The position numbers were made by a program, and so were the translations under genes. Source: Aequorivita vladivostokensis (GTDB lineage: Bacteria > Bacteroidota > Bacteroidia > Flavobacteriales > Flavobacteriaceae). Taken from it: DNA of 64,000 nt. How positions within the stretch are numbered: position 1 is the stretch's first letter; each line of letters opens with the position of its first letter. This document shows positions 1-64,000 of this stretch, piece after piece. The notes under the pieces are model-generated. The model was not told where the DNA came from. It did not search any database and saw only the letters and a program-made list of their open reading frames with translations. The stretch is taken from contig NZ_JSVU01000002.1 in assembly GCF_000952855.1 (NCBI RefSeq), positions 62,001 to 126,000 of the forward strand, read 5' to 3'.

Positions 1-796
1 TATATGCTTCTACGCTTTGTACATATTGTTTAACCAAAATGCTGTAACGGGTTTGCAGTTTTGCGTCCAACTTAGAAAGATATTTTACAGGAAAACGAAC
101 TATCCTGTTTTCATTAAATTCTGTTGTAGCGGTCTGATTAATACCAGTGGAATTCTCAGTAGAATAACAAATTATCTCGGGTTCCCGCGGAGTAAGCTCT
201 ACGTCGTAAGTACCACTATTCGGATTGAAATTTATAATCTGAGCAGTATAAGGCGAAGGATATGGCGCAACTATTTTATAAGTTTCTTCATATTCATACC
301 TAAAATATTTTGCATTGCCCGTGGGGTCTTCGGTGTTTACCAAAACTTGTACGCCATCCTTGTTTTCGGTTCCATCCACAATCCGTTCGGCGTATACCTC
401 GCCAATTTCGACCTCGGGCGGCAAGGTTACCGCTGTAGATATGTAATGTTTTCCTTCTGCCGTAACAATTTTCAACGTATAGGATACATTGGGCACTGCG
501 CTAAAGGCTTGTTCTGAAATATAATTGCCCGTTTCACTATCCCAATAGAAGTTATAAGCATTGCCATCACTTGCAGATACGTTTACAGTGGCATTGTTCA
601 CGGTTAAAATTTCGGGATCCTCAAGTCTTGAAGTTTTGCTCAATTTCACAATTTGAGGCTTTAACTCATCGGTTATCGTGCTCTCTACCACCAGAACACT
701 TTCAAAATCGACGGTTTCAATTTCATAGGGTTCGGTACAGCTCAATTGCAAAAGTGTAAGTGAAAAGAATATAAAATATAAAAAGGGTATCCTCAT
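1..796 (-). CDS. DUF4249 family lipoprotein, 3' part missing at window edge
   Basis: The minus-strand frame is open from the ATG at 796 to the window edge, giving 265 residues of an unfinished protein. The N-terminus is a lipoprotein signal, with a hydrophobic stretch ending in LQLSC (lipobox cysteine 20), followed by a beta-rich region typical of DUF4249, including a TLPPEVEIGEVYAE segment. DUF4249 proteins are outer-membrane lipoproteins of unknown function that are regularly encoded directly after a TonB-dependent receptor. Here the gene starts 5 bases after the receptor stop, so the two are almost certainly one transcript, and an accessory role in binding or capping at the receptor is likely by inference. 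The family is usually about 270-400 residues, so only the C-terminus is missing. Confidence 0.85.
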   Translation of the reverse strand, partial: MRIPFLYFIFFSLTLLQLSCTEPYEIETVDFESVLVVESTITDELKPQIVKLSKTSRLEDPEILTVNNATVNVSASDGNAYNFYWDSETGNYISEQAFSAVPNVSYTLKIVTAEGKHYISTAVTLPPEVEIGEVYAERIVDGTENKDGVQVLVNTEDPTGNAKYFRYEYEETYKIVAPYPSPYTAQIINFNPNSGTYDVELTPREPEIICYSTENSTGINQTATTEFNENRIVRFPVKYLSKLDAKLQTRYSILVKQYVQSVEAY

Positions 797-801
797 AGTT
801 C

Positions 802-3561
802 CTAAAACTTAAAGTTATACGTTATTGTTGGCACCGGCACCGAAAATATGGAAGTTTTATAAGCCTTGATCTGACCTTCCTCGTTCACGAAAAACACGGA
901 GTAAGGGTTGTTTCTTCCCAGAACATTATATACTGAAATATTAATAAAACTATGCGCAAGTTTATTCAATTTATGGTTGCCCTCTATGTTCACGCCCAGA
1001 TCCAGCCTGTAATAATCCGGAATCCGGAACTGGTTGCGGTCGCTGTAAAGCACCTGCTCCTCACCTGCAAACACATACCGCCCAATGGGATAGGTAATCG
1101 GTCTCCCGGTTTGATAGGTGAAATTTCCAGAAAAGCTGAAACGCTTGGTCAGCTTATAATTTGCAACTACCGAAAAGTCGTGGGGCTTGTCATAATTTGC
1201 CGGAAAAAATTCACCATTGTTAACCCGCTCCTGCATAAGCTGACTGTCCAGTTTCACCTCTGACCGGGAATAGCTGTACCCCACATACCCATTGAATCTT
1301 CCCGAGTTCTTTTTTACCAAAAACTCTACACCGTAAGCCCTTCCCTCGCCTTGTAAAAGGTCTGTTTCGAGGTCTTCGTTCAAAATTAATTGGGCGCCAA
1401 TTTTATAATCCAGCAAATCCTCCATTGTTTTGTAATATCCTTCCAGGCTGAATTCTACATCCTTGCCGGGAAGATTTTTAAAAAACCCGAGACTGTACTG
1501 GTTGGCGCGTTGCGGGGCAATGTTCAAATCCGATAGTTTCCAAATATCCGTAGGCGATTGGGTGGTGTTTGTAGAAAGAAGATGTAAATATTGGATAGTC
1601 CTGTTAAAGCCTCCTTTTACCGAAAAATCATTCCCCAGTAAATAGCGCGCGGCAATGCGATATTCTGGGCCGCTGTACGTTTTAATCGATTCGTTTTTAC
1701 CGAACTCCCGTACTTCAATCACCGAACTTTCACTTTTGGGAACACCTTCTTCATAAACATTTTGGGTGGAAGGACCCAGCGCCATATAAAAAGAATAACG
1801 CAATCCCAAATCCAGCAAAAACTTGTCGCTAACTTCAAACAAATCTGAAAGATACAGGGCCGATTCTAACCCTTTTTCACGGTCGATGGTCTTCGGGTCC
1901 ACATCAGAGTTGGGGCCAATAGGTACAATATTTCCTGGGTCTATGGAATACAGTTTACTGCTCAACCCATAGCTGAGTTTATGCTTGGGGCTTAGTTTGT
2001 AATTGAGATTCAACTTTGCCTGATATTCGTTCAACTCATACCCAAAATCGAAATCCTCGTTGGCGTCTGCCTCATAGTTCACTCCATATTTGTATTGGCT
2101 GTTTACCAAAATGAGTTCTGCCCTACTCCTTTCACTGAACGTATGACCGTATTTTAATGAAATCAAGCGGTTGCTGTAATCAAAAATAGAATCTGAAGTT
2201 ATGCTGAAACGGTCTTTGCTATAATAAAAAGTACCTTGTAGGGAATTGTTGTTATCAATATTGTGCTTGTACTTCACAATGCCATCATAAAAGGAAGCCT
2301 CGCTGTTTTTCAGTTCCTCTTCGTCAAGACTTCTTAAAATCCAATCGGAATAGGTAGCCCTAAAACCGGCTATTACCGAAGCTTTTTCCTTAACAATGGG
2401 CACTTCAACGGCAAGATTGGCGGTAATTGGCCCTACGGAACCCTCACCTTTAAATTTTTCCATATCGCCCGATTTGGTTTCAATATCAAAAACCGAGGAG
2501 AGCCTTCCCCCGTATTCAGCGGGAATGCTCGCCTTGTAAATTTCAAGGCTTCCGGTGGTAAAGGGATTTACCGCAGAAAAGAAGCCCAAAAAGTGCGATG
2601 GATTATACAGCACGGCATCATCCAGCAAGATAAGGTTTTGGTCTGCCCTGCCGCCGCGCACGTTAAAGCCGCTGGAACCTTCACCAGTGGTTTTTATTCC
2701 GGGCATGGTTGTGGCGACTTTTAAAATATCGCGCTCGCCCAAAACAAGGGGAATGGTTTTAATGGATTCAATATCAATATTGGTAACGCCCACCACGGCA
2801 TCGCGCACGTTGGCGTCTTTGTTTGATTTTACCACAACTTCTTCAAGCGATTCGGTGTTTTCGCGCAAGTCGATATTTAGCGAGCCATCGCCGTACATAA
2901 TTATATCCTGCCGAATTTTTTCAAATCCCAAAAGATTGGTCTCCAACTTATTCAGACCATACGGAAGCCGAATACTGTAGCGGCCTTCGGCATCGGTTAC
3001 GGCATATTTTGTCCTGTCAATGGTAGAAATGGAAAGATTTTGAAGCGGTTCCCCGGTCTTTGAATTTCTAAAAACACCCGAGAGCGTATATGTTTTGTTA
3101 GCGACGTTGGGGCGTTGTTTGCCAATGGTAACCAATTTTCTGGTCTGAACGGCGCCCTGTGAAATATATTCCTCTTGAAAAATGGGCGCGTTATTATTTT
3201 CAACTGCGTTTTTATCGGGTTTTGCTTCGTTAAAATAATCTGGGGGCAGTTCGGTATAAATGTAAGTATTGTTCAGCAAGATGACTTTGCCATCCTTCAA
3301 AATGTAGTTGATATTTGTATTGCTGAAAAGCTCGTCCAGCACCTCACGAAGGGACTCATTCTGAAAATCCTTCGTCACAAAATGTCCCTTCAGCCACGCT
3401 TCATCAAAATAGAAGGTTTTTTCTGAAAGCGATTCAACCTTCAGAATTGCTTCCTTTAGCGGCGTATTCTTAAAACTTGCGGTTATGTTTTGGTTGTTTT
3501 GCCCAAAAAGCCCAGGTGATGACATTAAAACTATGGCGAGGACAAGAATTATATTTTTCAT
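802..3561 (-). CDS. TonB-dependent receptor with N-terminal STN and carboxypeptidase-like domains
   Basis: This 919-residue outer-membrane receptor imports an unknown substrate using TonB energy. The chosen start (ATG at 3561) begins directly with a signal peptide ending near PGLFGQ and leaves a 19-base gap to the upstream gene; a start at 3627 would overlap that gene by 47 bases. Domains in order are signal peptide (1-20), STN domain (about 30-95), linker, carboxypeptidase-regulatory-like domain (about 150-230, SGVFRNSKTGEPLQ), plug (about 250-370, with a LDDAVLYNPSHFLG segment) and a 22-strand-type barrel to the C-terminus. STN domains normally signal to a FecR anti-sigma factor, but no FecI/FecR pair lies next to it here. 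The middle gene of an operon with a secreted protein upstream and a DUF4249 lipoprotein downstream. Confidence 0.92.
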   Translation of the reverse strand: MKNIILVLAIVLMSSPGLFGQNNQNITASFKNTPLKEAILKVESLSEKTFYFDEAWLKGHFVTKDFQNESLREVLDELFSNTNINYILKDGKVILLNNTYIYTELPPDYFNEAKPDKNAVENNNAPIFQEEYISQGAVQTRKLVTIGKQRPNVANKTYTLSGVFRNSKTGEPLQNLSISTIDRTKYAVTDAEGRYSIRLPYGLNKLETNLLGFEKIRQDIIMYGDGSLNIDLRENTESLEEVVVKSNKDANVRDAVVGVTNIDIESIKTIPLVLGERDILKVATTMPGIKTTGEGSSGFNVRGGRADQNLILLDDAVLYNPSHFLGFFSAVNPFTTGSLEIYKASIPAEYGGRLSSVFDIETKSGDMEKFKGEGSVGPITANLAVEVPIVKEKASVIAGFRATYSDWILRSLDEEELKNSEASFYDGIVKYKHNIDNNNSLQGTFYYSKDRFSITSDSIFDYSNRLISLKYGHTFSERSRAELILVNSQYKYGVNYEADANEDFDFGYELNEYQAKLNLNYKLSPKHKLSYGLSSKLYSIDPGNIVPIGPNSDVDPKTIDREKGLESALYLSDLFEVSDKFLLDLGLRYSFYMALGPSTQNVYEEGVPKSESSVIEVREFGKNESIKTYSGPEYRIAARYLLGNDFSVKGGFNRTIQYLHLLSTNTTQSPTDIWKLSDLNIAPQRANQYSLGFFKNLPGKDVEFSLEGYYKTMEDLLDYKIGAQLILNEDLETDLLQGEGRAYGVEFLVKKNSGRFNGYVGYSYSRSEVKLDSQLMQERVNNGEFFPANYDKPHDFSVVANYKLTKRFSFSGNFTYQTGRPITYPIGRYVFAGEEQVLYSDRNQFRIPDYYRLDLGVNIEGNHKLNKLAHSFINISVYNVLGRNNPYSVFFVNEEGQIKAYKTSIFSVPVPTITYNFKF

Positions 3562-3580
3562 GCAGAACTTTGGCTTCAGG

Positions 3581-4315
3581 TTACTGTTGGTTTGAGTTGG
3601 AATCCCGCCCATCGAGATAGGTAACAAGCTTTGTCATAAATAAGTCTGGGTTTGATTTTCGTATGGCTTTATAACTTTTATAAAACTCTCGAATTTCCCC
3701 AGCTTTCTCCGGAAGCAGTTGCCGAATGTCCCGTGGGGAGCCAAGGATGGCATACTTCCCATTATATTTCAACACATAATAATTGGCTTCAGAAAATCTA
3801 TATTGAATACCATTCCTCAGGGCTCTATCCTTCATTTTTTTTGTGTGCTTTATGTACAATTCCAAATCATTTCCAAGATAGGCGGCTTCATAAAAACCGT
3901 TACCGCCAAGACCCAAATCCACATTGGGAAGTCTTACAAATTTGTGGTTATGAATGGAAAATGAATCTAAAAACGCTGGAATAAATTTCACATTAAAAAT
4001 GCTCAGATTGTCATCAGACCGGGTTAGCAGATTGTCGCGCAACAGATCGTATTTCAGCAGGACATTTACGTAATACTGGCCATTGTAAGTAATCGAACCT
4101 TTTGTGTAATCATAACCTTGGTAATATCTAAACGTGCCGTCCGTATTCAAAAACAGATCTGTGAACTCAGTCCCGTTATACAGGCCCGTGTTGTCCAGCC
4201 CCACAATTTTATCATAGGTTTCATAAATTTTATCCGGTAAATTTGCTTGTGAAAATGTCGCCAGAGGAAACAACGAACAAAATAGAAAAGGTTGGAAGGT
4301 TTTTAGTATTTTCAT
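3581..4315 (-). CDS. secreted protein of unknown function, first gene of the receptor operon
   Basis: I do not recognise a family in this 244-residue protein. It has a clear Sec signal peptide (MKILKTFQPFLFCSLFPLATFSQ) without a lipobox, then a mixed region rich in aromatic residues and asparagine, with no cysteine motif or known catalytic signature. It stands 19 bases before the STN-type TonB receptor and shares its strand, so it should be the first gene of that operon and may be periplasmic or exported. A role in ligand binding or receptor function is inferred from position only. The upstream divergent region carries the palindrome at 4373-4386. Confidence 0.8.
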   Translation of the reverse strand: MKILKTFQPFLFCSLFPLATFSQANLPDKIYETYDKIVGLDNTGLYNGTEFTDLFLNTDGTFRYYQGYDYTKGSITYNGQYYVNVLLKYDLLRDNLLTRSDDNLSIFNVKFIPAFLDSFSIHNHKFVRLPNVDLGLGGNGFYEAAYLGNDLELYIKHTKKMKDRALRNGIQYRFSEANYYVLKYNGKYAILGSPRDIRQLLPEKAGEIREFYKSYKAIRKSNPDLFMTKLVTYLDGRDSNSNQQ

Positions 4316-4372
4316 TTCAGAATTTTACGATTTTAAAAGTACATAAAAATGAGTACCAATCTATAAATCGTT

Positions 4373-4386
4373 CCGTTAAATAACGG
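4373..4386. promoter_or_regulatory. palindrome CCGTTA-AA-TAACGG in divergent promoter region
   Basis: A perfect 6-base inverted repeat with a 2-base centre lies between the minus-strand receptor operon (start 4315) and the plus-strand gene at 4468. Its size and place suit a dimeric repressor or activator site for either direction. No regulator gene lies nearby, so the protein that binds it is unknown. Confidence 0.35.
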
Positions 4387-4416
4387 TCAAGCCGCAATTT
4401 TTTATTCATAAGAATA

Positions 4417-4424
4417 TATCTTCG
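4417..4424 (+). promoter_or_regulatory. -7 box TATCTTCG
   Basis: The octamer fits the Bacteroidota -7 box in its TAnnTTCG variant and lies 44 bases before the ATG at 4468. No good TTG -33 element is visible at the usual distance, so this is a moderate call. Confidence 0.4.
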
Positions 4425-4467
4425 TGCAAAACCGAGATTAAATATTTTACTATTATTCAAACCTTAT

Positions 4468-4947
4468 ATGAAGGCTGCATCGCTCAAAGAAATAAAAACC
4501 GAACTAAACCACCGCTCCACCCAGGAATTGCTGGAGCTTTGCCTTCGCCTTGCAAAATTCAAAAAGGAAAATAAGGAGCTGCTCACCTATCTTTTGTTTG
4601 AATCTGCAGATGAGGAAACGTACATCCAAAGCATAAAAGCCAAGGTTGATACAGATTTTGAAACTATAAATACCAAAACATTTTTTTACATAAAAAAGAG
4701 CGTCCGGAAAATTTTGAGGGAGCTGAAAAAATTCATCCGCTATTCGCAAAACAAAGAGACCGAAGTGGAACTTTTGCTCTATTTTTGTGAAAAGCTGAAA
4801 AACTTCAAACCATCCATAAAACGAAATACTACCCTTACCAATTTATACAACCGGCAGATTGATTATATTTCAAAAAAAGTAGAAACCCTGCACGAAGATT
4901 TGCAATATGACTATAAATTGGAACTGGAAGAATTATCAAAAAAGTAG
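4468..4947 (+). CDS. small helical cytoplasmic protein of unknown function
   Basis: This 159-residue protein has no signal peptide or membrane segment. It is rich in Lys, Glu and Leu, predicted almost wholly alpha-helical, and has a basic middle section (KKSVRKILRELKKFIRYSQ) that might bind nucleic acid or a partner. I recognise no domain; similar short helical proteins occur widely in flavobacteria as conserved hypotheticals. It is followed 16 bases later by arsC, so co-transcription is likely but a functional link is not shown. Confidence 0.7.
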   Translation: MKAASLKEIKTELNHRSTQELLELCLRLAKFKKENKELLTYLLFESADEETYIQSIKAKVDTDFETINTKTFFYIKKSVRKILRELKKFIRYSQNKETEVELLLYFCEKLKNFKPSIKRNTTLTNLYNRQIDYISKKVETLHEDLQYDYKLELEELSKK

Positions 4948-4963
4948 AACTTTATTATAAAAT

Positions 4964-5305
4964 ATGACAACCCTCTACCACAACCCCCGCTGCAGCAAAT
5001 CGCGCCAAGCTCTTCAACTTTTGGAAGAAGAAGGCGAAACCATTGAAATTGTAAAATATCTTGAAAACCCGCCCACGCACCAAGAGCTGAAGCAAGTTAT
5101 AGAACTTTTGGGCATAGACCCCATCGAACTTGTAAGAAAACAGGAAGCCGAGTGGAGGGAAAATTACAAAGGAAAGAATCTCACCAATGAAGAGGTTATA
5201 GATGCCATGATTCAACATCCGAAATTGATTGAACGGCCCATAGCCATAAAGGGCACGCATGCCGTTGTGGGCAGACCTCCCGAGAAAGTGCTGGATATTT
5301 TATAG
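4964..5305 (+). CDS. arsC: ArsC family arsenate reductase (glutaredoxin-dependent type)
   Basis: The 113-residue length and the N-terminal NPRCSKSR motif (Cys10) place this in the thioredoxin-fold ArsC/Spx superfamily. The family's true arsenate reductases reduce arsenate to arsenite with glutaredoxin. The conserved arginine block near the C-terminus is present (LIERPIAIKG, then VGRPPEKVLDIL). No arsenite pump or ArsR lies next to it, so it could be a YffB-like member with another thiol role. It follows the helical protein by 16 bases on the same strand. Confidence 0.85.
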   Translation: MTTLYHNPRCSKSRQALQLLEEEGETIEIVKYLENPPTHQELKQVIELLGIDPIELVRKQEAEWRENYKGKNLTNEEVIDAMIQHPKLIERPIAIKGTHAVVGRPPEKVLDIL

Positions 5306-5357
5306 TTTGAGCATTTTTATTTAACAAGAATTTAGCAGTTTCCAATTAAACCACGGC

Positions 5358-5365
5358 TATTTTCG
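5358..5365 (+). promoter_or_regulatory. -7 box TATTTTCG before second TonB receptor
   Basis: The octamer matches TAnnTTCG and lies 24 bases before the ATG at 5390, a suitable distance for a short leader. It overlaps a weak CCACG/CGTGG hairpin (5351-5368) that may be chance. Confidence 0.35.
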
Positions 5366-5389
5366 TGGGTCAAAATTGCTAAAAATTAT

Positions 5390-7906
5390 ATGAAGATAAA
5401 GCTCTCTTTACTACTCGTTCTTGCCTCGACCTTACTCTTGGCCCAAAATCCTGGAAAAAAACAAATTACCATTAAAGGAACCATTCTAGAAGAGGGTACC
5501 GATTATCCTTTAGAATATTCCACCGTTTCCTTCATAAACCGAGAAGGAAAGACCGTTACCGGCGGAATCACCGATATCGATGGTAAATACAGTATCGAAG
5601 TACCCGCTGATGTTTATACGGTGAAATATGAATTTATCTCGTATAAAACCAAAGAGCTTCCCAATCAAAATTTAACCAAAAACACCACGCTGCCAACGGT
5701 AAAATTGGCCCTGGATGCGGCAAGTCTTGATGAAGTAGTAGTACGTGCAGAAACCACGGAAGTACAAATTAGGCTCGATAAAAAAATATACAATATTGGG
5801 AAAGACCTTACATCGGGAGGAGCTACGGTGAGCGATGCCCTGAATAATGTGCCTTCGGTTACGGTAGATATTGACGGAGCAATCGCCCTACGCGGAAATG
5901 AGAACGTACGTATTCTCATCAACGGGAAACCATCGGCCATTGCAGGATTTGGTTCTACAGATGCCTTGCGCCAATTGCCCGCCGAAGCCATTGAGCGTGT
6001 TGAGGTAATTACCTCGCCTTCTGCCAGATATGATGCAGAAGGAACCGCCGGAATCTTAAATATTATTCTGAAAAAGGAAAAAACGCTCGGCCTCAATGGT
6101 TCGTTAAGTACAAGTATTGGCGTTCCACTAAATAGTAACGCAACGACCAACATTAATCTCCGTACAAATAAATTTAATATTTTCAATACCACGGGCATAT
6201 ATTATCGGAATGGACCCGGAAACGCTTTCTTCAACAATACTTACAAAGCGCGCCCACTTTTGGACGAAAATGGAGAGCCCATTTTGGACGATGAAGGAGA
6301 GCCAATTACCTTTGAGCCTAAATTCGATCGCGTTATCGAAGCCAGGAAATACGACCGTATGGGCAAGGGTTTCAATACCAATTTAGGCATTGAATATTTC
6401 CTTACCGACAAATCTTCCATTACGGCGAGCGCCTTCTATAGAAAAGGTGACGGCAATGACGAGACTACCAATAATACTTCAAATTATAATTTGGGTGAAG
6501 TAAAGGAGCGCATTACCAGAATTGAGAACGAAGCGGAAGATGATGAAACCTACCAGCTCGCATTAAATTACGTAAATAATTTCAATGATAACGGCCATAA
6601 ATTAACCGCCGATTTTCAGTATGAAAAAGACAAGGAAACTGAGAGTTCCTTTATTACGGAGAGGCGTTTATTTCCAAATATCCAGGTATTGCCTTCTGAA
6701 GATATAATTCAAAAACAAAACCAGACCGAATATTTAGCGCAGGCCGATTATGTGCTGCCAATAGGAGAAAATGCACAATTTGAAGCTGGATACCGCGGCA
6801 ATTTTGAAGAAAACATTACAGACTACACCCTGTTGGAGGAAACTGGAACCACGGGCATTTTTGTTAGAAATGATAGCATCTCAAACATTTTCACCTATAA
6901 TGAAAACGTGCATGCTTTATATTCCCAATATGGAAATAAATTCGGAAAGTTCTCCTTTCTGTTAGGTCTGCGCGTAGAGAATACCCAGTTAAAAGGAAAG
7001 GTAGATGCCGAAAATCTGGTAGGCGAAACACCTATAAATCTAAATTTTGATAAAAACTATACCGGCCTCTTCCCTACCGTAAACCTAACCTATGAACTAA
7101 AGGAAAACGAAAACATTACTCTAGGTTACAACAGACGTATAAACAGACCGCGCCATTGGTTTATAAACCCGTTCCCATCGCGCTCAAGTGAAGCGAACAT
7201 ATTTCAGGGAAATCCAGATTTGGATCCTGCCTTTGCCAGTGCTTTTGATTTGGGTTACTTAAAACGTTGGAAAAAATTAACGTTGACTACCTCCCTTTAC
7301 TATCAATACGAAACCGATGCTTTTGAAAGAGTGCAGCAAGAAACGGGCGAATTAACTAGTAACGATATTCCCGTAATCCGTACGCTTCCCATAAACCTTT
7401 CCACAAACGAGCGTTACGGTTTTGAACTAGGTTTACTTTACAATCCTACAAAATGGCTTAACTTAAACGGAAGCTTCAATTATTTCCTATTTAAAACCGA
7501 AGGATTCTATAATGATATTGATTATGGCGCCGAGAATACCAGTTATTTCGGACGTTTCAGCAGTAAGGTAAAACTCCCCGCCAAGATTGAATGGCAGACC
7601 AACGCTTTCTACAGAGGGCCATCCAATAATTCGCAGACTGAAACAGATGGTATCCTTTCAGTAGATATGGCAATGAGCAAGGATATTATGGACGATAACG
7701 GAACTTTGGCCCTGAACGTAAGCGATCTTTTTAATACCCGAAAAAGAAACAGTCTTACTACCACAGATTATTTTACCAGTGAAAGCGAATTTCAATGGAG
7801 ACAGCGCCAGGTGACCTTAACTTTTACCTACCGTTTTAACCAAAAGAAACAGCGTCAACGCCCAGAAAGAGGTGGCGGATTTGACGAGGGTGGATTTGAG
7901 GGTTAA
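5390..7906 (+). CDS. TonB-dependent receptor, outer membrane beta-barrel family
   Basis: This 838-residue receptor has a signal peptide (MKIKLSLLLVLASTLLLAQ), a carboxypeptidase-regulatory-like domain (about 24-105), a TonB plug (about 120-225, with VPSVTVDIDGAIALRGNENV and a LINGKPSAI loop) and a long C-terminal barrel. It belongs to the flavobacterial group of peptide- or siderophore-type receptors without STN domain and without a SusD or DUF4249 partner. An oddity is the low-complexity tail after the barrel, rich in Arg, Gln and Gly (RPERGGGFDEGGFEG). Acidic insertions (DENGEPILDDEGEPITFEP, about residues 290-308) suggest a surface loop that may bind calcium or metal. It is transcribed alone and ends at a strong terminator. 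Confidence 0.9.
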   Translation: MKIKLSLLLVLASTLLLAQNPGKKQITIKGTILEEGTDYPLEYSTVSFINREGKTVTGGITDIDGKYSIEVPADVYTVKYEFISYKTKELPNQNLTKNTTLPTVKLALDAASLDEVVVRAETTEVQIRLDKKIYNIGKDLTSGGATVSDALNNVPSVTVDIDGAIALRGNENVRILINGKPSAIAGFGSTDALRQLPAEAIERVEVITSPSARYDAEGTAGILNIILKKEKTLGLNGSLSTSIGVPLNSNATTNINLRTNKFNIFNTTGIYYRNGPGNAFFNNTYKARPLLDENGEPILDDEGEPITFEPKFDRVIEARKYDRMGKGFNTNLGIEYFLTDKSSITASAFYRKGDGNDETTNNTSNYNLGEVKERITRIENEAEDDETYQLALNYVNNFNDNGHKLTADFQYEKDKETESSFITERRLFPNIQVLPSEDIIQKQNQTEYLAQADYVLPIGENAQFEAGYRGNFEENITDYTLLEETGTTGIFVRNDSISNIFTYNENVHALYSQYGNKFGKFSFLLGLRVENTQLKGKVDAENLVGETPINLNFDKNYTGLFPTVNLTYELKENENITLGYNRRINRPRHWFINPFPSRSSEANIFQGNPDLDPAFASAFDLGYLKRWKKLTLTTSLYYQYETDAFERVQQETGELTSNDIPVIRTLPINLSTNERYGFELGLLYNPTKWLNLNGSFNYFLFKTEGFYNDIDYGAENTSYFGRFSSKVKLPAKIEWQTNAFYRGPSNNSQTETDGILSVDMAMSKDIMDDNGTLALNVSDLFNTRKRNSLTTTDYFTSESEFQWRQRQVTLTFTYRFNQKKQRQRPERGGGFDEGGFEG

Positions 7907-7925
7907 ACCGGGATTAATTGCCAAT

Positions 7926-7958
7926 AAAAAAGGGAACCAAAATTGGTTCCCTTTTTTT
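7926..7958. terminator. bidirectional rho-independent terminator
   Basis: A perfect stem (GGGAACCAA/TTGGTTCCC) is flanked by A and T runs on both sides. It serves the receptor gene on the plus strand and the small membrane protein gene on the minus strand. Confidence 0.9.
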
Positions 7959-7979
7959 ATATCAATTGCTGAAGTTAAT

Positions 7980-8150
7980 TTACTTCATTTCGTTTTTACG
8001 TTTTGCCTCACGCTTCAATTTCCAGTTTTCATAAAGTGCGCCCCCAATCCAATAGGGAAGAATACTCACTAAGAATATCATTAACCAAAATCCCATAGTA
8101 AGAATAGCTAAAAAAGCAAGAAAACCTAAATATTGTTCAAATGTAAACAT
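7980..8150 (-). CDS. small membrane protein, 56 residues
   Basis: The ATG at 8150 gives a 56-residue protein with two adjoining hydrophobic segments (about residues 7-38) and a strongly basic C-terminal tail (ENWKLKREAKRKNEMK), which indicates an inner-membrane protein with a cytoplasmic tail. A longer frame from 8258 adds only unlikely sequence. The start is supported by an exact -7 box (8175-8182) just upstream and by the shared terminator. I recognise no family. Confidence 0.75.
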   Translation of the reverse strand: MFTFEQYLGFLAFLAILTMGFWLMIFLVSILPYWIGGALYENWKLKREAKRKNEMK

Positions 8151-8174
8151 GATGTGGCGTTTTAAATGATGCCC

Positions 8175-8182
8175 CAAAGATA
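8175..8182 (-). promoter_or_regulatory. -7 box TATCTTTG of the small membrane protein gene
   Basis: Read on the minus strand, the octamer is an exact match to TAnnTTTG, 24 bases before the start codon. A TTG lies about 21 bases further upstream (8204-8206), the expected place for the -33 element. Confidence 0.6.
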
Positions 8183-8250
8183 ATAGGTTTTTTTGAAAAA
8201 CGGCAACAAAACTTTTCGATTTATTCACAACAAATAAACAGCCGTGCGGG

Positions 8251-8281
8251 TTGAACAACTTTTGCCTTTTCGTTACCTTTG
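8251..8281 (+). promoter_or_regulatory. fumC promoter, TTG-N20-TACCTTTG
   Basis: A -33 TTG (8251-8253), a 20-base spacer and an exact -7 box (8274-8281) precede the fumarase gene by 61 bases. This is the clearest full Bacteroidota promoter in the window. Confidence 0.65.
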
Positions 8282-8342
8282 CCTTTGAGCTCTAAAACTT
8301 TGTACGAAGAGTTCTTTTATAAACTTTCAAAACACATTCACA

Positions 8343-9728
8343 ATGCAATATAGAATAGAAAAAGACACCATGGGCGAGGTAAAAGTACCTGCCGACAAAC
8401 TTTGGGGAGCGCAAACCGAGCGTTCTTTTGAAAATTTTAAAATCGGTCCGCGTGCTTCCATGCCTATGGAAATTATTTACGGGTTTGCCTATTTAAAGAA
8501 AGCAGCCGCCTACACCAATTGCGACCTCGGCGTACTCTCCGAAGAAAAAAGAGATTTGATTGCCAAGGTTTGCGATGAGATTTTGGAAGGAAAGCACGAC
8601 GATCAGTTTCCGTTAGTAATCTGGCAAACTGGAAGCGGCACCCAAAGCAATATGAACGTGAATGAAGTGATTGCGAACCGTGCCCACCAACTTGCGGGAA
8701 AGACCATAGGCGAAGGCGAAAAAACGCTCCAACCCAATGACGATGTTAACAAATCGCAATCATCAAACGATACTTTCCCAACGGGTATGCACATTGCTGC
8801 CTACAAAAAATTGATTGAAAATACCATTCCCGGTGTGGAGCAACTTCAGAAAACACTTTCCAAAAAAGCATCGGATTTCAAGGATGTGGTAAAAATAGGC
8901 CGTACCCATTTTATGGATGCCACTCCCCTAACCCTCGGGCAGGAATTTAGCGGGTACGCCGCACAGCTTGAGCACGGAATTAAAGCCTTAAAAAACACCC
9001 TGCCACATTTGGCCGAACTAGCTTTGGGCGGAACTGCAGTTGGAACAGGATTGAACACTCCAAAAGGTTACGATGTTAAAGTTGCCGAATACATCGCAAA
9101 ATTTACCGACCTGCCTTTTGTAACTGCTAAAAACAAGTTTGAAGCCCTTGCCGCACACGATGCTTTGGTGGAAAGCCACGGCGCTTTAAAGCAATTGGCG
9201 GTGTCATTGAATAAAATAGCGAATGATGTGCGGATGCTCGCCAGCGGACCGAGAAGTGGAATTGGCGAAATAAACATTCCGGCAAACGAACCCGGCTCCT
9301 CCATTATGCCCGGAAAAGTAAACCCAACCCAATGCGAAGCGCTTACTATGGTTTGCGCACAGGTAATCGGGAACGATATGGCTATTGCCGTAGGTGGAAT
9401 GCAGGGACAATTTGAGCTAAACGTTTTTAAACCAGTGATGGCTGCCAATTTCCTCCAGTCAGCCGAATTACTTGGCGATGCCTGTGTTTCATTTGATATT
9501 CACTGCGCTCAGGGTATTGAGCCCAATTACGAAGTAATCAAAAAACAGATGAACAATAGCTTGATGCTGGTTACTGCCCTCAATCCAAAGATAGGTTATT
9601 ACAAAGCTGCGGAAATTGCAAACACGGCACATAAAAACGGTACAACGCTAAAAGAAGAAGCTGTAAATCTCGGCTATTTAACTGCCGAAGAGTTTGATGA
9701 ATGGGTAAAACCGGAAAATATGGTTTAG
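8343..9728 (+). CDS. fumC: class II fumarate hydratase
   Basis: This 461-residue enzyme interconverts fumarate and malate in the citric acid cycle. The family signature is intact at residues 318-327 ([10 protein letters not shown]), which holds the catalytic loop serine. The [15 protein letters not shown] block and the [12 protein letters not shown] block carry the other active-site residues. Length and start match class II fumarases, and class II needs no iron-sulfur cluster. It stands as a single gene with its own promoter and meets ccsBA head-on at a hairpin. Confidence 0.97.
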
Positions 9729-9731
9729 AGA

Positions 9732-9759
9732 AGTCGGTAGTCCGTAGTCGGTAGTCGGT
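9732..9759. repeat. heptad array, AGTCGGT x4
   Basis: Four tandem 7-base units follow, three identical and one with a single change (AGTCCGT), 3 bases after the fumC stop codon. This is one of the family of 7-base-period intergenic arrays in the window. No reverse-complement partner array is present at this site. Confidence 0.85.
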
Positions 9760-9771
9760 AGATTTTTTAGG

Positions 9772-9817
9772 CCACGAACTCACGAATATTTTTAAATAAT
9801 AATTCGTGAATTCGTGG
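9772..9817. repeat. CCACGAA hairpin repeat, copy 1
   Basis: The arms CCACGAACTCACGAAT (9772-9787) and ATTCGTGAATTCGTGG (9802-9817) are reverse complements with one mismatch. The following T-run and the position between convergent genes suggest that it also ends transcription. Copies 2 and 3 are at 23438 and 24862. Confidence 0.8.
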
Positions 9818-9824
9818 TCATTTT

Positions 9825-12800
9825 TTATTCAATAGCTTTCTTTTTAGACTTGCTTTTCTTCCCATAAAACTTTTTATATCTAAAATACGCCACGGCACTC
9901 AAAATAACTGCAAACAGCGTTATCCACCAAACAAAGGTTGGCGTTGCAGGTGCATCCCCGCTTGCGTAGGAATGTAAGCCACTCAGGTAAAAATTCACCC
10001 CAAAATAGGTCATCATAATTGAGGCGTAGGCAAACATCGCCAAAACGTTAAATGTCCAGCGTCCTCGAAGCCCGGGAACAAGGCGCGCATGGATTACAAA
10101 CGCGTAAATCATAATACTGATAAGCGCCCAGGTTTCTTTCGGGTCCCAGCCCCAATAGCGCCCCCAGCTTTCGTTGGCCCATTGGCCTCCCAAAAAGTTA
10201 CCTATGGTGAGCAACACCAAACCAACGGTCAGCGCCATTTCCGTTACAACGGTCAACTCGCTAATGTTGATTTCCATATTTTTAAAATTTCGCTTTGTGG
10301 TAAAAATCATTAGAAACAACGATGTTGCGCCCAGAATCATTCCCAAGGTGAAAGGTCCGTAGCTCATTACTATCACCGCCACGTGTATCATCAACCAATA
10401 ACTGTCCAAAACAGGCTGTAAGGTTGATATGGATGGGTCTAACCAATTTTCGTGGGCTACCCAAAGTATGATGGCACCCGCAAAAGCTGTGGAGGCTACG
10501 GTTAAATCGCTTCGTCTTCCAAATGCCAATCCAAAAAATATTGTAGCCCAAGCTACATAAACTACGGATTCATAAGCATCACTCCACGGGGCGTGGCCAC
10601 TCACGTACCAGCGCAAGGCCAGACCCAGCGTCATCAAAGCAAAGAATATCCACATTATAATTTTTGAACCTTTGATGAGGGTGCGAAGTATTTTTCGATC
10701 CTTGAAAAGTTGTGCAATAATAAATGCCATCATTAAAATTCCAAACACCGCAAAGTATTTATATAGCCTATTGAAAATATCTGCCTTGTTGTAAATTGTT
10801 TCTGCACGAAGCTTGTTTTCTGAAGGCATCACTTCTTCTCCATATTTTTTCTGGAAGTTGGTTATGCTTTGCAAAAATTCATTCGCCTGCGTGTAATCTC
10901 CGGTTTGGCGCGCTTTCTTTAAACTATCAAAATAAAGTGGCAGAATATTTTTGGCATATAAGGAATCCATTCCTTTTAAATTGGCCTCTCCCAATTCCGG
11001 ATACGAAACCCATTTGTTGCCTTCATCGCCGGGAATGGGGAAAATTTTCAGAATACTTCCGCTAAGGGCAGCATTCAAAAGTGAAAAGTTTTCGTGGGCG
11101 CGAATAAAGTCCTTCTGAAATTGGTTGGGCGTATTGGTGCGCGTTGCAGCTTCCAAATAAGGCTCCAACTTATAATTTCCTTTTTCATCAAAAAGGTCGA
11201 GCAGGGCAATATCCTTTTGGCCTTCTGGCACGCCGGCCACGTGACGAATACTGTCGTTGCCGCGTTTTAAGGCAATCAAAGGAACTTCTACCCAAAGACG
11301 AGGAAATTCTGTCATCGAAATAAAAACCTGATTCGCATCCAAGCCTTCATAGGTTTCACTTCTGCTTATTTTACGCAAAAGCTCGCTTGCAAAGGTATTT
11401 ACGGGTTTCATCCGCCCGTTGTCCTGAATTATCAGATGGCCAAATTCAGCCGCGTGCTCCTTGCTTACAGCGTTTGCCTTTATCAATGAATCAATTTGCG
11501 CTTTCGGAGGAGGTGTGTGCGCAGAGGGCGGATGCTGCTGGGCAAATCCAGAGAGCGAAAACAGCAATATCATTACGGTAACCATATTCTTTTTCTTTCG
11601 CTTTATTCTGCTTAAAATTTCCTCCAGTTTTCCAAAACGGCTATGCTTGCTAAACAGAATGGCCATTAAACCAAGGTACAAAAAGAAATAGCCAATATAG
11701 GTTATCCAAGTGCCCCACCAATCGTGGTTTACGGAGAGGATTGTCCCTCCCTCATCGGGATCAAAACCGGACTGGAAGAATCGATACCCTTCGTGGTCCA
11801 GCACGTTGTTCATAAAGATGTCTGCATCAAAATGGGATTGGTCTTCATTGATTACCGTTACTTTACTTTTAAAAGAGGAGTATCCTTTTTCGGTACCTGG
11901 ATATTTTTCGGCAATAAAATCATTCAGCGTTATACTGAATGGCAATTCAATTTCCTTAGAACCATAACTGGTATAAACTTTTAAGCCTGCAATTTCCGTT
12001 TCCACCGGATTGGGCGCCGTCCCTTTGCCGCCGAGCAAGGAGACCGTTTTTGTTTCGTTGCCCGAAGATATTTCAAGAATCAGCGCATCCTGATTATTCG
12101 GCTGGTCGGGAGTGGCCGCCACTATCCCGAACTCACCTTTAGTGACGGGTTCCGGCACTACGAACGAAATACCGCCAATTCGGTACAGTGAGCGCAGATT
12201 GAAAGGCTGCACACTGTCTGCAACAACTTCGCCCTGCAATTGGTCAGCCATTCGCATATAGTCGCCCTCAAATGGACTGGAGATGGTGTACTCCCCATCC
12301 TCGGAATAAGTTATGTTTATAGCGCCTTCCGTAGGTTTGTTAACCGCAAAAAGTATGTTGTGGATATTTGAGACCTCTCCCACTTTCACCCAATGGTCGT
12401 GACGCTCGCCATCGCCAGATTCCACGATTTTAATATATTCCTCGCCATTTTCGTTCGGTGTTAGGCCTTCCACAGCGCCATCAATAAAATCTTTATATTT
12501 AATAGTTACCGCCTGGTTGTTATAATCGGTTTCTATTTTAAAGTCGTTGTTCAGCTTTTCTGAAAGTCTCAATTTTTTAGGTTTCACCTTTCTCCGTTGC
12601 GCCACGCCATCAATCATATAATCGCCATCAATAAATACATCGAGGTAGGTCTGTTCCGAAAGAATGGTATTTTCAGTTTGGCCTTCGCGAATGTGCATAA
12701 CGCCTTCAAAACCTATGTAACGCGTTACAAAAGCACCAATAATCACCAAAATAAAAGATACGTGAAGCATCAACGAAGCCCACATTTTGCGCTTGTGAAG

Positions 12801-13019
12801 ATTATATCGAAATATATTTCCGACAAAGTTGATAACGAAAAGCAACATAATTGCCTCAAACCACCACGCGTTGTAGATAAGTTCGCGCGTGTAGGGAGTT
12901 GGCGGACTTTGAGAGTCGGCATCCATAAAGGTTCCGGCAGCCATGGCTGCTGCAAAAACTATAAATAAAACGGCGGTTAATCGAGTGGAGAAAAGAACGG
13001 AAGCAATCTTTTTTTGCAT
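9825..13019 (-). CDS. ccsBA: fused cytochrome c biogenesis protein (CcsB/ResB + CcsA)
   Basis: This 1064-residue inner-membrane protein carries haem to the periplasm and attaches it to apocytochrome c (system II). The N-terminal ResB-like part has several membrane spans (first 100 residues) and a long periplasmic region; another span near residue 440 precedes a second periplasmic segment. The C-terminal third is CcsA-like with many spans and the tryptophan-rich haem motif WGRYWGWDPKE at residues 952-962. Fusion of CcsB and CcsA in one chain is usual in Bacteroidota and Epsilonproteobacteria. The lysine-rich tail is cytoplasmic. It has its own upstream -7 box and shares its strand with the haemoglobin gene. 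Confidence 0.93.
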   Translation of the reverse strand: MQKKIASVLFSTRLTAVLFIVFAAAMAAGTFMDADSQSPPTPYTRELIYNAWWFEAIMLLFVINFVGNIFRYNLHKRKMWASLMLHVSFILVIIGAFVTRYIGFEGVMHIREGQTENTILSEQTYLDVFIDGDYMIDGVAQRRKVKPKKLRLSEKLNNDFKIETDYNNQAVTIKYKDFIDGAVEGLTPNENGEEYIKIVESGDGERHDHWVKVGEVSNIHNILFAVNKPTEGAINITYSEDGEYTISSPFEGDYMRMADQLQGEVVADSVQPFNLRSLYRIGGISFVVPEPVTKGEFGIVAATPDQPNNQDALILEISSGNETKTVSLLGGKGTAPNPVETEIAGLKVYTSYGSKEIELPFSITLNDFIAEKYPGTEKGYSSFKSKVTVINEDQSHFDADIFMNNVLDHEGYRFFQSGFDPDEGGTILSVNHDWWGTWITYIGYFFLYLGLMAILFSKHSRFGKLEEILSRIKRKKKNMVTVMILLFSLSGFAQQHPPSAHTPPPKAQIDSLIKANAVSKEHAAEFGHLIIQDNGRMKPVNTFASELLRKISRSETYEGLDANQVFISMTEFPRLWVEVPLIALKRGNDSIRHVAGVPEGQKDIALLDLFDEKGNYKLEPYLEAATRTNTPNQFQKDFIRAHENFSLLNAALSGSILKIFPIPGDEGNKWVSYPELGEANLKGMDSLYAKNILPLYFDSLKKARQTGDYTQANEFLQSITNFQKKYGEEVMPSENKLRAETIYNKADIFNRLYKYFAVFGILMMAFIIAQLFKDRKILRTLIKGSKIIMWIFFALMTLGLALRWYVSGHAPWSDAYESVVYVAWATIFFGLAFGRRSDLTVASTAFAGAIILWVAHENWLDPSISTLQPVLDSYWLMIHVAVIVMSYGPFTLGMILGATSLFLMIFTTKRNFKNMEINISELTVVTEMALTVGLVLLTIGNFLGGQWANESWGRYWGWDPKETWALISIMIYAFVIHARLVPGLRGRWTFNVLAMFAYASIMMTYFGVNFYLSGLHSYASGDAPATPTFVWWITLFAVILSAVAYFRYKKFYGKKSKSKKKAIE

Positions 13020-13036
13020 TATAGGAAATTTTGGCG

Positions 13037-13044
13037 CAAAAATA
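13037..13044 (-). promoter_or_regulatory. -7 box TATTTTTG before ccsBA
   Basis: Read on the minus strand, this is an exact TAnnTTTG match 18 bases before the ccsBA start codon. No clear -33 TTG is seen. Confidence 0.4.
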
Positions 13045-13081
13045 AGGAATTGCGCCCATTTAGACTACTTAAATCTGTTAA

Positions 13082-13489
13082 CTATTCGGGCTTTTTTGAA
13101 GTCTCATTTCGGGCATTAAAAATGTTCAAGTGAATGAAGGTTCCCATATTTCTCGCCCGGTTTTTTGCGATATTGGCGGTTTCGCCCTCAAAAAGTTCGT
13201 CGATGGTTTGGTGCCATAGGTTAATCCACGTGCCAAAGTGAAGTTCGTTGATGGTTCCCCCCACTTTTTTATCAACCTCAATGTGTGCGTGCATCGGGTT
13301 TCCGAAGTATTTTCGCTTAAAGAAAAGGTTGGTCTCCCAAAAATCGGTAAGAAGTTCAAGGTGGGTTTCCCAATCTGTTATGATTCCATTGAAAATAGGC
13401 CCCAGAAGCGTGTCCTTCCTCACTTTTCCATAGAATGTATTGACGAGCAAAGACACATCTTCGCGGGATTCAATTTTCTTTTTTGCCAT
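13082..13489 (-). CDS. group III truncated haemoglobin
   Basis: This 135-residue protein has the short 2-on-2 globin pattern: an N-terminal helix (SREDVSLLVNTFYGKVRKD), a conserved block with candidate haem-ligand histidines (MHAHIEVD, then NELHFGTWINLW) and the ELFEGETANIAKNRARNMG helix of group III. Such globins bind oxygen or NO and are linked to nitrosative or microaerobic responses. It is 3 bases downstream of a small membrane protein gene, and a Crp/Fnr regulator is divergent from that pair, which supports control by oxygen or NO. Confidence 0.88.
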   Translation of the reverse strand: MAKKKIESREDVSLLVNTFYGKVRKDTLLGPIFNGIITDWETHLELLTDFWETNLFFKRKYFGNPMHAHIEVDKKVGGTINELHFGTWINLWHQTIDELFEGETANIAKNRARNMGTFIHLNIFNARNETSKKPE

Positions 13490-13492
13490 TTT

Positions 13493-13780
13493 TTATAGCA
13501 AAGTTATTAAAATCAATAACATATTTACGACTAAACTTACCACCAATAACCAAAAGGCAAATTTTCTATTTGTTCCTGCCAGCAAAGCCGCATTATAGCC
13601 CATACACAGCGCAACGCAAAGAGTAAGCTCAATGCCGGTAATAAGACCTGTTCCCTGCGCCAAAATTGTCATGGCGGCAATAGAGCCTATGCAGCTGTTT
13701 ATGATAATGGACAGCGGAATATACATATAATAATCGTGTACAAATTCGTCCTGCAATTTCTTTATAGATAGGGTTTTCAT
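13493..13780 (-). CDS. small integral membrane protein, 95 residues
   Basis: The protein has a soluble N-terminus of about 20 residues and three hydrophobic segments (about 22-42, 47-64 and 72-95). I recognise no named family. It is the first gene of a two-gene unit with the truncated haemoglobin (3-base gap) and is divergent from the Fnr-like regulator, so it is probably expressed in the same low-oxygen or NO condition. Confidence 0.75.
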   Translation of the reverse strand: MKTLSIKKLQDEFVHDYYMYIPLSIIINSCIGSIAAMTILAQGTGLITGIELTLCVALCMGYNAALLAGTNRKFAFWLLVVSLVVNMLLILITLL

Positions 13781-13808
13781 AATATAAATAGGGTTTTGAT
13801 TTTTAAGG

Positions 13809-13848
13809 TGTAAATTTACAATGCAGAACAGGCCTTATTTTATGAGGC
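13809..13848. promoter_or_regulatory. two inverted repeats in the haemoglobin/Crp-Fnr divergent promoter
   Basis: The 81-base divergent region holds a perfect 12-base palindrome TGTAAATTTACA (13809-13820) and an imperfect one, GCCTTAT-TTT-ATGAGGC (13832-13848). Either could be the operator of the Crp/Fnr protein encoded at 13862. Neither is the classic TTGAT-N4-ATCAA Fnr site. Confidence 0.4.
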
Positions 13849-13861
13849 AAATCATAAACCC

Positions 13862-14449
13862 ATGATTCCAGAAAATTTACTGTTGAACTACGGCGCAACC
13901 CTTGAAAATATTAAGGCTTCGGAAATAATTCTTCACGAAAAAAAGCGGGCAGATTTCTATTTTCAGATAAAGACCGGCGAGGTAAAAATGTTCAATATCA
14001 ACGAACAGGGAAAGGAATTTGTACAGGGCATCTTTTACGACGGGGAAAGTTTTGGCGAGCCGCCATTGCTGGGCGATTTTAAATATCCCGCTTCCGCTTC
14101 GGCCGTAAAGCAAACGCAGCTGTACAAATTGAGCAAAACAAAATTGTTTGAATTGCTTACCGAAAACCCTGAAATAAACCTAAAATTTACCAAGGCCCTA
14201 GCAAAACGGCTCTATTACAAAGCCACCATTTTAAAGGAAATTTCAGTACATCCGCCCGAACATCGCATCTTGACCTTGATAGATTTTTTAAAACGAAAAT
14301 ACGGTTCCGAAGAACTTTTTCAAGTAGAACTGACCCGTCAGCAAATTGCCGACTTGACCGGGCAGCGCGTGGAAACCGTAATTCGCGCCATCAAGCAACT
14401 GGAACAGGACGGCGAGATAAAATTGATAAAGCACAAAGTCTTCCGTTGA
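13862..14449 (+). CDS. Crp/Fnr family transcription regulator
   Basis: This 195-residue regulator has an N-terminal cyclic-nucleotide-binding-like sensor domain (about 10-115, with GEVKMFNINEQGKEFVQGIFYDGESFGE) and a C-terminal winged helix (about 140-195) with recognition segment LTRQQIADLTGQRVETVIRAI. It contains no cysteine at all, so it cannot hold the Fnr iron-sulfur cluster and must sense something else, possibly NO through haem or a small ligand. It is divergent from the truncated haemoglobin unit, its most likely target. I infer regulation of that unit and of itself. Confidence 0.88.
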   Translation: MIPENLLLNYGATLENIKASEIILHEKKRADFYFQIKTGEVKMFNINEQGKEFVQGIFYDGESFGEPPLLGDFKYPASASAVKQTQLYKLSKTKLFELLTENPEINLKFTKALAKRLYYKATILKEISVHPPEHRILTLIDFLKRKYGSEELFQVELTRQQIADLTGQRVETVIRAIKQLEQDGEIKLIKHKVFR

Positions 14450-14465
14450 AAATTTTTGGCAGCGC

Positions 14466-14553
14466 AAAGAGGAAAGAGGAAGGACGAGTTTGTATTACAA
14501 CAAGAATTTTGATTACATCTTTCTTTATTCTTTTTTCTCTATTCCTTTTTTCT
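14466..14553. repeat. paired heptad arrays, AAAGAGG and CTTTATT types
   Basis: Purine-rich 7-base units (AAAGAGG, AAAGAGG, AAGGACG) at 14466-14486 face pyrimidine-rich units (CTTTATT, CTTTTTT, CTCTATT, CCTTTTT) at 14523-14553. The two arrays are roughly reverse complementary and could form a loose hairpin between the regulator and DUF2520 genes. Confidence 0.6.
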
Positions 14554-14562
14554 AAAAACCGC

Positions 14563-14570
14563 TAACTTCG
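14563..14570 (+). promoter_or_regulatory. -7 box TAACTTCG just before the DUF2520 start
   Basis: The octamer matches TAnnTTCG and ends only 4 bases before the ATG at 14575. A transcript from this box would begin at or within a few bases of the start codon, so it would be leaderless or nearly so. Confidence 0.45.
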
Positions 14571-14574
14571 CACT

Positions 14575-15324
14575 ATGATAAAGGTAGTTTTTTTAGGCTT
14601 CGGAAATGTAAATAGCCATTTACTCAATGCTTTACATAATAATTCGAAAGTTTCTGTAATACAGGTTTTTAACAGAAATATTATCAAAATGATTTCGCCT
14701 TTTGAAAAGATTCCTTTTACCGATGATATTTCAAAAATTGCCGATGCAGATATTTACATAATCGGAATTCCCGATGATGCCATTTCAAGCTTTTCCGAGT
14801 CGCTTTCATTTCAAAATAAATTGGTAGTGCACACTTCAGGCGGCGCTGCAATGAACGCACTTGCCGCTAAAAACCGACGCGGTGTCTTCTATCCGTTACA
14901 GACTTTTTCCAAGCAGCGGAAAGTTGCTTTTAAGGAGATTCCCATTTGCATAGAAGCCGAAAACACCGAAGATTTGAAGTTGCTGCGAAAATTGGGCGAG
15001 ACCATTTCAGAAAATGTGGTTGAAATTTCTTCGGAAAAAAGAGCCAAGCTGCATCTTGCCGCGGTGTTCGTGAACAATTTCGTGAATCACTTATACGGCA
15101 TTGGCAGTGAAATTTTAAAAGACGAAAAGTTGCCGTTCGATTTACTGAAACCGCTGATTGCTGAAACTGCATCAAAAATTAAAACCCTTTCCCCCGAAGA
15201 AGCGCAGACCGGCCCAGCAAAACGGAACGACAAAAAAACCATTGAAAAACATTTACATTTGTTGGAAAATAACTCTTACAGAGATTTTTATGAAATGTTT
15301 ACAAAAGCGCTGAAGAAAGACTAA
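14575..15324 (+). CDS. DUF2520 / Rossmann-like NAD(P)-binding protein
   Basis: This 249-residue protein has an N-terminal Rossmann domain (LGFGNVNSHL at 8-17) and a C-terminal helical DUF2520 domain (about 120-245, LHLAAVFVNNFVNHLYGIG). The fold resembles ketopantoate reductase and pyrroline-5-carboxylate reductase, but the substrate is unknown. The Rossmann motif lies so close to the N-terminus that no later start is possible. It is 15 bases before kdsC in an operon with the prenyltransferase, Maf and MscS genes, an order I know from other flavobacteria. Confidence 0.85.
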   Translation: MIKVVFLGFGNVNSHLLNALHNNSKVSVIQVFNRNIIKMISPFEKIPFTDDISKIADADIYIIGIPDDAISSFSESLSFQNKLVVHTSGGAAMNALAAKNRRGVFYPLQTFSKQRKVAFKEIPICIEAENTEDLKLLRKLGETISENVVEISSEKRAKLHLAAVFVNNFVNHLYGIGSEILKDEKLPFDLLKPLIAETASKIKTLSPEEAQTGPAKRNDKKTIEKHLHLLENNSYRDFYEMFTKALKKD

Positions 15325-15339
15325 AAAAACACCAAATAT

Positions 15340-15867
15340 ATGAGCTATAAGGAATATTTAAAACACATAACCACCTTCATTTTTGATGTGGACGGCGTTT
15401 TGACCGATGGTACAATCCAAGTAAACACCGAAGGTGAGATGTTCCGGACTATGAACATTAAAGATGGTTACGGACTCAAAACGGCGGTTGACCAGGGTTA
15501 TAATGTTTGCGTTATCTCAGGTGGTTCCAATGAAGGCGTGCGCGTGCGGCTGCAAAATTTGGGCGTGAAGGACATCTTTTTGGGCGCCCATCACAAAACC
15601 AAAATTCTGGAAGACTACTTAAAAGCCAACAACATAGAGCGCGAAAACACACTATTTATGGGCGATGACCTTCCCGATTATGAAATTATGCAGAAAGTTG
15701 GCCTGCCTACGTGTCCGCAAGACGCTGTTCCCGAAATCAAAGCGATCTCAAAATACGTATCCCATAAAAAAGGCGGCAAAGGCTGCGTTCGCGATGTGAT
15801 TGAACAAGTGCTGAAAGTGCAGGGAAAATGGAAAGTTACGGAGGGCGTGAGCGCAAAGTATGATTAA
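15340..15867 (+). CDS. kdsC: 3-deoxy-D-manno-octulosonate 8-phosphate phosphatase (KdsC-type HAD)
   Basis: This 175-residue HAD phosphatase of subclass C0 (no cap) removes phosphate from KDO 8-phosphate on the way to lipopolysaccharide. The motif DVDGVLTDG holds the nucleophile Asp16 and acid Asp18; later motifs are SGGSNEGV and GDDLPDYEIM. Length and the tetramer-type C-terminus match KdsC. It sits between DUF2520 and the prenyltransferase, fitting a cell-envelope operon. A heptad array lies immediately after it. Confidence 0.9.
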   Translation: MSYKEYLKHITTFIFDVDGVLTDGTIQVNTEGEMFRTMNIKDGYGLKTAVDQGYNVCVISGGSNEGVRVRLQNLGVKDIFLGAHHKTKILEDYLKANNIERENTLFMGDDLPDYEIMQKVGLPTCPQDAVPEIKAISKYVSHKKGGKGCVRDVIEQVLKVQGKWKVTEGVSAKYD

Positions 15868-15870
15868 GTT

Positions 15871-15931
15871 GGGTACTGGATGCGGGGTGCTGGATGAAAT
15901 CTGCCAAACTCATCTGTCATCTGTCATCTGA
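15871..15931. repeat. paired heptad arrays after kdsC
   Basis: Four 7-base units of type GGRTNCT (15871-15898) are followed 12 bases later by three units CATCTGT (15911-15931). The halves are partly reverse complementary (GGATG against CATCTG). The first array starts 3 bases after the kdsC stop codon. Confidence 0.65.
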
Positions 15932-15969
15932 AAAACTTTCATAGAATATAAAACTTTCAAAATTAAACC

Positions 15970-16884
15970 TTGAACTACCTAAACCTCATCCGTTACCAAA
16001 ACCTGTTGTTTATCGCCTTAGTGCAGGTTTCCATAAAATACGTCCTGTTTCAGCCTTTTGGGGTAGATACGGCCTTGACCAATTTCACTTTTGCCTTGCT
16101 CGTAATAGCCACAATCTGCATAGCCGCTGCGGGAAATATCATCAACGATATTTACGATGTGGAAATTGACAAAGTCAACAAACCGAATAAGGTTGTAATC
16201 GGCAAAAGGATTTCGGAACGCAATGCAAACAGGCTTTTTATACTTTTTAACATTACTGGCGTGGCGATAGGTTTTTATCTTGCCAACAGCATCGGCAATC
16301 CGAGTTTTGCTGCGCTGTTTATCGTTTTTTCGGCCTTGCTTTATTTGTATGCCTCTTATTTAAAAGGAATATTGCTCATAGGCAATCTCCTGGTTTCAGC
16401 CTTGGTAGCGATGAGCCTAATAATTGTAGCGCTTTTTGATTTATTCCCTGCAATTACGCCACAGAACCAAGCTACACAATCGGCCGTTTTTAAAATTGTC
16501 CTTCAGTATGCGCTGTTTGCGTTTTTCATAAATTTCATACGAGAAATTGTAAAGGATTTACAGGACATCAACGGCGACAAAAAAGGCGGAATGAACACAT
16601 TCCCCATTGCTTTGGGGCGAAAAAGAACCATTTCGATAGTGTTCATTTTGGTTGTGTTTATGACTTTAGGCGTTGTTTATTATATGTATGAAAATTTATA
16701 CAACCAACAAACCTTGCTGCTTTATTTTCTGTTTGCCATTGTTGCGCCGCTGCTCTATTTCTGCATAAAATCTTGGGATGCCGACTCGCCAAAGGAATAT
16801 GCCTTCCTTTCAAAACTGTTGAAAATCATTATGTTTTTGGGAAAATGCTCCATTCCGCTGTATCAATTTGTAATTTTGAAATAA
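15970..16884 (+). CDS. UbiA-type geranylgeranylglycerol-phosphate geranylgeranyltransferase
   Basis: This 304-residue integral membrane prenyltransferase has about eight membrane spans and both aspartate motifs: NDIYDVEIDKVNKPNK (about 58-73) and KDLQDINGDKKGG (about 198-210). In flavobacteria this family is annotated as transferring a C20 prenyl chain to glycerol phosphate, an archaeal-type ether-lipid step; other UbiA substrates cannot be excluded. The start must be TTG at 15970: it is followed by the conserved MNYLNLIRYQNLL N-terminus and an in-frame TAA lies at 15964-15966, so no ATG upstream is possible. It is part of the kdsC-maf operon. Confidence 0.85.
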   Translation: MNYLNLIRYQNLLFIALVQVSIKYVLFQPFGVDTALTNFTFALLVIATICIAAAGNIINDIYDVEIDKVNKPNKVVIGKRISERNANRLFILFNITGVAIGFYLANSIGNPSFAALFIVFSALLYLYASYLKGILLIGNLLVSALVAMSLIIVALFDLFPAITPQNQATQSAVFKIVLQYALFAFFINFIREIVKDLQDINGDKKGGMNTFPIALGRKRTISIVFILVVFMTLGVVYYMYENLYNQQTLLLYFLFAIVAPLLYFCIKSWDADSPKEYAFLSKLLKIIMFLGKCSIPLYQFVILK

Positions 16885-16895
16885 TTTACCCAAAA

Positions 16896-16930
16896 CCTTA
16901 TCCTGAAACTTAAAACCTGAAACCTCAAAA
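16896..16930. repeat. short heptad array, CTGAAAC type
   Basis: The units CTGAAAC, TTAAAAC, CTGAAAC and CTCAAAA follow with a 7-base period between the prenyltransferase and maf genes and run up to the maf start codon. No reverse-complement array accompanies it. Confidence 0.55.
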
Positions 16931-17518
16931 ATGCTTCGCGAAAAATTAAAAAACCACAACATCATCCTCGCTTCCGGCTCGCCGCGCAGACAGGCTTTTT
17001 TCAAGGAATTGAATCTGGATTTTACCATTCAGGTAAAGGCGGTTGATGAAACCTACCCAAGCAATTTAAAGCGTTCAGAAATAACCGATTACCTTTCCCA
17101 ACTTAAAGCATCCATTTTTGTAGATTTAGGCGAAAATGACATTCTTATTACCAGCGATACGATTGTTTGGAAGGAGGAAAAAGCCCTCGGCAAACCGAAA
17201 GATTTTGGCGAGGCCAAAGAGATGCTTCAAAATTTAAGCGGGCAAATGCATGAAGTTATCACTTCGGTGTGTTTTACTTCAAAAGAATTTCAGAAAACAG
17301 TGAACGATGTTACAAAAGTTTGGTTTAAAAAACTTTCTGATGAAGAAATTGATTTCTACATAGAAAACTACAAACCTTTTGATAAAGCTGGAAGTTACGG
17401 CATTCAGGAGTGGATCGGCTACATAGGCATCGAAAAAATTGAAGGCTGCTATTTTAATGTGATGGGGTTGCCCACGCGACTTGTTTATAAAACGTTAACC
17501 GAGATTGCCAACCGTTGA
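16931..17518 (+). CDS. maf: Maf family nucleoside triphosphate pyrophosphatase
   Basis: This 195-residue protein has the Maf signature ILASGSPRRQAFF (about 14-26), the SDTIVWKEEKALGKPKD block and the KAGSYGIQEW block. Maf enzymes hydrolyse non-canonical or methylated nucleoside triphosphates (dTTP/UTP type in many members) and have been linked to septum inhibition. It is co-directional with the prenyltransferase upstream and a lipoprotein downstream. Confidence 0.92.
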   Translation: MLREKLKNHNIILASGSPRRQAFFKELNLDFTIQVKAVDETYPSNLKRSEITDYLSQLKASIFVDLGENDILITSDTIVWKEEKALGKPKDFGEAKEMLQNLSGQMHEVITSVCFTSKEFQKTVNDVTKVWFKKLSDEEIDFYIENYKPFDKAGSYGIQEWIGYIGIEKIEGCYFNVMGLPTRLVYKTLTEIANR

Positions 17519-17552
17519 ATTTGTGGTATTTTTGGGCAAAATTCTTCGAATA

Positions 17553-18488
17553 ATGGACTATTTCAGATTCTTTCCTCTTCTCATTTTTTTAATGTTGCTG
17601 AGCGGTTGTAATTCTTCCGAAGAAAAAAGTGATTCACAAAAAATTTCAGCCAAAAAGAAAGCTGCCATAACAGTAACCCCACGGAACATTTCAAAGGAAT
17701 TTAAAGAATATTGGTACAGCGGAACTGCCGAAATAACCTCGTATAGTCTGATGCAAGAGCGGTATGGGGAGATTCGCGAAGGAACAGCGGTCAACATCTT
17801 TGTTACGGAAGATTTTTTACCGGATGCACAGGTAAAAGCGAACAATGCTTCCGAAGAAAACATTTCAGTGATGAAACTGAACCAAATGAAAAATTTCAAC
17901 ACCGGAATATATCCGTATTCCATAATGACCAGTACTTTCAGTCCGATTGCAACGAAAGAGCATCCGTTAAAAATTACCAACAGTGTGCAGGAATGGTGCG
18001 GCCAGGTTTATATGCAACTCAACACCCGCGATGATTTTGAAATTGAATCGCACTCCTATTTTCAGGGCGAGGCAGACCAAAAACTCTCTTTGCCAAAAAC
18101 CTATTTGGAAAACGAACTTTGGAACCTTATAAGAATCAATCCCGAAGAATTGCCCACGGGCGACGTAATGATTATCCCTTCGTTTGAATATTTACGGCTT
18201 CGGCACAAGGAAATAAAGGAACACAATGCTTTTGCCAGTTTGAAACAGGGCGATTCCATAACCATTTATACATTGAATTATCCCGATTTACAGCGGCAGT
18301 TGATGCTTTTTTTCAGCAGCACTTTTCCGTACGAAATTGAAAAATGGGAAGAGGTAAACGCCGCAGACCAAAACGACACACTGCGACTGAAAACCACGGC
18401 TACCAAACTGAAAAGGATAAAAAGTGATTATTGGACCAAAAACAGAAATGAAAACCTCAACCTGCGCGATTCGCTTCAACTGAAATAG
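17553..18488 (+). CDS. lipoprotein of unknown function
   Basis: The ATG at 17553 gives a 311-residue lipoprotein with signal LLIFLMLLSGC (lipobox Cys19) and a serine- and lysine-rich linker. The mature part has conserved-looking blocks (YWYSGTAEITSYSL, EWCGQVYMQL) but no motif I can assign. A longer frame from 17505 would overlap the maf stop and lose the signal peptide at the N-terminus. It lies 34 bases after maf and 5 bases before the MscS gene, so it belongs to the same operon. No function is proposed. Confidence 0.78.
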   Translation: MDYFRFFPLLIFLMLLSGCNSSEEKSDSQKISAKKKAAITVTPRNISKEFKEYWYSGTAEITSYSLMQERYGEIREGTAVNIFVTEDFLPDAQVKANNASEENISVMKLNQMKNFNTGIYPYSIMTSTFSPIATKEHPLKITNSVQEWCGQVYMQLNTRDDFEIESHSYFQGEADQKLSLPKTYLENELWNLIRINPEELPTGDVMIIPSFEYLRLRHKEIKEHNAFASLKQGDSITIYTLNYPDLQRQLMLFFSSTFPYEIEKWEEVNAADQNDTLRLKTTATKLKRIKSDYWTKNRNENLNLRDSLQLK

Positions 18489-18493
18489 AAAAT

Positions 18494-19054
18494 ATGAACA
18501 TTCAAGAACACACCCTTCAACTTATAGAATCTGCCGTATTGATTCTGGTATTGCTATTTATCCGGGTCATGCTCAAAAGAACCGTCCGCAATTTCGCCAA
18601 AAAAATAGAAAGGCTGGAGCACCGCACAGGGCTTATAATGAAACACGTGGATTTTGGTGTTTTCTTTCTTATGGTTTTAGGACTTATACTTATTTGGGGC
18701 GTGGATTTTAGAAATCTGGGATTGGCAATGTCTTCCATTTTTGCGGTTATCGGGATTGCCTTTTTTGCCCAATGGTCCATTTTGAGTAATGTTACGAGCG
18801 GTGTAATTATGTTCTTCACTTTCCCCTATAAAATAGGCGATTACATAAAAATCCACGACAAGGAAATGCCTTTGGAAGGCATTATAGAGGATATAAAAAC
18901 TTTCCACATCATTCTCCATACAAAGGACAATGAAATTGTAATCTACCCCAACAGTATGATGCTCCAAAAAGGCGTAAGCATTGTAAATGTGGAGGAATTT
19001 TACGAACAGCAGCACGAGCTCGACAAAAATAAGGAAGGGCTTCCCCACGAATAA
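18494..19054 (+). CDS. small MscS-type mechanosensitive channel protein
   Basis: The 186-residue protein has three membrane segments (about 12-30, 52-72 and 76-105); the third is the pore-lining helix with small residues, followed by the MscS beta domain (YKIGDYIKIHDKEMPLEGIIEDI). MscS channels open under membrane tension and release solutes. It lacks the large C-terminal cage of full-length MscS (about 286 residues), so it is a minimal form. It starts 5 bases after the lipoprotein gene. Confidence 0.87.
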   Translation: MNIQEHTLQLIESAVLILVLLFIRVMLKRTVRNFAKKIERLEHRTGLIMKHVDFGVFFLMVLGLILIWGVDFRNLGLAMSSIFAVIGIAFFAQWSILSNVTSGVIMFFTFPYKIGDYIKIHDKEMPLEGIIEDIKTFHIILHTKDNEIVIYPNSMMLQKGVSIVNVEEFYEQQHELDKNKEGLPHE

Positions 19055-19109
19055 TTTTCGCAAATAAGTATCTTTGAAGGGTTTTCGAATAAATCAGCAC
19101 TTACACTTT

Positions 19110-21602
19110 ATGCACAAACCGTTTTTTTTCCGACTTCTATTTTTATTTTTTTCGATAGTCGCCGTCGCGCAAGCTCCCAAAAAACCTACCGCTTCCGAAA
19201 TATATCACGACCTGCAAAAGTTGAATTTTGTAGGTTCCGCATTGTATATTGCTGCACATCCCGATGATGAAAACACGCGGCTCATCTCCTATTTGGTTAA
19301 CGATGTGCACGCGAATACGGCCTATCTTTCCATAACCCGTGGCGATGGCGGACAAAACCTTGTTGGTCCCGAACTGCGCGAACTTTTGGGCGTTATCCGC
19401 ACCCAGGAATTGCTGGAAGCACGAAAAATTGACGGCGGACACCAGTTTTTTACCCGCGCCAACGATTTCGGTTACAGCAAAAACCCGGAGGAAACTTTTG
19501 AGTTTTGGACAAAAAATGAGGTGCTGGGCGATGTCGTGATGACGATTCGCAAATTCAGGCCAGATATAATCGTAAACCGTTTTGACCATCGCAGTCCCGG
19601 CAGCACGCATGGCCACCATACAGCCTCGGCCATGTTGAGCCTGGAGGCTTTTGATATGGTTGACAATGCCTCAAAATTTCCAAAATCTGCAGCGGAATAT
19701 GGGCTTTGGAAACCCCAGCGTTTATTTTTCAATACTTCGTGGTGGTTTTACGGAAGCCAGGAAAATTTTGAAAAAGCTGATAAAAAGAATCTTGTGTCTG
19801 TGGAAACCGGAAGCTATTTTCCCGCACTCGGGCTTTCCAATGGTGAAATTGCTTCTTTGAGCAGAAGTATGCACAAATCGCAGGGCTTTGGCAGCACAGG
19901 CTCCCGAGGAACCGAAACGGAATATTTGGAACTGCTGAAGGGAAGCAAACCTTCGGACAACAACCTTTTTGAAGGCATCAATACAAACTGGTCCAGACTG
20001 GAAGGCGGAAAGGAGATCGGAGCTATTTTGAATCCGTTGGAGGAAAATTTCAACTTTAAAAACCCTTCGGAAATGTTGCCGCAGCTTTTGAAAGCGTATC
20101 CCTTGGTCTCAAATTTGAAAGATACCCATTGGCGAAAAATAAAGCTCGAACAACTGAAACAACTCATTTTGGATTGCGGCGGTATTTTTATTGAAGCTGT
20201 TTCCGAAGCAAATTCAATCAATCCGAACGAAAATTTCAAAGTAACCGTTGAAGCCGTCAATCGCGGCAATGCCGATGTGGTTTTGCGATCGGTAAAAAAT
20301 TCGGAAGGTAAAATGCTTTGGAATGAATCTACAGTCCTTCCCTTTAATGAAGATAAAAAACTGGAGATAACGGTCAATTCGGGGGTTCACAACCCCAAGT
20401 ATTCTTCGCCCTATTGGCTGAACGAAAAGGGAAGCGTCGGTATGTACGCCGCGCCGGAAGCCTTGATTGGGCTGCCCGAAACACCCGTTTTGGAACAACT
20501 TACTTTTGAACTGCAATTTGGTAACGCTACCATTCCTTTTACGAAAGATATAATTTACAAATTCAACGACCCCGTAAAGGGCGAAGTCTATCGTCCGTTG
20601 GAGGTTTTGCCCGAAGTTACCGCTTCCATCCCCGAAAAAGTCTTGATTTTCGCCAACGATGAAGCTGAAACTGTTTCAGTAATCGTGCGCGCGGGAAAGG
20701 ATAGCATTTCCGGAACCATAAGCCTTCAACATCCCGAAGGTTGGCAAGTAGCGCCTTCGCAGCAAACATTTCAGCTTGACAGAAATGGCGAAACCAAAAC
20801 CTTTACTTTTACGGTAACGCCTCCACGCAGCCAAAGTGAAGGTTTTTTAAAACCAATTGTAAATACTGAAGGAAAAATTTTCGACAGGGAATTGGCAACC
20901 ATCAATTATGAGCACATTCCGTATCAAAGTGTGTTGTTGCCCTCCGAAGCGAAAGTTGCAAAAATCGACATTCAGAAAAAAGGGCAAAACATTGGCTACA
21001 TAAACGGTGCGGGCGATGCCATTCCCGAAAGTCTGAAGCAGATTGGCTATTCGGTAACCGCCATTGACCCTTCAAATATTTCCGCGGAAAACCTTCAAAA
21101 TTTTGATGCCATTGTTGTCGGTATCCGTGCGTACAACACCGTCCCAGAGCTCGCCTTTGCACAGCCCGCTCTAAATAAATATGTTGAAAATGGCGGAACG
21201 CTCATCGTGCAGTACAATACCAGTCGCGGTTTGGTTACCGAAAACCTGGCGCCCTATGAACTGAAACTATCGCGCGACCGCGTAACCGATGAATTTTCGG
21301 AAGTAAAAATACTTGCCCCCGAAAACCCTGTCTTAAACACCCCAAATAAAATTACCCAAAAAGATTTTGAGGGTTGGGCACAGGAGCGCGGCCTGTACTT
21401 TCCCGATGAATGGGCCAAGGAGTTTACGCCCATCCTCGGAATGCGCGACAAAGGCGAGAAAATGACAAAAGGCTCGCTGCTGGTGGCCAAATACGGAAAA
21501 GGGTATTATATTTATACGGGATTGAGCTTTTTCCGCGAACTGCCCGCTGGCGTTCCCGGAGCTTATCGATTGTTTGCGAATATGCTGTCAATAGGGAAAT
21601 AA
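19110..21602 (+). CDS. large PIG-L family deacetylase, secreted
   Basis: The ATG at 19110 starts a signal peptide (FRLLFLFFSIVAVAQ) and an 830-residue protein. Residues about 40-290 form a PIG-L/LmbE zinc deacetylase domain with AHPDDE (His50, Asp52, Asp53) and a second metal-ligand region HGHH. PIG-L enzymes remove acetyl from N-acetylglucosamine-type sugars. The rest is a beta-rich region (about 390-620) and a C-terminal amidotransferase-like fold (about 640-830, NFDAIVVGIRAYNT) without catalytic cysteine. It is followed by a tiny membrane peptide and a sodium symporter, suggesting sugar release and uptake. Confidence 0.88.
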   Translation: MHKPFFFRLLFLFFSIVAVAQAPKKPTASEIYHDLQKLNFVGSALYIAAHPDDENTRLISYLVNDVHANTAYLSITRGDGGQNLVGPELRELLGVIRTQELLEARKIDGGHQFFTRANDFGYSKNPEETFEFWTKNEVLGDVVMTIRKFRPDIIVNRFDHRSPGSTHGHHTASAMLSLEAFDMVDNASKFPKSAAEYGLWKPQRLFFNTSWWFYGSQENFEKADKKNLVSVETGSYFPALGLSNGEIASLSRSMHKSQGFGSTGSRGTETEYLELLKGSKPSDNNLFEGINTNWSRLEGGKEIGAILNPLEENFNFKNPSEMLPQLLKAYPLVSNLKDTHWRKIKLEQLKQLILDCGGIFIEAVSEANSINPNENFKVTVEAVNRGNADVVLRSVKNSEGKMLWNESTVLPFNEDKKLEITVNSGVHNPKYSSPYWLNEKGSVGMYAAPEALIGLPETPVLEQLTFELQFGNATIPFTKDIIYKFNDPVKGEVYRPLEVLPEVTASIPEKVLIFANDEAETVSVIVRAGKDSISGTISLQHPEGWQVAPSQQTFQLDRNGETKTFTFTVTPPRSQSEGFLKPIVNTEGKIFDRELATINYEHIPYQSVLLPSEAKVAKIDIQKKGQNIGYINGAGDAIPESLKQIGYSVTAIDPSNISAENLQNFDAIVVGIRAYNTVPELAFAQPALNKYVENGGTLIVQYNTSRGLVTENLAPYELKLSRDRVTDEFSEVKILAPENPVLNTPNKITQKDFEGWAQERGLYFPDEWAKEFTPILGMRDKGEKMTKGSLLVAKYGKGYYIYTGLSFFRELPAGVPGAYRLFANMLSIGK

Positions 21603-21612
21603 TTTAAGAAAC

Positions 21613-21723
21613 GTGACCGAAGAAAAACAAAAATTCAACTGGAAATGGAGCTACACCTTAGTGCTCCTATTCAATGCCGTTTACATCTATCTGTTTTATT
21701 TACTAATGCAAAACTTCGCCTAA
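21613..21723 (+). CDS. 36-residue single-span membrane peptide before the symporter
   Basis: A GTG at 21613 opens a 36-residue frame, MTEEKQKFNWKWSYTLVLLF and then a second half rich in Leu, Tyr and Phe ending LMQNFA. It has a short charged N-terminus and one hydrophobic helix. Its TAA stop (21721-21723) directly touches the ATG of the symporter (21724), so translation is coupled. The reading frame fills the whole gap between deacetylase and symporter, with a composition fit for a membrane subunit. Small partner subunits are known for some sodium:solute symporters; that this is one is inference. Confidence 0.6.
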   Translation: MTEEKQKFNWKWSYTLVLLFNAVYIYLFYLLMQNFA

Positions 21724-23430
21724 ATGCAGCAGATTGATTGGATTGTTTTAATTGGGACCCTTCTTTTTATCGTGCTTTACGGCACTTGGAAATCGCGGCA
21801 GCAGCGCGATGTGGGCGATTATTTAAAAGGTGGAAGCACCGCGCATTGGTGGACTATTGGGCTTAGCGTTATGGCTACCCAGGCCAGTGCCATTACCTTC
21901 CTCTCCACTCCCGGACAGGCCTTTCACGATGGGATGGGCTTTGTGCAGTTCTATTTTGGGCTGCCCATTGCGATGGTAATTATCTGTTTGGTTTTTATCC
22001 CAATTTACCACAAACTCAACGTTTATACGGCCTACGAATATCTGGAAAGCCGTTTCGACAAAAAAACCCGGACACTTACCGCAATCTTATTTTTAATCCA
22101 ACGCGGTTTGGCCTGCGGCATTACCATTTTTGCGCCTTCCATTATTCTTTCGGCAGTTTTGGGGTGGAATTTGATTTATCTGAATATCATCATCGGCGTA
22201 CTCGTAATTATCTACACCGTTAGCGGCGGTACAAAGGCTGTGAGCGTTACGCAGAAACAACAAATGGCGGTCATCTTTTTTGGAATGTTGATTGCCTTTC
22301 TTTTGATACTGAATTATCTTCCGCTTGATATTTCTTTTTCCAAAGCGCTTGAAATTGCCGGGGCCAATGGCAAAATGGACATCCTCGATTTTTCTTTCGA
22401 CTTTGACAACCGCTATACTTTTTGGAGCGGAATAATAGGTGGTACATTTTTAGCCCTCTCCTACTTCGGAACCGACCAAAGCCAGGTGCAACGCTATCTT
22501 TCGGGCCGAAGTGTAAAACAAAGCCAGATGGGTCTTATTATGAACGGCTTGCTGAAAGTACCGATGCAATTTTTTATATTGCTCGTGGGGGTTATGGTCT
22601 TTGTTTTTTATCAGTTCAACAGTTCCCCTTTGCACTTTAATCCTGCTGCGGTAAAAGACGTAAAAAAATCGGAATATGCAGGTGAATACAAGGCTTTGGA
22701 AGTTCAAAAGGAAGCAATCGACCAAGAATTGGCGGCCACGCAAATAAGTTATTCCAAAGCGGAAAGCGATGCCGCCAAACAAATTTTGGCCAACGAAATT
22801 GAGCAACTCAACAATACTGAAAAACAGTTGCGTGAACAATCTGTGGCCGTAATCAAAAAGGCAAATCCAAATGCGGAGACCAACGATAAGGATTACGTTT
22901 TTATCCACTTTATCCTTAACAATCTTCCACGCGGCTTAATCGGGTTGCTGCTGGCCGTGATTTTAAGCGCGGCTATGTCATCCACCGCGTCAGAACTGAA
23001 TGCGTTGGGAAGCACGACAACCATCGACCTTTACAAACGCAATGTCCCCGGCAAGCGCGAAAGACATTATGTAGCGGCGTCGCGCGGGTTTACGCTTTTA
23101 TGGGGAATTATCGCGATTTTGGTAGCCTGTACCGCCCATTTATTCGACAACCTGATTCAGCTTGTAAATATCATCGGCTCCATTTTCTACGGAAATGTTC
23201 TGGGTATATTTCTTCTCGCGTTTTTTATAAAATACGTGCGCAGCAAAGCGGTTTTTATTGCAGCGCTTATCACCCAAATTATCATTATCTATTTTTGGTA
23301 CATCGACCTTATGCCCTATCTGTGGCTGAATTTGGTGGGTTGCGCAATTGTTATGGGAATTGCTATTTTATTACAGCTATTTTTCCCGAAGAAAAATGAT
23401 GCTGAAATAATCCTTTCAGAAGAAACCTAA
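21724..23430 (+). CDS. sodium:solute symporter (SSS family)
   Basis: This 568-residue protein has about 13 membrane spans and SSS hallmarks such as GDYLKGGSTAHWWTIGLSVMA and the AVILSAAMSSTASELNALGS helix (about 415-435), which holds sodium-binding serines. It moves a sugar, amino acid or sialic-acid-like solute with sodium. An unusual feature is an insertion of about 80 residues (about 300-380) between spans, rich in Glu, Ala and Lys and likely a coiled coil. It is coupled with the membrane peptide upstream and linked with the PIG-L deacetylase, so an amino-sugar substrate is possible. Confidence 0.9.
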   Translation: MQQIDWIVLIGTLLFIVLYGTWKSRQQRDVGDYLKGGSTAHWWTIGLSVMATQASAITFLSTPGQAFHDGMGFVQFYFGLPIAMVIICLVFIPIYHKLNVYTAYEYLESRFDKKTRTLTAILFLIQRGLACGITIFAPSIILSAVLGWNLIYLNIIIGVLVIIYTVSGGTKAVSVTQKQQMAVIFFGMLIAFLLILNYLPLDISFSKALEIAGANGKMDILDFSFDFDNRYTFWSGIIGGTFLALSYFGTDQSQVQRYLSGRSVKQSQMGLIMNGLLKVPMQFFILLVGVMVFVFYQFNSSPLHFNPAAVKDVKKSEYAGEYKALEVQKEAIDQELAATQISYSKAESDAAKQILANEIEQLNNTEKQLREQSVAVIKKANPNAETNDKDYVFIHFILNNLPRGLIGLLLAVILSAAMSSTASELNALGSTTTIDLYKRNVPGKRERHYVAASRGFTLLWGIIAILVACTAHLFDNLIQLVNIIGSIFYGNVLGIFLLAFFIKYVRSKAVFIAALITQIIIIYFWYIDLMPYLWLNLVGCAIVMGIAILLQLFFPKKNDAEIILSEET

Positions 23431-23437
23431 AAATCAG

Positions 23438-23483
23438 CCACGAATTCACGGATAATTATGCGAAAATATTCGTGTATTCGTGG
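23438..23483. repeat. CCACGAA hairpin repeat, copy 2
   Basis: The arms CCACGAATTCACGGAT (23438-23453) and ATTCGTGTATTCGTGG (23468-23483) pair with few mismatches. It lies between the symporter gene and the convergent BNR lipoprotein gene, as copy 1 lies between two convergent genes, and may end transcription. Confidence 0.78.
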
Positions 23484-23500
23484 TAAAAAAGTTCGGCTGG

Positions 23501-23536
23501 CGAGTTTGCAACTTTGCTGGCGCGAGTTGCAACTCG
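23501..23536. repeat. GAGTTGCAACTC palindromic repeat
   Basis: The sequence CGAGTTTGCAACT (23501-23513) is followed by AGTTGCAACTCG (23525-23536), its reverse complement apart from one base. The second copy contains the perfect 12-base palindrome GAGTTGCAACTC. I take it as a dispersed palindromic repeat next to the CCACGAA hairpin. Confidence 0.6.
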
Positions 23537-23563
23537 TGCCCACTCCAAAAGAGAATCTTTATA

Positions 23564-24607
23564 TTATTTCCTAAAAATCAATTTTGAAATACGATTATTC
23601 CCCGAAGCGAAAGCAAGGCTATCATTCACAAATTCAATTGCGAAAAAGCCTTCTTTTGAAAGAAGTTTCCAGTTTTTGCCGCCGTCGCCGCTAAACGAAA
23701 TACCGGGCGAGCCGATGGCCACTATCCCCTGCCCTTCCGTTCCCGGAATATATTTTACGGACGAACGATACCCGGGTTCTTTGCCGTTGGCAATCAGTTT
23801 CCAAGTCTTACCGCCGTTTTTGGTGATGGCCTTATTGCCTTCGTTAAAAGATTTGTCCTCCCAATTGCCACCGAAAATGATTCCATGCTGTTCATCCCTA
23901 AAATCAATGCTGTAAATACCCGTCATCGCCTTTCCTTGAACGATTGGCGTGTCAAATACTTCCCAAGTTTTTCCTTTGTCGCCCGTGTGCATTACCCGGG
24001 ATTTTCTTCCGCCGGTGGCTACCCAAGCATTGTCGCCAAAAATAGCGATGTTACTATTGCTGGCCGCAAAAGCTGCTTCGCCTCTTTCCACTTTCGGCAA
24101 ATTATCGCACGGCAGTTTTTCCCAAGTGTTTCCGCCGTCGCGAGTGATGATTATTGACATACAATCTTCCACGGGGTCGCCAATGGCAATGCCTTCGTTT
24201 TCGTTCCAAAATTTCATGGAATCGTAAAAAACATTTTCGCCTTTTTCGGTGTAAACTTCTTCAATATTGGTAGCTTCGGTACCGTTAAAGCCAATTTTGT
24301 ACAGCACTGCCGGATTGGAGATACTCAAAACAAACACCGCTTCCTTAGTGGCGGCGATGGAACGAAAATGCAGCAACGAATCGCCGTATTTTATGATTGC
24401 GAGCTTTGGCGTATCGCCGTCAATCAATCCTACCTTTCCTTTGTCCGCGGCAAACCAAACCCTGTTTTCATCCAACGGCTGGATGGCACGAATGCTCAGG
24501 CTATCTATAAATACGGGCGTAATTTCAACAGAATTGATTTCAATTTCAGTTTTCTTTTCACAGGAAAAAAGAAAAAGGACGAGTAACGTGGCAATAGCAA
24601 GACGCAT
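23564..24607 (-). CDS. BNR/Ycf48-like beta-propeller lipoprotein
   Basis: The ATG at 24607 gives a 347-residue lipoprotein with signal LLVLFLFSC (lipobox Cys16). The mature protein is a beta-propeller built of BNR-type repeats with Asp-box turns (ITRDGGNTWEKL, HTGDKGKTWEVF, ITKNGGKTWKLI and SGDGGKNWKLL). Such propellers include the photosystem assembly factor Ycf48 and sialidase-like folds, but no sialidase active-site arginines are clear. In flavobacteria they are often named oxidoreductase without evidence. It probably binds a partner or glycan in the periplasm. It meets the symporter gene head-on. Confidence 0.83.
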   Translation of the reverse strand: MRLAIATLLVLFLFSCEKKTEIEINSVEITPVFIDSLSIRAIQPLDENRVWFAADKGKVGLIDGDTPKLAIIKYGDSLLHFRSIAATKEAVFVLSISNPAVLYKIGFNGTEATNIEEVYTEKGENVFYDSMKFWNENEGIAIGDPVEDCMSIIITRDGGNTWEKLPCDNLPKVERGEAAFAASNSNIAIFGDNAWVATGGRKSRVMHTGDKGKTWEVFDTPIVQGKAMTGIYSIDFRDEQHGIIFGGNWEDKSFNEGNKAITKNGGKTWKLIANGKEPGYRSSVKYIPGTEGQGIVAIGSPGISFSGDGGKNWKLLSKEGFFAIEFVNDSLAFASGNNRISKLIFRK

Positions 24608-24658
24608 AGATTCAATTTTTGGCAAAAGTAGTGATTCTAAAATTTCAAATGGGTTTTT

Positions 24659-24722
24659 GGGTTGTTGGGTTATTGGGTTATTGGGTTATTGAGTTACTGA
24701 GTTACTGAGTTATTGAGTTACT
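24659..24722. repeat. octad array, GGGTTATT/GAGTTACT x8
   Basis: Eight consecutive 8-base units run without a break: one GGGTTGTT, three GGGTTATT and four of GAGTTACT or GAGTTATT type. The stepwise change of the unit suggests expansion by slippage after point mutation. Confidence 0.9.
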
Positions 24723-24735
24723 TAAAAGTTATTTC

Positions 24736-24788
24736 GATTTCGATTTCGATTTCGTATTTCGTATTTCGTATTTCGTATTTCGTATTTC
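24736..24788. repeat. GATTTC x3 then GTATTTC x5 array
   Basis: Three 6-base units GATTTC (24736-24753) pass into five 7-base units GTATTTC (24754-24788). The unit length itself changes by insertion of one base, and the 7-base form was then multiplied. Confidence 0.9.
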
Positions 24789-24809
24789 AAAAATCTAAGT
24801 TTAAAAAGA

Positions 24810-24817
24810 TACCTTTG
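24810..24817 (+). promoter_or_regulatory. -7 box TACCTTTG for rsmB
   Basis: An exact TAnnTTTG match lies 105 bases before the rsmB start. The transcript leader would include the CCACGAA hairpin at 24862-24906. Confidence 0.5.
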
Positions 24818-24861
24818 CAATCGCAAAAGATTTCAAAATAAATTGAAGTTAAAAAAGGTAA

Positions 24862-24906
24862 CCACGAATACACGAATAACTATAAAAAACATTCGGAAAT
24901 CCGTGG
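24862..24906. repeat. CCACGAA hairpin repeat, copy 3 in the rsmB leader
   Basis: The arms CCACGAATACACGAAT (24862-24877) and ATTCGGAAATCCGTGG (24891-24906) pair imperfectly. Unlike copies 1 and 2, it lies in a 5' leader, ending 16 bases before the rsmB start codon, so it may affect translation or message stability. Confidence 0.75.
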
Positions 24907-24922
24907 CAGAAAAAAAATACAA

Positions 24923-26137
24923 ATGAAACTACACCGAAACCTCGTATTCGCCACCATAGATTCCCTTCACTTGATTTTTAACGAAAACAAGCAAGCGGAC
25001 AAGGTGCTAAAAAATACCTTAAAGCGCGACAAGCGTTGGGGCGCCCGCGATCGTGCCTTTATAGCCGAAACCACCTACGACATTGTGCGCTGGAAACGGC
25101 TCTATGCCGAGATTGCCGAAGTGCGCGAACCCTTTGACCGTCCCAATCTTTTCAGGTTGTTCACGGTTTGGGCCACACTGAACGGAATTGCCATCCCAGA
25201 ATGGAAACAGTTTGAGGACACCCCAACCCGCCGCATAAAAGGAAAATTTGACGAACTCTCAAAAATCAGGAAATACCGAGAATCCATCCCCGATTGGTTG
25301 GATGAATTGGGACAAAAGGAACTGGGCAAAAAGTGGGACAAGGAAATTGCCGCGCTAAACCAACAGGCCGACGTGGTGCTACGAGTGAATACCTTAAAAA
25401 CCACGGTTGAAAACCTGCAAAATGAATTGGCCGACCTTGAAATAGAAACCGAAATTTTGAGCGGTTATCCCGATGCGTTGAAGCTGAAGGAGCGCGCAAA
25501 CGTGTTCACAACCGATGCCTTTAAGAATGGGCTGTTTGAAGTGCAGGATGCGTCTTCACAGAAAGTTGCGGAAATTCTCGACCCAAAACCCGGAATGCGC
25601 GTAATAGATGCATGTGCCGGAGCGGGCGGAAAAAGCCTTCACATTGCCACGATGATGGAGAACAAAGGCCAATTGATTGCCATGGACATTTATGAAAACA
25701 AGTTGAACGAACTGAAACGCCGCGCTCGCCGAAACGATATTTTCAATATTGAAACCCGCGTCATCGACTCCACGAAAGTGATAAAAAAGCTGATCGATAA
25801 AGCAGATAAGGTGTTGATCGATGCTCCTTGCTCCGGTCTGGGCGTTTTAAGAAGAAATCCGGATGCCAAGTGGAAATTGCAGCCTGAGTTTTTGGACAAT
25901 ATTCGCGCCACACAAAAAGAATTGCTGGACAGCTACTCCCGAATGGTAAAACCGGGAGGGCAATTGGTCTATGCCACATGCTCTATACTTCCTTCGGAAA
26001 ACGAATTGCAGGTAAAGGATTTCTTGGCCCGTGAAGCCGGAAAAGATTTCACACTGTTAAATGAGGAAAAAATAATGCCCAGCAAAAGCGGATTTGATGG
26101 ATTTTATATTTCTTTGCTGCAAAAAAAGAATCAATAA
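24923..26137 (+). CDS. rsmB: RsmB-family 16S rRNA (cytosine-C5) methyltransferase
   Basis: This 404-residue enzyme methylates a cytosine in 16S rRNA using S-adenosylmethionine. The SAM-binding motif is DACAGAGGKS (about 228-237). The two cysteines of the m5C methyltransferase family are present: Cys303 in DAPCSGLG and Cys353 in YATCSILPSEN, of which the second is the usual nucleophile. The N-terminal part is shorter than in E. coli RsmB and only partly resembles its NusB-like domain, so another Nop2/RsmB substrate position is possible. Confidence 0.87.
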   Translation: MKLHRNLVFATIDSLHLIFNENKQADKVLKNTLKRDKRWGARDRAFIAETTYDIVRWKRLYAEIAEVREPFDRPNLFRLFTVWATLNGIAIPEWKQFEDTPTRRIKGKFDELSKIRKYRESIPDWLDELGQKELGKKWDKEIAALNQQADVVLRVNTLKTTVENLQNELADLEIETEILSGYPDALKLKERANVFTTDAFKNGLFEVQDASSQKVAEILDPKPGMRVIDACAGAGGKSLHIATMMENKGQLIAMDIYENKLNELKRRARRNDIFNIETRVIDSTKVIKKLIDKADKVLIDAPCSGLGVLRRNPDAKWKLQPEFLDNIRATQKELLDSYSRMVKPGGQLVYATCSILPSENELQVKDFLAREAGKDFTLLNEEKIMPSKSGFDGFYISLLQKKNQ

Positions 26138-26163
26138 TAGTGATTGAATACAAATTTAGATTT

Positions 26164-27207
26164 ATGAAGAAATTATTTACCCTACTTTTTATAATCGGTT
26201 TACAGACCGTTTTTGCCCAACAGCCCTATTATAATGATGTGGATCTTACCTTGACCGGCCAAGATCTATATTTCGCCTTGCAACAAAAAATTGAAAATGC
26301 CAGTACAACCTTCAATTATGGTGATACACGGGATACGATGAAAATTACCGACGAAGATCCCGATAACAACAATAATGTCTTGCTGATCTACGGCTATGAT
26401 GACACGGGAAGTTGCACCACAGACCGAAGCCGTAATAAAAACGCTTTTGGTGGCGGAAACTGTGAATACAACCGCGAACACACTTTTGCCAGATCCAATG
26501 CCAATCCATCGATGGGAAATGTGGATAACGGAACCACCGGCATTGGCGCCGACCCACACAACCTGCGCCCCAGCGACCAGCAGATGAACAACAATCGCGG
26601 CAGTAAAAAGTTTGCAGCGGGCTCCGGCAATGCCGGTAACGTGGGCAGCGGTAACTGGTATCCCGGCGACGAATGGAAAGGCGACGTAGCGCGAATTATG
26701 ATGTATATGTACACCCGCTATGGCGACCGTTGCAAACCGTCCTTAAACGGCGTAGGCCCAGTGCAGGGCAGTACAGACATGCTGCAAGTATATCTGCAAT
26801 GGAATGCTGAAGATCCCGTAACCGATTTTGAAGACCAACGCAATCCTTATTTGGAACCTGTGTACGGCAACCGAAACCCATTTATTGACAACCCATATTT
26901 GGCAACCCTTATCTGGGGCGGCCCTGTGGCCGAAGACCGATGGGGCTTGGCTGGAACGGAAGACTTTATGGCAGAAAATATAAGCGTGTACCCCAATCCC
27001 ACTTCTGAAATTATTTGGGTAAGGGACAACACTTCGTTCCCCGTTGAAACCTATTCGGTTTATGATTTTTCGGGAAGAAGAATTCTTTTCAACACCTTCA
27101 ATGCTTCCGAAAAAAAAGTGGATGTTTCAAGTCTCAATGGTGGAATTTATCTTTTGGAACTCGCTTCTGCGGAAAAGAGAATTACCAAAAAAATCGTGGT
27201 TCAATAA
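26164..27207 (+). CDS. secreted endonuclease I family nuclease with T9SS sorting domain
   Basis: The ATG at 26164 starts a signal peptide (LFTLLFIIGLQTVFAQ) and a 347-residue protein. The catalytic domain (about 20-260) is of the endonuclease I/NucM type, with NREHTFARS (His-metal finger) and the DPHNLRPSDQQMNNNRGS block. The C-terminal 75 residues (SVYPNPTSEIIWV to KKIVVQ) form a type IX secretion sorting domain, so the enzyme is exported across the outer membrane, most likely to degrade extracellular DNA or RNA for nutrients or from biofilm. A start 24 bases earlier (GTG) is less likely. Confidence 0.92.
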   Translation: MKKLFTLLFIIGLQTVFAQQPYYNDVDLTLTGQDLYFALQQKIENASTTFNYGDTRDTMKITDEDPDNNNNVLLIYGYDDTGSCTTDRSRNKNAFGGGNCEYNREHTFARSNANPSMGNVDNGTTGIGADPHNLRPSDQQMNNNRGSKKFAAGSGNAGNVGSGNWYPGDEWKGDVARIMMYMYTRYGDRCKPSLNGVGPVQGSTDMLQVYLQWNAEDPVTDFEDQRNPYLEPVYGNRNPFIDNPYLATLIWGGPVAEDRWGLAGTEDFMAENISVYPNPTSEIIWVRDNTSFPVETYSVYDFSGRRILFNTFNASEKKVDVSSLNGGIYLLELASAEKRITKKIVVQ

Positions 27208-27225
27208 AGAAGTATAAGTATTCTG

Positions 27226-27253
27226 AAAGAGCGGGCAATTCCCGCTCTTTTTT
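27226..27253 (+). terminator. rho-independent terminator after endonuclease gene
   Basis: A perfect 10-base stem (AAAGAGCGGG/CCCGCTCTTT) with a 5-base loop and a T-run lies 18 bases after the stop codon. Confidence 0.9.
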
Positions 27254-27337
27254 ATTTAAAATAGGTCCATTCCAAAAAATGTTCAAAATTGATGATTATG
27301 CCATCTTTTCGACAAATGGAATATCCTTGAAAAACAT

Positions 27338-27345
27338 TACCTTTG
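27338..27345 (+). promoter_or_regulatory. -7 box TACCTTTG for purL
   Basis: An exact TAnnTTTG match lies 31 bases before the purL start codon, just after the upstream terminator. A -33 TTG at the proper distance is not clear. I see no PurR-type or riboswitch structure in the 30-base leader. Confidence 0.5.
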
Positions 27346-27376
27346 CACCTTCAAAAATGAACTAATATTCAAAAGG

Positions 27377-30300
27377 ATGATTCACTTTTTCGGAAACGTT
27401 GAAAATACTGTTTTTGCAGTCCAAGCCCACGGAACTATTTCAGAAGAAAACACTAAAAAGTTGGAGTGGCTTTTCGGCAACCAGCCTAAAATAAAGCAAT
27501 CCGTCCCGCACCCAAACGCGACGGATTTTTTTATTGGCCCCCGTGCCGCCATGGTTACGCCGTGGAGTACCAATGCCGTGGAAATAACCCAAAATATGGG
27601 CATTGACGGCGTCATCCGCATCGAGGAATTTCACAATAGTAAAGTTGAAAAGGAAACTTTGGACCCAATGCTTTCTCAAAAATACAAGCAGTTGGACCAA
27701 GATATTTTCAACATCCACAGTAAGCCGGAAGGGATTCTGAAGATTGATAATATTTCGGAATACAACCAAAAAGAAGGGCTCGCGCTGAATTCCGAAGAGG
27801 TTGAATATTTGGAAAACCTTTCAAAAAAATTGGGCAGAAAACTTACCGACAGCGAAGTTTTCGGCTTTAGCCAAGTGAACAGCGAGCATTGCCGCCACAA
27901 AATCTTCAACGGAACTTTTGAAATAGACGGCAAGGAAATGCCCTCTTCCCTTTTCAAATTAATAAAAAAGACTTCAGCTGAAAACCCGAATGATATTGTT
28001 TCGGCATACAAGGATAACGTGGCATTCGTAAAAGGCCCGAATGTGAAACAATGGGCCCCAAAAAGTGGCGACAAGCCTGATTGGTACGAGGAAAAAGATT
28101 TTGAAAGTGTGATTTCCCTAAAAGCGGAAACCCACAACTTCCCAACAACCGTGGAGCCCTTTAACGGCGCGGCAACCGGAAGCGGCGGGGAAATCCGCGA
28201 CCGCTTGGCTGGCGGTAAAGGTTCGTTGCCATTGGCGGGAACTGCGGTTTATATGACTTCATATTCACGTTTGGAAGAAAATAGGCCTTGGGAAAAAGCA
28301 ATGAAAGAGCGCGATTGGCTATACCAAACGCCTTTAGATATTTTGATAAAGGCTAGTAATGGGGCTTCTGATTTTGGAAATAAATTCGGACAACCCTTGA
28401 TTGCAGGTTCTGTACTTACGTTTGAACACGAAGAGGATGCTCGCCAATTAGGCTTCGATAAAGTTATCATGCTTGCCGGTGGAATCGGCTACGGAAAAGC
28501 CAGTCAAGCCATTAAGGGCAAACCGCAGGAAGGTGATAAAATTGTAGTCCTTGGAGGTGATAATTACCGAATCGGGATGGGTGGTGCCGCGGTTTCTTCT
28601 GCAGACACAGGCGAATTTAGTAGTGGAATCGAGTTGAACGCCATCCAACGAAGTAATCCAGAAATGCAAAAACGTGCCGCAAATGCAATTCGTGTTATGG
28701 TTGAAAGTGATGAAAACCCTATTGTTTCCATTCACGATCACGGCGCCGGTGGACACCTAAATTGCTTGAGCGAATTGGTGGAGGATACTGGCGGCAAAAT
28801 TGACTTGGACAAACTTCCTATTGGCGACCCTACCCTATCCGCAAAGGAAATTATGGGCAACGAAAGCCAAGAGCGCATGGGCTTGATTATTGGCGAAGAA
28901 AATATCCAAAAACTGAAGAAGGTTGCAGACCGCGAACGTTCGCCAATGTATGAAGTTGGAAAGGTTACCGGCGATCAACGTTTTTGTTTTGAAAACAAAA
29001 AAGGTGAAAAGCCTATGGATTTCGCTTTGGAAGATATGTTCGGCAGTTCGCCAAAAACCATAATGAAAGACAAAACCGTAAACAGGAATTACAAAAATCC
29101 TGATTACGAAGTTTCAAAACTAAAGGAATATGTTGCCCAGGTGCTTCAATTGGAAGCCGTGGCCTGTAAAGACTGGCTTATCAACAAAGTGGACCGTTGT
29201 GTTACGGGCCGTGTTGCAAAACAACAAACTGCTGGACCGCTACAGCTTCCGTTAAACAATTGCGGTGTAATGGCGTTGGATTATCACGGAAAAGAAGGTG
29301 TTGCCACAAGTATCGGGCATTCCCCATTAACTGCTTTGATTGATCCTGCTGCGGGTTCTCGAAATGCAATCACCGAATCTTTGACCAACATTGTTTGGGC
29401 TCCATTAAAAGATGGTTTGAAAAGTGTTTCGCTTTCAGCAAACTGGATGTGGCCTTGTAACAATGAAGGCGAAGACGCAAGATTATATGAAGCCGTAAAA
29501 GCAGTTTCAGATTTTTCAATAGATCTTGGAATCAACGTTCCCACAGGGAAAGATTCGCTTTCAATGAAGCAGAAATATAAGGATGGCGAAGTAATTTCTC
29601 CTGGAACCGTGATTATTTCGGCGGCGGGAAATTGTAATGATATTAAAAAAGTTGTGGAGCCCGTTCTTCAGAAATCCCGAAGCGTCGGGAGAGGAAGTAT
29701 TTATTATATAAATATTTCACAGGACGATTTTAAATTGGGCGGTTCTTCCTTTGGACAGATTTTAAATGCTATAGGAAATGATGCGCCAACGGTGAAAAGT
29801 GCAGAATATGTAAAAACGGTTTTCAACACGCTACAAGAATTGATTCGCGATGAAAAAATCCTTGCCGGACACGATGTTGCCTCAGGTGGATTGATTACCA
29901 CTTTGCTGGAAATGTGTTTCGCAGATGTGAATTTGGGAGCCAATTTAGATCTTTCAGGTTTGGGTGAAACTGATTTGGTGAAAGTATTATTTTCGGAAAA
30001 CTGTGGTGTTGTGATTCAAGCTTCGGAAGATGCTTCGGTTGAAAAAATGCTTTCTGACAATAAAATCGATTTCCAAAAGATTGGAACTGTTTCAGAAAGG
30101 GATTCCCTTTCAATAAAAAATAATAATAAAGAATTAGAATTTTCTATTTCTGAAATGCGCGATGTTTGGTATAAAACTTCCTATTTATTGGATAAAAACC
30201 AAAGTGGTGAAAAACTTGCTAAAGAACGTTTTGACAATTATAAAAATCAACCGCTGAAGTTTGAGTTTCCAAAGAATTTCACAGGCAAGTCCTCCCCCAG

Positions 30301-31072
30301 CCCCTCCAAAGGAGGGGAACGTCCAAAGGCTGCTGTTATTCGGGAAAAAGGAAGCAACAGCGAGCGCGAAATGGCTTATATGATGCACCTTGCAGGTTTT
30401 GATGTAAAGGATGTGCATATGACCGACCTAATTGAAGGTCGCGAAGATTTGGAAGATATAAAACTATTGGTGGCCGTTGGTGGTTTCAGTAACAGTGACG
30501 TTTTGGGAAGTGCTAAAGGTTGGGCTGGATCGTTTTTATACAATGAAAAGGCGAATACAGCTTTAAAGAATTTCTTTGCAAAGGAAGATACACTTTCCCT
30601 GGGCGTTTGCAACGGTTGCCAACTTTTTGTGGAGCTCGGTCTTTTAAATCCCGAAGATGATGAAAAGCCGAAAATGCTCCACAACGATACCGGCAAGTTT
30701 GAATGTGTATTTACTTCCGTGAAAATTCAAGAGAACAATTCTGTGATGCTTTCATCTTTAGAAGGAAGTACGTTGGGAATCTGGTCTGCACACGGTGAAG
30801 GAAAATTCAGCTTTCCAAAAGCGGAAAGCCACTATAACATTGTTGCAAAATACGGCTACGATGCGTTACCTGCAAACCCAAATAGAAGTGATTTCAACAC
30901 CGCAATGATGACTGATAAAACTGGTCGCCACTTAGTAATGATGCCGCATTTGGAACGTTCCACTTTCCCTTGGAATTGGGCGTATTACCCAAAAGACAGA
31001 AAAAATGATGAGGTTTCGCCTTGGGTGCAAGCATTGGTAAATGCACGAGAGTGGATTGAGAAAAATAAATAA
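27377..31072 (+). CDS. purL: phosphoribosylformylglycinamidine synthase, single-chain large type
   Basis: This 1231-residue enzyme makes FGAM from FGAR, ATP and glutamine in purine synthesis. Parts in order are a PurS-like N-terminal domain (about 1-140), linker, two AIR-synthase-type halves (about 165-960, with HNFPTTVEPFNGAATGSGGEIRD) and a class I glutaminase domain (about 985-1231) with LGVCNGCQ (nucleophile Cys1078). Two palindromic repeats have been read into the protein: SRSVGRG at 767-773 and a proline/serine/glycine stretch at 972-983 in the linker before the glutaminase. Both keep the frame and leave catalytic motifs whole, so the enzyme should be active. Confidence 0.96.
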   Translation: MIHFFGNVENTVFAVQAHGTISEENTKKLEWLFGNQPKIKQSVPHPNATDFFIGPRAAMVTPWSTNAVEITQNMGIDGVIRIEEFHNSKVEKETLDPMLSQKYKQLDQDIFNIHSKPEGILKIDNISEYNQKEGLALNSEEVEYLENLSKKLGRKLTDSEVFGFSQVNSEHCRHKIFNGTFEIDGKEMPSSLFKLIKKTSAENPNDIVSAYKDNVAFVKGPNVKQWAPKSGDKPDWYEEKDFESVISLKAETHNFPTTVEPFNGAATGSGGEIRDRLAGGKGSLPLAGTAVYMTSYSRLEENRPWEKAMKERDWLYQTPLDILIKASNGASDFGNKFGQPLIAGSVLTFEHEEDARQLGFDKVIMLAGGIGYGKASQAIKGKPQEGDKIVVLGGDNYRIGMGGAAVSSADTGEFSSGIELNAIQRSNPEMQKRAANAIRVMVESDENPIVSIHDHGAGGHLNCLSELVEDTGGKIDLDKLPIGDPTLSAKEIMGNESQERMGLIIGEENIQKLKKVADRERSPMYEVGKVTGDQRFCFENKKGEKPMDFALEDMFGSSPKTIMKDKTVNRNYKNPDYEVSKLKEYVAQVLQLEAVACKDWLINKVDRCVTGRVAKQQTAGPLQLPLNNCGVMALDYHGKEGVATSIGHSPLTALIDPAAGSRNAITESLTNIVWAPLKDGLKSVSLSANWMWPCNNEGEDARLYEAVKAVSDFSIDLGINVPTGKDSLSMKQKYKDGEVISPGTVIISAAGNCNDIKKVVEPVLQKSRSVGRGSIYYINISQDDFKLGGSSFGQILNAIGNDAPTVKSAEYVKTVFNTLQELIRDEKILAGHDVASGGLITTLLEMCFADVNLGANLDLSGLGETDLVKVLFSENCGVVIQASEDASVEKMLSDNKIDFQKIGTVSERDSLSIKNNNKELEFSISEMRDVWYKTSYLLDKNQSGEKLAKERFDNYKNQPLKFEFPKNFTGKSSPSPSKGGERPKAAVIREKGSNSEREMAYMMHLAGFDVKDVHMTDLIEGREDLEDIKLLVAVGGFSNSDVLGSAKGWAGSFLYNEKANTALKNFFAKEDTLSLGVCNGCQLFVELGLLNPEDDEKPKMLHNDTGKFECVFTSVKIQENNSVMLSSLEGSTLGIWSAHGEGKFSFPKAESHYNIVAKYGYDALPANPNRSDFNTAMMTDKTGRHLVMMPHLERSTFPWNWAYYPKDRKNDEVSPWVQALVNAREWIEKNK
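29675..29690. repeat. palindrome TCCCGA-AGCG-TCGGGA inside purL
   Basis: A perfect 6-base inverted repeat with a 4-base centre lies in-frame in purL and encodes SRSVGR (767-772). It resembles the palindrome at 45167 in having TCCCGA/TCGGGA ends, which suggests a related dispersed repeat. Confidence 0.6.
30291..30320. repeat. CCCCTCC-AAA-GGAGGGG repeat read in-frame in purL
   Basis: A perfect 7-base stem with AAA loop (30301-30317), preceded by a C-rich stretch, encodes the proline- and glycine-rich residues 972-981. The base content is unlike the surrounding gene. Similar CCCC-rich hairpins are common between genes in flavobacteria (from memory), so this looks like a repeat that entered a tolerant linker. 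Confidence 0.7.
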
Positions 31073-31117
31073 TCACTTTTTCTTTATATAATATTATAAT
31101 TTAAATGAAATAATTTT

Positions 31118-31148
31118 AAGGAATGGTCCATTGGGTCATTCCTTTTTC
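31118..31148 (+). terminator. terminator after purL
   Basis: The 8-base stem AAGGAATG/CATTCCTT with an 11-base loop is followed by a T-rich run. It lies 45 bases after the purL stop. Confidence 0.8.
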
Positions 31149-31204
31149 TTTTCAGAGAGAAACTGAAATAATTTTGTTATTTTCACTTCCTTAATAATTC
31201 TATC

Positions 31205-32989
31205 ATGAAAGACCCAAAAAGACTCTTCGACTTTCCATATTATCAGCTCGAACAATATCCGCAAAAAAAAGCGCTTGTAACCAAATACAACGGCAAATGG
31301 GTAGCAATCTCTACCCAAGAATATATTGATAGGGCCAACGCTTTAAGCCGTGGCCTGCTACGTATAGGCGTAAAGACCAACGATAAGATTGCCGTTATCT
31401 CCATGACCAACCGCACGGAGTGGAACATTTGCGATATTGGTATTATGCAGACAGGCGCACAAGGCGTACCTATTTATCCCACAATTTCTGAGGATGAGTA
31501 TGAGTATGTTTTAAACCATAGTGAAGCCATATACTGTTTAGCCTCCTGTAAGGAAGTTTATGAGAAGGTGCAGCAAATACGGAATAACGTCCCCTCGCTC
31601 AAGGAAGTTTACACTTTTGATGAAATTGAAGGGGCCAAAAACTGGCAGGAAATTTTAGACGAGGGCAAGGACCAAAGCAATCAGGATGAAGTGGAAAAAC
31701 GAATGGAATCCATTTCAGAAGACGATTTGGCTACCCTTATTTACACGTCGGGAACTACGGGAAAACCCAAAGGAGTTATGCTTTCGCATAAAAACATAGC
31801 TTCAAATTCAAAATATAGTGTGGAACGTTTGCCCTTAGATTTCGGAAAATCAAAGTCATTAAGTTTCTTGCCCGTTTGCCATATCTATGAGCGAATGATT
31901 CTCTATATGTACCAATACTGTGGGGTGAGCATCCATTTCGCAGAAAGTCTGGAAACTATTAGCGATAATTTAAAGGAAGTTAAACCTGAAGTGATGACTG
32001 CCGTTCCGCGTTTGCTGGAGAAGGTGTATGATAAAATCTATGCCAAGGGCGCCGAACTTACGGGAATAAAGAAAAAGCTTTTCTTTTGGGCAATAGAATT
32101 AGGGCTAAAATACGAACCCTATGGCCAAAATGGTTGGTGGTATGAAACCCAATTGAAACTCGCCAATAAATTGATTTTCAGCAAATGGCGCGAAGCCTTG
32201 GGTGGAAACCTAAAAGCCATCGCTTCCGGCAGTGCTGCACTGCAGCCGCGTTTGGCAAGGGTTTTCAATGCTGCACAAATACCGGTAATGGAGGGTTATG
32301 GATTGACCGAAACATCTCCGGTAGTATCTGTGAACGATATGCGCAACCACGGTTTCAAGATTGGCACCGTAGGCAAGCCGTTAAGGGATACTGAAGTAAA
32401 AATTGCCGAGGATGGCGAAATTTTAGTAAAAGGTCCGCAGGTAATGTGTGGTTATTACAAAAATCAGGAACAGACTGAGGAGGTACTGAAAAATGGTTAT
32501 TTCCACACAGGCGATATTGGCGAGGTTGATAGTGAAGGTTTTCTAAAAATTACGGACCGCAAGAAAGAAATGTTCAAGACTAGCGGCGGAAAATATGTGG
32601 CGCCACAACTCATTGAGAATGCTATGAAACAGTCCCGTTTTATAGACCAGATAATGGTTGTGGGCGAAGGTGAAAAAATGCCGGCTGCACTAATCCAGCC
32701 CGACTTCGAATTCATCAAGGAATGGGGAAGCAAAAAAGGAAGAAGCATTCCTTCCAATCCAGAAGAAATGGTAAAAAATCAGGCCGTGATTGACAGAATT
32801 CAAAAGGAAGTAGATTTCTACAACGAACGTTTTGGAAAGTGGGAAAAAGTGAAAAAGTTTGAATTGACCCCGGATGTTTGGAGTATCGAGGGCGGACAGC
32901 TAACTCCTACTATGAAAATGAAACGGAAGGTTATTAAAGAGCAGTATAAGGATTTGTATAATAAGATTTATGAGCACAACAATAAATAA
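31205..32989 (+). CDS. AMP-dependent long-chain acyl-CoA ligase
   Basis: This 594-residue adenylate-forming enzyme activates fatty acids to acyl-CoA. The phosphate loop is YTSGTTGKPKGVML (about 180-194); later come EGYGLTETSPVV, the TGDIGEVDSEGFLKITDRKKE motif and the C-terminal hinge and domain. Length and motifs match FadD15-type ligases of Bacteroidota and Actinobacteria. It stands alone on its strand but shortly before the MarR-controlled beta-oxidation operon, to which it would supply substrate. Confidence 0.92.
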   Translation: MKDPKRLFDFPYYQLEQYPQKKALVTKYNGKWVAISTQEYIDRANALSRGLLRIGVKTNDKIAVISMTNRTEWNICDIGIMQTGAQGVPIYPTISEDEYEYVLNHSEAIYCLASCKEVYEKVQQIRNNVPSLKEVYTFDEIEGAKNWQEILDEGKDQSNQDEVEKRMESISEDDLATLIYTSGTTGKPKGVMLSHKNIASNSKYSVERLPLDFGKSKSLSFLPVCHIYERMILYMYQYCGVSIHFAESLETISDNLKEVKPEVMTAVPRLLEKVYDKIYAKGAELTGIKKKLFFWAIELGLKYEPYGQNGWWYETQLKLANKLIFSKWREALGGNLKAIASGSAALQPRLARVFNAAQIPVMEGYGLTETSPVVSVNDMRNHGFKIGTVGKPLRDTEVKIAEDGEILVKGPQVMCGYYKNQEQTEEVLKNGYFHTGDIGEVDSEGFLKITDRKKEMFKTSGGKYVAPQLIENAMKQSRFIDQIMVVGEGEKMPAALIQPDFEFIKEWGSKKGRSIPSNPEEMVKNQAVIDRIQKEVDFYNERFGKWEKVKKFELTPDVWSIEGGQLTPTMKMKRKVIKEQYKDLYNKIYEHNNK

Positions 32990-33024
32990 TTTATTATTAT
33001 CTATATTGCCAAAAATCTTTAGGA

Positions 33025-34365
33025 ATGAATAAAATTACCGCAAAAATATTTCTTGCCTTTTTGTTGATTGTGAATTTGTCTTTTGTTAATGGCCAATGTT
33101 TGCCGGATGGAATATTTTTTAATACGCAACAACAAATTGATGATTTTCCTTCAGACTTTCCTGGATGTACTATTATTGAAGGTGATGTAGAATTAAATGG
33201 TTTCAGCGACATTACCAATTTAAATGGCCTCTCTCAAATTGAGGAAATTCAGGGAGATTTATGGATTCAAGAATCTGATAATTTAATTGATTTATCGGGG
33301 TTGGATAATCTGCATACTATTGGAGGTTTTTTGAAAATAGTAGGAAATGATGATTTGATTAATTTTCATGGTTTGGAAAACCTGTCTTCTTTAGGTGGCC
33401 AATTATATATAGAAAATAATATTAATCTCGAAAATATTTCAGCTTTAATTAATATTACTGAAATTAATATGGATTTGAGCATACTTGGTAATACTGTTTT
33501 GAATTCTTTAAACGGTCTAGAAAATCTTACAACTGTCTTTGGAAATGTTACTATCGAAAATTCCACATTTGAAAATCTTTATGGTTTAGAAAGTTTGGTT
33601 ACAATTGAAGGCAGGTTACTTATTTCGAGAAACGATTCTCTATTAAACCTCGTGGGTTTAAATAATCTGACTTCGGTTGGCTGGGAACTTTCAATTTCAG
33701 AAAACTCGGTATTGGAATCATTGATTGGCCTTGAATCGCTCACCACAATTGATGGATCTTGTAATATCAGTTTAAATTATAACTTAATAAGCATTAGCAG
33801 TTTGGCAAATCTTACTACCATAAATGGGGATTTTTATTTTGGAAGCAATTTTGCAATCCCGTCCTTAGCTGGTTTGGAAGGATTGATTTCCATAAACGGA
33901 TTTTTAAATTTGGTATCGAACTTCCAACTTACAAATATTGAAGCTCTCCGAAATATTAATGCTGCATCTATAACATTTCTTTATATCCAAAATAATACTC
34001 TGCTTTCAGAATGTGCTATAAAAAGTGTTTGTGATTTTTTAGATTTAAATACGTCAAACACCAATATCGTTCTTAATGCGATAGGGTGTTATACCCGACA
34101 AGAGGTAGAAGATGCCTGCGCCCTGGGCACCGAAGAAAACCAACTTGCGAAACTGAAAATATTCCCAAATCCTACAAATAATTCATTTGAAGTTTCGGGC
34201 TTACAAAATGGAGTTATTGAAATAATTGACAGCCAAGGCAGAACCGTAAAGCAGCTGGATTTGGGGGAAAATAGTTATTCCATCTCAGAATTATCTGCTG
34301 GAATTTATTTCATAAAAATAACTTCTGAAAAATCTTCCATCACAAAACAACTCATAAAAACATAA
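33025..34365 (+). CDS. secreted leucine-rich repeat (receptor-L-like) protein with T9SS sorting domain
   Basis: The 446-residue protein has a signal peptide (LAFLLIVNLSFVNGQ), about ten repeats of roughly 23 residues of the type L-x-GLENLTTIxGxLxIxxN (about 55-330), a cysteine pair region (SECAIKSVCDFL) and a C-terminal T9SS type A domain (LKIFPNPTNNSFEV to TKQLIKT). It is likely displayed at or released from the cell surface and binds protein or glycan. The gene is clearly more AT-rich than its neighbours (many AAT and ATT codons), which may mean recent acquisition. The SMR gene follows after 4 bases. Confidence 0.87.
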   Translation: MNKITAKIFLAFLLIVNLSFVNGQCLPDGIFFNTQQQIDDFPSDFPGCTIIEGDVELNGFSDITNLNGLSQIEEIQGDLWIQESDNLIDLSGLDNLHTIGGFLKIVGNDDLINFHGLENLSSLGGQLYIENNINLENISALINITEINMDLSILGNTVLNSLNGLENLTTVFGNVTIENSTFENLYGLESLVTIEGRLLISRNDSLLNLVGLNNLTSVGWELSISENSVLESLIGLESLTTIDGSCNISLNYNLISISSLANLTTINGDFYFGSNFAIPSLAGLEGLISINGFLNLVSNFQLTNIEALRNINAASITFLYIQNNTLLSECAIKSVCDFLDLNTSNTNIVLNAIGCYTRQEVEDACALGTEENQLAKLKIFPNPTNNSFEVSGLQNGVIEIIDSQGRTVKQLDLGENSYSISELSAGIYFIKITSEKSSITKQLIKT

Positions 34366-34369
34366 AAAG

Positions 34370-34696
34370 GTGAACTGGCTCCTACTGATAATCGCCGGTC
34401 TTTTTGAAGTTGCATTTGCGGCTTGTCTCGGAAAAGTTAAGGAAACCTCAGGCCTGGATTCAAAACTATGGTTCGCGGGTTTTTTAATATGCCTTTCCAT
34501 TAGTATGATCCTGCTTATAAAAGCTACAAAAACGCTTCCCATAGGCACGGCCTATGCGGTGTGGACGGGCATTGGTGCCGTGGGCACGGTTCTGGTGGGT
34601 ATTTTTTATTTTAATGAGCCCGCTACGTTTTGGCGCGTGTTCTTTCTTTCCACCTTAATAATCTCGATAGTGGGCCTGAAATTTGTAACCCATTAA
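34370..34696 (+). CDS. SMR family exporter, Gdx/SugE-like
   Basis: This 108-residue protein has four membrane helices and the SMR glutamate in AGLFEV (Glu13), the place used by SugE/Gdx proteins. The segment IGTAYAVWTGIGAVGTVLVG is typical of the family. Gdx proteins export guanidinium; quaternary amines are possible too. The start is GTG at 34370, which gives the canonical MNWLLLIIAGL N-terminus. I see no guanidine riboswitch upstream, as the gene lies only 4 bases after the LRR gene stop. Confidence 0.87.
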   Translation: MNWLLLIIAGLFEVAFAACLGKVKETSGLDSKLWFAGFLICLSISMILLIKATKTLPIGTAYAVWTGIGAVGTVLVGIFYFNEPATFWRVFFLSTLIISIVGLKFVTH

Positions 34697-34765
34697 AGTT
34701 CCGTTAAACTGCCCTTTTGCTCCTGCCCTATTTCATATCTTTAAAAGAAAACCTCTCTTTTAAAA

Positions 34766-35287
34766 ATGAAAACTATTTGGACCATAGGCCATTCCACCCA
34801 TACCCTCGAAGAGTTTTTAATACTGTTGAATTCCTTCAATATTGAATTACTTGTGGATGTGCGCCATTATCCCGGTTCCCGAAAATTTCCGCAGTACAAT
34901 AAAGACAATTTGGAAACAACATTGCCCGACAACGGCATTGCATATACACATTTGGTAGATTTGGGCGGCCGCAGAAAACCAGAACCCAATTCCAAAAACA
35001 ATGCATGGCGGCTCGATTCTTTTAAAGGGTATGCAGATTATATGGAAACGGAACAGTTTCAGCATTCCTTAAAAATTCTAAAAGAGAACGCCTCAAAAAA
35101 ACGGACTGCTATAATGTGTGCAGAAGCTGTTTGGTGGAGTTGCCACCGCTCGCTTATAGCAGATATTCTAAAAGTGGAAGGTTGGACCGTTATGCACATT
35201 ATGGCGGAAAATAAAGCCACGGAACATCCCTATACCGCTCCCGCAAAAATAGTGGACGGAGAGTTGGATTATTCCAAAGAGACGTAA
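34766..35287 (+). CDS. DUF488 family protein
   Basis: The 173-residue protein has the DUF488 N-terminus (IWTIGHSTHTLEEF, then LLVDVRHYPGSRKFPQYNKDNL) and the conserved CAEAVWWSCHRSLIADIL segment (about 118-135) with two cysteines. The family function is not established; a DNA- or nucleotide-linked role has been suggested. The gene stop codon lies inside the first unit of a heptad array that follows it. Confidence 0.85.
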   Translation: MKTIWTIGHSTHTLEEFLILLNSFNIELLVDVRHYPGSRKFPQYNKDNLETTLPDNGIAYTHLVDLGGRRKPEPNSKNNAWRLDSFKGYADYMETEQFQHSLKILKENASKKRTAIMCAEAVWWSCHRSLIADILKVEGWTVMHIMAENKATEHPYTAPAKIVDGELDYSKET

Positions 35288-35452
35288 GACGGTAAGACGT
35301 AGGGTACAGGACCTAGGACAGTATGACGTAGGACATAAGACTATAAACTACTGTTCGTGTTGTAATTTTTAATAATTGATAGCTATGATTCACATAAGCC
35401 AACGTCTTACGTCAACCAGTCCTACGTCCTATGTCATTAAGTTCTAAGTCCA
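35281..35452. repeat. inverted pair of heptad arrays, GTAAGAC and GTCTTAC types
   Basis: The first array (35281-35342) has eight units such as GTAAGAC, CTAGGAC and GTAGGAC, mostly 7 and twice 8 bases long. The second (35403-35452) has units such as GTCTTAC, GTCCTAC and GTCCTAT, the reverse complement. A 60-base spacer separates them, so a long imperfect hairpin may form between the DUF488 and marR genes. Confidence 0.85.
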
Positions 35453-35471
35453 AAAAAATCACATAATATAC

Positions 35472-35502
35472 TATGCGTGCATAATAAAATTTCGTATCTT
35501 TG
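35472..35502 (+). promoter_or_regulatory. marR promoter with palindromic operator
   Basis: An exact -7 box TATCTTTG (35495-35502) lies 27 bases before the marR start. Just upstream is the perfect 12-base palindrome TATGCGTGCATA (35472-35483), at the -20 to -35 region where a bound repressor would block RNA polymerase. MarR proteins commonly repress their own promoter through such sites, so this is the likely operator. Confidence 0.6.
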
Positions 35503-35529
35503 GGATTCCACTTTTTTCAAATTCTTTTA

Positions 35530-35970
35530 ATGAAGGAAAAAACTATAGATTACATCTTGCGGTCCACTTGGATGAACGTTACAAAAATGTATAATGAAGA
35601 AGCCGGAAAAAAAGGAAGTACGATGGCAACGGGTTTTGCACTTATAAGCATCGATCCCGAAGAGGGAACCCCTTCAACCGCGCTGGGCCCTAAAATGGGA
35701 ATGGAAGCTACAAGCCTTTCCCGCACCTTGAAAACTATGGAAGAAAAAGGTTTGATAGAAAGAAGGCCCAACCCAGAGGACGGTCGCGGGGTGTTGATTC
35801 ATTTAACCGAATTTGGAAAAGAGATGCGGGAGTTTTCCAAACAAGTGGTTTTGGGTTTTGACGAAGCCGTACAAAAAAACGTATCGGCAGAAGAATTGCA
35901 AACCTTTCGGAAAGTGGCAAACACGATTAACGAGTTGATCAATTCAAAGAAAATATATAATTCAGAGTAG
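35530..35970 (+). CDS. MarR family transcription regulator of the beta-oxidation operon
   Basis: The ATG at 35530 gives a 146-residue MarR-type winged-helix protein. The recognition helix region is MEATSLSRTLKTMEEKGLIERRPNPEDGRG with the wing DGRGVLIHLT (about 67-103). A longer TTG-initiated form from 35500 would begin inside the -7 box and is rejected. It is the first gene before fadB-, fadA- and fadE-like genes, so the probable ligand is a fatty acid or acyl-CoA that relieves repression, by analogy with FadR-type control in other bacteria. Confidence 0.87.
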   Translation: MKEKTIDYILRSTWMNVTKMYNEEAGKKGSTMATGFALISIDPEEGTPSTALGPKMGMEATSLSRTLKTMEEKGLIERRPNPEDGRGVLIHLTEFGKEMREFSKQVVLGFDEAVQKNVSAEELQTFRKVANTINELINSKKIYNSE

Positions 35971-35987
35971 AGAAAATAACACTTCAG

Positions 35988-36086
35988 AATTAGGATTAGG
36001 AATTAGGAATTAGGAATTAGGAATTAGGAATTAGGAATTAGGAAAAATAGTTATTTCGAACTGACAAATAACTAATAACCAATAAC
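35988..36086. repeat. heptad array AATTAGG with NAATAAC array
   Basis: One AATTAGG, one shortened ATTAGG and six perfect AATTAGG units fill 35988-36042. After 23 bases three units AAATAAC, TAATAAC and CAATAAC follow (36066-36086). The second array is a weak reverse complement of the first. Both lie between marR and the fadB-like gene. Confidence 0.88.
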
Positions 36087-36097
36087 TTTAAAAAAAT

Positions 36098-38506
36098 ATG
36101 TCAAAAAGAAGAATTAACAAAGTAGCGGTAATCGGCTCCGGGATTATGGGTAGCGGCATAGCCTGCCATTTTGCCAACATCGGCGTGGAAGTGCTTTTGC
36201 TGGACATAGTACCGCGCGAGCTTACGGACGATGAAAAGAAAAAAGGCCTTACCCTTGAAGACAAGGCAGTCCGCAACCGAATTGTGAACAACGATTTGCA
36301 AAAAGCCATAAAAAGCAACCCCGCCCCACTCTATCACAAGGATTTTGCAAAGCGCATCTCCACGGGAAATTTGGAAGACGATATTTCAAAAGTAAAAACT
36401 GCCGATTGGATAATCGAAGTAGTCGTGGAGCGTCTCGACATTAAAAAACAGGTCTTTGAAAACCTGGCCAAGCACAGAAAAGAAGGCACGCTTATCACCA
36501 CAAACACCTCCGGGATTCCCATCCATTTGATGAGCGAGGGCCATAGTGAAGATTTTCAGAAACACTTCTGCGGCACGCACTTCTTCAATCCGCCGCGCTA
36601 TCTTAAACTTTTTGAAATCATTCCCGGGCCAAAAACCGCGCCCGAGGTAATCGACTTTTTAAGGGAATACGGCGAAAAATTCCTCGGAAAGACTTCCGTA
36701 GTCGCAAAAGATACGCCCGCATTTATAGGAAACAGAATCGGAATCTTCGGCATCCAAAGCCTTTTCCACCAAGTAAAGGAAATGGGCCTGACTGTTGAAG
36801 AAGTAGATAAACTTACCGGCCCGGTAATCGGCCGCCCAAAATCCGCAACCTTTAGGACCGTTGACGTTGTTGGTCTGGACACCTTGGTACACGTGGCCAA
36901 CGGAATTTACGAAAACGTGCCCGAGGACGAAGAGCACGAAACCTTCAAGCTGCCCAAGTTCGTCAACACTATGATGGAAAACAAATGGTTGGGAAGCAAG
37001 AGCGGACAAGGTTTTTATAAAAAGGTGAAAAATGACGATGGAAGTAGTGAAATCCTTTCGCTCGACCTCGATTCCATGGAATACCGAAAAAGCAAAAAAG
37101 CATCTTTCGGTACTTTGGAAAAGACCAAATCGGTCAATGTGGTAGCAGACCGTTTCCCGATTCTTATTGAAGGCGATGACAAAGCAGGCGAATTTTACCG
37201 AAAGAATTTCGGAGCGATGTTCGCATACGTTTCCAAAAGAATACCCGAAATAACCGACGAACTTTACAAAATTGATGACGCCATGAAGGCCGGTTTTGGT
37301 TGGGAAAATGGTCCGTTCGAAATTTGGGATGCCGTTGGCGTGAAAAAAGGAATTGAATTAATAAAAGATCTGGGAAAAGAACCCGCCCCGTGGGTAAATG
37401 AAATGCTCGAAAACGGCGTGGACAGTTTCTACGAAGTACGCGAGGGCAACACCTATTATTACAGCATTCCTGACAAGACCCATAAAAAAATACCCGGACA
37501 GGATGCCTTTATCATTTTGGACAACATCCGAAAGACCAAGGAAGTTTGGAGCAACAAAGATGTGGTTGTCGAAGATTTGGGCGATGGCATTTTGAACGTA
37601 GAATTCCGAAGCAAGATGAACAGCATCGGTGGCGACGTACTTGCTGGCGTCAATAAAGCGATAGATTTAGCAGAAGCCAGTTTTGACGGCTTGGTGATTG
37701 CCAATAACGGTAAAAACTTCTCGGTAGGCGCAAACGTAGGGATGATCTTTATGATGGCCGTAGAGCAGGAATACGAAGAATTGAATGCTGCCGTAAAATA
37801 TTTTCAGGACACCAGTATGCGCATTCGCTATTCCTCCATTCCCGTAATTGTAGCGCCCCACGGAATGACCTTGGGCGGCGGGTGTGAATTCACGCTTCAC
37901 GCAGACCGCGTGGTGGCGGCGGCCGAAAGTTATATTGGATTGGTGGAATTCGGCGTGGGGGTAATTCCCGGCGGCGGCGGTTCCAAGGAAATGGCGATGC
38001 GTGCCAGCGATACTTTTATGAAGGACGATGTGGAGCTGAACAGGCTTCAGGAATATTTCCTGACCATCGGAATGGCAAAAGTTTCCACCTCGGCCTATGA
38101 AGCCTTCGATACCGGAATCCTGCAGAAAGGAAAGGATATTGTAATCGTAAACCAAGATCGCCAGATTGCCGCAGCCAAAGCCGTTGCACGTTTTATGGCC
38201 GATCAGGGTTATACCAAACCAATTAGGCGCACCGATGTAAAAGTACTCGGAAAGCAGGCCTTGGGAATGTTCCTAGTGGGAACCGACCAAATGGTAGCCG
38301 GAAACTACATCAGCGAACACGATAAGAAAATAGCCAACAAACTCGCTTATGTTATGGCGGGAGGCGATTTGAGCGATGCAAGCTTCGTAAGCGAGCAATA
38401 TTTGCTTGACCTTGAAAGAGAAGCATTCCTAAGTTTAACAGGAGAACGGAAGACTTTGGAAAGACTTCAGCATATGATTCAGAAGGGGAAACCTTTGAGA
38501 AATTAG
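36098..38506 (+). CDS. bifunctional 3-hydroxyacyl-CoA dehydrogenase / enoyl-CoA hydratase
   Basis: This 802-residue enzyme carries out the hydration and NAD-dependent oxidation steps of beta-oxidation. The dehydrogenase comes first (NAD motif GSGIMGSGIACHFANIGVEV, about 12-31; then GTHFFNPPRYLKLFEIIPG), followed by a second dehydrogenase C-terminal domain (about 345-440) and the crotonase domain (about 490-720, GANVGMIF and GMTLGGGCEF). This order is that of FadN of Gram-positives rather than FadB of E. coli, where the hydratase is N-terminal. It is in the MarR-controlled operon. Confidence 0.94.
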   Translation: MSKRRINKVAVIGSGIMGSGIACHFANIGVEVLLLDIVPRELTDDEKKKGLTLEDKAVRNRIVNNDLQKAIKSNPAPLYHKDFAKRISTGNLEDDISKVKTADWIIEVVVERLDIKKQVFENLAKHRKEGTLITTNTSGIPIHLMSEGHSEDFQKHFCGTHFFNPPRYLKLFEIIPGPKTAPEVIDFLREYGEKFLGKTSVVAKDTPAFIGNRIGIFGIQSLFHQVKEMGLTVEEVDKLTGPVIGRPKSATFRTVDVVGLDTLVHVANGIYENVPEDEEHETFKLPKFVNTMMENKWLGSKSGQGFYKKVKNDDGSSEILSLDLDSMEYRKSKKASFGTLEKTKSVNVVADRFPILIEGDDKAGEFYRKNFGAMFAYVSKRIPEITDELYKIDDAMKAGFGWENGPFEIWDAVGVKKGIELIKDLGKEPAPWVNEMLENGVDSFYEVREGNTYYYSIPDKTHKKIPGQDAFIILDNIRKTKEVWSNKDVVVEDLGDGILNVEFRSKMNSIGGDVLAGVNKAIDLAEASFDGLVIANNGKNFSVGANVGMIFMMAVEQEYEELNAAVKYFQDTSMRIRYSSIPVIVAPHGMTLGGGCEFTLHADRVVAAAESYIGLVEFGVGVIPGGGGSKEMAMRASDTFMKDDVELNRLQEYFLTIGMAKVSTSAYEAFDTGILQKGKDIVIVNQDRQIAAAKAVARFMADQGYTKPIRRTDVKVLGKQALGMFLVGTDQMVAGNYISEHDKKIANKLAYVMAGGDLSDASFVSEQYLLDLEREAFLSLTGERKTLERLQHMIQKGKPLRN

Positions 38507-38565
38507 ATGTGAGATTTTAGACGTGAGACTTGAGACGTTAGACGTTAGACGTTAGACGTTAGAGG
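38505..38565. repeat. heptad array AGACGTT type, left of four-helix-bundle gene
   Basis: Eight perfect 7-base units run from AGATGTG to four identical AGACGTT, followed by AGAGG. The first unit shares its AG with the TAG stop codon of the preceding gene. The purine strand is the reverse complement type of the arrays at 38644 and 39066. Confidence 0.9.
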
Positions 38566-38643
38566 AAAATTGAATAATTGAAATTTTAAAATTGTGTTTT
38601 AAGTAATCTATATACGATTCCTTTTTTAAATCAAAAATAACCT

Positions 38644-38699
38644 CAAATCTTTTGTCTAAAATCTTAAGTCTCAAATCTCAAGTCTAACATCTAAAATCT
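38644..38699. repeat. heptad array NAARTCT x8, directly before four-helix-bundle gene
   Basis: Eight consecutive 7-base units ending in TCT (CAAATCT, TTTGTCT, AAAATCT, TAAGTCT and so on) end 6 bases before the ATG at 38706. They are reverse complementary in type to the array at 38505, from which a spacer of about 80 bases separates them. Confidence 0.9.
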
Positions 38700-38705
38700 A
38701 TAAAT

Positions 38706-39065
38706 ATGCACAACTTTCAAGAATTAAAAATTTGGCAAAAATCGATGGATATTACAGAACAGACATATCGACTTTCGGCCGAGTTTCCCAAAGAGGAAAA
38801 ATATGGCTTAACAAGCCAGATAAGAAGAAGTGCTGTTTCAATTCCTTCAAATATTGCAGAAGGAGCAGGAAGAAATACAGATGGAGAGTTTAAAAACTTT
38901 TTGGTTATTGCAAGCGGTTCTTCAAACGAACTTTTTACCCAACTAATTTTATCCCATCGGCTAGAATTAGTTTCAGAAAACAAAGTAAAACCTATTTTAA
39001 ATGAATTAATTGAGATACAGAAAATGAATTATGCCTTGATACTGAAATTTTCAAAGAAAATTTAA
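38706..39065 (+). CDS. four helix bundle protein (23S rRNA intervening-sequence type)
   Basis: This 119-residue protein has the family N-terminus FQELKIWQKSMDITEQTYRL, then the conserved block LTSQIRRSAVSIPSNIAEGAGR (about 39-60), and forms a four-helix bundle. Relatives are encoded inside intervening sequences of 23S rRNA in Leptospira and Coxiella; the Avd protein of diversity-generating retroelements has the same fold. Function is unknown. It splits the beta-oxidation operon between fadB- and fadA-like genes and is bracketed by arrays with a 7-base period on both sides, of which the right one touches its stop codon. This suggests insertion of a mobile unit. Confidence 0.9.
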   Translation: MHNFQELKIWQKSMDITEQTYRLSAEFPKEEKYGLTSQIRRSAVSIPSNIAEGAGRNTDGEFKNFLVIASGSSNELFTQLILSHRLELVSENKVKPILNELIEIQKMNYALILKFSKKI

Positions 39066-39100
39066 AAAGTCTAAAATCTCACGTCTAAAATCTAAAATCT
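39066..39100. repeat. heptad array NAARTCT x5, directly after four-helix-bundle gene
   Basis: Five 7-base units (AAAGTCT, AAAATCT, CACGTCT, AAAATCT, AAAATCT) begin at the first base after the stop codon and end 3 bases before the thiolase start. They are the same type and direction as the array at 38644, so the gene looks inserted within one array. Confidence 0.9.
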
Positions 39101-39103
39101 ATT

Positions 39104-40294
39104 ATGAGAACAGCATATATAGTAAAAGCATACCGAACCGCAGTGGGCAAAGCGCCTCGCGGAGTTTTCCGTTTTAAAAGACCGGATGAACTGGCCGCGG
39201 AAACCATTAAATATATAATGAACGAATTGCCGCAACTCGACAAAAAACGAATTGATGACGTAATCGTGGGTAATGCCATGCCCGAAGCCGAGCAAGGCCT
39301 CAATATGGGTAGATTGATCTCGTTAATGGGGTTGGATATAGTGGACATTCCCGGAATGACGGTTAACCGTTATTGCGCTTCTGGCCTGGAAACCATTTCA
39401 ATTGCTGCGGCCAAAATCCAAACGGGAATGGCAGATTGCATCATTGCAGGTGGTGCAGAAAGTATGAGTTACATCCCAATGGGTGGTTACAAACCTGTTC
39501 CAGATTATAAATTGGCAAAAGAAGGCCACGAAGATTATTACTGGAATATGGGATTGACTGCGGAAGCAGTTGCCAAAAAATACAAAGTTTCCCGTGAGGA
39601 CCAAGATGAGTTTGCTTACACAAGTCAAATGCGCGCATTAAAAGCGCAGGATGAAAATCGTTTTCAGGATCAAATAGTTCCCATTGAAGTAGAGCACACT
39701 TTCGTAAACGATTCAGGCAAAAAAGTAACTGAAAAATACACAGTTAATAAAGACGAAGGCCCACGAAAAGGAACAAACATTGAAGCGCTTTCTAAACTTC
39801 GCCCCGTTTTTGCCCAAGGCGGAAGCGTTACGGCTGGAAACTCATCGCAAATGAGCGATGGCGCTGCGTTTGCCGTTATTATGAGCGAAGAAATGGTAAA
39901 GGAACTCAACCTGGAACCTATTGCCAGATTGGTAAGCTTTGCTGCTGTTGGCGTGGAGCCAAGCATTATGGGAATTGGTCCGGTTTACGCTATTCCAAAG
40001 GCTTTAAAACAAGCAGGAATGAAGCAAGATCAAATGGAACTCATAGAATTAAACGAAGCTTTTGCCTCACAGTCGTTAGCAGTAATCCGCGAACTCGGAT
40101 TGGATAAGGAACGAGTAAACGTAAACGGCGGTGCCATTGCTTTGGGCCACCCACTGGGCTGTACCGGCGCAAAACTCTCCGTCCAACTTTTTGATGAAAT
40201 GCGCAAACGAAACCTCCAAGGAAAGTATGGAATGGTGACTATGTGCGTGGGGACTGGGCAAGGGGCTGCTGGGGTTTATGAATTCCTTAAATAG
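39104..40294 (+). CDS. fadA: acetyl-CoA C-acyltransferase (thiolase)
   Basis: This 396-residue enzyme cleaves 3-ketoacyl-CoA with CoA to acetyl-CoA and a shortened acyl-CoA. Catalytic residues are visible: Cys91 (NRYCASGLE), His349 (GHPLGCTGA) and Cys381 (MCVGTGQG). Its length is that of degradative thiolases. It is downstream of the fadB-like gene in the MarR operon, separated from it only by the four-helix-bundle unit, and is followed by a duplicated hairpin repeat. Confidence 0.95.
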
Positions 40295-40509
40295 ACATGA
40301 GACGGGAGATTTGAGACTATAGATAAGTAATTAAACAAATGCAAAAAGATGATTGGGATATCTCATGTCTCACATCTAATATCTAACATCTATAACACTT
40401 AAGTAGACATGAGACAGGAGATTTGAGACAATAGACAAGTAATTAAACAAATGCAAAAGGATGATTGGGATATCTCATGTCTCACATCTAATATCTAACA
40501 TCTATAACA
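40292..40509. repeat. 112-base tandem duplication of a heptad hairpin element
   Basis: Copy 1 (40292-40403) and copy 2 (40404-40509) differ at about four bases over 106. Each copy contains five purine-type heptads (AGACATG and so on), a spacer of about 30 bases and five pyrimidine-type heptads (GATATCT, CATGTCT, CACATCT, AATATCT, AACATCT), so each can fold as a hairpin. This is the gene-less form of the element at 38505-39100. Copy 1 begins at the TAG stop of fadA; copy 2 ends just before the acyl-CoA dehydrogenase start. Confidence 0.92.
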
Positions 40510-40511
40510 AT

Positions 40512-42320
40512 ATGGAAACTGAAACAAAAAATAACGAATTGCTTCGAGGAGGACAATTTCTCGTAAAGGAAACAAAAGCCGACGACGTCTTCACCCCTGA
40601 AGATTTTTCCGAAGAGCAAAAAATGATGCGCGATTCCGTGAAGGAATTTGTAGATCGTGAAATATGGCCGAAAAAAGAAGAATTTGAGCATAAAAACTAT
40701 GCGCTAACGGAGGAAATTATGCGTAAGGCCGGCGAAATGGGCTTGCTTGGTGTGGCAGTGCCCGAAGAATATGGCGGCCTTGGAATGGGCTTCGTTACCA
40801 CGATGCTTGTTTGTGACTACATATCCGGCGCAACGGGCTCTGTGGCTACGGCCTTTGGCGCGCATACTGGTATCGGTACGTTGCCCATTACACTTTACGG
40901 CACCGAGGAGCAAAAGAAAAAATACGTCCCAAAACTCGCCACGGGCGAATGGTTTGGCGCTTATGCCCTAACAGAACCGGGTGCGGGAAGTGATGCCAAT
41001 AGTGGTAAAACCAAAGCAGTACTTTCCGAAGACGGAAAATATTACAAAATCAGCGGGCAGAAAATGTGGATCTCAAATTCAGGTTTTTGTCATACCATGA
41101 TTGTTTTTGCACGAATTGAAGATGATAAATACATAACAGGCTTTATTGTTGAAAATGATCCCGAAAACGGAATCTCAATGGGCGAGGAAGAAAAGAAACT
41201 CGGAATCCACTCCTCCTCTACCCGTCAGGTTTTCTTCAGTGATACAAAAGTTCCTGTTGAAAATATGTTGGGCGAACGCGGTGAAGGGTTTAAAATTGCA
41301 ATGAACGCCCTGAACGTAGGGAGAATAAAACTTGCCGCGGCTAGTCTTGACGCACAACGCCGTGTAATAGCAAATGCTGTTCAGTACGCAAATGAGCGAA
41401 TTCAATTCAATGTGCCCATTTCATCTTTTGGGGCAATAAAACTGAAATTGGCCGAAATGGCAACCAGTGCGTATGTGGGTGAAAGTGCCAGTTACCGGGC
41501 CGGAAAGAATATTGAGGACCGAATCGCACTTCGCGTGAAAGCTGGCAACAGCCACCAAGAAGCTGAATTAAAAGGTGTAGAAGAATATGCCATTGAGTGT
41601 TCCATCCTGAAGGTTGCAGTTTCCGAAGACATTCAAAACTGTAGCGATGAAGGTATCCAGATTTACGGCGGAATGGGCTACAGCGCAGATACCCCAATGG
41701 AATCTGCCTGGCGCGATGCCCGTATTGCCCGTATTTACGAAGGAACAAATGAAATCAACCGTATGCTGGCAGTGGGAATGTTGGTGAAAAAAGCAATGAA
41801 AGGTCACGTAGATCTTCTGAACCCCGCACAGGCAGTAGCCGCAGAATTAATGGGAATCCCTTCTTTTGAAACGCCCGATTTTTCGGAATTGCTTTCAGAG
41901 GAAAAAGCGATGATCGCCAAACTGAAAAAAGTATTCTTAATGGTTGCCGGAAGCGCCGTTCAAAAATACGGCACTGAACTGGAGGAACATCAGCAAACGC
42001 TAATGGCAGCGGCAGATATTTTGATTGAAATTTATATGGCTGAAAGCGCAATCCTACGTACTGAAAAGAACGCGAAACGCTTCGGTGAGGATTCGCAAAA
42101 GGAACAAATTGCGATGTCGCAATTGTACCTTTACCACGCCGTTGATATAATTACCGTGAAAGCTAAGGAAGCCATTCTTTCTTTTGCTGAAGGGGATGAA
42201 CAACGGGCGATGCTGATGGGTCTTAAACGTTTTACGAAATATCAAAATATGCCAAACATTGGCGAATTGCGTAGAACAATTGCACATAAGGTTATTTCGG
42301 AAAACAATTATCCGTTTTAA
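40512..42320 (+). CDS. acyl-CoA dehydrogenase, VLCAD-like with C-terminal extension
   Basis: The ATG at 40512 gives 602 residues; a longer frame from 40461 would run through the repeat and is rejected. The enzyme performs the FAD-dependent first step of beta-oxidation. The core (about 30-420) has YALTEPGAGSDANSG, KMWISNSGF and the RIYEGTNEINR motif with the catalytic-region Glu. The additional C-terminal region of about 180 residues matches very-long-chain type dehydrogenases, as in human VLCAD. It is the last gene of the MarR-controlled operon and is closed by a terminator. Confidence 0.94.
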   Translation: METETKNNELLRGGQFLVKETKADDVFTPEDFSEEQKMMRDSVKEFVDREIWPKKEEFEHKNYALTEEIMRKAGEMGLLGVAVPEEYGGLGMGFVTTMLVCDYISGATGSVATAFGAHTGIGTLPITLYGTEEQKKKYVPKLATGEWFGAYALTEPGAGSDANSGKTKAVLSEDGKYYKISGQKMWISNSGFCHTMIVFARIEDDKYITGFIVENDPENGISMGEEEKKLGIHSSSTRQVFFSDTKVPVENMLGERGEGFKIAMNALNVGRIKLAAASLDAQRRVIANAVQYANERIQFNVPISSFGAIKLKLAEMATSAYVGESASYRAGKNIEDRIALRVKAGNSHQEAELKGVEEYAIECSILKVAVSEDIQNCSDEGIQIYGGMGYSADTPMESAWRDARIARIYEGTNEINRMLAVGMLVKKAMKGHVDLLNPAQAVAAELMGIPSFETPDFSELLSEEKAMIAKLKKVFLMVAGSAVQKYGTELEEHQQTLMAAADILIEIYMAESAILRTEKNAKRFGEDSQKEQIAMSQLYLYHAVDIITVKAKEAILSFAEGDEQRAMLMGLKRFTKYQNMPNIGELRRTIAHKVISENNYPF

Positions 42321-42341
42321 ATTAATTGATAAATTATTCTT

Positions 42342-42375
42342 AAAACCGCTTCAGAAATGAGGCGGTTTTATTTTT
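42342..42375 (+). terminator. terminator of the beta-oxidation operon
   Basis: The 12-base stem AAAACCGCTTCA/TGAGGCGGTTTT (one G-T pair) has a 4-base loop and is followed by a T-rich run. It lies 21 bases after the stop codon. Confidence 0.9.
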
Positions 42376-42423
42376 AGCAGTATTTTGGTTCGAAGTTTGC
42401 TATTTTTAAAAAAACAATTTATA

Positions 42424-43290
42424 ATGAAGAAGCTCCTTTTCCTATCAATCATATTCACTACTTATCTCACTTTCGCACAAACCAATACTGAAGTGTATGT
42501 TTTTGATATTCGTCCAGCTTATGAAGGGCTGGAATTGTTAAATATCCAAAACATTTCAAACAACAAAGGTTACAACAACCAACCTTCTTTCATCGCTAAT
42601 GAAACCCTTGTTTTTGCAGGAAACAATGAAGGTCAAACCGATATTGTAGAATATAGCCTGAATACCAAATCAAAAAAATGGTTCAATCAAAAAACCGATG
42701 GCGGCGAGTATTCTCCTCAAACATTTCCTACTATCAATGATGTTGCAGCCGTTCGACTTGACAAAAATGGTTTTCAAAGATTGTATAGGTATGATTCACA
42801 AACAGGAAAATCAACTGAATTAATCAAAGATTTACAAATAGCATATTTTGCTTTTTACAATGATGAAAAAATACTTGCAACAGTATTGGACAGCGACAAA
42901 ATGAATTTGGTGTTAATAGATTTGCAATCAAAAAAAACAGACACATTGTTTTATAATGCAGGACGTTCCCTTCAAAAAGTCCCAAAAACCAATTCAATGA
43001 GTTATTCCTTGATAAACGAGGAAGGAAATCTGGACCTTTACCTCTTGGATATGAATTCCTATGAAAACTTTTTCGTAACCCAATTGCCCATTGGCATTCA
43101 GGATTATGTTTGGATAAACGATACTCAAATTTTAGTTGGAAGCGGAAACAAACTCTATATGTACGATACGTTAGGTGAGTCGGAATGGACACGAGTTGCC
43201 TCCCTTGAGGATTATGGCTTAAAGAATATTACCCGTATGGCCATCAGCCCAAATGGCAAGAAGCTCGCTATAGTGACTGAATCTAAATAG
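42424..43290 (+). CDS. secreted TolB/PD40-like beta-propeller protein
   Basis: The ATG at 42424 gives 288 residues with signal peptide LLFLSIIFTTYLTFAQ. The mature chain has PD40/TolB-type strands (NKGYNNQPSFIANETLVFAGNNEGQTDIVEYSL, then ITRMAISPNGKKLAIVTE) and should form a small propeller. No catalytic domain follows, so it is a binding protein or an incomplete member of a family that often carries one. It stands directly before the M28 peptidase gene. Confidence 0.8.
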   Translation: MKKLLFLSIIFTTYLTFAQTNTEVYVFDIRPAYEGLELLNIQNISNNKGYNNQPSFIANETLVFAGNNEGQTDIVEYSLNTKSKKWFNQKTDGGEYSPQTFPTINDVAAVRLDKNGFQRLYRYDSQTGKSTELIKDLQIAYFAFYNDEKILATVLDSDKMNLVLIDLQSKKTDTLFYNAGRSLQKVPKTNSMSYSLINEEGNLDLYLLDMNSYENFFVTQLPIGIQDYVWINDTQILVGSGNKLYMYDTLGESEWTRVASLEDYGLKNITRMAISPNGKKLAIVTESK

Positions 43291-43367
43291 TTTCATTTTT
43301 ACATTCTCAAAAAGTTTTAGTAGGTTCTTCGTTCTTTTTGGTATTTTTAAACAAAATTACTTTCCCA

Positions 43368-44699
43368 ATGAAAAGTTTTGTTTCCTTCATTATAGTTTGT
43401 TTTACCTTTTCCTGTTTTTCACAGACCGATCAAAGAATTTACGACATAATAAACGCTGTTTCTTCTGAAAGGATTAAGGCAGATATCACCACGCTTGCAA
43501 ATTTCGGCACTCGAAATACTTTTAGTGATACAATTAGCAACACTCGCGGAATTGGTGCAGCAAGACGATGGATTAAAGGTGAATTTGAAGCTATTTCAAA
43601 AGATTGCAACAATTGCCTTGATGTCTTCTATCAAAAAGACTTTATAAAAGCCGAAGGGAACGACCGCGTTCCCCAAGATACTTGGATTGTAAACGTGGCT
43701 GCTGTTCAAAAAGGAACAAAATACCCCAACCGTTACATCATTATGAGTGGCGATATTGACTCCCGAAACAGCGACGGCAGCGATTTCACAAAAGATGCGC
43801 CCGGCGCCAACGACAACGCCAGCGGTATGGCCGGAGCTATTGAAGCCGTCCGTGTTCTTTCAAAACACAAGTTTGAAAGCAGTATTGTTTATTTAGGATT
43901 GAGCGGCGAAGAACAGGGGCTTTTCGGCGGAAAAGGCTTTGCAGAGTATGCAAAAGCACAAGGTTGGGAAATAATCGGCGTTTTAAATAACGATATGATC
44001 GGCAATATTGAAGGTGTAAATGGTGTAATCAGCAATCGCGATTTTAGGGTTTTCAGCGAGCCCGTTCCTCCCACCGAAACAGAACGCGAGCGACAAATGC
44101 GGCGCTTTTACGGTGGCGAGGTAGATGGTATTTCGCGCCAACTTGCCCGTTACGTTTTTAAGACTACGCAGACATATATGCCGGAAATGAACCCAATGAT
44201 GATTTATAGATTGGACCGTTTTGGTCGCGGCGGCCACCATCGTCCCTTTAACGATTTAGGCTGGGCCGGAATCCGTATTATGGAAGCCCACGAAAATTAC
44301 AATCAGCAGCACCAAGACATCCGCACTGAAAACGGAATAGAATACGGCGATAAACTGAAATTTGTAAACTTCGATTACGCCGCCAAGCTCACAGCCGTGA
44401 ACGCCATAAATCTGGCCAGTCTTGCGTGGGCGCCCCCTGCGCCAACAAACGTTGCCATTGGCGGCATTGTAGAGCCTTCCGCAAAGCTGAAATGGGATAA
44501 GGTAGATGGCGCAGTGGGTTATAAAATTTATTGGCGCGATACCACAAGTCCAACTTGGGACCACAGCCGATACGTAGGCGATGTTTCAGAATTTACCTTG
44601 GAAGGTATTGTGATTGACAACTATTTTTTCGGAGTAGCTTCCGTTGGAAAATATGGTTTTGAAAGCGTTGTTGTGTTTCCAAATTCAGTATTTAGATAG
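43368..44699 (+). CDS. secreted M28 family metallopeptidase
   Basis: The ATG at 43368 gives 443 residues with a signal peptide (FVSFIIVCFTFSCFSQ). The M28 zinc aminopeptidase core (about 95-340) shows metal-ligand regions GDIDSRNSDGSD, DAPGANDNASGMAG and LSGEEQGLFGG with the catalytic Glu pair. The C-terminal 85 residues (APPAPTNVAIGG and on) look like a fibronectin type III domain. It probably releases amino acids from extracellular peptides. A heptad array begins at the first base after its stop codon. Confidence 0.9.
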   Translation: MKSFVSFIIVCFTFSCFSQTDQRIYDIINAVSSERIKADITTLANFGTRNTFSDTISNTRGIGAARRWIKGEFEAISKDCNNCLDVFYQKDFIKAEGNDRVPQDTWIVNVAAVQKGTKYPNRYIIMSGDIDSRNSDGSDFTKDAPGANDNASGMAGAIEAVRVLSKHKFESSIVYLGLSGEEQGLFGGKGFAEYAKAQGWEIIGVLNNDMIGNIEGVNGVISNRDFRVFSEPVPPTETERERQMRRFYGGEVDGISRQLARYVFKTTQTYMPEMNPMMIYRLDRFGRGGHHRPFNDLGWAGIRIMEAHENYNQQHQDIRTENGIEYGDKLKFVNFDYAAKLTAVNAINLASLAWAPPAPTNVAIGGIVEPSAKLKWDKVDGAVGYKIYWRDTTSPTWDHSRYVGDVSEFTLEGIVIDNYFFGVASVGKYGFESVVVFPNSVFR

Positions 44700-44734
44700 A
44701 AATCTCAACAAGCAAATCTCAAATCACAAACCGT
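44700..44734. repeat. heptad array AAATCTC/AAATCAC x5, left of second four-helix-bundle gene
   Basis: Five 7-base units (AAATCTC, AACAAGC, AAATCTC, AAATCAC, AAACCGT) start at the first base after the M28 stop codon. Two of them are exact reverse complements of units in the array at 45136, on the other side of the gene. Confidence 0.85.
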
Positions 44735-44794
44735 AAAAAGGATTGAAAAAGTTTATTTATGGAAAAACCTTATGATTTGTAACTTAGAACCTTT

Positions 44795-45115
44795 TTGTTT
44801 GCAAAATCAGCTCGGAATTTAATCTATTCGCTTCAAAAAAGTATAGCAAACATTGAGGATGGCAAGCAGTTAATCCGGTCTTCAGGATCAGTTGCTGCCA
44901 ATTATATAGAATCCAATGAACATATAAGTGATAAAGATTTTGATTTTAGAATAAAAATATGCCGGAAGGAAGCAAAAGAATCGCTTCTTTGGTTAAAATT
45001 GTTACAAAATGAATTTAATAACCAACATTCTATTAAGTTGGTCGAATTAATAAATGAAGCGGATGAGTTAAAAAAGATTTTTTCCGCAATTGTAGAAAAA
45101 AGGAAATCAAGATAA
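44795..45115 (+). CDS. four helix bundle protein with N-terminus cut by stop codon (possible pseudogene)
   Basis: The 106 residues from TTG at 44795 contain the family block GKQLIRSSGSVAANYIESNEHISDKDFDFRIKICRKEAKES, typical of the second branch of 23S rRNA intervening-sequence-type proteins. The ancestral start is the ATG at 44759, in the same frame: it reads MEKPYDL, then TAA (44780-44782), then LRTFLFAKS. Family members read YDLEERTFxFA here from memory, so a conserved Glu codon has probably become TAA. The gene is either broken or restarted from TTG with about 12 residues lost. It is bracketed by reverse-complementary heptad arrays. Confidence 0.65.
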   Translation: MFAKSARNLIYSLQKSIANIEDGKQLIRSSGSVAANYIESNEHISDKDFDFRIKICRKEAKESLLWLKLLQNEFNNQHSIKLVELINEADELKKIFSAIVEKRKSR

Positions 45116-45135
45116 AAACAGGGATATCGTTATTC

Positions 45136-45192
45136 GTGATTTGAGATTTGTGATTTGTGATTTGTGTCCCGATAGCTATCGGGATGTGATTT
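45136..45192. repeat. heptad array GTGATTT type with inserted palindrome
   Basis: Four 7-base units (GTGATTT, GAGATTT, GTGATTT, GTGATTT) are followed by GTG, then by the palindrome at 45167-45184, then TGTGATTT. Units GTGATTT and GAGATTT are exact reverse complements of units in the array at 44700. The palindrome interrupts the run. Confidence 0.87.
45167..45184. repeat. palindrome TCCCGATAGCTATCGGGA inside heptad array
   Basis: A perfect 18-base palindrome lies within the GTGATTT array with GTG at both sides. It shares its TCCCGA ends with the palindrome in purL (29675) and resembles dispersed palindromes common in flavobacterial genomes. Confidence 0.85.
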
Positions 45193-45204
45193 AATAAAAT
45201 TATT

Positions 45205-46836
45205 ATGTTTAAAAAATTATTATTTATTTCAATCTGTTTTCTAGGGGTTACTTCAGTTTTTCCCCAAAAGAAGTTCACCCGCGCCGATACACTCATAGGA
45301 AGCATCACCCCCGAGCGTGCTTGGTGGGATGTTACCCATTACCATTTAAAGGTAAAGGTGAATCCCTCCGAAAAAACCATTGAGGGCAGCAATACCATTT
45401 CCTATAAAGTTTTGGAGCCAAAGGAGGTTATGCAGATTGACCTGCAAGCACCGATGAAGATTGATAAAATACTCCAAGACGGAAAAGAGATTTTTTATAC
45501 TTCCGAAGGAAATGCCCATTTTTTAAAACTTCAAAAAAAACAGAAAAAAGGGAAAGAAGAAAAAATAACGATTTATTTTTCTGGGAAACCTATAGAAGCC
45601 AAGCGCCCACCGTGGGACGGCGGTTTCACTTGGACCAAAGACAGCAATGGCAAGCCTTTTATTGCAACGAGCAACCAAGGAATCGGCTCCAGCGTTTGGT
45701 GGCCGTTGAAGGACCATCCTTCCGAAGAGCCCGATAATGGGGTTACCATTTCGGTAACAACTCCAAAGGATTTGATGGACATTAGCAACGGAAGATTAAT
45801 TAAAGTAATTGAAACCGATACTACAAAAACCTGGGTATGGCAAGTGGTAAACCCCATAAACGCTTATGGCGTGGACATCAATATTGGCGATTATGTACAT
45901 TGGGGCGAAAAGTACAAAGGCGAAAAAGGTCCGCTAGATATGGATTATTACGTACTTCGGGAAAATGAGGCGAAGGCGAAAGAGCAATTCAAACAGGCGC
46001 CGATGATGATGGAAGCTTTTGAGCACTGGTTTGGCCCCTATCCTTTTTACGAAGACGGCTACAAGCTGGTGGAAGCCCCATATTTGGGAATGGAGCACCA
46101 AAGCAGCGTGACTTACGGCAACAATTTTGAAAATGGCTATTTGGGCCGCGACCTCTCCGGCACGGGCTGGGGCCTGAAGTTCGATTTTATAATCATACAC
46201 GAAAGCGGGCACGAATGGTTTGCAAACAACATCACCAATAAGGATGTGGCCGATATGTGGATCCACGAAGGATTTACGGCCTATTCAGAAAATTTGTACC
46301 TGGATTATTTCTTCGGAAAAATAGCTTCCTCGGAGTATGTACTGGGTACCCGAAATAATATTTCAAACGATCGCCCAATCATCGGGGTTTACAATGTTGA
46401 CAATTCCGGCAGCGGTGATATGTACTACAAAGGCGCAAACATTCTGCATACCGTAAGGCAACTTATTGAAAATGACGAAAAATGGCGAAGTATCTTGCGT
46501 GGTTTGAATAAACAGTTCTACCACCAAACCGTTACTTCCAGGCAAATCGAGGAATATATTTCAAAAGAAAGCGGTATTGATCTCACAGCATTTTGGAACC
46601 AATATTTACGGACAACTAAAATTCCAAAAGTGGAATACAGTATTAAAGGAAATGATTTAAAATTTCGGTACGCCAACACAGTTGAAAATTTCGACGTGCC
46701 CGTAATAGCGATAGTCAACGACAAAGAGGAATGGATTTTTCCCACTTCGGAATGGAAAACGAAAACATTTGCGCAACCTATTGAAACCTTTCAAATCAAA
46801 AAAGATTTTTATGTAAATTCTGAAAATCTTAAATAA
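45205..46836 (+). CDS. secreted M1 family metallopeptidase
   Basis: The 543-residue protein has a signal peptide (LLFISICFLGVTSVFPQ) and an M1 aminopeptidase core. The zinc site is HESGH (His332, Glu333, His336) with Glu355 in WIHEGF, spaced as in the family; the substrate motif before it is LGMEHQSSVTYGN, a variant of GxMEN in which the Asn is replaced by His. This variation is usual in the secreted Bacteroidota branch. It removes N-terminal residues from peptides, probably in the periplasm. Confidence 0.93.
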   Translation: MFKKLLFISICFLGVTSVFPQKKFTRADTLIGSITPERAWWDVTHYHLKVKVNPSEKTIEGSNTISYKVLEPKEVMQIDLQAPMKIDKILQDGKEIFYTSEGNAHFLKLQKKQKKGKEEKITIYFSGKPIEAKRPPWDGGFTWTKDSNGKPFIATSNQGIGSSVWWPLKDHPSEEPDNGVTISVTTPKDLMDISNGRLIKVIETDTTKTWVWQVVNPINAYGVDINIGDYVHWGEKYKGEKGPLDMDYYVLRENEAKAKEQFKQAPMMMEAFEHWFGPYPFYEDGYKLVEAPYLGMEHQSSVTYGNNFENGYLGRDLSGTGWGLKFDFIIIHESGHEWFANNITNKDVADMWIHEGFTAYSENLYLDYFFGKIASSEYVLGTRNNISNDRPIIGVYNVDNSGSGDMYYKGANILHTVRQLIENDEKWRSILRGLNKQFYHQTVTSRQIEEYISKESGIDLTAFWNQYLRTTKIPKVEYSIKGNDLKFRYANTVENFDVPVIAIVNDKEEWIFPTSEWKTKTFAQPIETFQIKKDFYVNSENLK

Positions 46837-46865
46837 TAATTATTACCCCGTTTAATTAAAAAAAA

Positions 46866-49800
46866 ATGAAGAAATTATTCCCCACGCTCCTACTATGTGC
46901 TCTTAGCTTAACACTTACGGCACAGAAGAAAAATAAAAAAGAAAAGGAAAAAGAAGACCCAAAGTGGGAAGTTGCCAATCCCGGAAAGGATTTCAATTAT
47001 AAAACCCATTCCTTTACTACAGATGAAGGCACTTGGATGAACCTGGACGTAAGTCCCGATGGCAAAACCATTGTTTTTGATATGCTTGGCGATATTTATA
47101 CCGTGCCCATTTCGGGAGGAACTGCCAAAGCAATCAGAACGGGCATTCCTTTTGAAATCCAACCTAGATTCAGCCCCGACGGCACAAAAATTTCGTTTAC
47201 CAGCGATGCTGGCGGCGGCGATAATATTTGGGTAATGAACGCCGATGGAAGCGATGCAAAACAAGTTACCAAGGAAGATTTTCGCCTGTTGAACAATGCC
47301 GTGTGGAGTGCGGACGGCAATTATTTAATTGCGCGTAAACATTTCACCTCGGGCAGAAGTCTGGGCGCAGGCGAAATGTGGCAATACCACAAATCGGGCG
47401 GGACGGGTTTACAGCTCACAAAACGAAAAAACGACCAGCAGGACGTAAACGAACCTTTTGTTTCCCCCGACGGAAAATATCTTTATTACAGTGAGGATAT
47501 GTATCCGGGCGGCTTTTTTCAATACAACAAAGATCCAAACGATCAAATTTATGTGATAAAACGTTACGAGTTTGAAACTGGAAAAACCGAAACTATTACG
47601 GGCGGACCGGGCGGTGCCGCGAGACCGACAATTTCACGCGATGGAAAGAAATTAGCATTCGTTAAAAGGGTACGCACAAAAAGCGTGCTTTATATCCACG
47701 ATTTGGAAACTGGCCAAGAATGGCCCATTTACGATAAACTGAACAAAGACCAACAGGAAGCTTGGGCGCTTTTTGGCGTTTATCCAAATTTTAGTTGGAT
47801 GCCAAACAACAAAGAAATCGTTTTTTGGAGTGGTGGAAAAATCAACAAAATTGATGTGAATTTCCTGGCAGTGAACAATATTCCCTTTACGGCAAACGTA
47901 AAGATAGATTTGGCTGAAACGGTACATTTCAACAATAAAATTGAGACCGAAACTTTCACGCCAAAAATGATTCGCCACGCCGTTACCTCGCCAAATGGGG
48001 AATATATCGTCTTCAGTGCCTTGGGACATTTATATAAGAAATCCTTGCCCAATGGCGAACCGCAACGATTGACGAACAGTACTGATTTTGAATTTGAGCC
48101 TGCCTTCTCCCCCAACGGTTCCGAAATAGTATATGTTACTTGGAACGATTTGGAAAAAGGCGCTATCCGTAAAATTGGCGCAAATGGCGGAACTTCCGTA
48201 AAACTTACCGCTGAAAAAGGTATTTACAGAACCCCTTCCTACTCGCAAAATGGCGCATTTATTACCTTCAAAAAAGAAAAAGGAAACACCGACCAAGGTT
48301 TTACTTTTACGAAAAATGATGGCATTTATGTAATGAATTCCGATGGAAGCAATGAAAAATTTGTAGTCGATAAAGGAGAATACCCTATGTTCAGCAATGA
48401 CGGAAAACGGATTTTTCTGCAGACCGGCGGAACCTATTTTGGAGATATTGAGAAAAAACTCATCAGTGTTAACCTTTCGGGAAATGATGAGAAAACCCAC
48501 GTTACTTCAAAATATGCAAATAGATTGATTCCCAGCCCCGATAACGAATGGATTGCCTTTACAAATCTTCATAAATTGTTTGTGGCACCTTTGGTACTGA
48601 ACGGACAGACTGTTGACTTGGACGACAAAACCAAGGCCCTGCCCGTTTCGCAACTTGCGAAGGATGCTGGTATAAACATTCATTGGTCGCCGAACAGCCA
48701 AAAAGTGATGTGGACCTTGGGCGATGAATATTTCAGTAACGAATTGAAGAACAGGTTTACGTTTTTAAAAGGCTCTCCGGAAGAAGTGCCGGAAATAACT
48801 TTAACCGGAACAAAAATCGGACTCCAAGCCTCGGTGGATAAACCCAGGGGAAGGATTGCCTTCACCAATGCCCGAATTATTACGATGGAAAACGATGAAG
48901 TTATTGAAAATGGAACTATCGTAATTAACGGAAATAAAATAGAATCCATTGGCGCAACCGATAGAGTTTCCGTTCCCTCTGGCACAAAAGTTTACTCTTC
49001 AGAAGGAAAAACCATCATGCCCGGCATGGTTGATGCGCATGCCCACGTGGGCGCTTTCCGCTATGGTTTGCCCACGCAGCAATATTGGCCTTTTATGGCA
49101 AATTTGGCTTTCGGAGTAACCACTTCGCACGATCCTTCGGCAAATACAGAAACGGTATTTACCCTTTCTGAACTTCAAAAAAGCGGACAATTGGTGGGGC
49201 CTCGGTTGTTTTCAACAGGCTTCATTCTCTATGGCGCCGATGGCGATTTTAAGGCAGTTATCAACAGCTTGGAAGATGCCCGCAGCAGTATTCGCCGTAC
49301 CAAAGCCTTTGGGGCAAAAAGCGTAAAAAGCTATAACCAGCCCCGCCGCGACCAGCGTCAACAAGTATTGCAGGCAGCCCGCGAGATGGGTATAAATGTG
49401 GTGCCAGAAGGTGGTTCCACTTTTTATCACAATATAACTCAGGTTATTGATGGCCACACAGGGGTTGAGCATAACATTCCGGTGGCGCCCGTTTATAAGG
49501 ATATTCTTGAAATTTGGGGCAAGAGCGGTTCCGGCTACACGCCAACCCTGATTGTAAATTACGGCGGAATGAACGGTGAGTTCTACTATTACGAGCGCGA
49601 CAATGTTTGGGAAAATGAAAAATTGTTAACCTTTATGCCACGTAGCATAGTGGACAGCCGATCGCGCCACAGAATTAAATCACCCCAAGACGAATATGAA
49701 AATGGCCACATTTTGGTTTCCGAAACTGCAAAAAATTTGAGTGATGCAGGTGTAAAAGTGAATATGGGAGCGCACGGACAATTGCAGGGTCTCGGCGCAC

Positions 49801-50159
49801 ATTGGGAAACTTGGATGCTACAACAAGGTGGGATGACCAATTTGGAAGCCTTGAAAGCGGCTACGATTAATTCTGCGGAATACATTGGCGCAGGAGAAGA
49901 TATTGGATCACTAAAAGTTGGAAAACTCGCCGATTTAATCGTAATGGACAAAAACCCCTTGGAAAATATCGAAAACACCGAATCCATAAAAATGGTAATG
50001 GTAAACGGTAGATTATACAATGCGGAAACCATGAACGAAATTGGTAACAACCCAAAAGAACGCCTTCCCTTTTTCTGGGAGATGGACAAATACAACCAAG
50101 CTTTCCCTTGGCATCAAGAAACCCACGGGTTTATGGATGGTGGATGCAGTTGTCATTAA
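46866..50159 (+). CDS. amidohydrolase with N-terminal TolB-type beta-propeller
   Basis: This 1097-residue secreted protein (signal LLLCALSLTLTAQ) begins with a long PD40/TolB propeller region (about 35-650, repeats such as PRFSPDGTKISFTSDAGG) and ends with an amidohydrolase metal-dependent barrel (about 665-1075) with MPGMVDAHAHVG (His725, His727) and later GHTGVEHN and the LKVGKLADLIVMDKNPL signature. A short C-terminal tail ends in CSCH, which could bind metal. The combination suggests binding of a polymer or peptide and hydrolysis of a cyclic amide or dipeptide. Substrate unknown. Confidence 0.9.
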   Translation: MKKLFPTLLLCALSLTLTAQKKNKKEKEKEDPKWEVANPGKDFNYKTHSFTTDEGTWMNLDVSPDGKTIVFDMLGDIYTVPISGGTAKAIRTGIPFEIQPRFSPDGTKISFTSDAGGGDNIWVMNADGSDAKQVTKEDFRLLNNAVWSADGNYLIARKHFTSGRSLGAGEMWQYHKSGGTGLQLTKRKNDQQDVNEPFVSPDGKYLYYSEDMYPGGFFQYNKDPNDQIYVIKRYEFETGKTETITGGPGGAARPTISRDGKKLAFVKRVRTKSVLYIHDLETGQEWPIYDKLNKDQQEAWALFGVYPNFSWMPNNKEIVFWSGGKINKIDVNFLAVNNIPFTANVKIDLAETVHFNNKIETETFTPKMIRHAVTSPNGEYIVFSALGHLYKKSLPNGEPQRLTNSTDFEFEPAFSPNGSEIVYVTWNDLEKGAIRKIGANGGTSVKLTAEKGIYRTPSYSQNGAFITFKKEKGNTDQGFTFTKNDGIYVMNSDGSNEKFVVDKGEYPMFSNDGKRIFLQTGGTYFGDIEKKLISVNLSGNDEKTHVTSKYANRLIPSPDNEWIAFTNLHKLFVAPLVLNGQTVDLDDKTKALPVSQLAKDAGINIHWSPNSQKVMWTLGDEYFSNELKNRFTFLKGSPEEVPEITLTGTKIGLQASVDKPRGRIAFTNARIITMENDEVIENGTIVINGNKIESIGATDRVSVPSGTKVYSSEGKTIMPGMVDAHAHVGAFRYGLPTQQYWPFMANLAFGVTTSHDPSANTETVFTLSELQKSGQLVGPRLFSTGFILYGADGDFKAVINSLEDARSSIRRTKAFGAKSVKSYNQPRRDQRQQVLQAAREMGINVVPEGGSTFYHNITQVIDGHTGVEHNIPVAPVYKDILEIWGKSGSGYTPTLIVNYGGMNGEFYYYERDNVWENEKLLTFMPRSIVDSRSRHRIKSPQDEYENGHILVSETAKNLSDAGVKVNMGAHGQLQGLGAHWETWMLQQGGMTNLEALKAATINSAEYIGAGEDIGSLKVGKLADLIVMDKNPLENIENTESIKMVMVNGRLYNAETMNEIGNNPKERLPFFWEMDKYNQAFPWHQETHGFMDGGCSCH

Positions 50160-50176
50160 TTATAAATTAAAAAAAA

Positions 50177-50485
50177 ATGTATAGAGCCTATTGGCATTTT
50201 TATAAATCCATCTTCCCATTTATTGTAGCATTCTCAATTTTAAGTATCTTGTATCTCGGGATACTGTGGGGTTTTGTGCTATTTATAACTGGGGGTTTGA
50301 TAATTGGTTTTATAGGCTTCCGAACATTTTATAACGAACAATTCTATTTTTATTTCAACCTAGGAATTACAAAATGGCAGCTTTTAAAAGTTTCATTCCT
50401 AATCAATTTATTAATAGGAGTTCCTTCTTTCGCGATGATGTTATTAATCTTAAGTTTTTTTCTTGGAAGTTTTACAATTACTTAG
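50177..50485 (+). CDS. small membrane protein, probable partner of the ABC ATPase
   Basis: The 102-residue protein has three hydrophobic segments (about 12-32, 33-50 and 72-98) and a conserved-looking middle piece FYFYFNLGITKWQLLKVSF, which recalls the segments before coupling helices in small ABC permease-like proteins of Bacteroidota. The following ATPase gene overlaps its end by 23 bases, which implies coupled translation. With three spans it is far smaller than a usual permease, so it would have to form oligomers. Function inferred only. Confidence 0.75.
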   Translation: MYRAYWHFYKSIFPFIVAFSILSILYLGILWGFVLFITGGLIIGFIGFRTFYNEQFYFYFNLGITKWQLLKVSFLINLLIGVPSFAMMLLILSFFLGSFTIT

Positions 50486-51134
50486 CGCAACCATACGTTT
50501 TGGAAAAAAAGAAGTCCTGAAGAAAATTTCTTTTACGGTCGAAACTGGTGAAATTTTAGGAGTTTTCGGAAGAAATGGATGCGGAAAATCTACTTTGCTA
50601 AAAATGATATTCGGCAGCCTAAAGAAAGGCTCTGTCAATATTTCAATGAACGGTAAGACTTTCAATGTTCACGAAAATATTTCCTCAGAACGCATCGCTT
50701 ACTTACCCCAACATTCCTTTGTGCCAAGAAATTTAAAGGTTCGGGATCTCATCCCTCTCTATTTCTTAGAAGAACAAAAACAGGACGTCATTTTTTACGA
50801 TACCTTGATTTCAAAAATTACTGCTAATAAAGTTAGGGATTTGTCGTTGGGACAAGTTCGCTATTTGGAAGTTTTATTAGTGGGAAATTTAAACCACGAT
50901 TTTTTGATGCTTGATGAACCTTTCTCTATGATTGAACCTTTGTACAAAATCGAAATTAAAAAACTCTTGAATAAGCTCAAATTTGAAAAAGGAATAATTA
51001 TAACTGATCACTACTATCAAGACGTTTTAGACATCAGCTCGCAAAATTTACTCATTGAAAATGGGGTCAGTATTCCTATTAAAGGCAAAGAGGATTTAAA
51101 GCGTTTGCATTATCTCAGTAAAAACTCAATATAA
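50463..51134 (+). CDS. ABC transporter ATP-binding protein
   Basis: The 223-residue ATPase has Walker A GRNGCGKST, Q-loop YLPQH, signature LSLGQVRYLE (variant of LSGGQ), Walker B FLMLDEPF and switch histidine ITDHYY. The likely start is TTG at 50463, because an in-frame stop lies at 50451-50453 and the next start codons fall inside the conserved N-terminal strand. It overlaps the small membrane protein gene. No other permease gene is near. Possible roles are export of a small lipid or peptide. The signature loop with Leu-Gly-Gln is altered from the canonical sequence. Confidence 0.87.
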   Translation: MEVLQLLSATIRFGKKEVLKKISFTVETGEILGVFGRNGCGKSTLLKMIFGSLKKGSVNISMNGKTFNVHENISSERIAYLPQHSFVPRNLKVRDLIPLYFLEEQKQDVIFYDTLISKITANKVRDLSLGQVRYLEVLLVGNLNHDFLMLDEPFSMIEPLYKIEIKKLLNKLKFEKGIIITDHYYQDVLDISSQNLLIENGVSIPIKGKEDLKRLHYLSKNSI

Positions 51135-51135
51135 A

Positions 51136-51162
51136 AAAAGCCCCAAAACTGGGGCTTTTCAA
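51136..51162. terminator. bidirectional terminator between ABC ATPase and fasciclin genes
   Basis: The perfect stem AAAAGCCCC/GGGGCTTTT with loop AAAACT lies between two convergent genes and has A and T runs on its two sides. Confidence 0.92.
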
Positions 51163-51181
51163 AATTATTCAAAATACTGAA

Positions 51182-51814
51182 TTACATTTTTGGCATCAAT
51201 ACTTTATCTATAACGTGTACCACGCCGTTTGATGCATCCATATCAGCACTTGTTACAGTGGCCATATTTCCTTTTGCATCCTTAATCATTACTTTTCCAC
51301 CTTTTTCAGACAAAGTCAAAACTTCACCGTTAAGTGTAGTAACATCAAGTTTGTTATTGGCCTCCTTAATTTTAGCCAAAACGTCAGCGGCATTCATTTT
51401 TCCTTGTAATACGTGATACTTCAATAAACCTTGAAGTTGCTCCTTATTTTCAGGCTTCATTAGGTTATCCAAAGTTGCTTTTGGAACTTTGTTAAAAGCT
51501 TCGTTGGTAGGAGCAAATACAGTATATTCCCCTTCAGATTTTAAAGTCTGTGCCAAATCTGCTGCTTGAAGTGCGCTAACCAAAGTTGACAAATCTGAAT
51601 TGCCCATTGCTTTTGCAGCAATTGAGTTAGCTTCCATCTCGGCCATTCTCGCTTGGTTATCTGCCTCAACTTTCATCAAGGAATCTTTTTCACGCTCCAT
51701 GCGCATTTGTTCTGCTTGGGCTTGAGCCTCAGCTTCTTTCTTTTTAGAGTCTTCACAGCTTGCAAAAAGCATTGTAACCACTGCAAGAGACATAACGATT
51801 GTTCTTAGTTTCAT
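51182..51814 (-). CDS. fasciclin domain lipoprotein
   Basis: The 210-residue protein has a lipoprotein signal ending LFASC (Cys20), a highly charged coiled-coil-like linker of about 45 residues (rich in Glu, Lys, Ala and Met) and one FAS1 domain (about 72-208) with YTVFAPTNEAFNKVP and the ending NGVVHVIDKVLMP. FAS1 domains take part in adhesion. The long coiled linker may hold the domain away from the membrane or mediate trimers. An exact -7 box is found upstream. Confidence 0.92.
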   Translation of the reverse strand: MKLRTIVMSLAVVTMLFASCEDSKKKEAEAQAQAEQMRMEREKDSLMKVEADNQARMAEMEANSIAAKAMGNSDLSTLVSALQAADLAQTLKSEGEYTVFAPTNEAFNKVPKATLDNLMKPENKEQLQGLLKYHVLQGKMNAADVLAKIKEANNKLDVTTLNGEVLTLSEKGGKVMIKDAKGNMATVTSADMDASNGVVHVIDKVLMPKM

Positions 51815-51843
51815 AATAGTTTTTGTTGATTTAAAGTTTGCAC

Positions 51844-51851
51844 CAAAGATA
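51844..51851 (-). promoter_or_regulatory. -7 box TATCTTTG for the fasciclin gene
   Basis: On the minus strand this matches TAnnTTTG exactly and lies 29 bases before the start codon at 51814. A TTG lies about 24 bases further upstream. Confidence 0.5.
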
Positions 51852-52022
51852 TTTCAAGCGCAGGGAATTTTTTCACAATTCACATTAATCTTTAGTTAAA
51901 TTTTTTGTAAATTTTTTAGGATAATCTCAACAGACCGTCCCTATTACTAAAGTTTTGCTAATAAGGAAATTGAAAGCCATAAAATAGTATCTTTAGGGAA
52001 ATTAACTTTAAAATTCTTAATA

Positions 52023-52400
52023 ATGATTAAATCGAAGTATCAAAGCGTTTTGGATTTAGGTGAAAAACTAAACATCCAAAACGGAGATGTAAAAGAGGAA
52101 AATGGCCAACTCAAAGTATGGGGTACGGCTAAAAACCAATATGAAAAAAATCTTCTTTGGGACGAAATAAAACGTGTGGGCGGTGAAAACCCAACCGATA
52201 TAATGGCGGATATAAAAGTTGCCGACACTTCGGCCTTTGCGCATCACACCGTTAAGAGTGGAGAATCATTAAGCAAAATTGCAAAACACTACTATGGCGA
52301 TGCCAATAAGTACAACGCTATTTACGAAGCAAACAAAGGCAAGTTGAAATCTGCAGACCTGATCCATCCGGGTGATGAATTGGTGATTCCAAATATTTAA
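52023..52400 (+). CDS. LysM domain protein, Kbp/YgaU-like
   Basis: This 125-residue protein has no signal peptide. Residues about 1-65 resemble a BON-type domain (GDVKEENGQLKVWGTAKNQYEKNLLWDEIKRVGG) and residues about 77-124 are a LysM domain (HTVKSGESLSKIAKHYYG to HPGDELVIPNI). The same order occurs in E. coli Kbp (YgaU), a cytoplasmic potassium-binding protein, which makes a stress or potassium role plausible here. Confidence 0.87.
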   Translation: MIKSKYQSVLDLGEKLNIQNGDVKEENGQLKVWGTAKNQYEKNLLWDEIKRVGGENPTDIMADIKVADTSAFAHHTVKSGESLSKIAKHYYGDANKYNAIYEANKGKLKSADLIHPGDELVIPNI

Positions 52401-52417
52401 TACTCGCTGAAAAACAT

Positions 52418-52454
52418 AAAAACCGCCACTCCTTTAAAGAATGGCGGTTTTTTT
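52418..52454. terminator. terminator after LysM gene, facing the AAA ATPase gene
   Basis: The 11-base stem AAAAACCGCCA/TGGCGGTTTTT is followed by more T. It lies between two convergent genes and can serve both. Confidence 0.9.
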
Positions 52455-52473
52455 ATGATGAAACTTTCCAGTT

Positions 52474-53937
52474 TTAAAGTCCGCTGATATAACTTCCGTA
52501 TAAATCCTTAAAGTGCAAACCATTACCGACACTGAATTTACTCAGTTTTTTATTTTCGGCCAATGCCCACAAAACGACTTCTTTTAAAAAATAACTATCT
52601 TTTTTTGAAGTCTCGGGATGATATTTTTCTATCAATTGTTGCAACGGAATGATTCGGTCCAGTTCATTCTTATATTCCTCATCGGAATAGGAATCGAGCA
52701 ATTCAAAATCATTCTCCTCAAAAAACCAGGAAACTATTTCGGCGTACGGATCTGGGTCACTTTCTTTCGTTAGCTTTTCTATCTTCGGAAATTTCTCTTT
52801 GAAAATAGTGTTCACGGCATCGGCAATCAATTGTTGTGCGACCTGCGAAACGCCTTCCTGTTCCCCTTCGTACACCAACTCAATCTTGCCAGTGATGGAG
52901 GGAATGATACCTACGAAATCGCCTAAACGTATGCTTGTTTTTTCTTCGCCATTGTGCAAGGCTCTTCTCTCAGCCGTGCTCAACAGATTTTCAAAAGCAG
53001 TAATACTCAAACGGGCGCTCACCCCACTTTTGGCATCGATAAAATGATTTTCGCGCGCCTCAAAACTTATCTGTTCCAAAATGTCCTTTGCCAAATCGGG
53101 CACATAAACGTTTTCTTTTGCTTTGACGGCCTCTGCCGTTTCCTGTTCCGTTATGGTTCGGGCCGTTTCGATATCCTCGGGATAGTGGGTCAAAATTTGG
53201 GAGCCAATTCTATCCTTCAATGGAGTAACAATGCTCCCACGGTTTGTATAATCCTCGGGGTTTGCGGTGAAAACAAACTGTATATCCAACGGCAATCGCA
53301 CGGCAAAGCCACGAATCTGAACATCGCCTTCCTGCAAAATATTAAAAAGTGCCACCTGAATTCGCGGCTGCAAGTCGGGCAATTCGTTGATTACAAAAAT
53401 ACAACGGTTGCTTCGCGGAATCATTCCAAAATGAATCACGCGGTCATCGGCATAGGTCAACTTTAGGTTTGCAGCTTTTATAGGGTCCACATCGCCTATG
53501 ATATCCGCCACGGTAACATCGGGCGTTGCAAGTTTTTCTGAAAAGCGGTCGTTGCGGTGCAACCAACCGATTGGGGTGTCATCACCTTTTTCGTGCATCA
53601 GGTTCTTTGCATAACGCGATATAGGGTTAAAGGGATCATCATTTATTTCGCTTCCCTCCACAATAGGAATATATTCATCCAAAAGCCCGACCATTTGCCG
53701 TGCCAATCGGGTTTTTGCCTGCCCGCGAAGCCCCAGCAGGTTTATGTTGTGTTTGGAAAGAATGGCGCGCTCCAGTTCCGGGATTACGGTTAATTCATAC
53801 CCATGAATACCAACAAAGGGTGTTTCCTTCTTCATTATTTTTTGAAGCAAATTTCTTCGCAATTCTTCTTTGATTGACTTCGGTTCGTAACCCGCTTTTT
53901 TGAGTTCGCCAAATGTTTTGATTTTTTCTATTTCCAT
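52474..53937 (-). CDS. MoxR/magnesium-chelatase-like AAA+ ATPase
   Basis: The 487-residue ATPase resembles the magnesium chelatase subunit I group. Walker A is GLRGQAKT (69-76) with Ala in place of the usual Gly before Lys. In the Walker B place stands IFVINELPDL with Asn184 instead of Asp, followed by Glu185. Then come the HHFxLPL-like loops (QIRGFAVRLPLDIQFVFTANPEDYTNRG). From memory Asn-Glu is common in this subgroup. It is encoded after a VWA protein on the same strand (107-base gap), and such pairs insert metals or remodel protein complexes. Target unknown. Confidence 0.87.
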   Translation of the reverse strand: MEIEKIKTFGELKKAGYEPKSIKEELRRNLLQKIMKKETPFVGIHGYELTVIPELERAILSKHNINLLGLRGQAKTRLARQMVGLLDEYIPIVEGSEINDDPFNPISRYAKNLMHEKGDDTPIGWLHRNDRFSEKLATPDVTVADIIGDVDPIKAANLKLTYADDRVIHFGMIPRSNRCIFVINELPDLQPRIQVALFNILQEGDVQIRGFAVRLPLDIQFVFTANPEDYTNRGSIVTPLKDRIGSQILTHYPEDIETARTITEQETAEAVKAKENVYVPDLAKDILEQISFEARENHFIDAKSGVSARLSITAFENLLSTAERRALHNGEEKTSIRLGDFVGIIPSITGKIELVYEGEQEGVSQVAQQLIADAVNTIFKEKFPKIEKLTKESDPDPYAEIVSWFFEENDFELLDSYSDEEYKNELDRIIPLQQLIEKYHPETSKKDSYFLKEVVLWALAENKKLSKFSVGNGLHFKDLYGSYISGL

Positions 53938-53949
53938 AATTTTTCAATT

Positions 53950-54039
53950 GTATTTTTTAACCACAAAGGGCACAATGTTTTTCACAAAGGTCACAAAGGA
54001 TATTTCCATTGAAACTCGATTGTTCGCGATAAATCGCGA
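53950..54039. repeat. CACAAAGG repeats and palindrome TCGCGAT-AA-ATCGCGA
   Basis: The gap between the VWA and AAA genes holds four copies of a CACAAAGG or CACAATG type unit (about 53960-53999), two of them spaced by 9 bases, then the perfect palindrome TCGCGAT-AA-ATCGCGA at 54024-54039. In the message of the pair the palindrome would form a hairpin between the two genes, which may set their relative amounts. Confidence 0.7.
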
Positions 54040-54044
54040 GCCTA

Positions 54045-55166
54045 CTATTTTATTCGTTTTCTGCGATTCGTTTCATAATCGCTAAAAATCATTTCGCCCA
54101 AACCTTTCAGGCCTGTGTAAAATGCCTTCCCTTGATTGGCAGCTGTAAAATGCTCCACAAACTGTATCAAATAGGGGTCTTCGGCAATCATAAAAGTGGT
54201 GATTGGGATGTGAAGCTTCCGAGCTTGTGATGCCATTGCGTAACACTTGTTTACAATATAACTGTCAAGACCGTTGCTGTTTTTATAATACCTGCCGTCG
54301 GGAAGCCTTACGCAGCTCGGTTTTCCGTCAGTTATCATAAAAATCTGTTTGTTTGTGTTGCGTTTTCTTCGCAATAAATCCATCGCCAACTCAAGTCCAG
54401 CAACGGTGTTGGTATGATAGGGACCAACATTCAAATACGGCAAATCCTTGATTTTAATGGGCCAAGCGTCATTTCCGAAGACCAAAATATCCAAGGTATC
54501 TTTTGGGTAGCGCGTGGTTATAAATTCGGAAAGCGCCATCGCCACTTTTTTTGCCGGCGTAATTCTATCTTCGCCATAAAGAATCATACTGTGGCTGATA
54601 TCAATCATCAAAACCGTGCTCATTTGGGTTTTGTACATGGTTTCCTCAACCACCAAATCGTTTTCGGAAAGGGTGAAATCGCCCAAACCGTGATTTATCT
54701 GCGCATTTTTGAAACTTTCGGTCATCGAGATTTGTTCCAGGGAATCGCCAAAACGATAATCCCGAAACTCGCCGGCCTGTTCATCTCCCCTGCCCGTTTG
54801 CTTGGTTCGGTGGTTTCCTGCGCCGCTTTTTCGGAGCTTTCCGAAGATTTGTTCCAAAGCTCTTTTCCGAAGCGCCCTCTCGGTTTTTTCGGTGATTGCC
54901 AAACCGTTTGAACCGTCAACCTTTATTTCTTCCCGCAGATATCCCTTCTTTTTAAGGTCTTCCACAAAATCATCCAAGGTATAATCTTCAGTTGTAAGAT
55001 TGTATTCCTCATCCAATTGTTCTAACCAGTCCATAGCCTCGTCGAAATCGCCCGATGTGTGTGTTATCAGTTCCTGAAAAACATCGAAAAGTTTTTCAAA
55101 TGGAGATTGGTCTTTGGGAGTGTGTTTTGTGAAGATAAATCCGCTCTTGGCTTCTCTTTTATTCAT
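54045..55166 (-). CDS. VWA domain protein paired with the AAA+ ATPase
   Basis: The 373-residue protein has a helical acidic N-terminal half (about 1-120), a basic linker, and a C-terminal von Willebrand A domain (about 183-365). The MIDAS metal site is complete: DISHS (Asp189, Ser191, Ser193), a later Thr and the ITDGKPSC motif with Asp. It has no signal peptide, so it works in the cytoplasm. It is first in the operon and the AAA ATPase second, as with BchD/BchI or RavA/ViaA pairs. Client protein not known. Confidence 0.88.
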   Translation of the reverse strand: MNKREAKSGFIFTKHTPKDQSPFEKLFDVFQELITHTSGDFDEAMDWLEQLDEEYNLTTEDYTLDDFVEDLKKKGYLREEIKVDGSNGLAITEKTERALRKRALEQIFGKLRKSGAGNHRTKQTGRGDEQAGEFRDYRFGDSLEQISMTESFKNAQINHGLGDFTLSENDLVVEETMYKTQMSTVLMIDISHSMILYGEDRITPAKKVAMALSEFITTRYPKDTLDILVFGNDAWPIKIKDLPYLNVGPYHTNTVAGLELAMDLLRRKRNTNKQIFMITDGKPSCVRLPDGRYYKNSNGLDSYIVNKCYAMASQARKLHIPITTFMIAEDPYLIQFVEHFTAANQGKAFYTGLKGLGEMIFSDYETNRRKRIK

Positions 55167-55385
55167 AATCTAAAATTATAACAATCCTTGTTTAGAAAAA
55201 AAGCCGAAACGTTAAACTAATAACAAAAAATAAAGCCTATTTGTGGCAAATGGGTTATAAATATTCATCAATAACGTCAATTGTATTTTCTTTAGTGTAT
55301 AGTTAACAGTTCTTTATGGCAATCCTAACCGGGTATAAATTATATTTATTGAAAGAATATTAATCAACCTCTAAAACTTAAAATT

Positions 55386-56048
55386 ATGGCAGAAATTAAA
55401 ATTGAAAAGAAAAAACCTATTTGGCCCTGGATATTGGTTATCCTAATCATCTTAGCCGCCATTTATTTCTTTTGGGCTTACAGTGATGCCGATTATGATG
55501 AAAATGATGACGTTTTGGTCAACGACACTATAACCCAAATTGATGAGCGCGACACGTATAACGAGTTTGCGGATGACACTACAACGTTATATACTGGTAC
55601 CTACGGAACCGTAGTAAAGGAAAAAGCTGTATCTAATTATTTTAAATACATAGATAATGAGCAAATGGGATTGGACCACCAATATACCAATGGCGCGTTG
55701 ATACATTTAATAACAGCCACTGAAGCGGAAGCCAGAAATCTAAACGTTGATATAAAAGCAAACCTCGATAAAGCTAGGGAACATGCGTTTCAGATAACAA
55801 ACGATCCCGAATCGTTGAAGCACGCGGACAAGATTAGAGCTGCAGCCATAGAAATTTCTACGGCTATTGAAACTATCCAACAAGAAAAGTTTACAAGCCT
55901 TTCTGCGGAAGTAGAAGACCTAAAGGCCGCTGCAAAGAAAATTGATCCGCAAACCCCTACTCTTCAGCAAAAAGAGGACACCAAAAGTTTCTTTGAGAAA
56001 GCGGGTAGAGTTCTTCAGAAGTTCAATGAAATGGAAAACAATCAATAA
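55386..56048 (+). CDS. single-span membrane-anchored protein of unknown function
   Basis: The 220-residue protein has a basic N-terminus, one membrane span (WPWILVILIILAAIYFFWAY, about 14-33), a very acidic stretch (DADYDENDDVLVND) and a helical, probably coiled-coil periplasmic part (about 85-215). It is 13 bases before a PRC-barrel protein gene. Both are likely to be expressed together under stress conditions, but this is inference. I recognise no family. Confidence 0.78.
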   Translation: MAEIKIEKKKPIWPWILVILIILAAIYFFWAYSDADYDENDDVLVNDTITQIDERDTYNEFADDTTTLYTGTYGTVVKEKAVSNYFKYIDNEQMGLDHQYTNGALIHLITATEAEARNLNVDIKANLDKAREHAFQITNDPESLKHADKIRAAAIEISTAIETIQQEKFTSLSAEVEDLKAAAKKIDPQTPTLQQKEDTKSFFEKAGRVLQKFNEMENNQ

Positions 56049-56061
56049 AAACAGAAAAACT

Positions 56062-56580
56062 ATGAAAAATAAAGAAAAACATTTATATAATCTTGACGAA
56101 CTATCCGACTATAAAGTGGCCAGCGACGATCCCGATGTTCGCAACTGGGAAGTACGGGATCGCGATAATCGCGTGATCGGAAAAGTAGATAGTCTTTTAG
56201 TGAACAAAACTGCCAAAAGAGTAGTATATCTAGACATAGAAGTAGATGAAACCATTATTGACGCCAAGCATGACCCTTATGCAAAATCTGATGCTGATGT
56301 TCGGGAATTCGTTAATAAGGATGGGGAAAATCACGTAATCGTACCTATTGGTATGACCAGGTTGGATAATGACAACAAAATTGTTTTCGCCCACGGAATT
56401 GACCATCGTACCTTCGCTGAGACCAAGCGTTACCGCAAAGGAGATGAGCTGAATCGCGAATACGAGGTAATCGTTTTAGATTCCTATACGCGAAACACCA
56501 CTCCGGCCGACGAAAAAACTTATCAGGAAGACGATTTTTACAATCGAGATGAGTTTGACCGAGACCGATATAAAAAGTGA
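56062..56580 (+). CDS. PRC-barrel domain protein
   Basis: The ATG at 56062 gives 172 residues; a longer frame from 55942 would overlap the previous gene by over 100 bases and is rejected. The PRC-barrel core (about 8-110) shows YNLDELSDYKVASDDPDVRNWEV, DRDNRVIGKVDSLLVN and RVVYLDIEVDE. The C-terminus is acidic and rich in Tyr and Asp. PRC-barrel domains occur in photosynthetic reaction centre subunit H and the RNA-processing protein RimM; stand-alone members are often stress-linked. It is co-transcribed with the membrane protein upstream and ends at a terminator. Confidence 0.87.
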   Translation: MKNKEKHLYNLDELSDYKVASDDPDVRNWEVRDRDNRVIGKVDSLLVNKTAKRVVYLDIEVDETIIDAKHDPYAKSDADVREFVNKDGENHVIVPIGMTRLDNDNKIVFAHGIDHRTFAETKRYRKGDELNREYEVIVLDSYTRNTTPADEKTYQEDDFYNRDEFDRDRYKK

Positions 56581-56609
56581 TAAATTCAAAATTTTAAAAT
56601 TTTGATTGG

Positions 56610-56645
56610 AACGCCTAAGCCATAAGCTTGGGCGTTTTGCTTTTA
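56610..56645 (+). terminator. terminator after PRC-barrel gene
   Basis: The stem AACGCC-T-AAGC/GCTT-G-GGCGTT (one G-T pair in the middle) is followed by TTGCTTTT. It lies 29 bases after the stop codon. Confidence 0.85.
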
Positions 56646-56729
56646 TCTAAATCGTTATAATAGACGAGAAATTTTCTCTAAAAAATATAATGCGAAATAT
56701 GACCGATCAATTTCTTCAGCAAAATTCAG

Positions 56730-56737
56730 TAGCTTTG
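56730..56737 (+). promoter_or_regulatory. -7 box TAGCTTTG for the S9 peptidase gene
   Basis: An exact TAnnTTTG match lies 39 bases before the start codon at 56777. No -33 TTG is present at the expected distance. Confidence 0.45.
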
Positions 56738-56776
56738 TTTTGTAAATCAACAATATAACTTCCAAATCACATCTTT

Positions 56777-58717
56777 ATGAAAAATTTCAGTTTAATTTTT
56801 TCGGCGATCCTTCTCTTTGTTGCTTGCAAAAACAACAAAAATGAGGAAACTAAAGAAATTGCCGAGGTAAAAACTTATTCCATAGAGCAATTTATGGGTA
56901 ATGAAAACGCTTTTGCAAATGGTTTTTCGCCAGATAAATCCAAAGTCTTGATAACCAGCAATCGTTCCGGGGTATTCAATATGTATTCCGTACCTACGGA
57001 AGGCGGCGATTTTATGCCGATTACCCAATCTGATAGCGCTTCGGTGTATGGTATTTCCTATTTTCCGAATGACGATAGGATTCTCTTCCGAATGGACGGC
57101 AACGGCGATGAAATTTTTAAAATCTTCGTGAAGGATAGCACCGGCATCCAAAGACTCACGCCCGAGCAAAACGTGAGGGCGCTCTTCCAGGGCTGGGCTA
57201 AGGATGGCAAAAGCTTTTATTACAATAGCAACGAGCGCAACCCACAAATGATGGACGTTTATGAAATGGACATTGCCACCTTTAAACCCAAACTTCTTCT
57301 TAAAAATGACGACGCCATGGATTTCGGTGGAATTTCAGCGGATAAAAATTATATGTTGCTCTCCAAAGCTGTAAATACCAACGATAGTGATTTATTTCTG
57401 CTGAATCTTAAAACAAATCAAAAGACCAAGATTAACGAAACATTGAGCAAAAATTCACCCCAGGATTTTTCACCCGATGGGAAATCGTTCTACTACACTA
57501 CCGATGCCGAGGGAGAATTCAGTTATCTGATGAAATACAACATTGAAGACGGCAGCAAGGAAAAGGTTTTGGAAAAGGATTGGGATATTATCGCCTTCTA
57601 CTTTACCCACAACGGAAAGTATCAGGTTATGTTTACCAACGAAGACGCCAAAACAGAGATGTATGTTACCGAAGTGGCAACGGGCAAAGAATTAAATTTC
57701 CCCGAAATTGACGGGCAGGAAATAAGCGCCGCCAGTTTTTCAAGGGATGAAACTATGGCATTGTTAACGGTTGGCAGCTCGCAACTTCCCACCAATACGT
57801 ATTCCTATACTATAGCAACTGGAGAATATCACAAGCTTACCGATGTTTTGAACAAGGAGATCAATCCGGATGATTTGGTAAAGGCTGAAGTAGTTCGCTT
57901 CAAATCTTTTGACGGGTTGGAAATCCCGGCAGTTTATTATCAACCCAAACAAGCGAGTGCCAACAATAAAGTGCCGGCATTGGTTTGGGTGCACGGCGGA
58001 CCGGGAGGACAATCCAGGCAAAGTTTTAGCTCCCTAATTCAATATTTGGTAAACCACGGGTACTCAATCTTGGCGGTAAACAACCGCGGAAGTAGTGGCT
58101 ATGGGAAATCTTTTTTCCAAATGGACGATCAAAACCACGGCGATAAGGATTTAAAGGATTGCATTGCCGGGAAAGATTGGTTGGCGAGCCAAGATGTTAT
58201 CGACAAAGATAAAATTGGAATTATTGGAGGTTCCTACGGCGGTTATATGACGATGGCGGCCCTCACCTATGCGCCGGATGAATTTCAGGTGGGCGTTAAT
58301 ATTTTTGGTGTAACAAACTGGATACGAACCCTAAAAAGCATTCCGCCCTGGTGGGCATCGTTCAAGGATGCGCTCTATACCGAAATGGGCGACCCGAATA
58401 CGGCAGATTCCATGCGGTTGAAGCAAATTTCGCCCTTGTTCCATACCGAAAACGTGATCAAACCTTTAATGGTATTGCAAGGCGCACAGGATCCGCGGGT
58501 GCTGAAAATTGAATCAGATGAAATTGTGGAAGGGGTTAAAAAGAACGGCGTTCCCGTGGAATACGTGGTTTTTGAAGATGAAGGCCACGGCTTTGTAAAA
58601 AAGGAAAACGAAATAGAAGCCTACGGAAGGATTCTTAAATTTTTGGACCATTATTTAAAAGGTGAAACGCAAACTCCCATGGATACCGGCAAAACGGAAG
58701 CAACCGAAGTTAAATAA
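56777..58717 (+). CDS. S9 family prolyl-oligopeptidase-type lipoprotein
   Basis: This 646-residue serine peptidase has a lipoprotein signal (AILLFVAC, Cys17), an N-terminal beta-propeller (about 40-370) and a C-terminal alpha/beta-hydrolase domain. The catalytic triad is visible: Ser486 in GGSYGGY, Asp572 in GAQDPRVL and His604 in EGHGF. Members cleave after proline or act as acyl-aminoacyl peptidases on short peptides. The protein would be membrane-anchored in the periplasm. Confidence 0.95.
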   Translation: MKNFSLIFSAILLFVACKNNKNEETKEIAEVKTYSIEQFMGNENAFANGFSPDKSKVLITSNRSGVFNMYSVPTEGGDFMPITQSDSASVYGISYFPNDDRILFRMDGNGDEIFKIFVKDSTGIQRLTPEQNVRALFQGWAKDGKSFYYNSNERNPQMMDVYEMDIATFKPKLLLKNDDAMDFGGISADKNYMLLSKAVNTNDSDLFLLNLKTNQKTKINETLSKNSPQDFSPDGKSFYYTTDAEGEFSYLMKYNIEDGSKEKVLEKDWDIIAFYFTHNGKYQVMFTNEDAKTEMYVTEVATGKELNFPEIDGQEISAASFSRDETMALLTVGSSQLPTNTYSYTIATGEYHKLTDVLNKEINPDDLVKAEVVRFKSFDGLEIPAVYYQPKQASANNKVPALVWVHGGPGGQSRQSFSSLIQYLVNHGYSILAVNNRGSSGYGKSFFQMDDQNHGDKDLKDCIAGKDWLASQDVIDKDKIGIIGGSYGGYMTMAALTYAPDEFQVGVNIFGVTNWIRTLKSIPPWWASFKDALYTEMGDPNTADSMRLKQISPLFHTENVIKPLMVLQGAQDPRVLKIESDEIVEGVKKNGVPVEYVVFEDEGHGFVKKENEIEAYGRILKFLDHYLKGETQTPMDTGKTEATEVK

Positions 58718-58723
58718 CAAAAC

Positions 58724-59689
58724 TTAAATAATACCGATGTTTTCGGAATGTGCAATAGCCTTTTCGCTGTTGGCAAAATAGCAAGTGGAGACGCCCATGG
58801 ATTCAATATTTTTTAGAATCTCTTGGGTGTTCTCCTTTTTTCGTTTTGAAGTCTGCCGAATGTAAATTGCCTTTATATTCTGCGGAAATATTTTTACAAT
58901 CCGTTCATAAAGATCAGGGTCTTTCTGCGAATCATCGCCCAAAAGCACATATTCCAGTTTGGGATAAAACATGATTATATCCTTTATTTTTTCAAACTTG
59001 TGGTCGTGACTGCCCCTTCCGGTGAAAAGAAAATCAGAGATTCCCGTTTTTATCTTTTTAAGTTTTATCACGGCTTTTGGCAATTTATGGAGACGTGCAA
59101 AGGAGTCGATAAATTCATAAAGGTTCCACTCGCTGCTGGAGACATAGAAGAAGGAATTGGAAGCCGTCTCGTTCTCCTGCCCCGCCTTACTCAAGGCTTG
59201 GTAGTGCGGTACTACATCCTCAAAAACCTTTCGTTTGTTGATATTTTTCAGAAGAAGGACATATAATTTCTTTAAAAAATTTCCACTGTGCGAAACCAAA
59301 AAAGTATCGTCTATGTCTGAAATTACACCGACCTTGCTTTCAAAAGGCTTCAACAATTCAGAATTTTCTACGATGCCGTAGTCATAAAGTTCACAACTAA
59401 CCTGAAACGGGTGCCAGCCGCTCTCAAGTTTTTCGGAATACGGAATGGTAAACCGAAAATATCCATCAGCCAATGTTTTGGTAGAGACCTCAATATTCTT
59501 AAATTTCAATTTCACCGGCACGTTTTCCAAAGGTTTTATGCGGAACATATGGATTACGGACACCGCATGCCGGATTCCCTTTCGGTCCAATCTGTATTTA
59601 TCGGGCGCCCAGGATTTGAAGACGTGGCCAAAGACAACCAATTCCTCATCGTTTACATAGCCGCGGTACAGCTTTAAATCAAGTTTCAC
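58724..59689 (-). CDS. App1-type phosphatidate phosphatase family protein (DUF2183)
   Basis: The 321-residue protein has the App1 catalytic motif DIDDT (Asp125, Asp127) of HAD-like phosphatidate phosphatases, a conserved SSSEWNLYEFIDSF block (about 183-196) and a later GDDSQKDPDLYERI segment (about 255-268). Yeast App1 removes phosphate from phosphatidate to give diacylglycerol. It is divergent from a diacylglycerol-kinase-like gene, which does the reverse reaction, so both may balance a lipid pool. Confidence 0.9.
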   Translation of the reverse strand: MKLDLKLYRGYVNDEELVVFGHVFKSWAPDKYRLDRKGIRHAVSVIHMFRIKPLENVPVKLKFKNIEVSTKTLADGYFRFTIPYSEKLESGWHPFQVSCELYDYGIVENSELLKPFESKVGVISDIDDTFLVSHSGNFLKKLYVLLLKNINKRKVFEDVVPHYQALSKAGQENETASNSFFYVSSSEWNLYEFIDSFARLHKLPKAVIKLKKIKTGISDFLFTGRGSHDHKFEKIKDIIMFYPKLEYVLLGDDSQKDPDLYERIVKIFPQNIKAIYIRQTSKRKKENTQEILKNIESMGVSTCYFANSEKAIAHSENIGII

Positions 59690-59754
59690 TAATTGAGATT
59701 TCGTTAACGGTTTAGCATTTCCAAAATAGGTATTTTTAAATTCAATTTTTACTA

Positions 59755-60657
59755 ATGAAATCAGAAAATTATATTTTATTGGTTGTAAATCCCATAGCCG
59801 GGAGCTCCGAAAAGAAAACCATTATAGACGCTGTAAAGATTGAAGCCGTTAAACAAGGCTATCAATTCAAACTTTACCAAACCACGGGGAAAGAGGACGA
59901 AAAGGCAATAAAGTCAATTATCGAAGAATTGAAACCTGCGCGGATTATAGTCGCTGGTGGTGATGGCACGATTTCATTGGTGGCGCAGTGTGTTTTTGAA
60001 ACCGAAATAATTCTCGGAATAATTCCCGCCGGCTCAGCAAACGGAATGGCCGTAAACTTTGGCCTTCCGGAGACTCTCGAAGAGCAGATAACTATCGCTT
60101 TTTCGGACTGTAAATTAAAAATAGATGCGCTTTTCATCAATGGCCAAATGTGCCTTCACATAGCCGATTTGGGCATTAACGCCGAACTGGTTAAAAATTA
60201 CGAAGCCTCTGGCGTGCGGGGCAAACTCGGTTATTTCCTGCAATCTATCCCAACGCTTATAAACTCAGATTCCCCATTTCACTTTACCATTAAAACTGGC
60301 GATGAAATGGTAGAAGTTTCGGGTATTTTGCTGGCTATTGCCAATGCCAATAAGTTTGGAACCGGCGCCACCATCAATCCGCATGGCAAGGTAAACGATG
60401 GCAAGTTTGAGGTCTTGGTTTTTAAGAATTTGGATTTTATTGAAATTTTTAAAACGATGCACGACCAACCCGATATGTCTTCAGACTTTGTGCAAATAAT
60501 TTCGACCGAAAAGGCAAGCATCAAGTCCCGCAAAAAAATTCCCTTCCAGATTGACGGCGAATATATGGGCGAAGTAAACGAAGTAAACGTTTCTGTGGCA
60601 CAAGAAAAATTATTGATGGCTTTGCCTGAAAAATTCTGTAAATTACACTCCACCTAA
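59755..60657 (+). CDS. diacylglycerol kinase family lipid kinase
   Basis: The 300-residue kinase has NPIAGSSEKK (about 12-21), the nucleotide motif VAGGDGTIS (about 65-73) and the PAGSANGMAVNFGLP motif (about 92-106), all typical of the DagK/YegS family. It phosphorylates diacylglycerol or a related lipid at the membrane. It is divergent from the App1-type phosphatase and followed 9 bases later by the hydrolase-OsmC fusion gene, so it likely shares a transcript with the latter. Confidence 0.92.
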   Translation: MKSENYILLVVNPIAGSSEKKTIIDAVKIEAVKQGYQFKLYQTTGKEDEKAIKSIIEELKPARIIVAGGDGTISLVAQCVFETEIILGIIPAGSANGMAVNFGLPETLEEQITIAFSDCKLKIDALFINGQMCLHIADLGINAELVKNYEASGVRGKLGYFLQSIPTLINSDSPFHFTIKTGDEMVEVSGILLAIANANKFGTGATINPHGKVNDGKFEVLVFKNLDFIEIFKTMHDQPDMSSDFVQIISTEKASIKSRKKIPFQIDGEYMGEVNEVNVSVAQEKLLMALPEKFCKLHST

Positions 60658-60666
60658 AACCAAACC

Positions 60667-61881
60667 ATGAACATCCACAAAGTTTCCTTTACCAACAAAG
60701 ACGAAGAACAACTTGCAGGCCGTCTGGAGCTTCCCATAAACCAACAGCCGCACAATTTGGTGATTTTTGCGCATTGCTTTACGTGTACTAAAAATTTGAC
60801 CGCCGTTAAAAACGTGGGGCGAGCCCTTACCGATTCGGGTTTTGGGGTATTAAGGTTTGATTTTACAGGATTGGGCGAAAGCGAGGGCGATTTTGAAAAC
60901 ACGAATTTTTCCGGTAATGTGGAAGATTTAATTGAAGCGGCAAATTTCCTAAAGAAAAATTACAAAGCCCCCACGCTTATTATCGGCCATTCCCTTGGAG
61001 GTGCGGCTGCAATCTTTGCCGCAGCCAGAATTCCGTCGATAAAAGCCGTAGCCGTTATCAATTCGCCCAGCCATCCCTCGCACGTGATGCACCTTTTGAA
61101 GGATAGTGCGCACGAAATTACCAAAAGCGGAAAGGCAAAAGTAAATTTGGGCGGCATGGATTTTACCATTAAAAAACAATTTTTGGACGACCTTGAAAAT
61201 AAGCCCCTGCGTGAAGTTGTAGGCAATTTCAAAAAAGCACTGTTGATTTTGCATTCTCCCCAAGACCGGGTGGTTGGAATAAAAAATGCCGAAGAAATCT
61301 ATATCGCCGCGCATCATCCCAAGAGTTTTATATCGTTGGACGGCGCCGACCATTTATTGAGCAAAAAAGAGGACTCACATTATGTGGGGGAAGTGATTGC
61401 CGGTTGGGCTTCGCGATATGTAGAAATTCCACCGGTTGAAAAAATTCAAAGCAAAAGTAAGGTTGCCGCAAGTTTAGATGGAGATAAAATGTTTACCACG
61501 CACTTAAAATTGGGCGACCATTATTTTATTGCGGATGAGCCAATCACTTTTGGCGGAAACAATTTTGGGCCTTCCCCCTATGAATTTCTTTCCGCCGGCC
61601 TCGCCGCCTGTACCGTGATGACCATACAAATGTATGCGCGAAGAAAGAAATGGGAAGTTGAAAATGTAACTTGCCACATCAACTATTCGAAAGACCACGC
61701 GGTGGATTGTGAGCATTGCGAGGAAGATTCGGCTAAAATAGACACCTTTACCCGGGAAATAAAGTTGGAAGGAAATCTTTCCGAAGAACAAAGAGCAAAG
61801 CTGCTCGAAATTGCCGATAAATGCCCCGTGCATAGAACATTGCATTCCAAAACACAGATAATTACGAAGCTAATCAAGTAA
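60667..61881 (+). CDS. bifunctional alpha/beta hydrolase - OsmC fusion protein
   Basis: The 404-residue protein has an alpha/beta-hydrolase domain (about 1-255; nucleophile Ser109 in GHSLGG, preceded by DFTGLGESEGDF) and an OsmC-like domain (about 270-404). OsmC peroxidases use two cysteines: here Cys315 (LAACTVMT) and Cys386 (DKCPVHRTL). Thus it may hydrolyse an ester or peroxide-linked lipid and reduce an organic hydroperoxide. Extra cysteines (DCEHCEED) between the two could bind metal. The fusion is known in Bacteroidota and Proteobacteria. It is 9 bases after the lipid kinase gene. Confidence 0.93.
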   Translation: MNIHKVSFTNKDEEQLAGRLELPINQQPHNLVIFAHCFTCTKNLTAVKNVGRALTDSGFGVLRFDFTGLGESEGDFENTNFSGNVEDLIEAANFLKKNYKAPTLIIGHSLGGAAAIFAAARIPSIKAVAVINSPSHPSHVMHLLKDSAHEITKSGKAKVNLGGMDFTIKKQFLDDLENKPLREVVGNFKKALLILHSPQDRVVGIKNAEEIYIAAHHPKSFISLDGADHLLSKKEDSHYVGEVIAGWASRYVEIPPVEKIQSKSKVAASLDGDKMFTTHLKLGDHYFIADEPITFGGNNFGPSPYEFLSAGLAACTVMTIQMYARRKKWEVENVTCHINYSKDHAVDCEHCEEDSAKIDTFTREIKLEGNLSEEQRAKLLEIADKCPVHRTLHSKTQIITKLIK

Positions 61882-61920
61882 AAGGAGCAAGCTGTCAAAT
61901 GCTAAGATTATTTTAAAATT

Positions 61921-61951
61921 TTGTATGCCCACGATTGAAATCATACCTTTA
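61921..61951 (+). promoter_or_regulatory. superoxide dismutase promoter, TTG-N20-TACCTTTA
   Basis: A TTG (61921-61923), a 20-base spacer and TACCTTTA (61944-61951; one mismatch to TAnnTTTG) lie 28 bases before the start codon. The spacer equals that of the fumC promoter. Confidence 0.5.
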
Positions 61952-61979
61952 AACTAACATTAACTATAAACTATTACCA

Positions 61980-62582
61980 ATGAAAAAACTAGGAACACTA
62001 ATTGCTGCCGCTGCGATCCTCGCCTTTGTAGGCTGCAAGAATGAGAAAAAAGATATGGATTCCATGGATAATATGAATGATTCCATACAGATGAATTCTG
62101 AAAATCAAGAAGATATGAAAATGGAAGAGGCTAAAACCCTTTCCGTTATGATGGAATCAAAAAGTAAAAGTACGGCCCAAGGTGAAGCTTATTTCACTGA
62201 AGAAAATGGGATGGTAAAATTGGAAGCCAAATTTACCGGGCTAACGCCAGGTACCCACGCCATTCACCTTCACGAAAAAGCAGATTGCAGCTCAGATGAC
62301 GCGACCTCTGCTGGCGGACACTGGAACCCAACACATTCCAAACACGGTAAGTGGGGCGATGCTGAAGGATATCATAAAGGTGATATAGGCAACTTTGAAG
62401 CGGATGCCGACGGTGTTGGAAAAGTATCCATGCAAACCGACGAATGGTGTATAGGCTGTGGTGATGAAACCAAGGATATTCTTGGAAAGGCAGTTATTGT
62501 ACACGAAGGAAAAGACGACTTTACCACACAGCCTACCGGCGATGCTGGAGGAAGAGTAAGTTGTGGAGGAATTATAAAATAA
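61980..62582 (+). CDS. Cu/Zn superoxide dismutase family lipoprotein
   Basis: The 200-residue protein has a lipoprotein signal (AILAFVGC, Cys19), a Met-, Asp- and Asn-rich linker (about 22-50) that may bind copper, and the Cu/Zn SOD fold. Copper and zinc ligand regions are seen: HAIHLHEKADC, GGHWNPTHSKHG, HKGDIGNFEAD and VIVHEGKDDF, and the two cysteines of the disulfide are present (DC and VSCGG). It protects the periplasm from superoxide. A shared terminator follows. Confidence 0.93.
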   Translation: MKKLGTLIAAAAILAFVGCKNEKKDMDSMDNMNDSIQMNSENQEDMKMEEAKTLSVMMESKSKSTAQGEAYFTEENGMVKLEAKFTGLTPGTHAIHLHEKADCSSDDATSAGGHWNPTHSKHGKWGDAEGYHKGDIGNFEADADGVGKVSMQTDEWCIGCGDETKDILGKAVIVHEGKDDFTTQPTGDAGGRVSCGGIIK

Positions 62583-62603
62583 ATCTCTGATTCTATCTTA
62601 TAT

Positions 62604-62636
62604 AAAAAATGTCGGCAGATTTTGCCGACATTTTTT
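62604..62636. terminator. bidirectional terminator between SOD and lpd genes
   Basis: A 14-base stem (AAAAAATGTCGGCA/TGCCGACATTTTTT) with a 5-base loop separates two convergent genes. Confidence 0.93.
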
Positions 62637-62655
62637 ATTGAAATAACCTGAACTA

Positions 62656-64000
62656 TTAGATGTGCAACGCTCTGTCATCCGTGGCGGCAAGAGCGGCTTC
62701 TTTTACTGCCTCGGCATAGGTTGGGTGGGCGTGGCTCATTCTGGCAATATCCTCGGCGCTTGCACGGAATTCCATTGCGGTAACGGCTTCAGCGATTAAA
62801 TCGGCGACACGCGCGCCCACCATATGTACTCCAAGCACCTCATCGGTTTTTTTATCGGAAAGAATTTTTACAAAACCATCGGTATCACCACTTGCACGGC
62901 TTCTTCCCAAAGCGCGCATCGGGAACTGGCCGCTTTTATACTCAATCTTCGCATCTTTAAGCTGCTCCTCCGTTTTCCCAACCGAAGCAACTTCCGGCCA
63001 GGTGTAAACCACGCCGGGAATTAAATTGTAATCAATATGTGGCTTCTGCCCAGCAATAATTTCAGCGACCAAAACTCCCTCTTCTGAAGCTTTGTGCGCC
63101 AGCATTGCCCCGCGAACCACATCGCCAATGGCGTAAATGTTCTTAATATTTGTTTGCAGGTGGTCGTTAACATCAATCATTCCGCGTTCGGTGATTTTTA
63201 CCCCGGCATTTTCAGCCTTCAAACCTTCCGTATAAGGCTTTCTTCCAACGGAAACCAAGCAATAATCGCCTTTGAAAGTTACTTCTTTATCATTTTTATC
63301 GGTAGCAGTAACGGTAACTTCCTTTCCTTTTTTGGAAACTGCGGAAACTTTATGCGAAACGAAGAATTTCACACCCTGTTTCTTCATCACCTTCATCAAT
63401 TCCTTGCTTTGTGCAGAATCCATCGTTGGGATAATTCGGTCCATATATTCCACTACGGAAACCTCAGCACCCAAACGATGATAAACCTGACCAAGTTCCA
63501 AACCAATCACACCACCGCCAATAACGATAAGGTGTTTTGGAACCTCTTTCATATTTAAAGCTTCGGTTGAAGTGATAATTCGGTCCTTATCCAATTTTAT
63601 AAAAGGAAGGGATGCAGGTTTGCTTCCCGTAGCGATAATCGTATTTTTTGCTTCAATGGTTTCAGTTTTCTCGCCGTTGGTTATTTCAATATGGGTGGCA
63701 TCCTTAAAAGCGCCCATTCCAGTGAAAACGTCAATCTTGTTTTTATCCATCAAAAACGCAATCCCTTTGGTGGTTTGATCCACAACCGAAGCTTTGCGCT
63801 CTATCATTTTTTTCAAATTCAATTTTATATCGCCAGAAATTTCAATTCCATGCTCTTCAAAATGTTTCATGGCATCTTCATAATGATGTGAAGAATCCAA
63901 CAAAGCCTTGCTGGGAATACAACCCACGTTTAGACAAGTTCCGCCCAAAACATCGTATTTTTCAATGATTGCGGTTTTCATCCCTAACTGGGCGCAACGG
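62656..64000 (-). CDS. lpdA: dihydrolipoyl dehydrogenase, N-terminus missing at window edge
   Basis: The frame is open through the right edge (reading RCAQLGMKTAIIEKY), so the first roughly 25 residues with the FAD-binding GxGxxG lie outside. The redox-active disulfide GGTCLNVGCIPSK is present, as are the NAD-binding motif VIGGGVIGLELG and the C-terminal HAHPTYAEAV with the catalytic histidine. The enzyme reoxidises lipoamide in the pyruvate, 2-oxoglutarate or branched-chain dehydrogenase complexes. An internal ATG at 63981 is not the true start, because the redox disulfide would be too close to the N-terminus. Confidence 0.96.
   Translation of the reverse strand, partial: RCAQLGMKTAIIEKYDVLGGTCLNVGCIPSKALLDSSHHYEDAMKHFEEHGIEISGDIKLNLKKMIERKASVVDQTTKGIAFLMDKNKIDVFTGMGAFKDATHIEITNGEKTETIEAKNTIIATGSKPASLPFIKLDKDRIITSTEALNMKEVPKHLIVIGGGVIGLELGQVYHRLGAEVSVVEYMDRIIPTMDSAQSKELMKVMKKQGVKFFVSHKVSAVSKKGKEVTVTATDKNDKEVTFKGDYCLVSVGRKPYTEGLKAENAGVKITERGMIDVNDHLQTNIKNIYAIGDVVRGAMLAHKASEEGVLVAEIIAGQKPHIDYNLIPGVVYTWPEVASVGKTEEQLKDAKIEYKSGQFPMRALGRSRASGDTDGFVKILSDKKTDEVLGVHMVGARVADLIAEAVTAMEFRASAEDIARMSHAHPTYAEAVKEAALAATDDRALHI

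Follow-up and report, generated by a model that had tools for sequence, protein, structure and literature searches.

An S23-family gene between inverted heptad arrays in a beta-oxidation operon of Aequorivita vladivostokensis: a probable intervening-sequence-like cassette exchanged between species at operon junctions

The stretch of the Aequorivita vladivostokensis genome analysed here (64,000 nt, hereafter the window) contains beta-oxidation genes with an unusual insert (Table 1). A short gene of the S23 (23S rRNA intervening sequence, IVS) family is set co-directionally between fadB and fadA, with the acyl-CoA dehydrogenase gene one gene further on, and it is bordered by arrays of heptad units. 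The purine-type array starts at the fadB stop codon; the first pyrimidine-type array stops 6 bases short of the S23 start codon, and the second one runs from the first base past the S23 stop codon to 3 bases before the fadA ATG. The original prediction, which was made from the sequence alone, had described the order of the arrays, their unit counts (8, 8 and 5), the spacer of about 80 bases and both short gaps correctly, and it was also right that the gene splits two genes of one pathway. With the stricter unit RTCTNAN, the three arrays contain 8, 6 and 4 units; runs of at least three units averaged 0.0 per sequence when the window was resampled 20 times under a first-order Markov model.

Table 1. 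Features of the beta-oxidation locus and of its surroundings in the window (positions are those of the window).
Feature	Position	Strand	Basis
fadB-like gene, upstream member of the host operon	36098..38506	+	3HCDH plus crotonase domains
5' arm, purine-type heptad array TNAGACN, 8 strict units	38505..38563	+	sequence; pairs with both pyrimidine arrays
AT-rich spacer, 80 nt, loop of the smaller hairpin	38564..38643	+	sequence, fold
3' arm 1, pyrimidine-type heptad array, 8 NNNRTCT units	38644..38699	+	inverted-repeat score 49 against 5' arm
S23 / 23S-rRNA-IVS-type gene (four helix bundle family), 119 aa	38706..39065	+	PF05635, TIGR02436
3' arm 2, pyrimidine-type heptad array, 5 NNNRTCT units	39066..39100	+	inverted-repeat score 47 against 5' arm
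fadA-like thiolase gene, downstream member of the host operon	39104..40294	+	domain matches
Gene-less hairpin, two 112-bp tandem purine-spacer-pyrimidine copies, at the fadA/acyl-CoA dehydrogenase junction	40292..40509	+	
Acyl-CoA dehydrogenase gene, host operon	40515..42320	+	domain match
Second PF05635 frame, divergent; whole open frame, start codon not settled	44783..45115	+	arms either side

The encoded protein is a strong member of the S23 / 23S_rRNA_IVP family, as had been proposed: it scores above the curated cut-offs of both PF05635 (E = 1.3e-39, 135.1 bits, cut-off 33.8) and TIGR02436 (E = 3.5e-37, 127 bits, cut-off 24). Its solved relatives, identified by sequence match, are 2gsc (E = 1.6e-22) and 2rld (E = 3.8e-5), the former (XCC0516) being described in an excerpt of PMC4990558 as a homopentamer of four-helix bundles. 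S23 and Avd-type models were the only Pfam and NCBIfam models matched by the gene; the matches to NCBIfam Avd (E = 1.1e-5) and Pfam bAvd (E = 6.9e-4) are under the cut-offs of these models, and the two families are related (excerpt of PMC10053308). Conservation of the protein is visible in the codon positions: in 15 pairs of S23 genes from the fadB/fadA junction, first and second positions are 85-100% identical and third positions 52-94%. The function of S23 proteins from rRNA inserts was not known as of 2016 (excerpt of PMC4990558).

Both pyrimidine arrays are complementary in sequence to the purine array upstream, so the S23 gene can lie in a hairpin loop. Note that the two inverted-repeat scores (Table 1) and the corresponding pairing energies (-46.2 kcal/mol with 3' arm 1 and -36.6 kcal/mol with 3' arm 2) are raw values without a shuffled baseline. 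The predicted fold of positions 38504-38705 has an energy of -53.4 kcal/mol. No Rfam family matched positions 35000-46000 at gathering thresholds. Pattern scans of positions 38400-40600 returned seven promoter-like sites (mean 4.9, i.e. not clearly above chance) and five terminator-like sites (mean 2.0), the latter all on the minus strand.

Matching arms are common around S23 genes in general. In five congeneric genomes, inverted arms with a matching score of at least 30 flank 29 of 48 intact S23 genes but only 4 of 267 other genes (Fisher 4e-24), and arm pairs mismatched across loci reach this score in 32 of 2256 cases. In other taxa, the same holds for 43 of 79 S23 genes (80 loci, one of them dropped for a short flank) compared with 13 of 247 other genes (Fisher 1e-20) and 5.7% of 6162 cross-locus pairs. 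A further control used operonic, size-matched genes with clipped spacers at a score of at least 22: here, the S23 genes passed in 24 of 28 and 47 of 55 cases, and the controls in 2 of 14 and 9 of 22, with eight of these nine being S23 genes absent from our S23 list. Among the 42 intact S23 cassettes of the four junctions examined, 39 score at least 22 and 25 at least 30. When same-locus arms were compared with permuted partners, 0 of 2000 permutations were as good in each of four sets, which include 22 fadB/fadA loci from outside the genus and 15 loci whose records do not bear Bacteroidota in the title. S23 genes in such arms are also found at unrelated junctions and in other phyla. In G001, G002, G016 and G017, there are 51 PF05635 matches, of which 4 fragments and 10 decayed or partial genes were left unscored, and the 31 matches of G004 and G021 lay outside the arm test.

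The arms have a preferred polarity. At 34 of 48 S23 loci, G is enriched in the 5' arm and C in the 3' arm, and three have the reverse; of the control genes, 39 of 267 show this pattern and 64 of 267 its reverse. Of 46 S23 genes (decayed ones included), 43 point in the same direction as both of their neighbours, compared with 138 of 201 other genes. The second S23 frame of the window has a pyrimidine-type arm upstream and an ATTTGTG arm downstream (45132-45166); these match with a score of 34, first of 48 in both row and column of the all-against-all comparison. A score below 30 was obtained for 19 of 48 S23 genes of the genus and 36 of 79 in other taxa, with clear failures at G016:2968456 (score 4, direct repeats in place of inverted ones) and G002:517279 (score 17). 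With flanks of 150 nt, the score of the S23 gene at the fadB/fadA junction of the window is only 16, its 5' arm being located farther upstream than this. The RNA duplex energy of S23 arms (median -54.1) differs from that of cross pairs (-39.0) and controls (-36.1) and puts the own arm pair at the top of its row at 11 of 48 loci; as a real but weak discriminator, it was replaced by the DNA inverted-repeat score.

In the comparison suggested with the original prediction, the fadB/fadA junction of relatives is found both with and without the gene: S23 sequence is present in 13 of 26 congeners (decayed in one, and belonging to several lineages) and a gene-less spacer in 13 of 26. Mapping these states on the fadB+fadA tree requires 18 changes, and 200 of 200 label shuffles were as low; the content of the junction does not follow the tree of its flanking genes. 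This speaks against the view that S23 is a regular beta-oxidation operon gene (e.g., its regulator) passed on vertically, with the arrays as unrelated genomic litter. A vertical gene would fit the conservation of the protein and an S23 clade of 48 members (95% SH-aLRT), 28 of which are at fadB/fadA in several Bacteroidota families, a pattern pointing to long residence or to a role for the host. It would also fit the 79 loci of other taxa, 22 of them at fadB/fadA and 11 at fadA/acyl-CoA dehydrogenase, although the scan that yielded them was seeded with the window protein and is biased. However, half of the congeners have no S23 gene there, different S23 lineages occupy one site, and the like architecture recurs at unrelated junctions and in other phyla. 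We regard vertical inheritance as improbable, and for the genus it is largely refuted; a role in the operon could still exist.

The cassettes can be more alike between species than the genes around them. In the pair G016-G015, S23 third positions are 94% identical versus 50% for fadB and 61% for fadA, and the cassette as a whole is 96% alike, compared with 87% for the last 60 nt of fadB and 83% for the first 60 nt of fadA. S23 third-position identity exceeds that of both flanking genes in 13 of 15 pairs, for which codon bias might be a source. A gene-less spacer behaves similarly (G018-G009, 99% versus 83% for the flanks). Among same-type spacer pairs at fadB/fadA, 8 of 53 are more than 5 points above both flanks, three of these eight with S23.

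Part of this spread could be due to spacer alleles being exchanged by homologous recombination. In its full form, this explanation holds that the spacers are mRNA-stability or attenuation hairpins selected by the host, which species swap by recombination in the conserved fadB and fadA termini, with S23 as a non-mobile passenger. Short-tract homologous recombination could account for exchange at the same site, and in some pairs the identity reaches into the flanks: for G018-G009, the first 60 nt of fadA are 100% identical, the next 60 nt 97%, and the following segments 87 and 75%, and G017-G041 has 93% identity on both sides of the spacer. In addition, the version of the fadA start goes with the spacer type in 25 of 26 genomes (counted by hand), and, as hairpins, 30 of 43 gene-less spacers outperform shuffled versions of themselves (at most 2 of 40 as good; 13 of 43 do not). 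On the other hand, farther than ~30 nt from the spacer, a shared spacer type adds hardly any similarity between genomes (differences of at most 0.025, all pairs), and the G016-G015 cassette stands well above both adjoining gene ends. Furthermore, S23 copies from the paaA/paaB junction nest among the fadB/fadA copies (98% SH-aLRT) and have like arms; a gene appearing with arms of the same family at different junctions needs more than the swapping of alleles. We regard recombination of host hairpins as possible but less likely than not.

Many gene-less hairpins share arms with an S23 lineage at another junction. The arms of the gene-less copy downstream of fadA match the S23 arms at the neighbouring junction, and at this fadA/acyl-CoA dehydrogenase junction 15 of 27 congeners have S23 sequence (11 with an open frame of at least 100 codons) and 5 of 27 a spacer of 21-29 nt. 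Of 43 gene-less spacers, 33 share arms with S23 cassettes at other junctions above the per-comparison null, 23 with a score of at least 59; at junctions in other species, spacers are as short as 21-29 and 10 nt. The idea that a gene unit was placed inside an array of this gene-less kind holds as to the likeness of the two; the arrays, however, are the arms of an inverted repeat and not one array split by a gene.

The suggestion of a non-autonomous mobile element is supported, with qualifications. There are sites with and without the cassette, and the cassette occupies several junctions; yet the highest S23 protein identity within one genome (70 proteins collected) is 75%, so no recent transposition is seen, and no mobility enzyme was found. 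S23 is the sole open reading frame of the cassette, with no transposase in it, and no target duplication was noticed by eye when short and filled spacers were compared. The search for an enzyme acting in trans covered RVT_1 and PDDEXK_3. Genes of the latter type lie in like arms in 16 of 18 cases at a score of at least 22 (cross pairs, 21%; 7 of 25 matches were dropped as broken or partial), and one junction has PDDEXK_3 in two genomes and S23 in two others. These findings, together with the inverted arms, the sharing of arms with gene-less spacers and the very short spacers, would suit a DNA element with the arms as terminal inverted repeats and the gene-less copies as MITEs. Its transposase or nuclease would be supplied in trans, and the PDDEXK_3 / GxxExxY proteins of the similar hairpins are candidates for this role. 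Against it, arm families differ among S23 lineages, the recurrent G-rich 5' arm and the sense orientation are unexpected of DNA ends, and G001 has S23 genes but no PDDEXK_3 match at E 1e-5. We consider such a DNA element unlikely.

The sense orientation would also fit an RNA intermediate, and by analogy with the Avd protein of diversity-generating retroelements, to which S23 is related, retro-mobility with a reverse transcriptase in trans may be imagined. However, RVT_1 is present in 9 of 28 congeners and absent from the genomes G000, G016 and G017 (11, 13 and 17 PF05635 matches, respectively). The window's genome gave no RVT_1 match (E 0.001), which distinguishes it from a diversity-generating retroelement, and we regard this route as highly improbable. 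The Avd system is itself linked to nucleic-acid hairpins.

The feature is probably an IVS-like S23 cassette that resides in mRNA instead of rRNA and has spread horizontally as a discrete unit. In this reading, the S23 gene lies amid an operon, enclosed by a long inverted repeat whose arms consist of 7- to 8-nt units, and cassettes, gene-bearing or gene-less, would be exchanged between species at the same junction, with the arms and the gene occasionally appearing jointly at another one. Many gene-less hairpins would be shortened or empty relatives. The arms may pair within the operon transcript, and a double-strand-specific RNase (putatively RNase III, as in rRNA IVSs) might cut the stem; the insert would thereby be tolerated and the fadB and fadA messages separated. 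The S23 protein, a member of an Avd-related family, may bind the RNA or DNA of its cassette and help to keep or spread the unit.

The closest parallel is the 23S rRNA IVS with an S23 open reading frame, known from Coxiella and Leptospira. According to excerpts of PMC4990558, the Coxiella IVS has the S23 frame, i.e. the same protein family as here, in the loop of terminal inverted repeats, with tandem heptamers of varying number directly before its start, and is excised by RNase III. In contrast, the cassette described here is not inside a 23S rRNA gene but between fadB and fadA in operon mRNA, its arms are themselves heptad arrays, and its gene-less relatives are dispersed; the protein is conserved, whereas the Coxiella frame is described as degenerating, its product probably not being synthesised (excerpts of PMC4990558). 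Cutting by RNase III was shown for the IVS and would apply here by analogy. S23 genes sandwiched between operon genes or at rRNA insertion sites have been described as well: a 23S_rRNA_IVP gene in cas operons (cmr3-S23-cmr2; excerpt of PMC3936711) and S23 genes scattered over rRNA insertion sites of CPR bacteria, where inserts with and without a frame are stated for other families (excerpt of PMC11270868). These excerpts read them as associated function or as insert-encoded frames and do not mention flanking arms. In the literature searched, which covered no preprints and few subscription journals, no operon-located S23 gene in heptad inverted repeats was met.

The arrangement of a hairpin-flanked gene with gene-less like hairpins between genes also resembles REP/RAYT elements (REPtrons), in which a gene is flanked by inverted hairpin repeats and many similar gene-less hairpins lie between genes elsewhere. 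RAYT is an HUH tyrosine transposase; S23, in contrast, is a four-helix-bundle family without known catalysis, the cassette gene matches no HUH model in Pfam or NCBIfam, and the arms here are arrays of 7-8 nt units whose family changes between lineages. We tentatively propose that S23 with its inverted short-unit arms could form a REP/RAYT-like class without a transposase basis. Each S23 lineage would have its own arm family and seed gene-less hairpins of this family over operon junctions, and its existence would chiefly be an RNA-level one, in line with the sense-only orientation and the G-rich 5' arm; the rRNA IVS would be the ribosomal branch, and the unrelated PDDEXK_3 / GxxExxY proteins would share the same hairpin niche. 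If so, the long-sought role of S23 would be the binding of its own hairpin. If S23 genes generally are hairpin-nested, exchanged operon cassettes, "four helix bundle protein" genes between cas, fad, paa or other genes should not be taken for pathway parts without more evidence, and S23 function becomes testable as binding to, or acting on, the own hairpin. The junctions would also offer a natural system for the study of operon-junction rewiring, and some of the abundant heptad arrays between flavobacterial genes would gain a partner protein.

Cyanobacterial heptanucleotide repeats are likewise intergenic heptad arrays in short sets, often ahead of start codons. Similar TAACTGA arrays occur in Beggiatoaceae, Cyanobacteria and some Bacteroidetes, in short intergenic sets often directly before start codons (PMC4679880); they are direct repeats of one fixed unit, whereas units here are locus-specific, in inverted arms and with or without S23. 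The terms S23, helix bundle and intervening sequence do not occur in the text of that paper.

Unit sequences vary from locus to locus, and the two arms of one locus match. The 3-unit pattern has 106 occurrences in the window's genome, compared with 2 for its reversal; in some congeners, the reversed control is found as often or more often (G002, 3 forward and 22 backward). Strict RTCTNAN arrays lie within 500 nt of 1 of the 11 S23 genes of this genome, with one more ~1 kb away, since the heptad family changes between S23 loci. The expected association of S23 genes with arrays is thus borne out for matching arms and not for the window's own heptad family. The low count was dropped as a refutation, the flanks of other S23 genes having their own unit families. 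Periodicity by lag score is a weak discriminator: a score of at least 18 in a flank was found for 21 of 48 S23 and 41 of 267 control genes of the genus, and of at least 20 for 13 of 79 S23 loci and 26 of 247 control genes in other taxa. All 19 strong S23 flanks have period 7, as do 35 of 37 strong control flanks (some shared with S23 genes), so this period is a property of the arrays generally and not of S23 alone. Extra stop codons in the arms were rejected as its cause (7.78 observed, 7.50 shuffled).

Between a fadB-like gene and a thiolase gene on contig C2 (bases 62001-126000 of this contig form the window) of the 3.27-Mb host genome lies a 119-codon gene bordered by heptad arrays (see the table). 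The mean chance expectation of such unit runs was 0.0 in 20 Markov resamplings of the window. Profile matches clearly place the encoded protein in PF05635/TIGR02436 (hereafter S23), the family of the proteins found in intervening sequences (IVS) of 23S rRNA, as had been supposed in the original prediction. Its closest named match among the best 80 of 586 places is from Aequorivita antarctica, and the S23 protein of one congener (G004) is identical to the A. antarctica one, which makes Aequorivita the probable genus. As either pyrimidine array can pair with the purine array, the S23 gene may lie in a hairpin loop or 3' of a smaller hairpin. A second, divergent PF05635 frame of the window, for which no ATG-started frame of at least 80 codons was listed, also has matching arms (arm score, i.e., inverted-repeat match between the two flanks of a gene, 34, the highest of the 48 entries in both its row and its column). 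Further heptad/octad arrays (GAATTAG, TGGGTTAT, TATTTCG, AGTCGGT) at 35987-36044, 24650-24788 and 9732-9761 are distant from both PF05635 frames.

Features of the S23 and PDDEXK_3 loci (window positions unless a locus handle, L, is given)
Feature	Position	Strict units	Remarks
fadB-like gene	36098-38506		5' neighbour of the array/gene block
Purine heptad array	38505-38563	8	
AT-rich spacer	between the purine array (ends 38563) and the pyrimidine array (starts 38644)		
First pyrimidine heptad array	38644-38699	6	
S23 gene	38706-39065		119 codons; between the two pyrimidine arrays
Second pyrimidine array	39066-39100	4	
Thiolase gene	39104-40294		3' neighbour of the array/gene block
Second PF05635 frame, divergent	44783-45115		arms near 44700 and 45130-45166; ATTTGTG units downstream
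PDDEXK_3 genes	L086:5394-5795; L253-L271		in inverted short-repeat arms

The genome possesses 11 PF05635 matches, and only at the window copy does the window heptad family occur within 500 nt of S23. Inspection of the flanks revealed that the remaining S23 genes have their own unit families, the unit varying by locus, and that the region 3' of the stop is a reverse-complement mirror of the upstream flank. The arm score (150 nt upstream vs. 150 nt downstream; genes called by a simple ORF rule) was computed for this genome and for four related genomes that are each assembled as a single contig (from these four, 47/51 S23 matches were taken, of which 37 are intact). It was at least 30 for 29/48 intact S23 genes, 32/2256 cross-locus pairs and 4/267 other genes of the same stretches. 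A wider scan of 84,980 species genomes confirmed 586 places, of which the best 80 were used, so that the sample is biased toward relatives of the window protein; here the same threshold was reached by 43/79 usable S23 loci of other taxa vs. 13/247 other genes, and cross pairs reached it at a rate of 5.7%. The difference persisted with stricter operonic controls and a score of 22, the values being 24/28 and 47/55 for S23 vs. 2/14 and 9/22 for controls. Of the nine controls that passed in the second set, eight are themselves S23 genes that had been absent from the initial list (1/13 positive without S23-like genes), which is an unplanned result that serves as a blind test. Own-partner arms also beat permuted ones (0/2000) for 15 loci whose record titles do not name Bacteroidota (Clostridia, Ignavibacteriae, SAR324, Thiohalocapsa and others, one labelled just "bacterium"). 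Much of the evidence comes from one genus, and the cross-phylum set is small and query-biased.

For 22 fadB-fadA loci of other genera, the mean arm score was 31.4 within a locus vs. 21.4 across loci (0/2000 permutations). Arms thus match better within a locus than at the same junction in other genera; this is co-variation, which requires that pairing is selected for or that one arm has been copied from its partner. The arms are also asymmetric: a G-rich 5' arm with a C-rich 3' arm was found for 34/48 (reverse, 3) and 48/79 (reverse, 4) S23 genes vs. 39/267 control genes (reverse, 64/267). Furthermore, 43/46 S23 genes but only 138/201 other genes have the direction of both neighbours (Fisher, 3e-4). 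Such a strand preference would be expected of RNA but not of a symmetrical DNA inverted repeat.

The original prediction called for comparing the fadB-fadA junction with and without the gene. Among 26 congeners, S23 is present in 13 (8 of the window lineage, 4 of another lineage, 1 decayed), and the other 13 have gene-less spacers of four sequence types. Counted by hand, S23 sequence occupies the fadA-acyl-CoA dehydrogenase junction in 15/27 genomes (11 with an open frame of at least 100 codons; 5 others have a spacer of 21-29 nt and 7 a longer one without a gene), paaA-paaB in 8 of 28 (7 open; 10-nt spacer 3, gene-less 16, other 1) and paaB-paaC in 14/27 (12 open). Open cassettes (S23 gene between arms) at these four junctions have arm scores of at least 22 in 39/42 and at least 30 in 25/42 cases. 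Of the gene-less spacers, 30/43 beat shuffles as hairpins (at most 2/40 as good) and 13 do not; RNA fold z-scores of those at fadB-fadA range from -0.8 to -4.4 (-2 or lower in 7/13). At paaB-paaC, the genomes G000 (the window's own), G009, G022 and G042 have longer gene-less spacers (596, 606, 422 and 219 nt) starting with CCCGCGAAGGCGGGAA-type palindromes.

On the fadB+fadA tree, the states of the fadB-fadA junction require 18 changes (shuffled mean, 16.3) and S23 presence alone 10. Well-supported neighbours differ in content: G000 (S23) vs. G012 (a different gene-less hairpin), G017 vs. G010, and G015 vs. G023 (S23 genes of two separate lineages). In four species that do not group on this tree (G012, G014, G020, G040; 4 changes), fadB-fadA is filled by a C-rich-first hairpin (GCCCCTCCC...GGGGAGG). 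Certain same-type spacers resemble each other much more than their flanks do. The G016-G015 cassette is 96% identical overall, 94% at third positions vs. 50% for fadB and 61% for fadA; corresponding cases are G017-G041 (87% vs. 60 and 65% for flanking genes) and the gene-less spacer of G018-G009 (99% vs. 83% for flanks). At other junctions, G003-G041 (fadA-acyl-CoA dehydrogenase) reach 96% vs. flank third positions of 55 and 55%, and G018-G016 (paaB-paaC) 96% vs. 52% for paaC, the paaB-side figures being unreliable, as the compared stretch exceeds the length of paaB. The spacer exceeds both flanks by >5 points in 8/53 same-type fadB-fadA pairs and not in the rest; S23 third positions exceed both flanking genes in 13/15 pairs. 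Likeness decays within ~60 nt (G016-G015) to ~180 nt (G018-G009) of the spacer. The fadA start versions, MKQ vs. MKT/MRT, track the upstream spacer type in 25/26 genomes (hand count; exception, G039), so the exchanged tract may include the first fadA codons. First and second codon positions of S23 are 85-100% alike, and the protein is therefore probably under selection.

Movement between junctions is also indicated. In a quick S23 tree (118 columns; 50/115 inner branches open), the eight paaA-paaB rows, two of them identical and perhaps from one organism, form one group inside the fadB-fadA copies (98% SH-aLRT), and another lineage is present at both fadB-fadA and fadA-acyl-CoA dehydrogenase. 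Different-junction pairs with at least 60% protein identity have a mean arm score of 54.5 (77 non-independent pairs) vs. 26.7-31.0 for other pairs. Gene-less spacers match cassette arms of another junction above the 99.5% null in 33/43 cases (mononucleotide shuffles, per comparison, best of several tens taken, uncorrected) and score at least 59 in 23/43 (hand count); these matches bear out the guess that the arms of the window S23 gene belong to one family with the hairpin without a gene at 40292. The three genomes with RTCTNAN-armed (strict pyrimidine unit) fadB-fadA S23 rank 1, 2 and 6 of 28 in RTCTNAN matches (165, 106, 48), a post hoc comparison. The spread seems to need both homologous exchange of short tracts within a junction and, more rarely, true moves between junctions.

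The closest anatomical match is the 23S rRNA IVS. In the Coxiella IVS, the S23 ORF lies within the loop of a 28-bp stem, tandem heptamers stand immediately 5' of the ORF start, and the IVS is excised by RNase III (PMC4990558). By analogy, we propose that operon cassettes could act similarly: the arms would pair within the polycistronic mRNA and the stem would be cut, which would make the insert tolerated. Nucleic-acid binding by S23 is plausible in view of its relationship to Avd.

S23 is not the only passenger, as one control gene within matching arms encodes a PDDEXK_3 (GxxExxY) protein. Six of the seven genomes searched contain PDDEXK_3 matches (25 in total). Of these matches, 18 are intact, and their arm scores are at least 22 in 16/18 and at least 30 in 10/18 (cross pairs, 21% and 7.5%, high because arm families are common to several PDDEXK_3 loci). 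The junction 3' of a 301-aa gene, which we take to be cysD-cysN, contains PDDEXK_3 in G000 (L007, L262) and G017 (L086, L263) and S23 in G001 (L091) and G016 (L097), with the same downstream gene; the two unrelated proteins are alternative occupants of this junction. In Flavobacterium columnare, an S23 gene that is separated by ~35 nt from guanylate kinase (gmk) on one side and from a nadD-type gene on the other is tabulated as a phage element (PMC5524665); judged by its position, it fits the cassette pattern.
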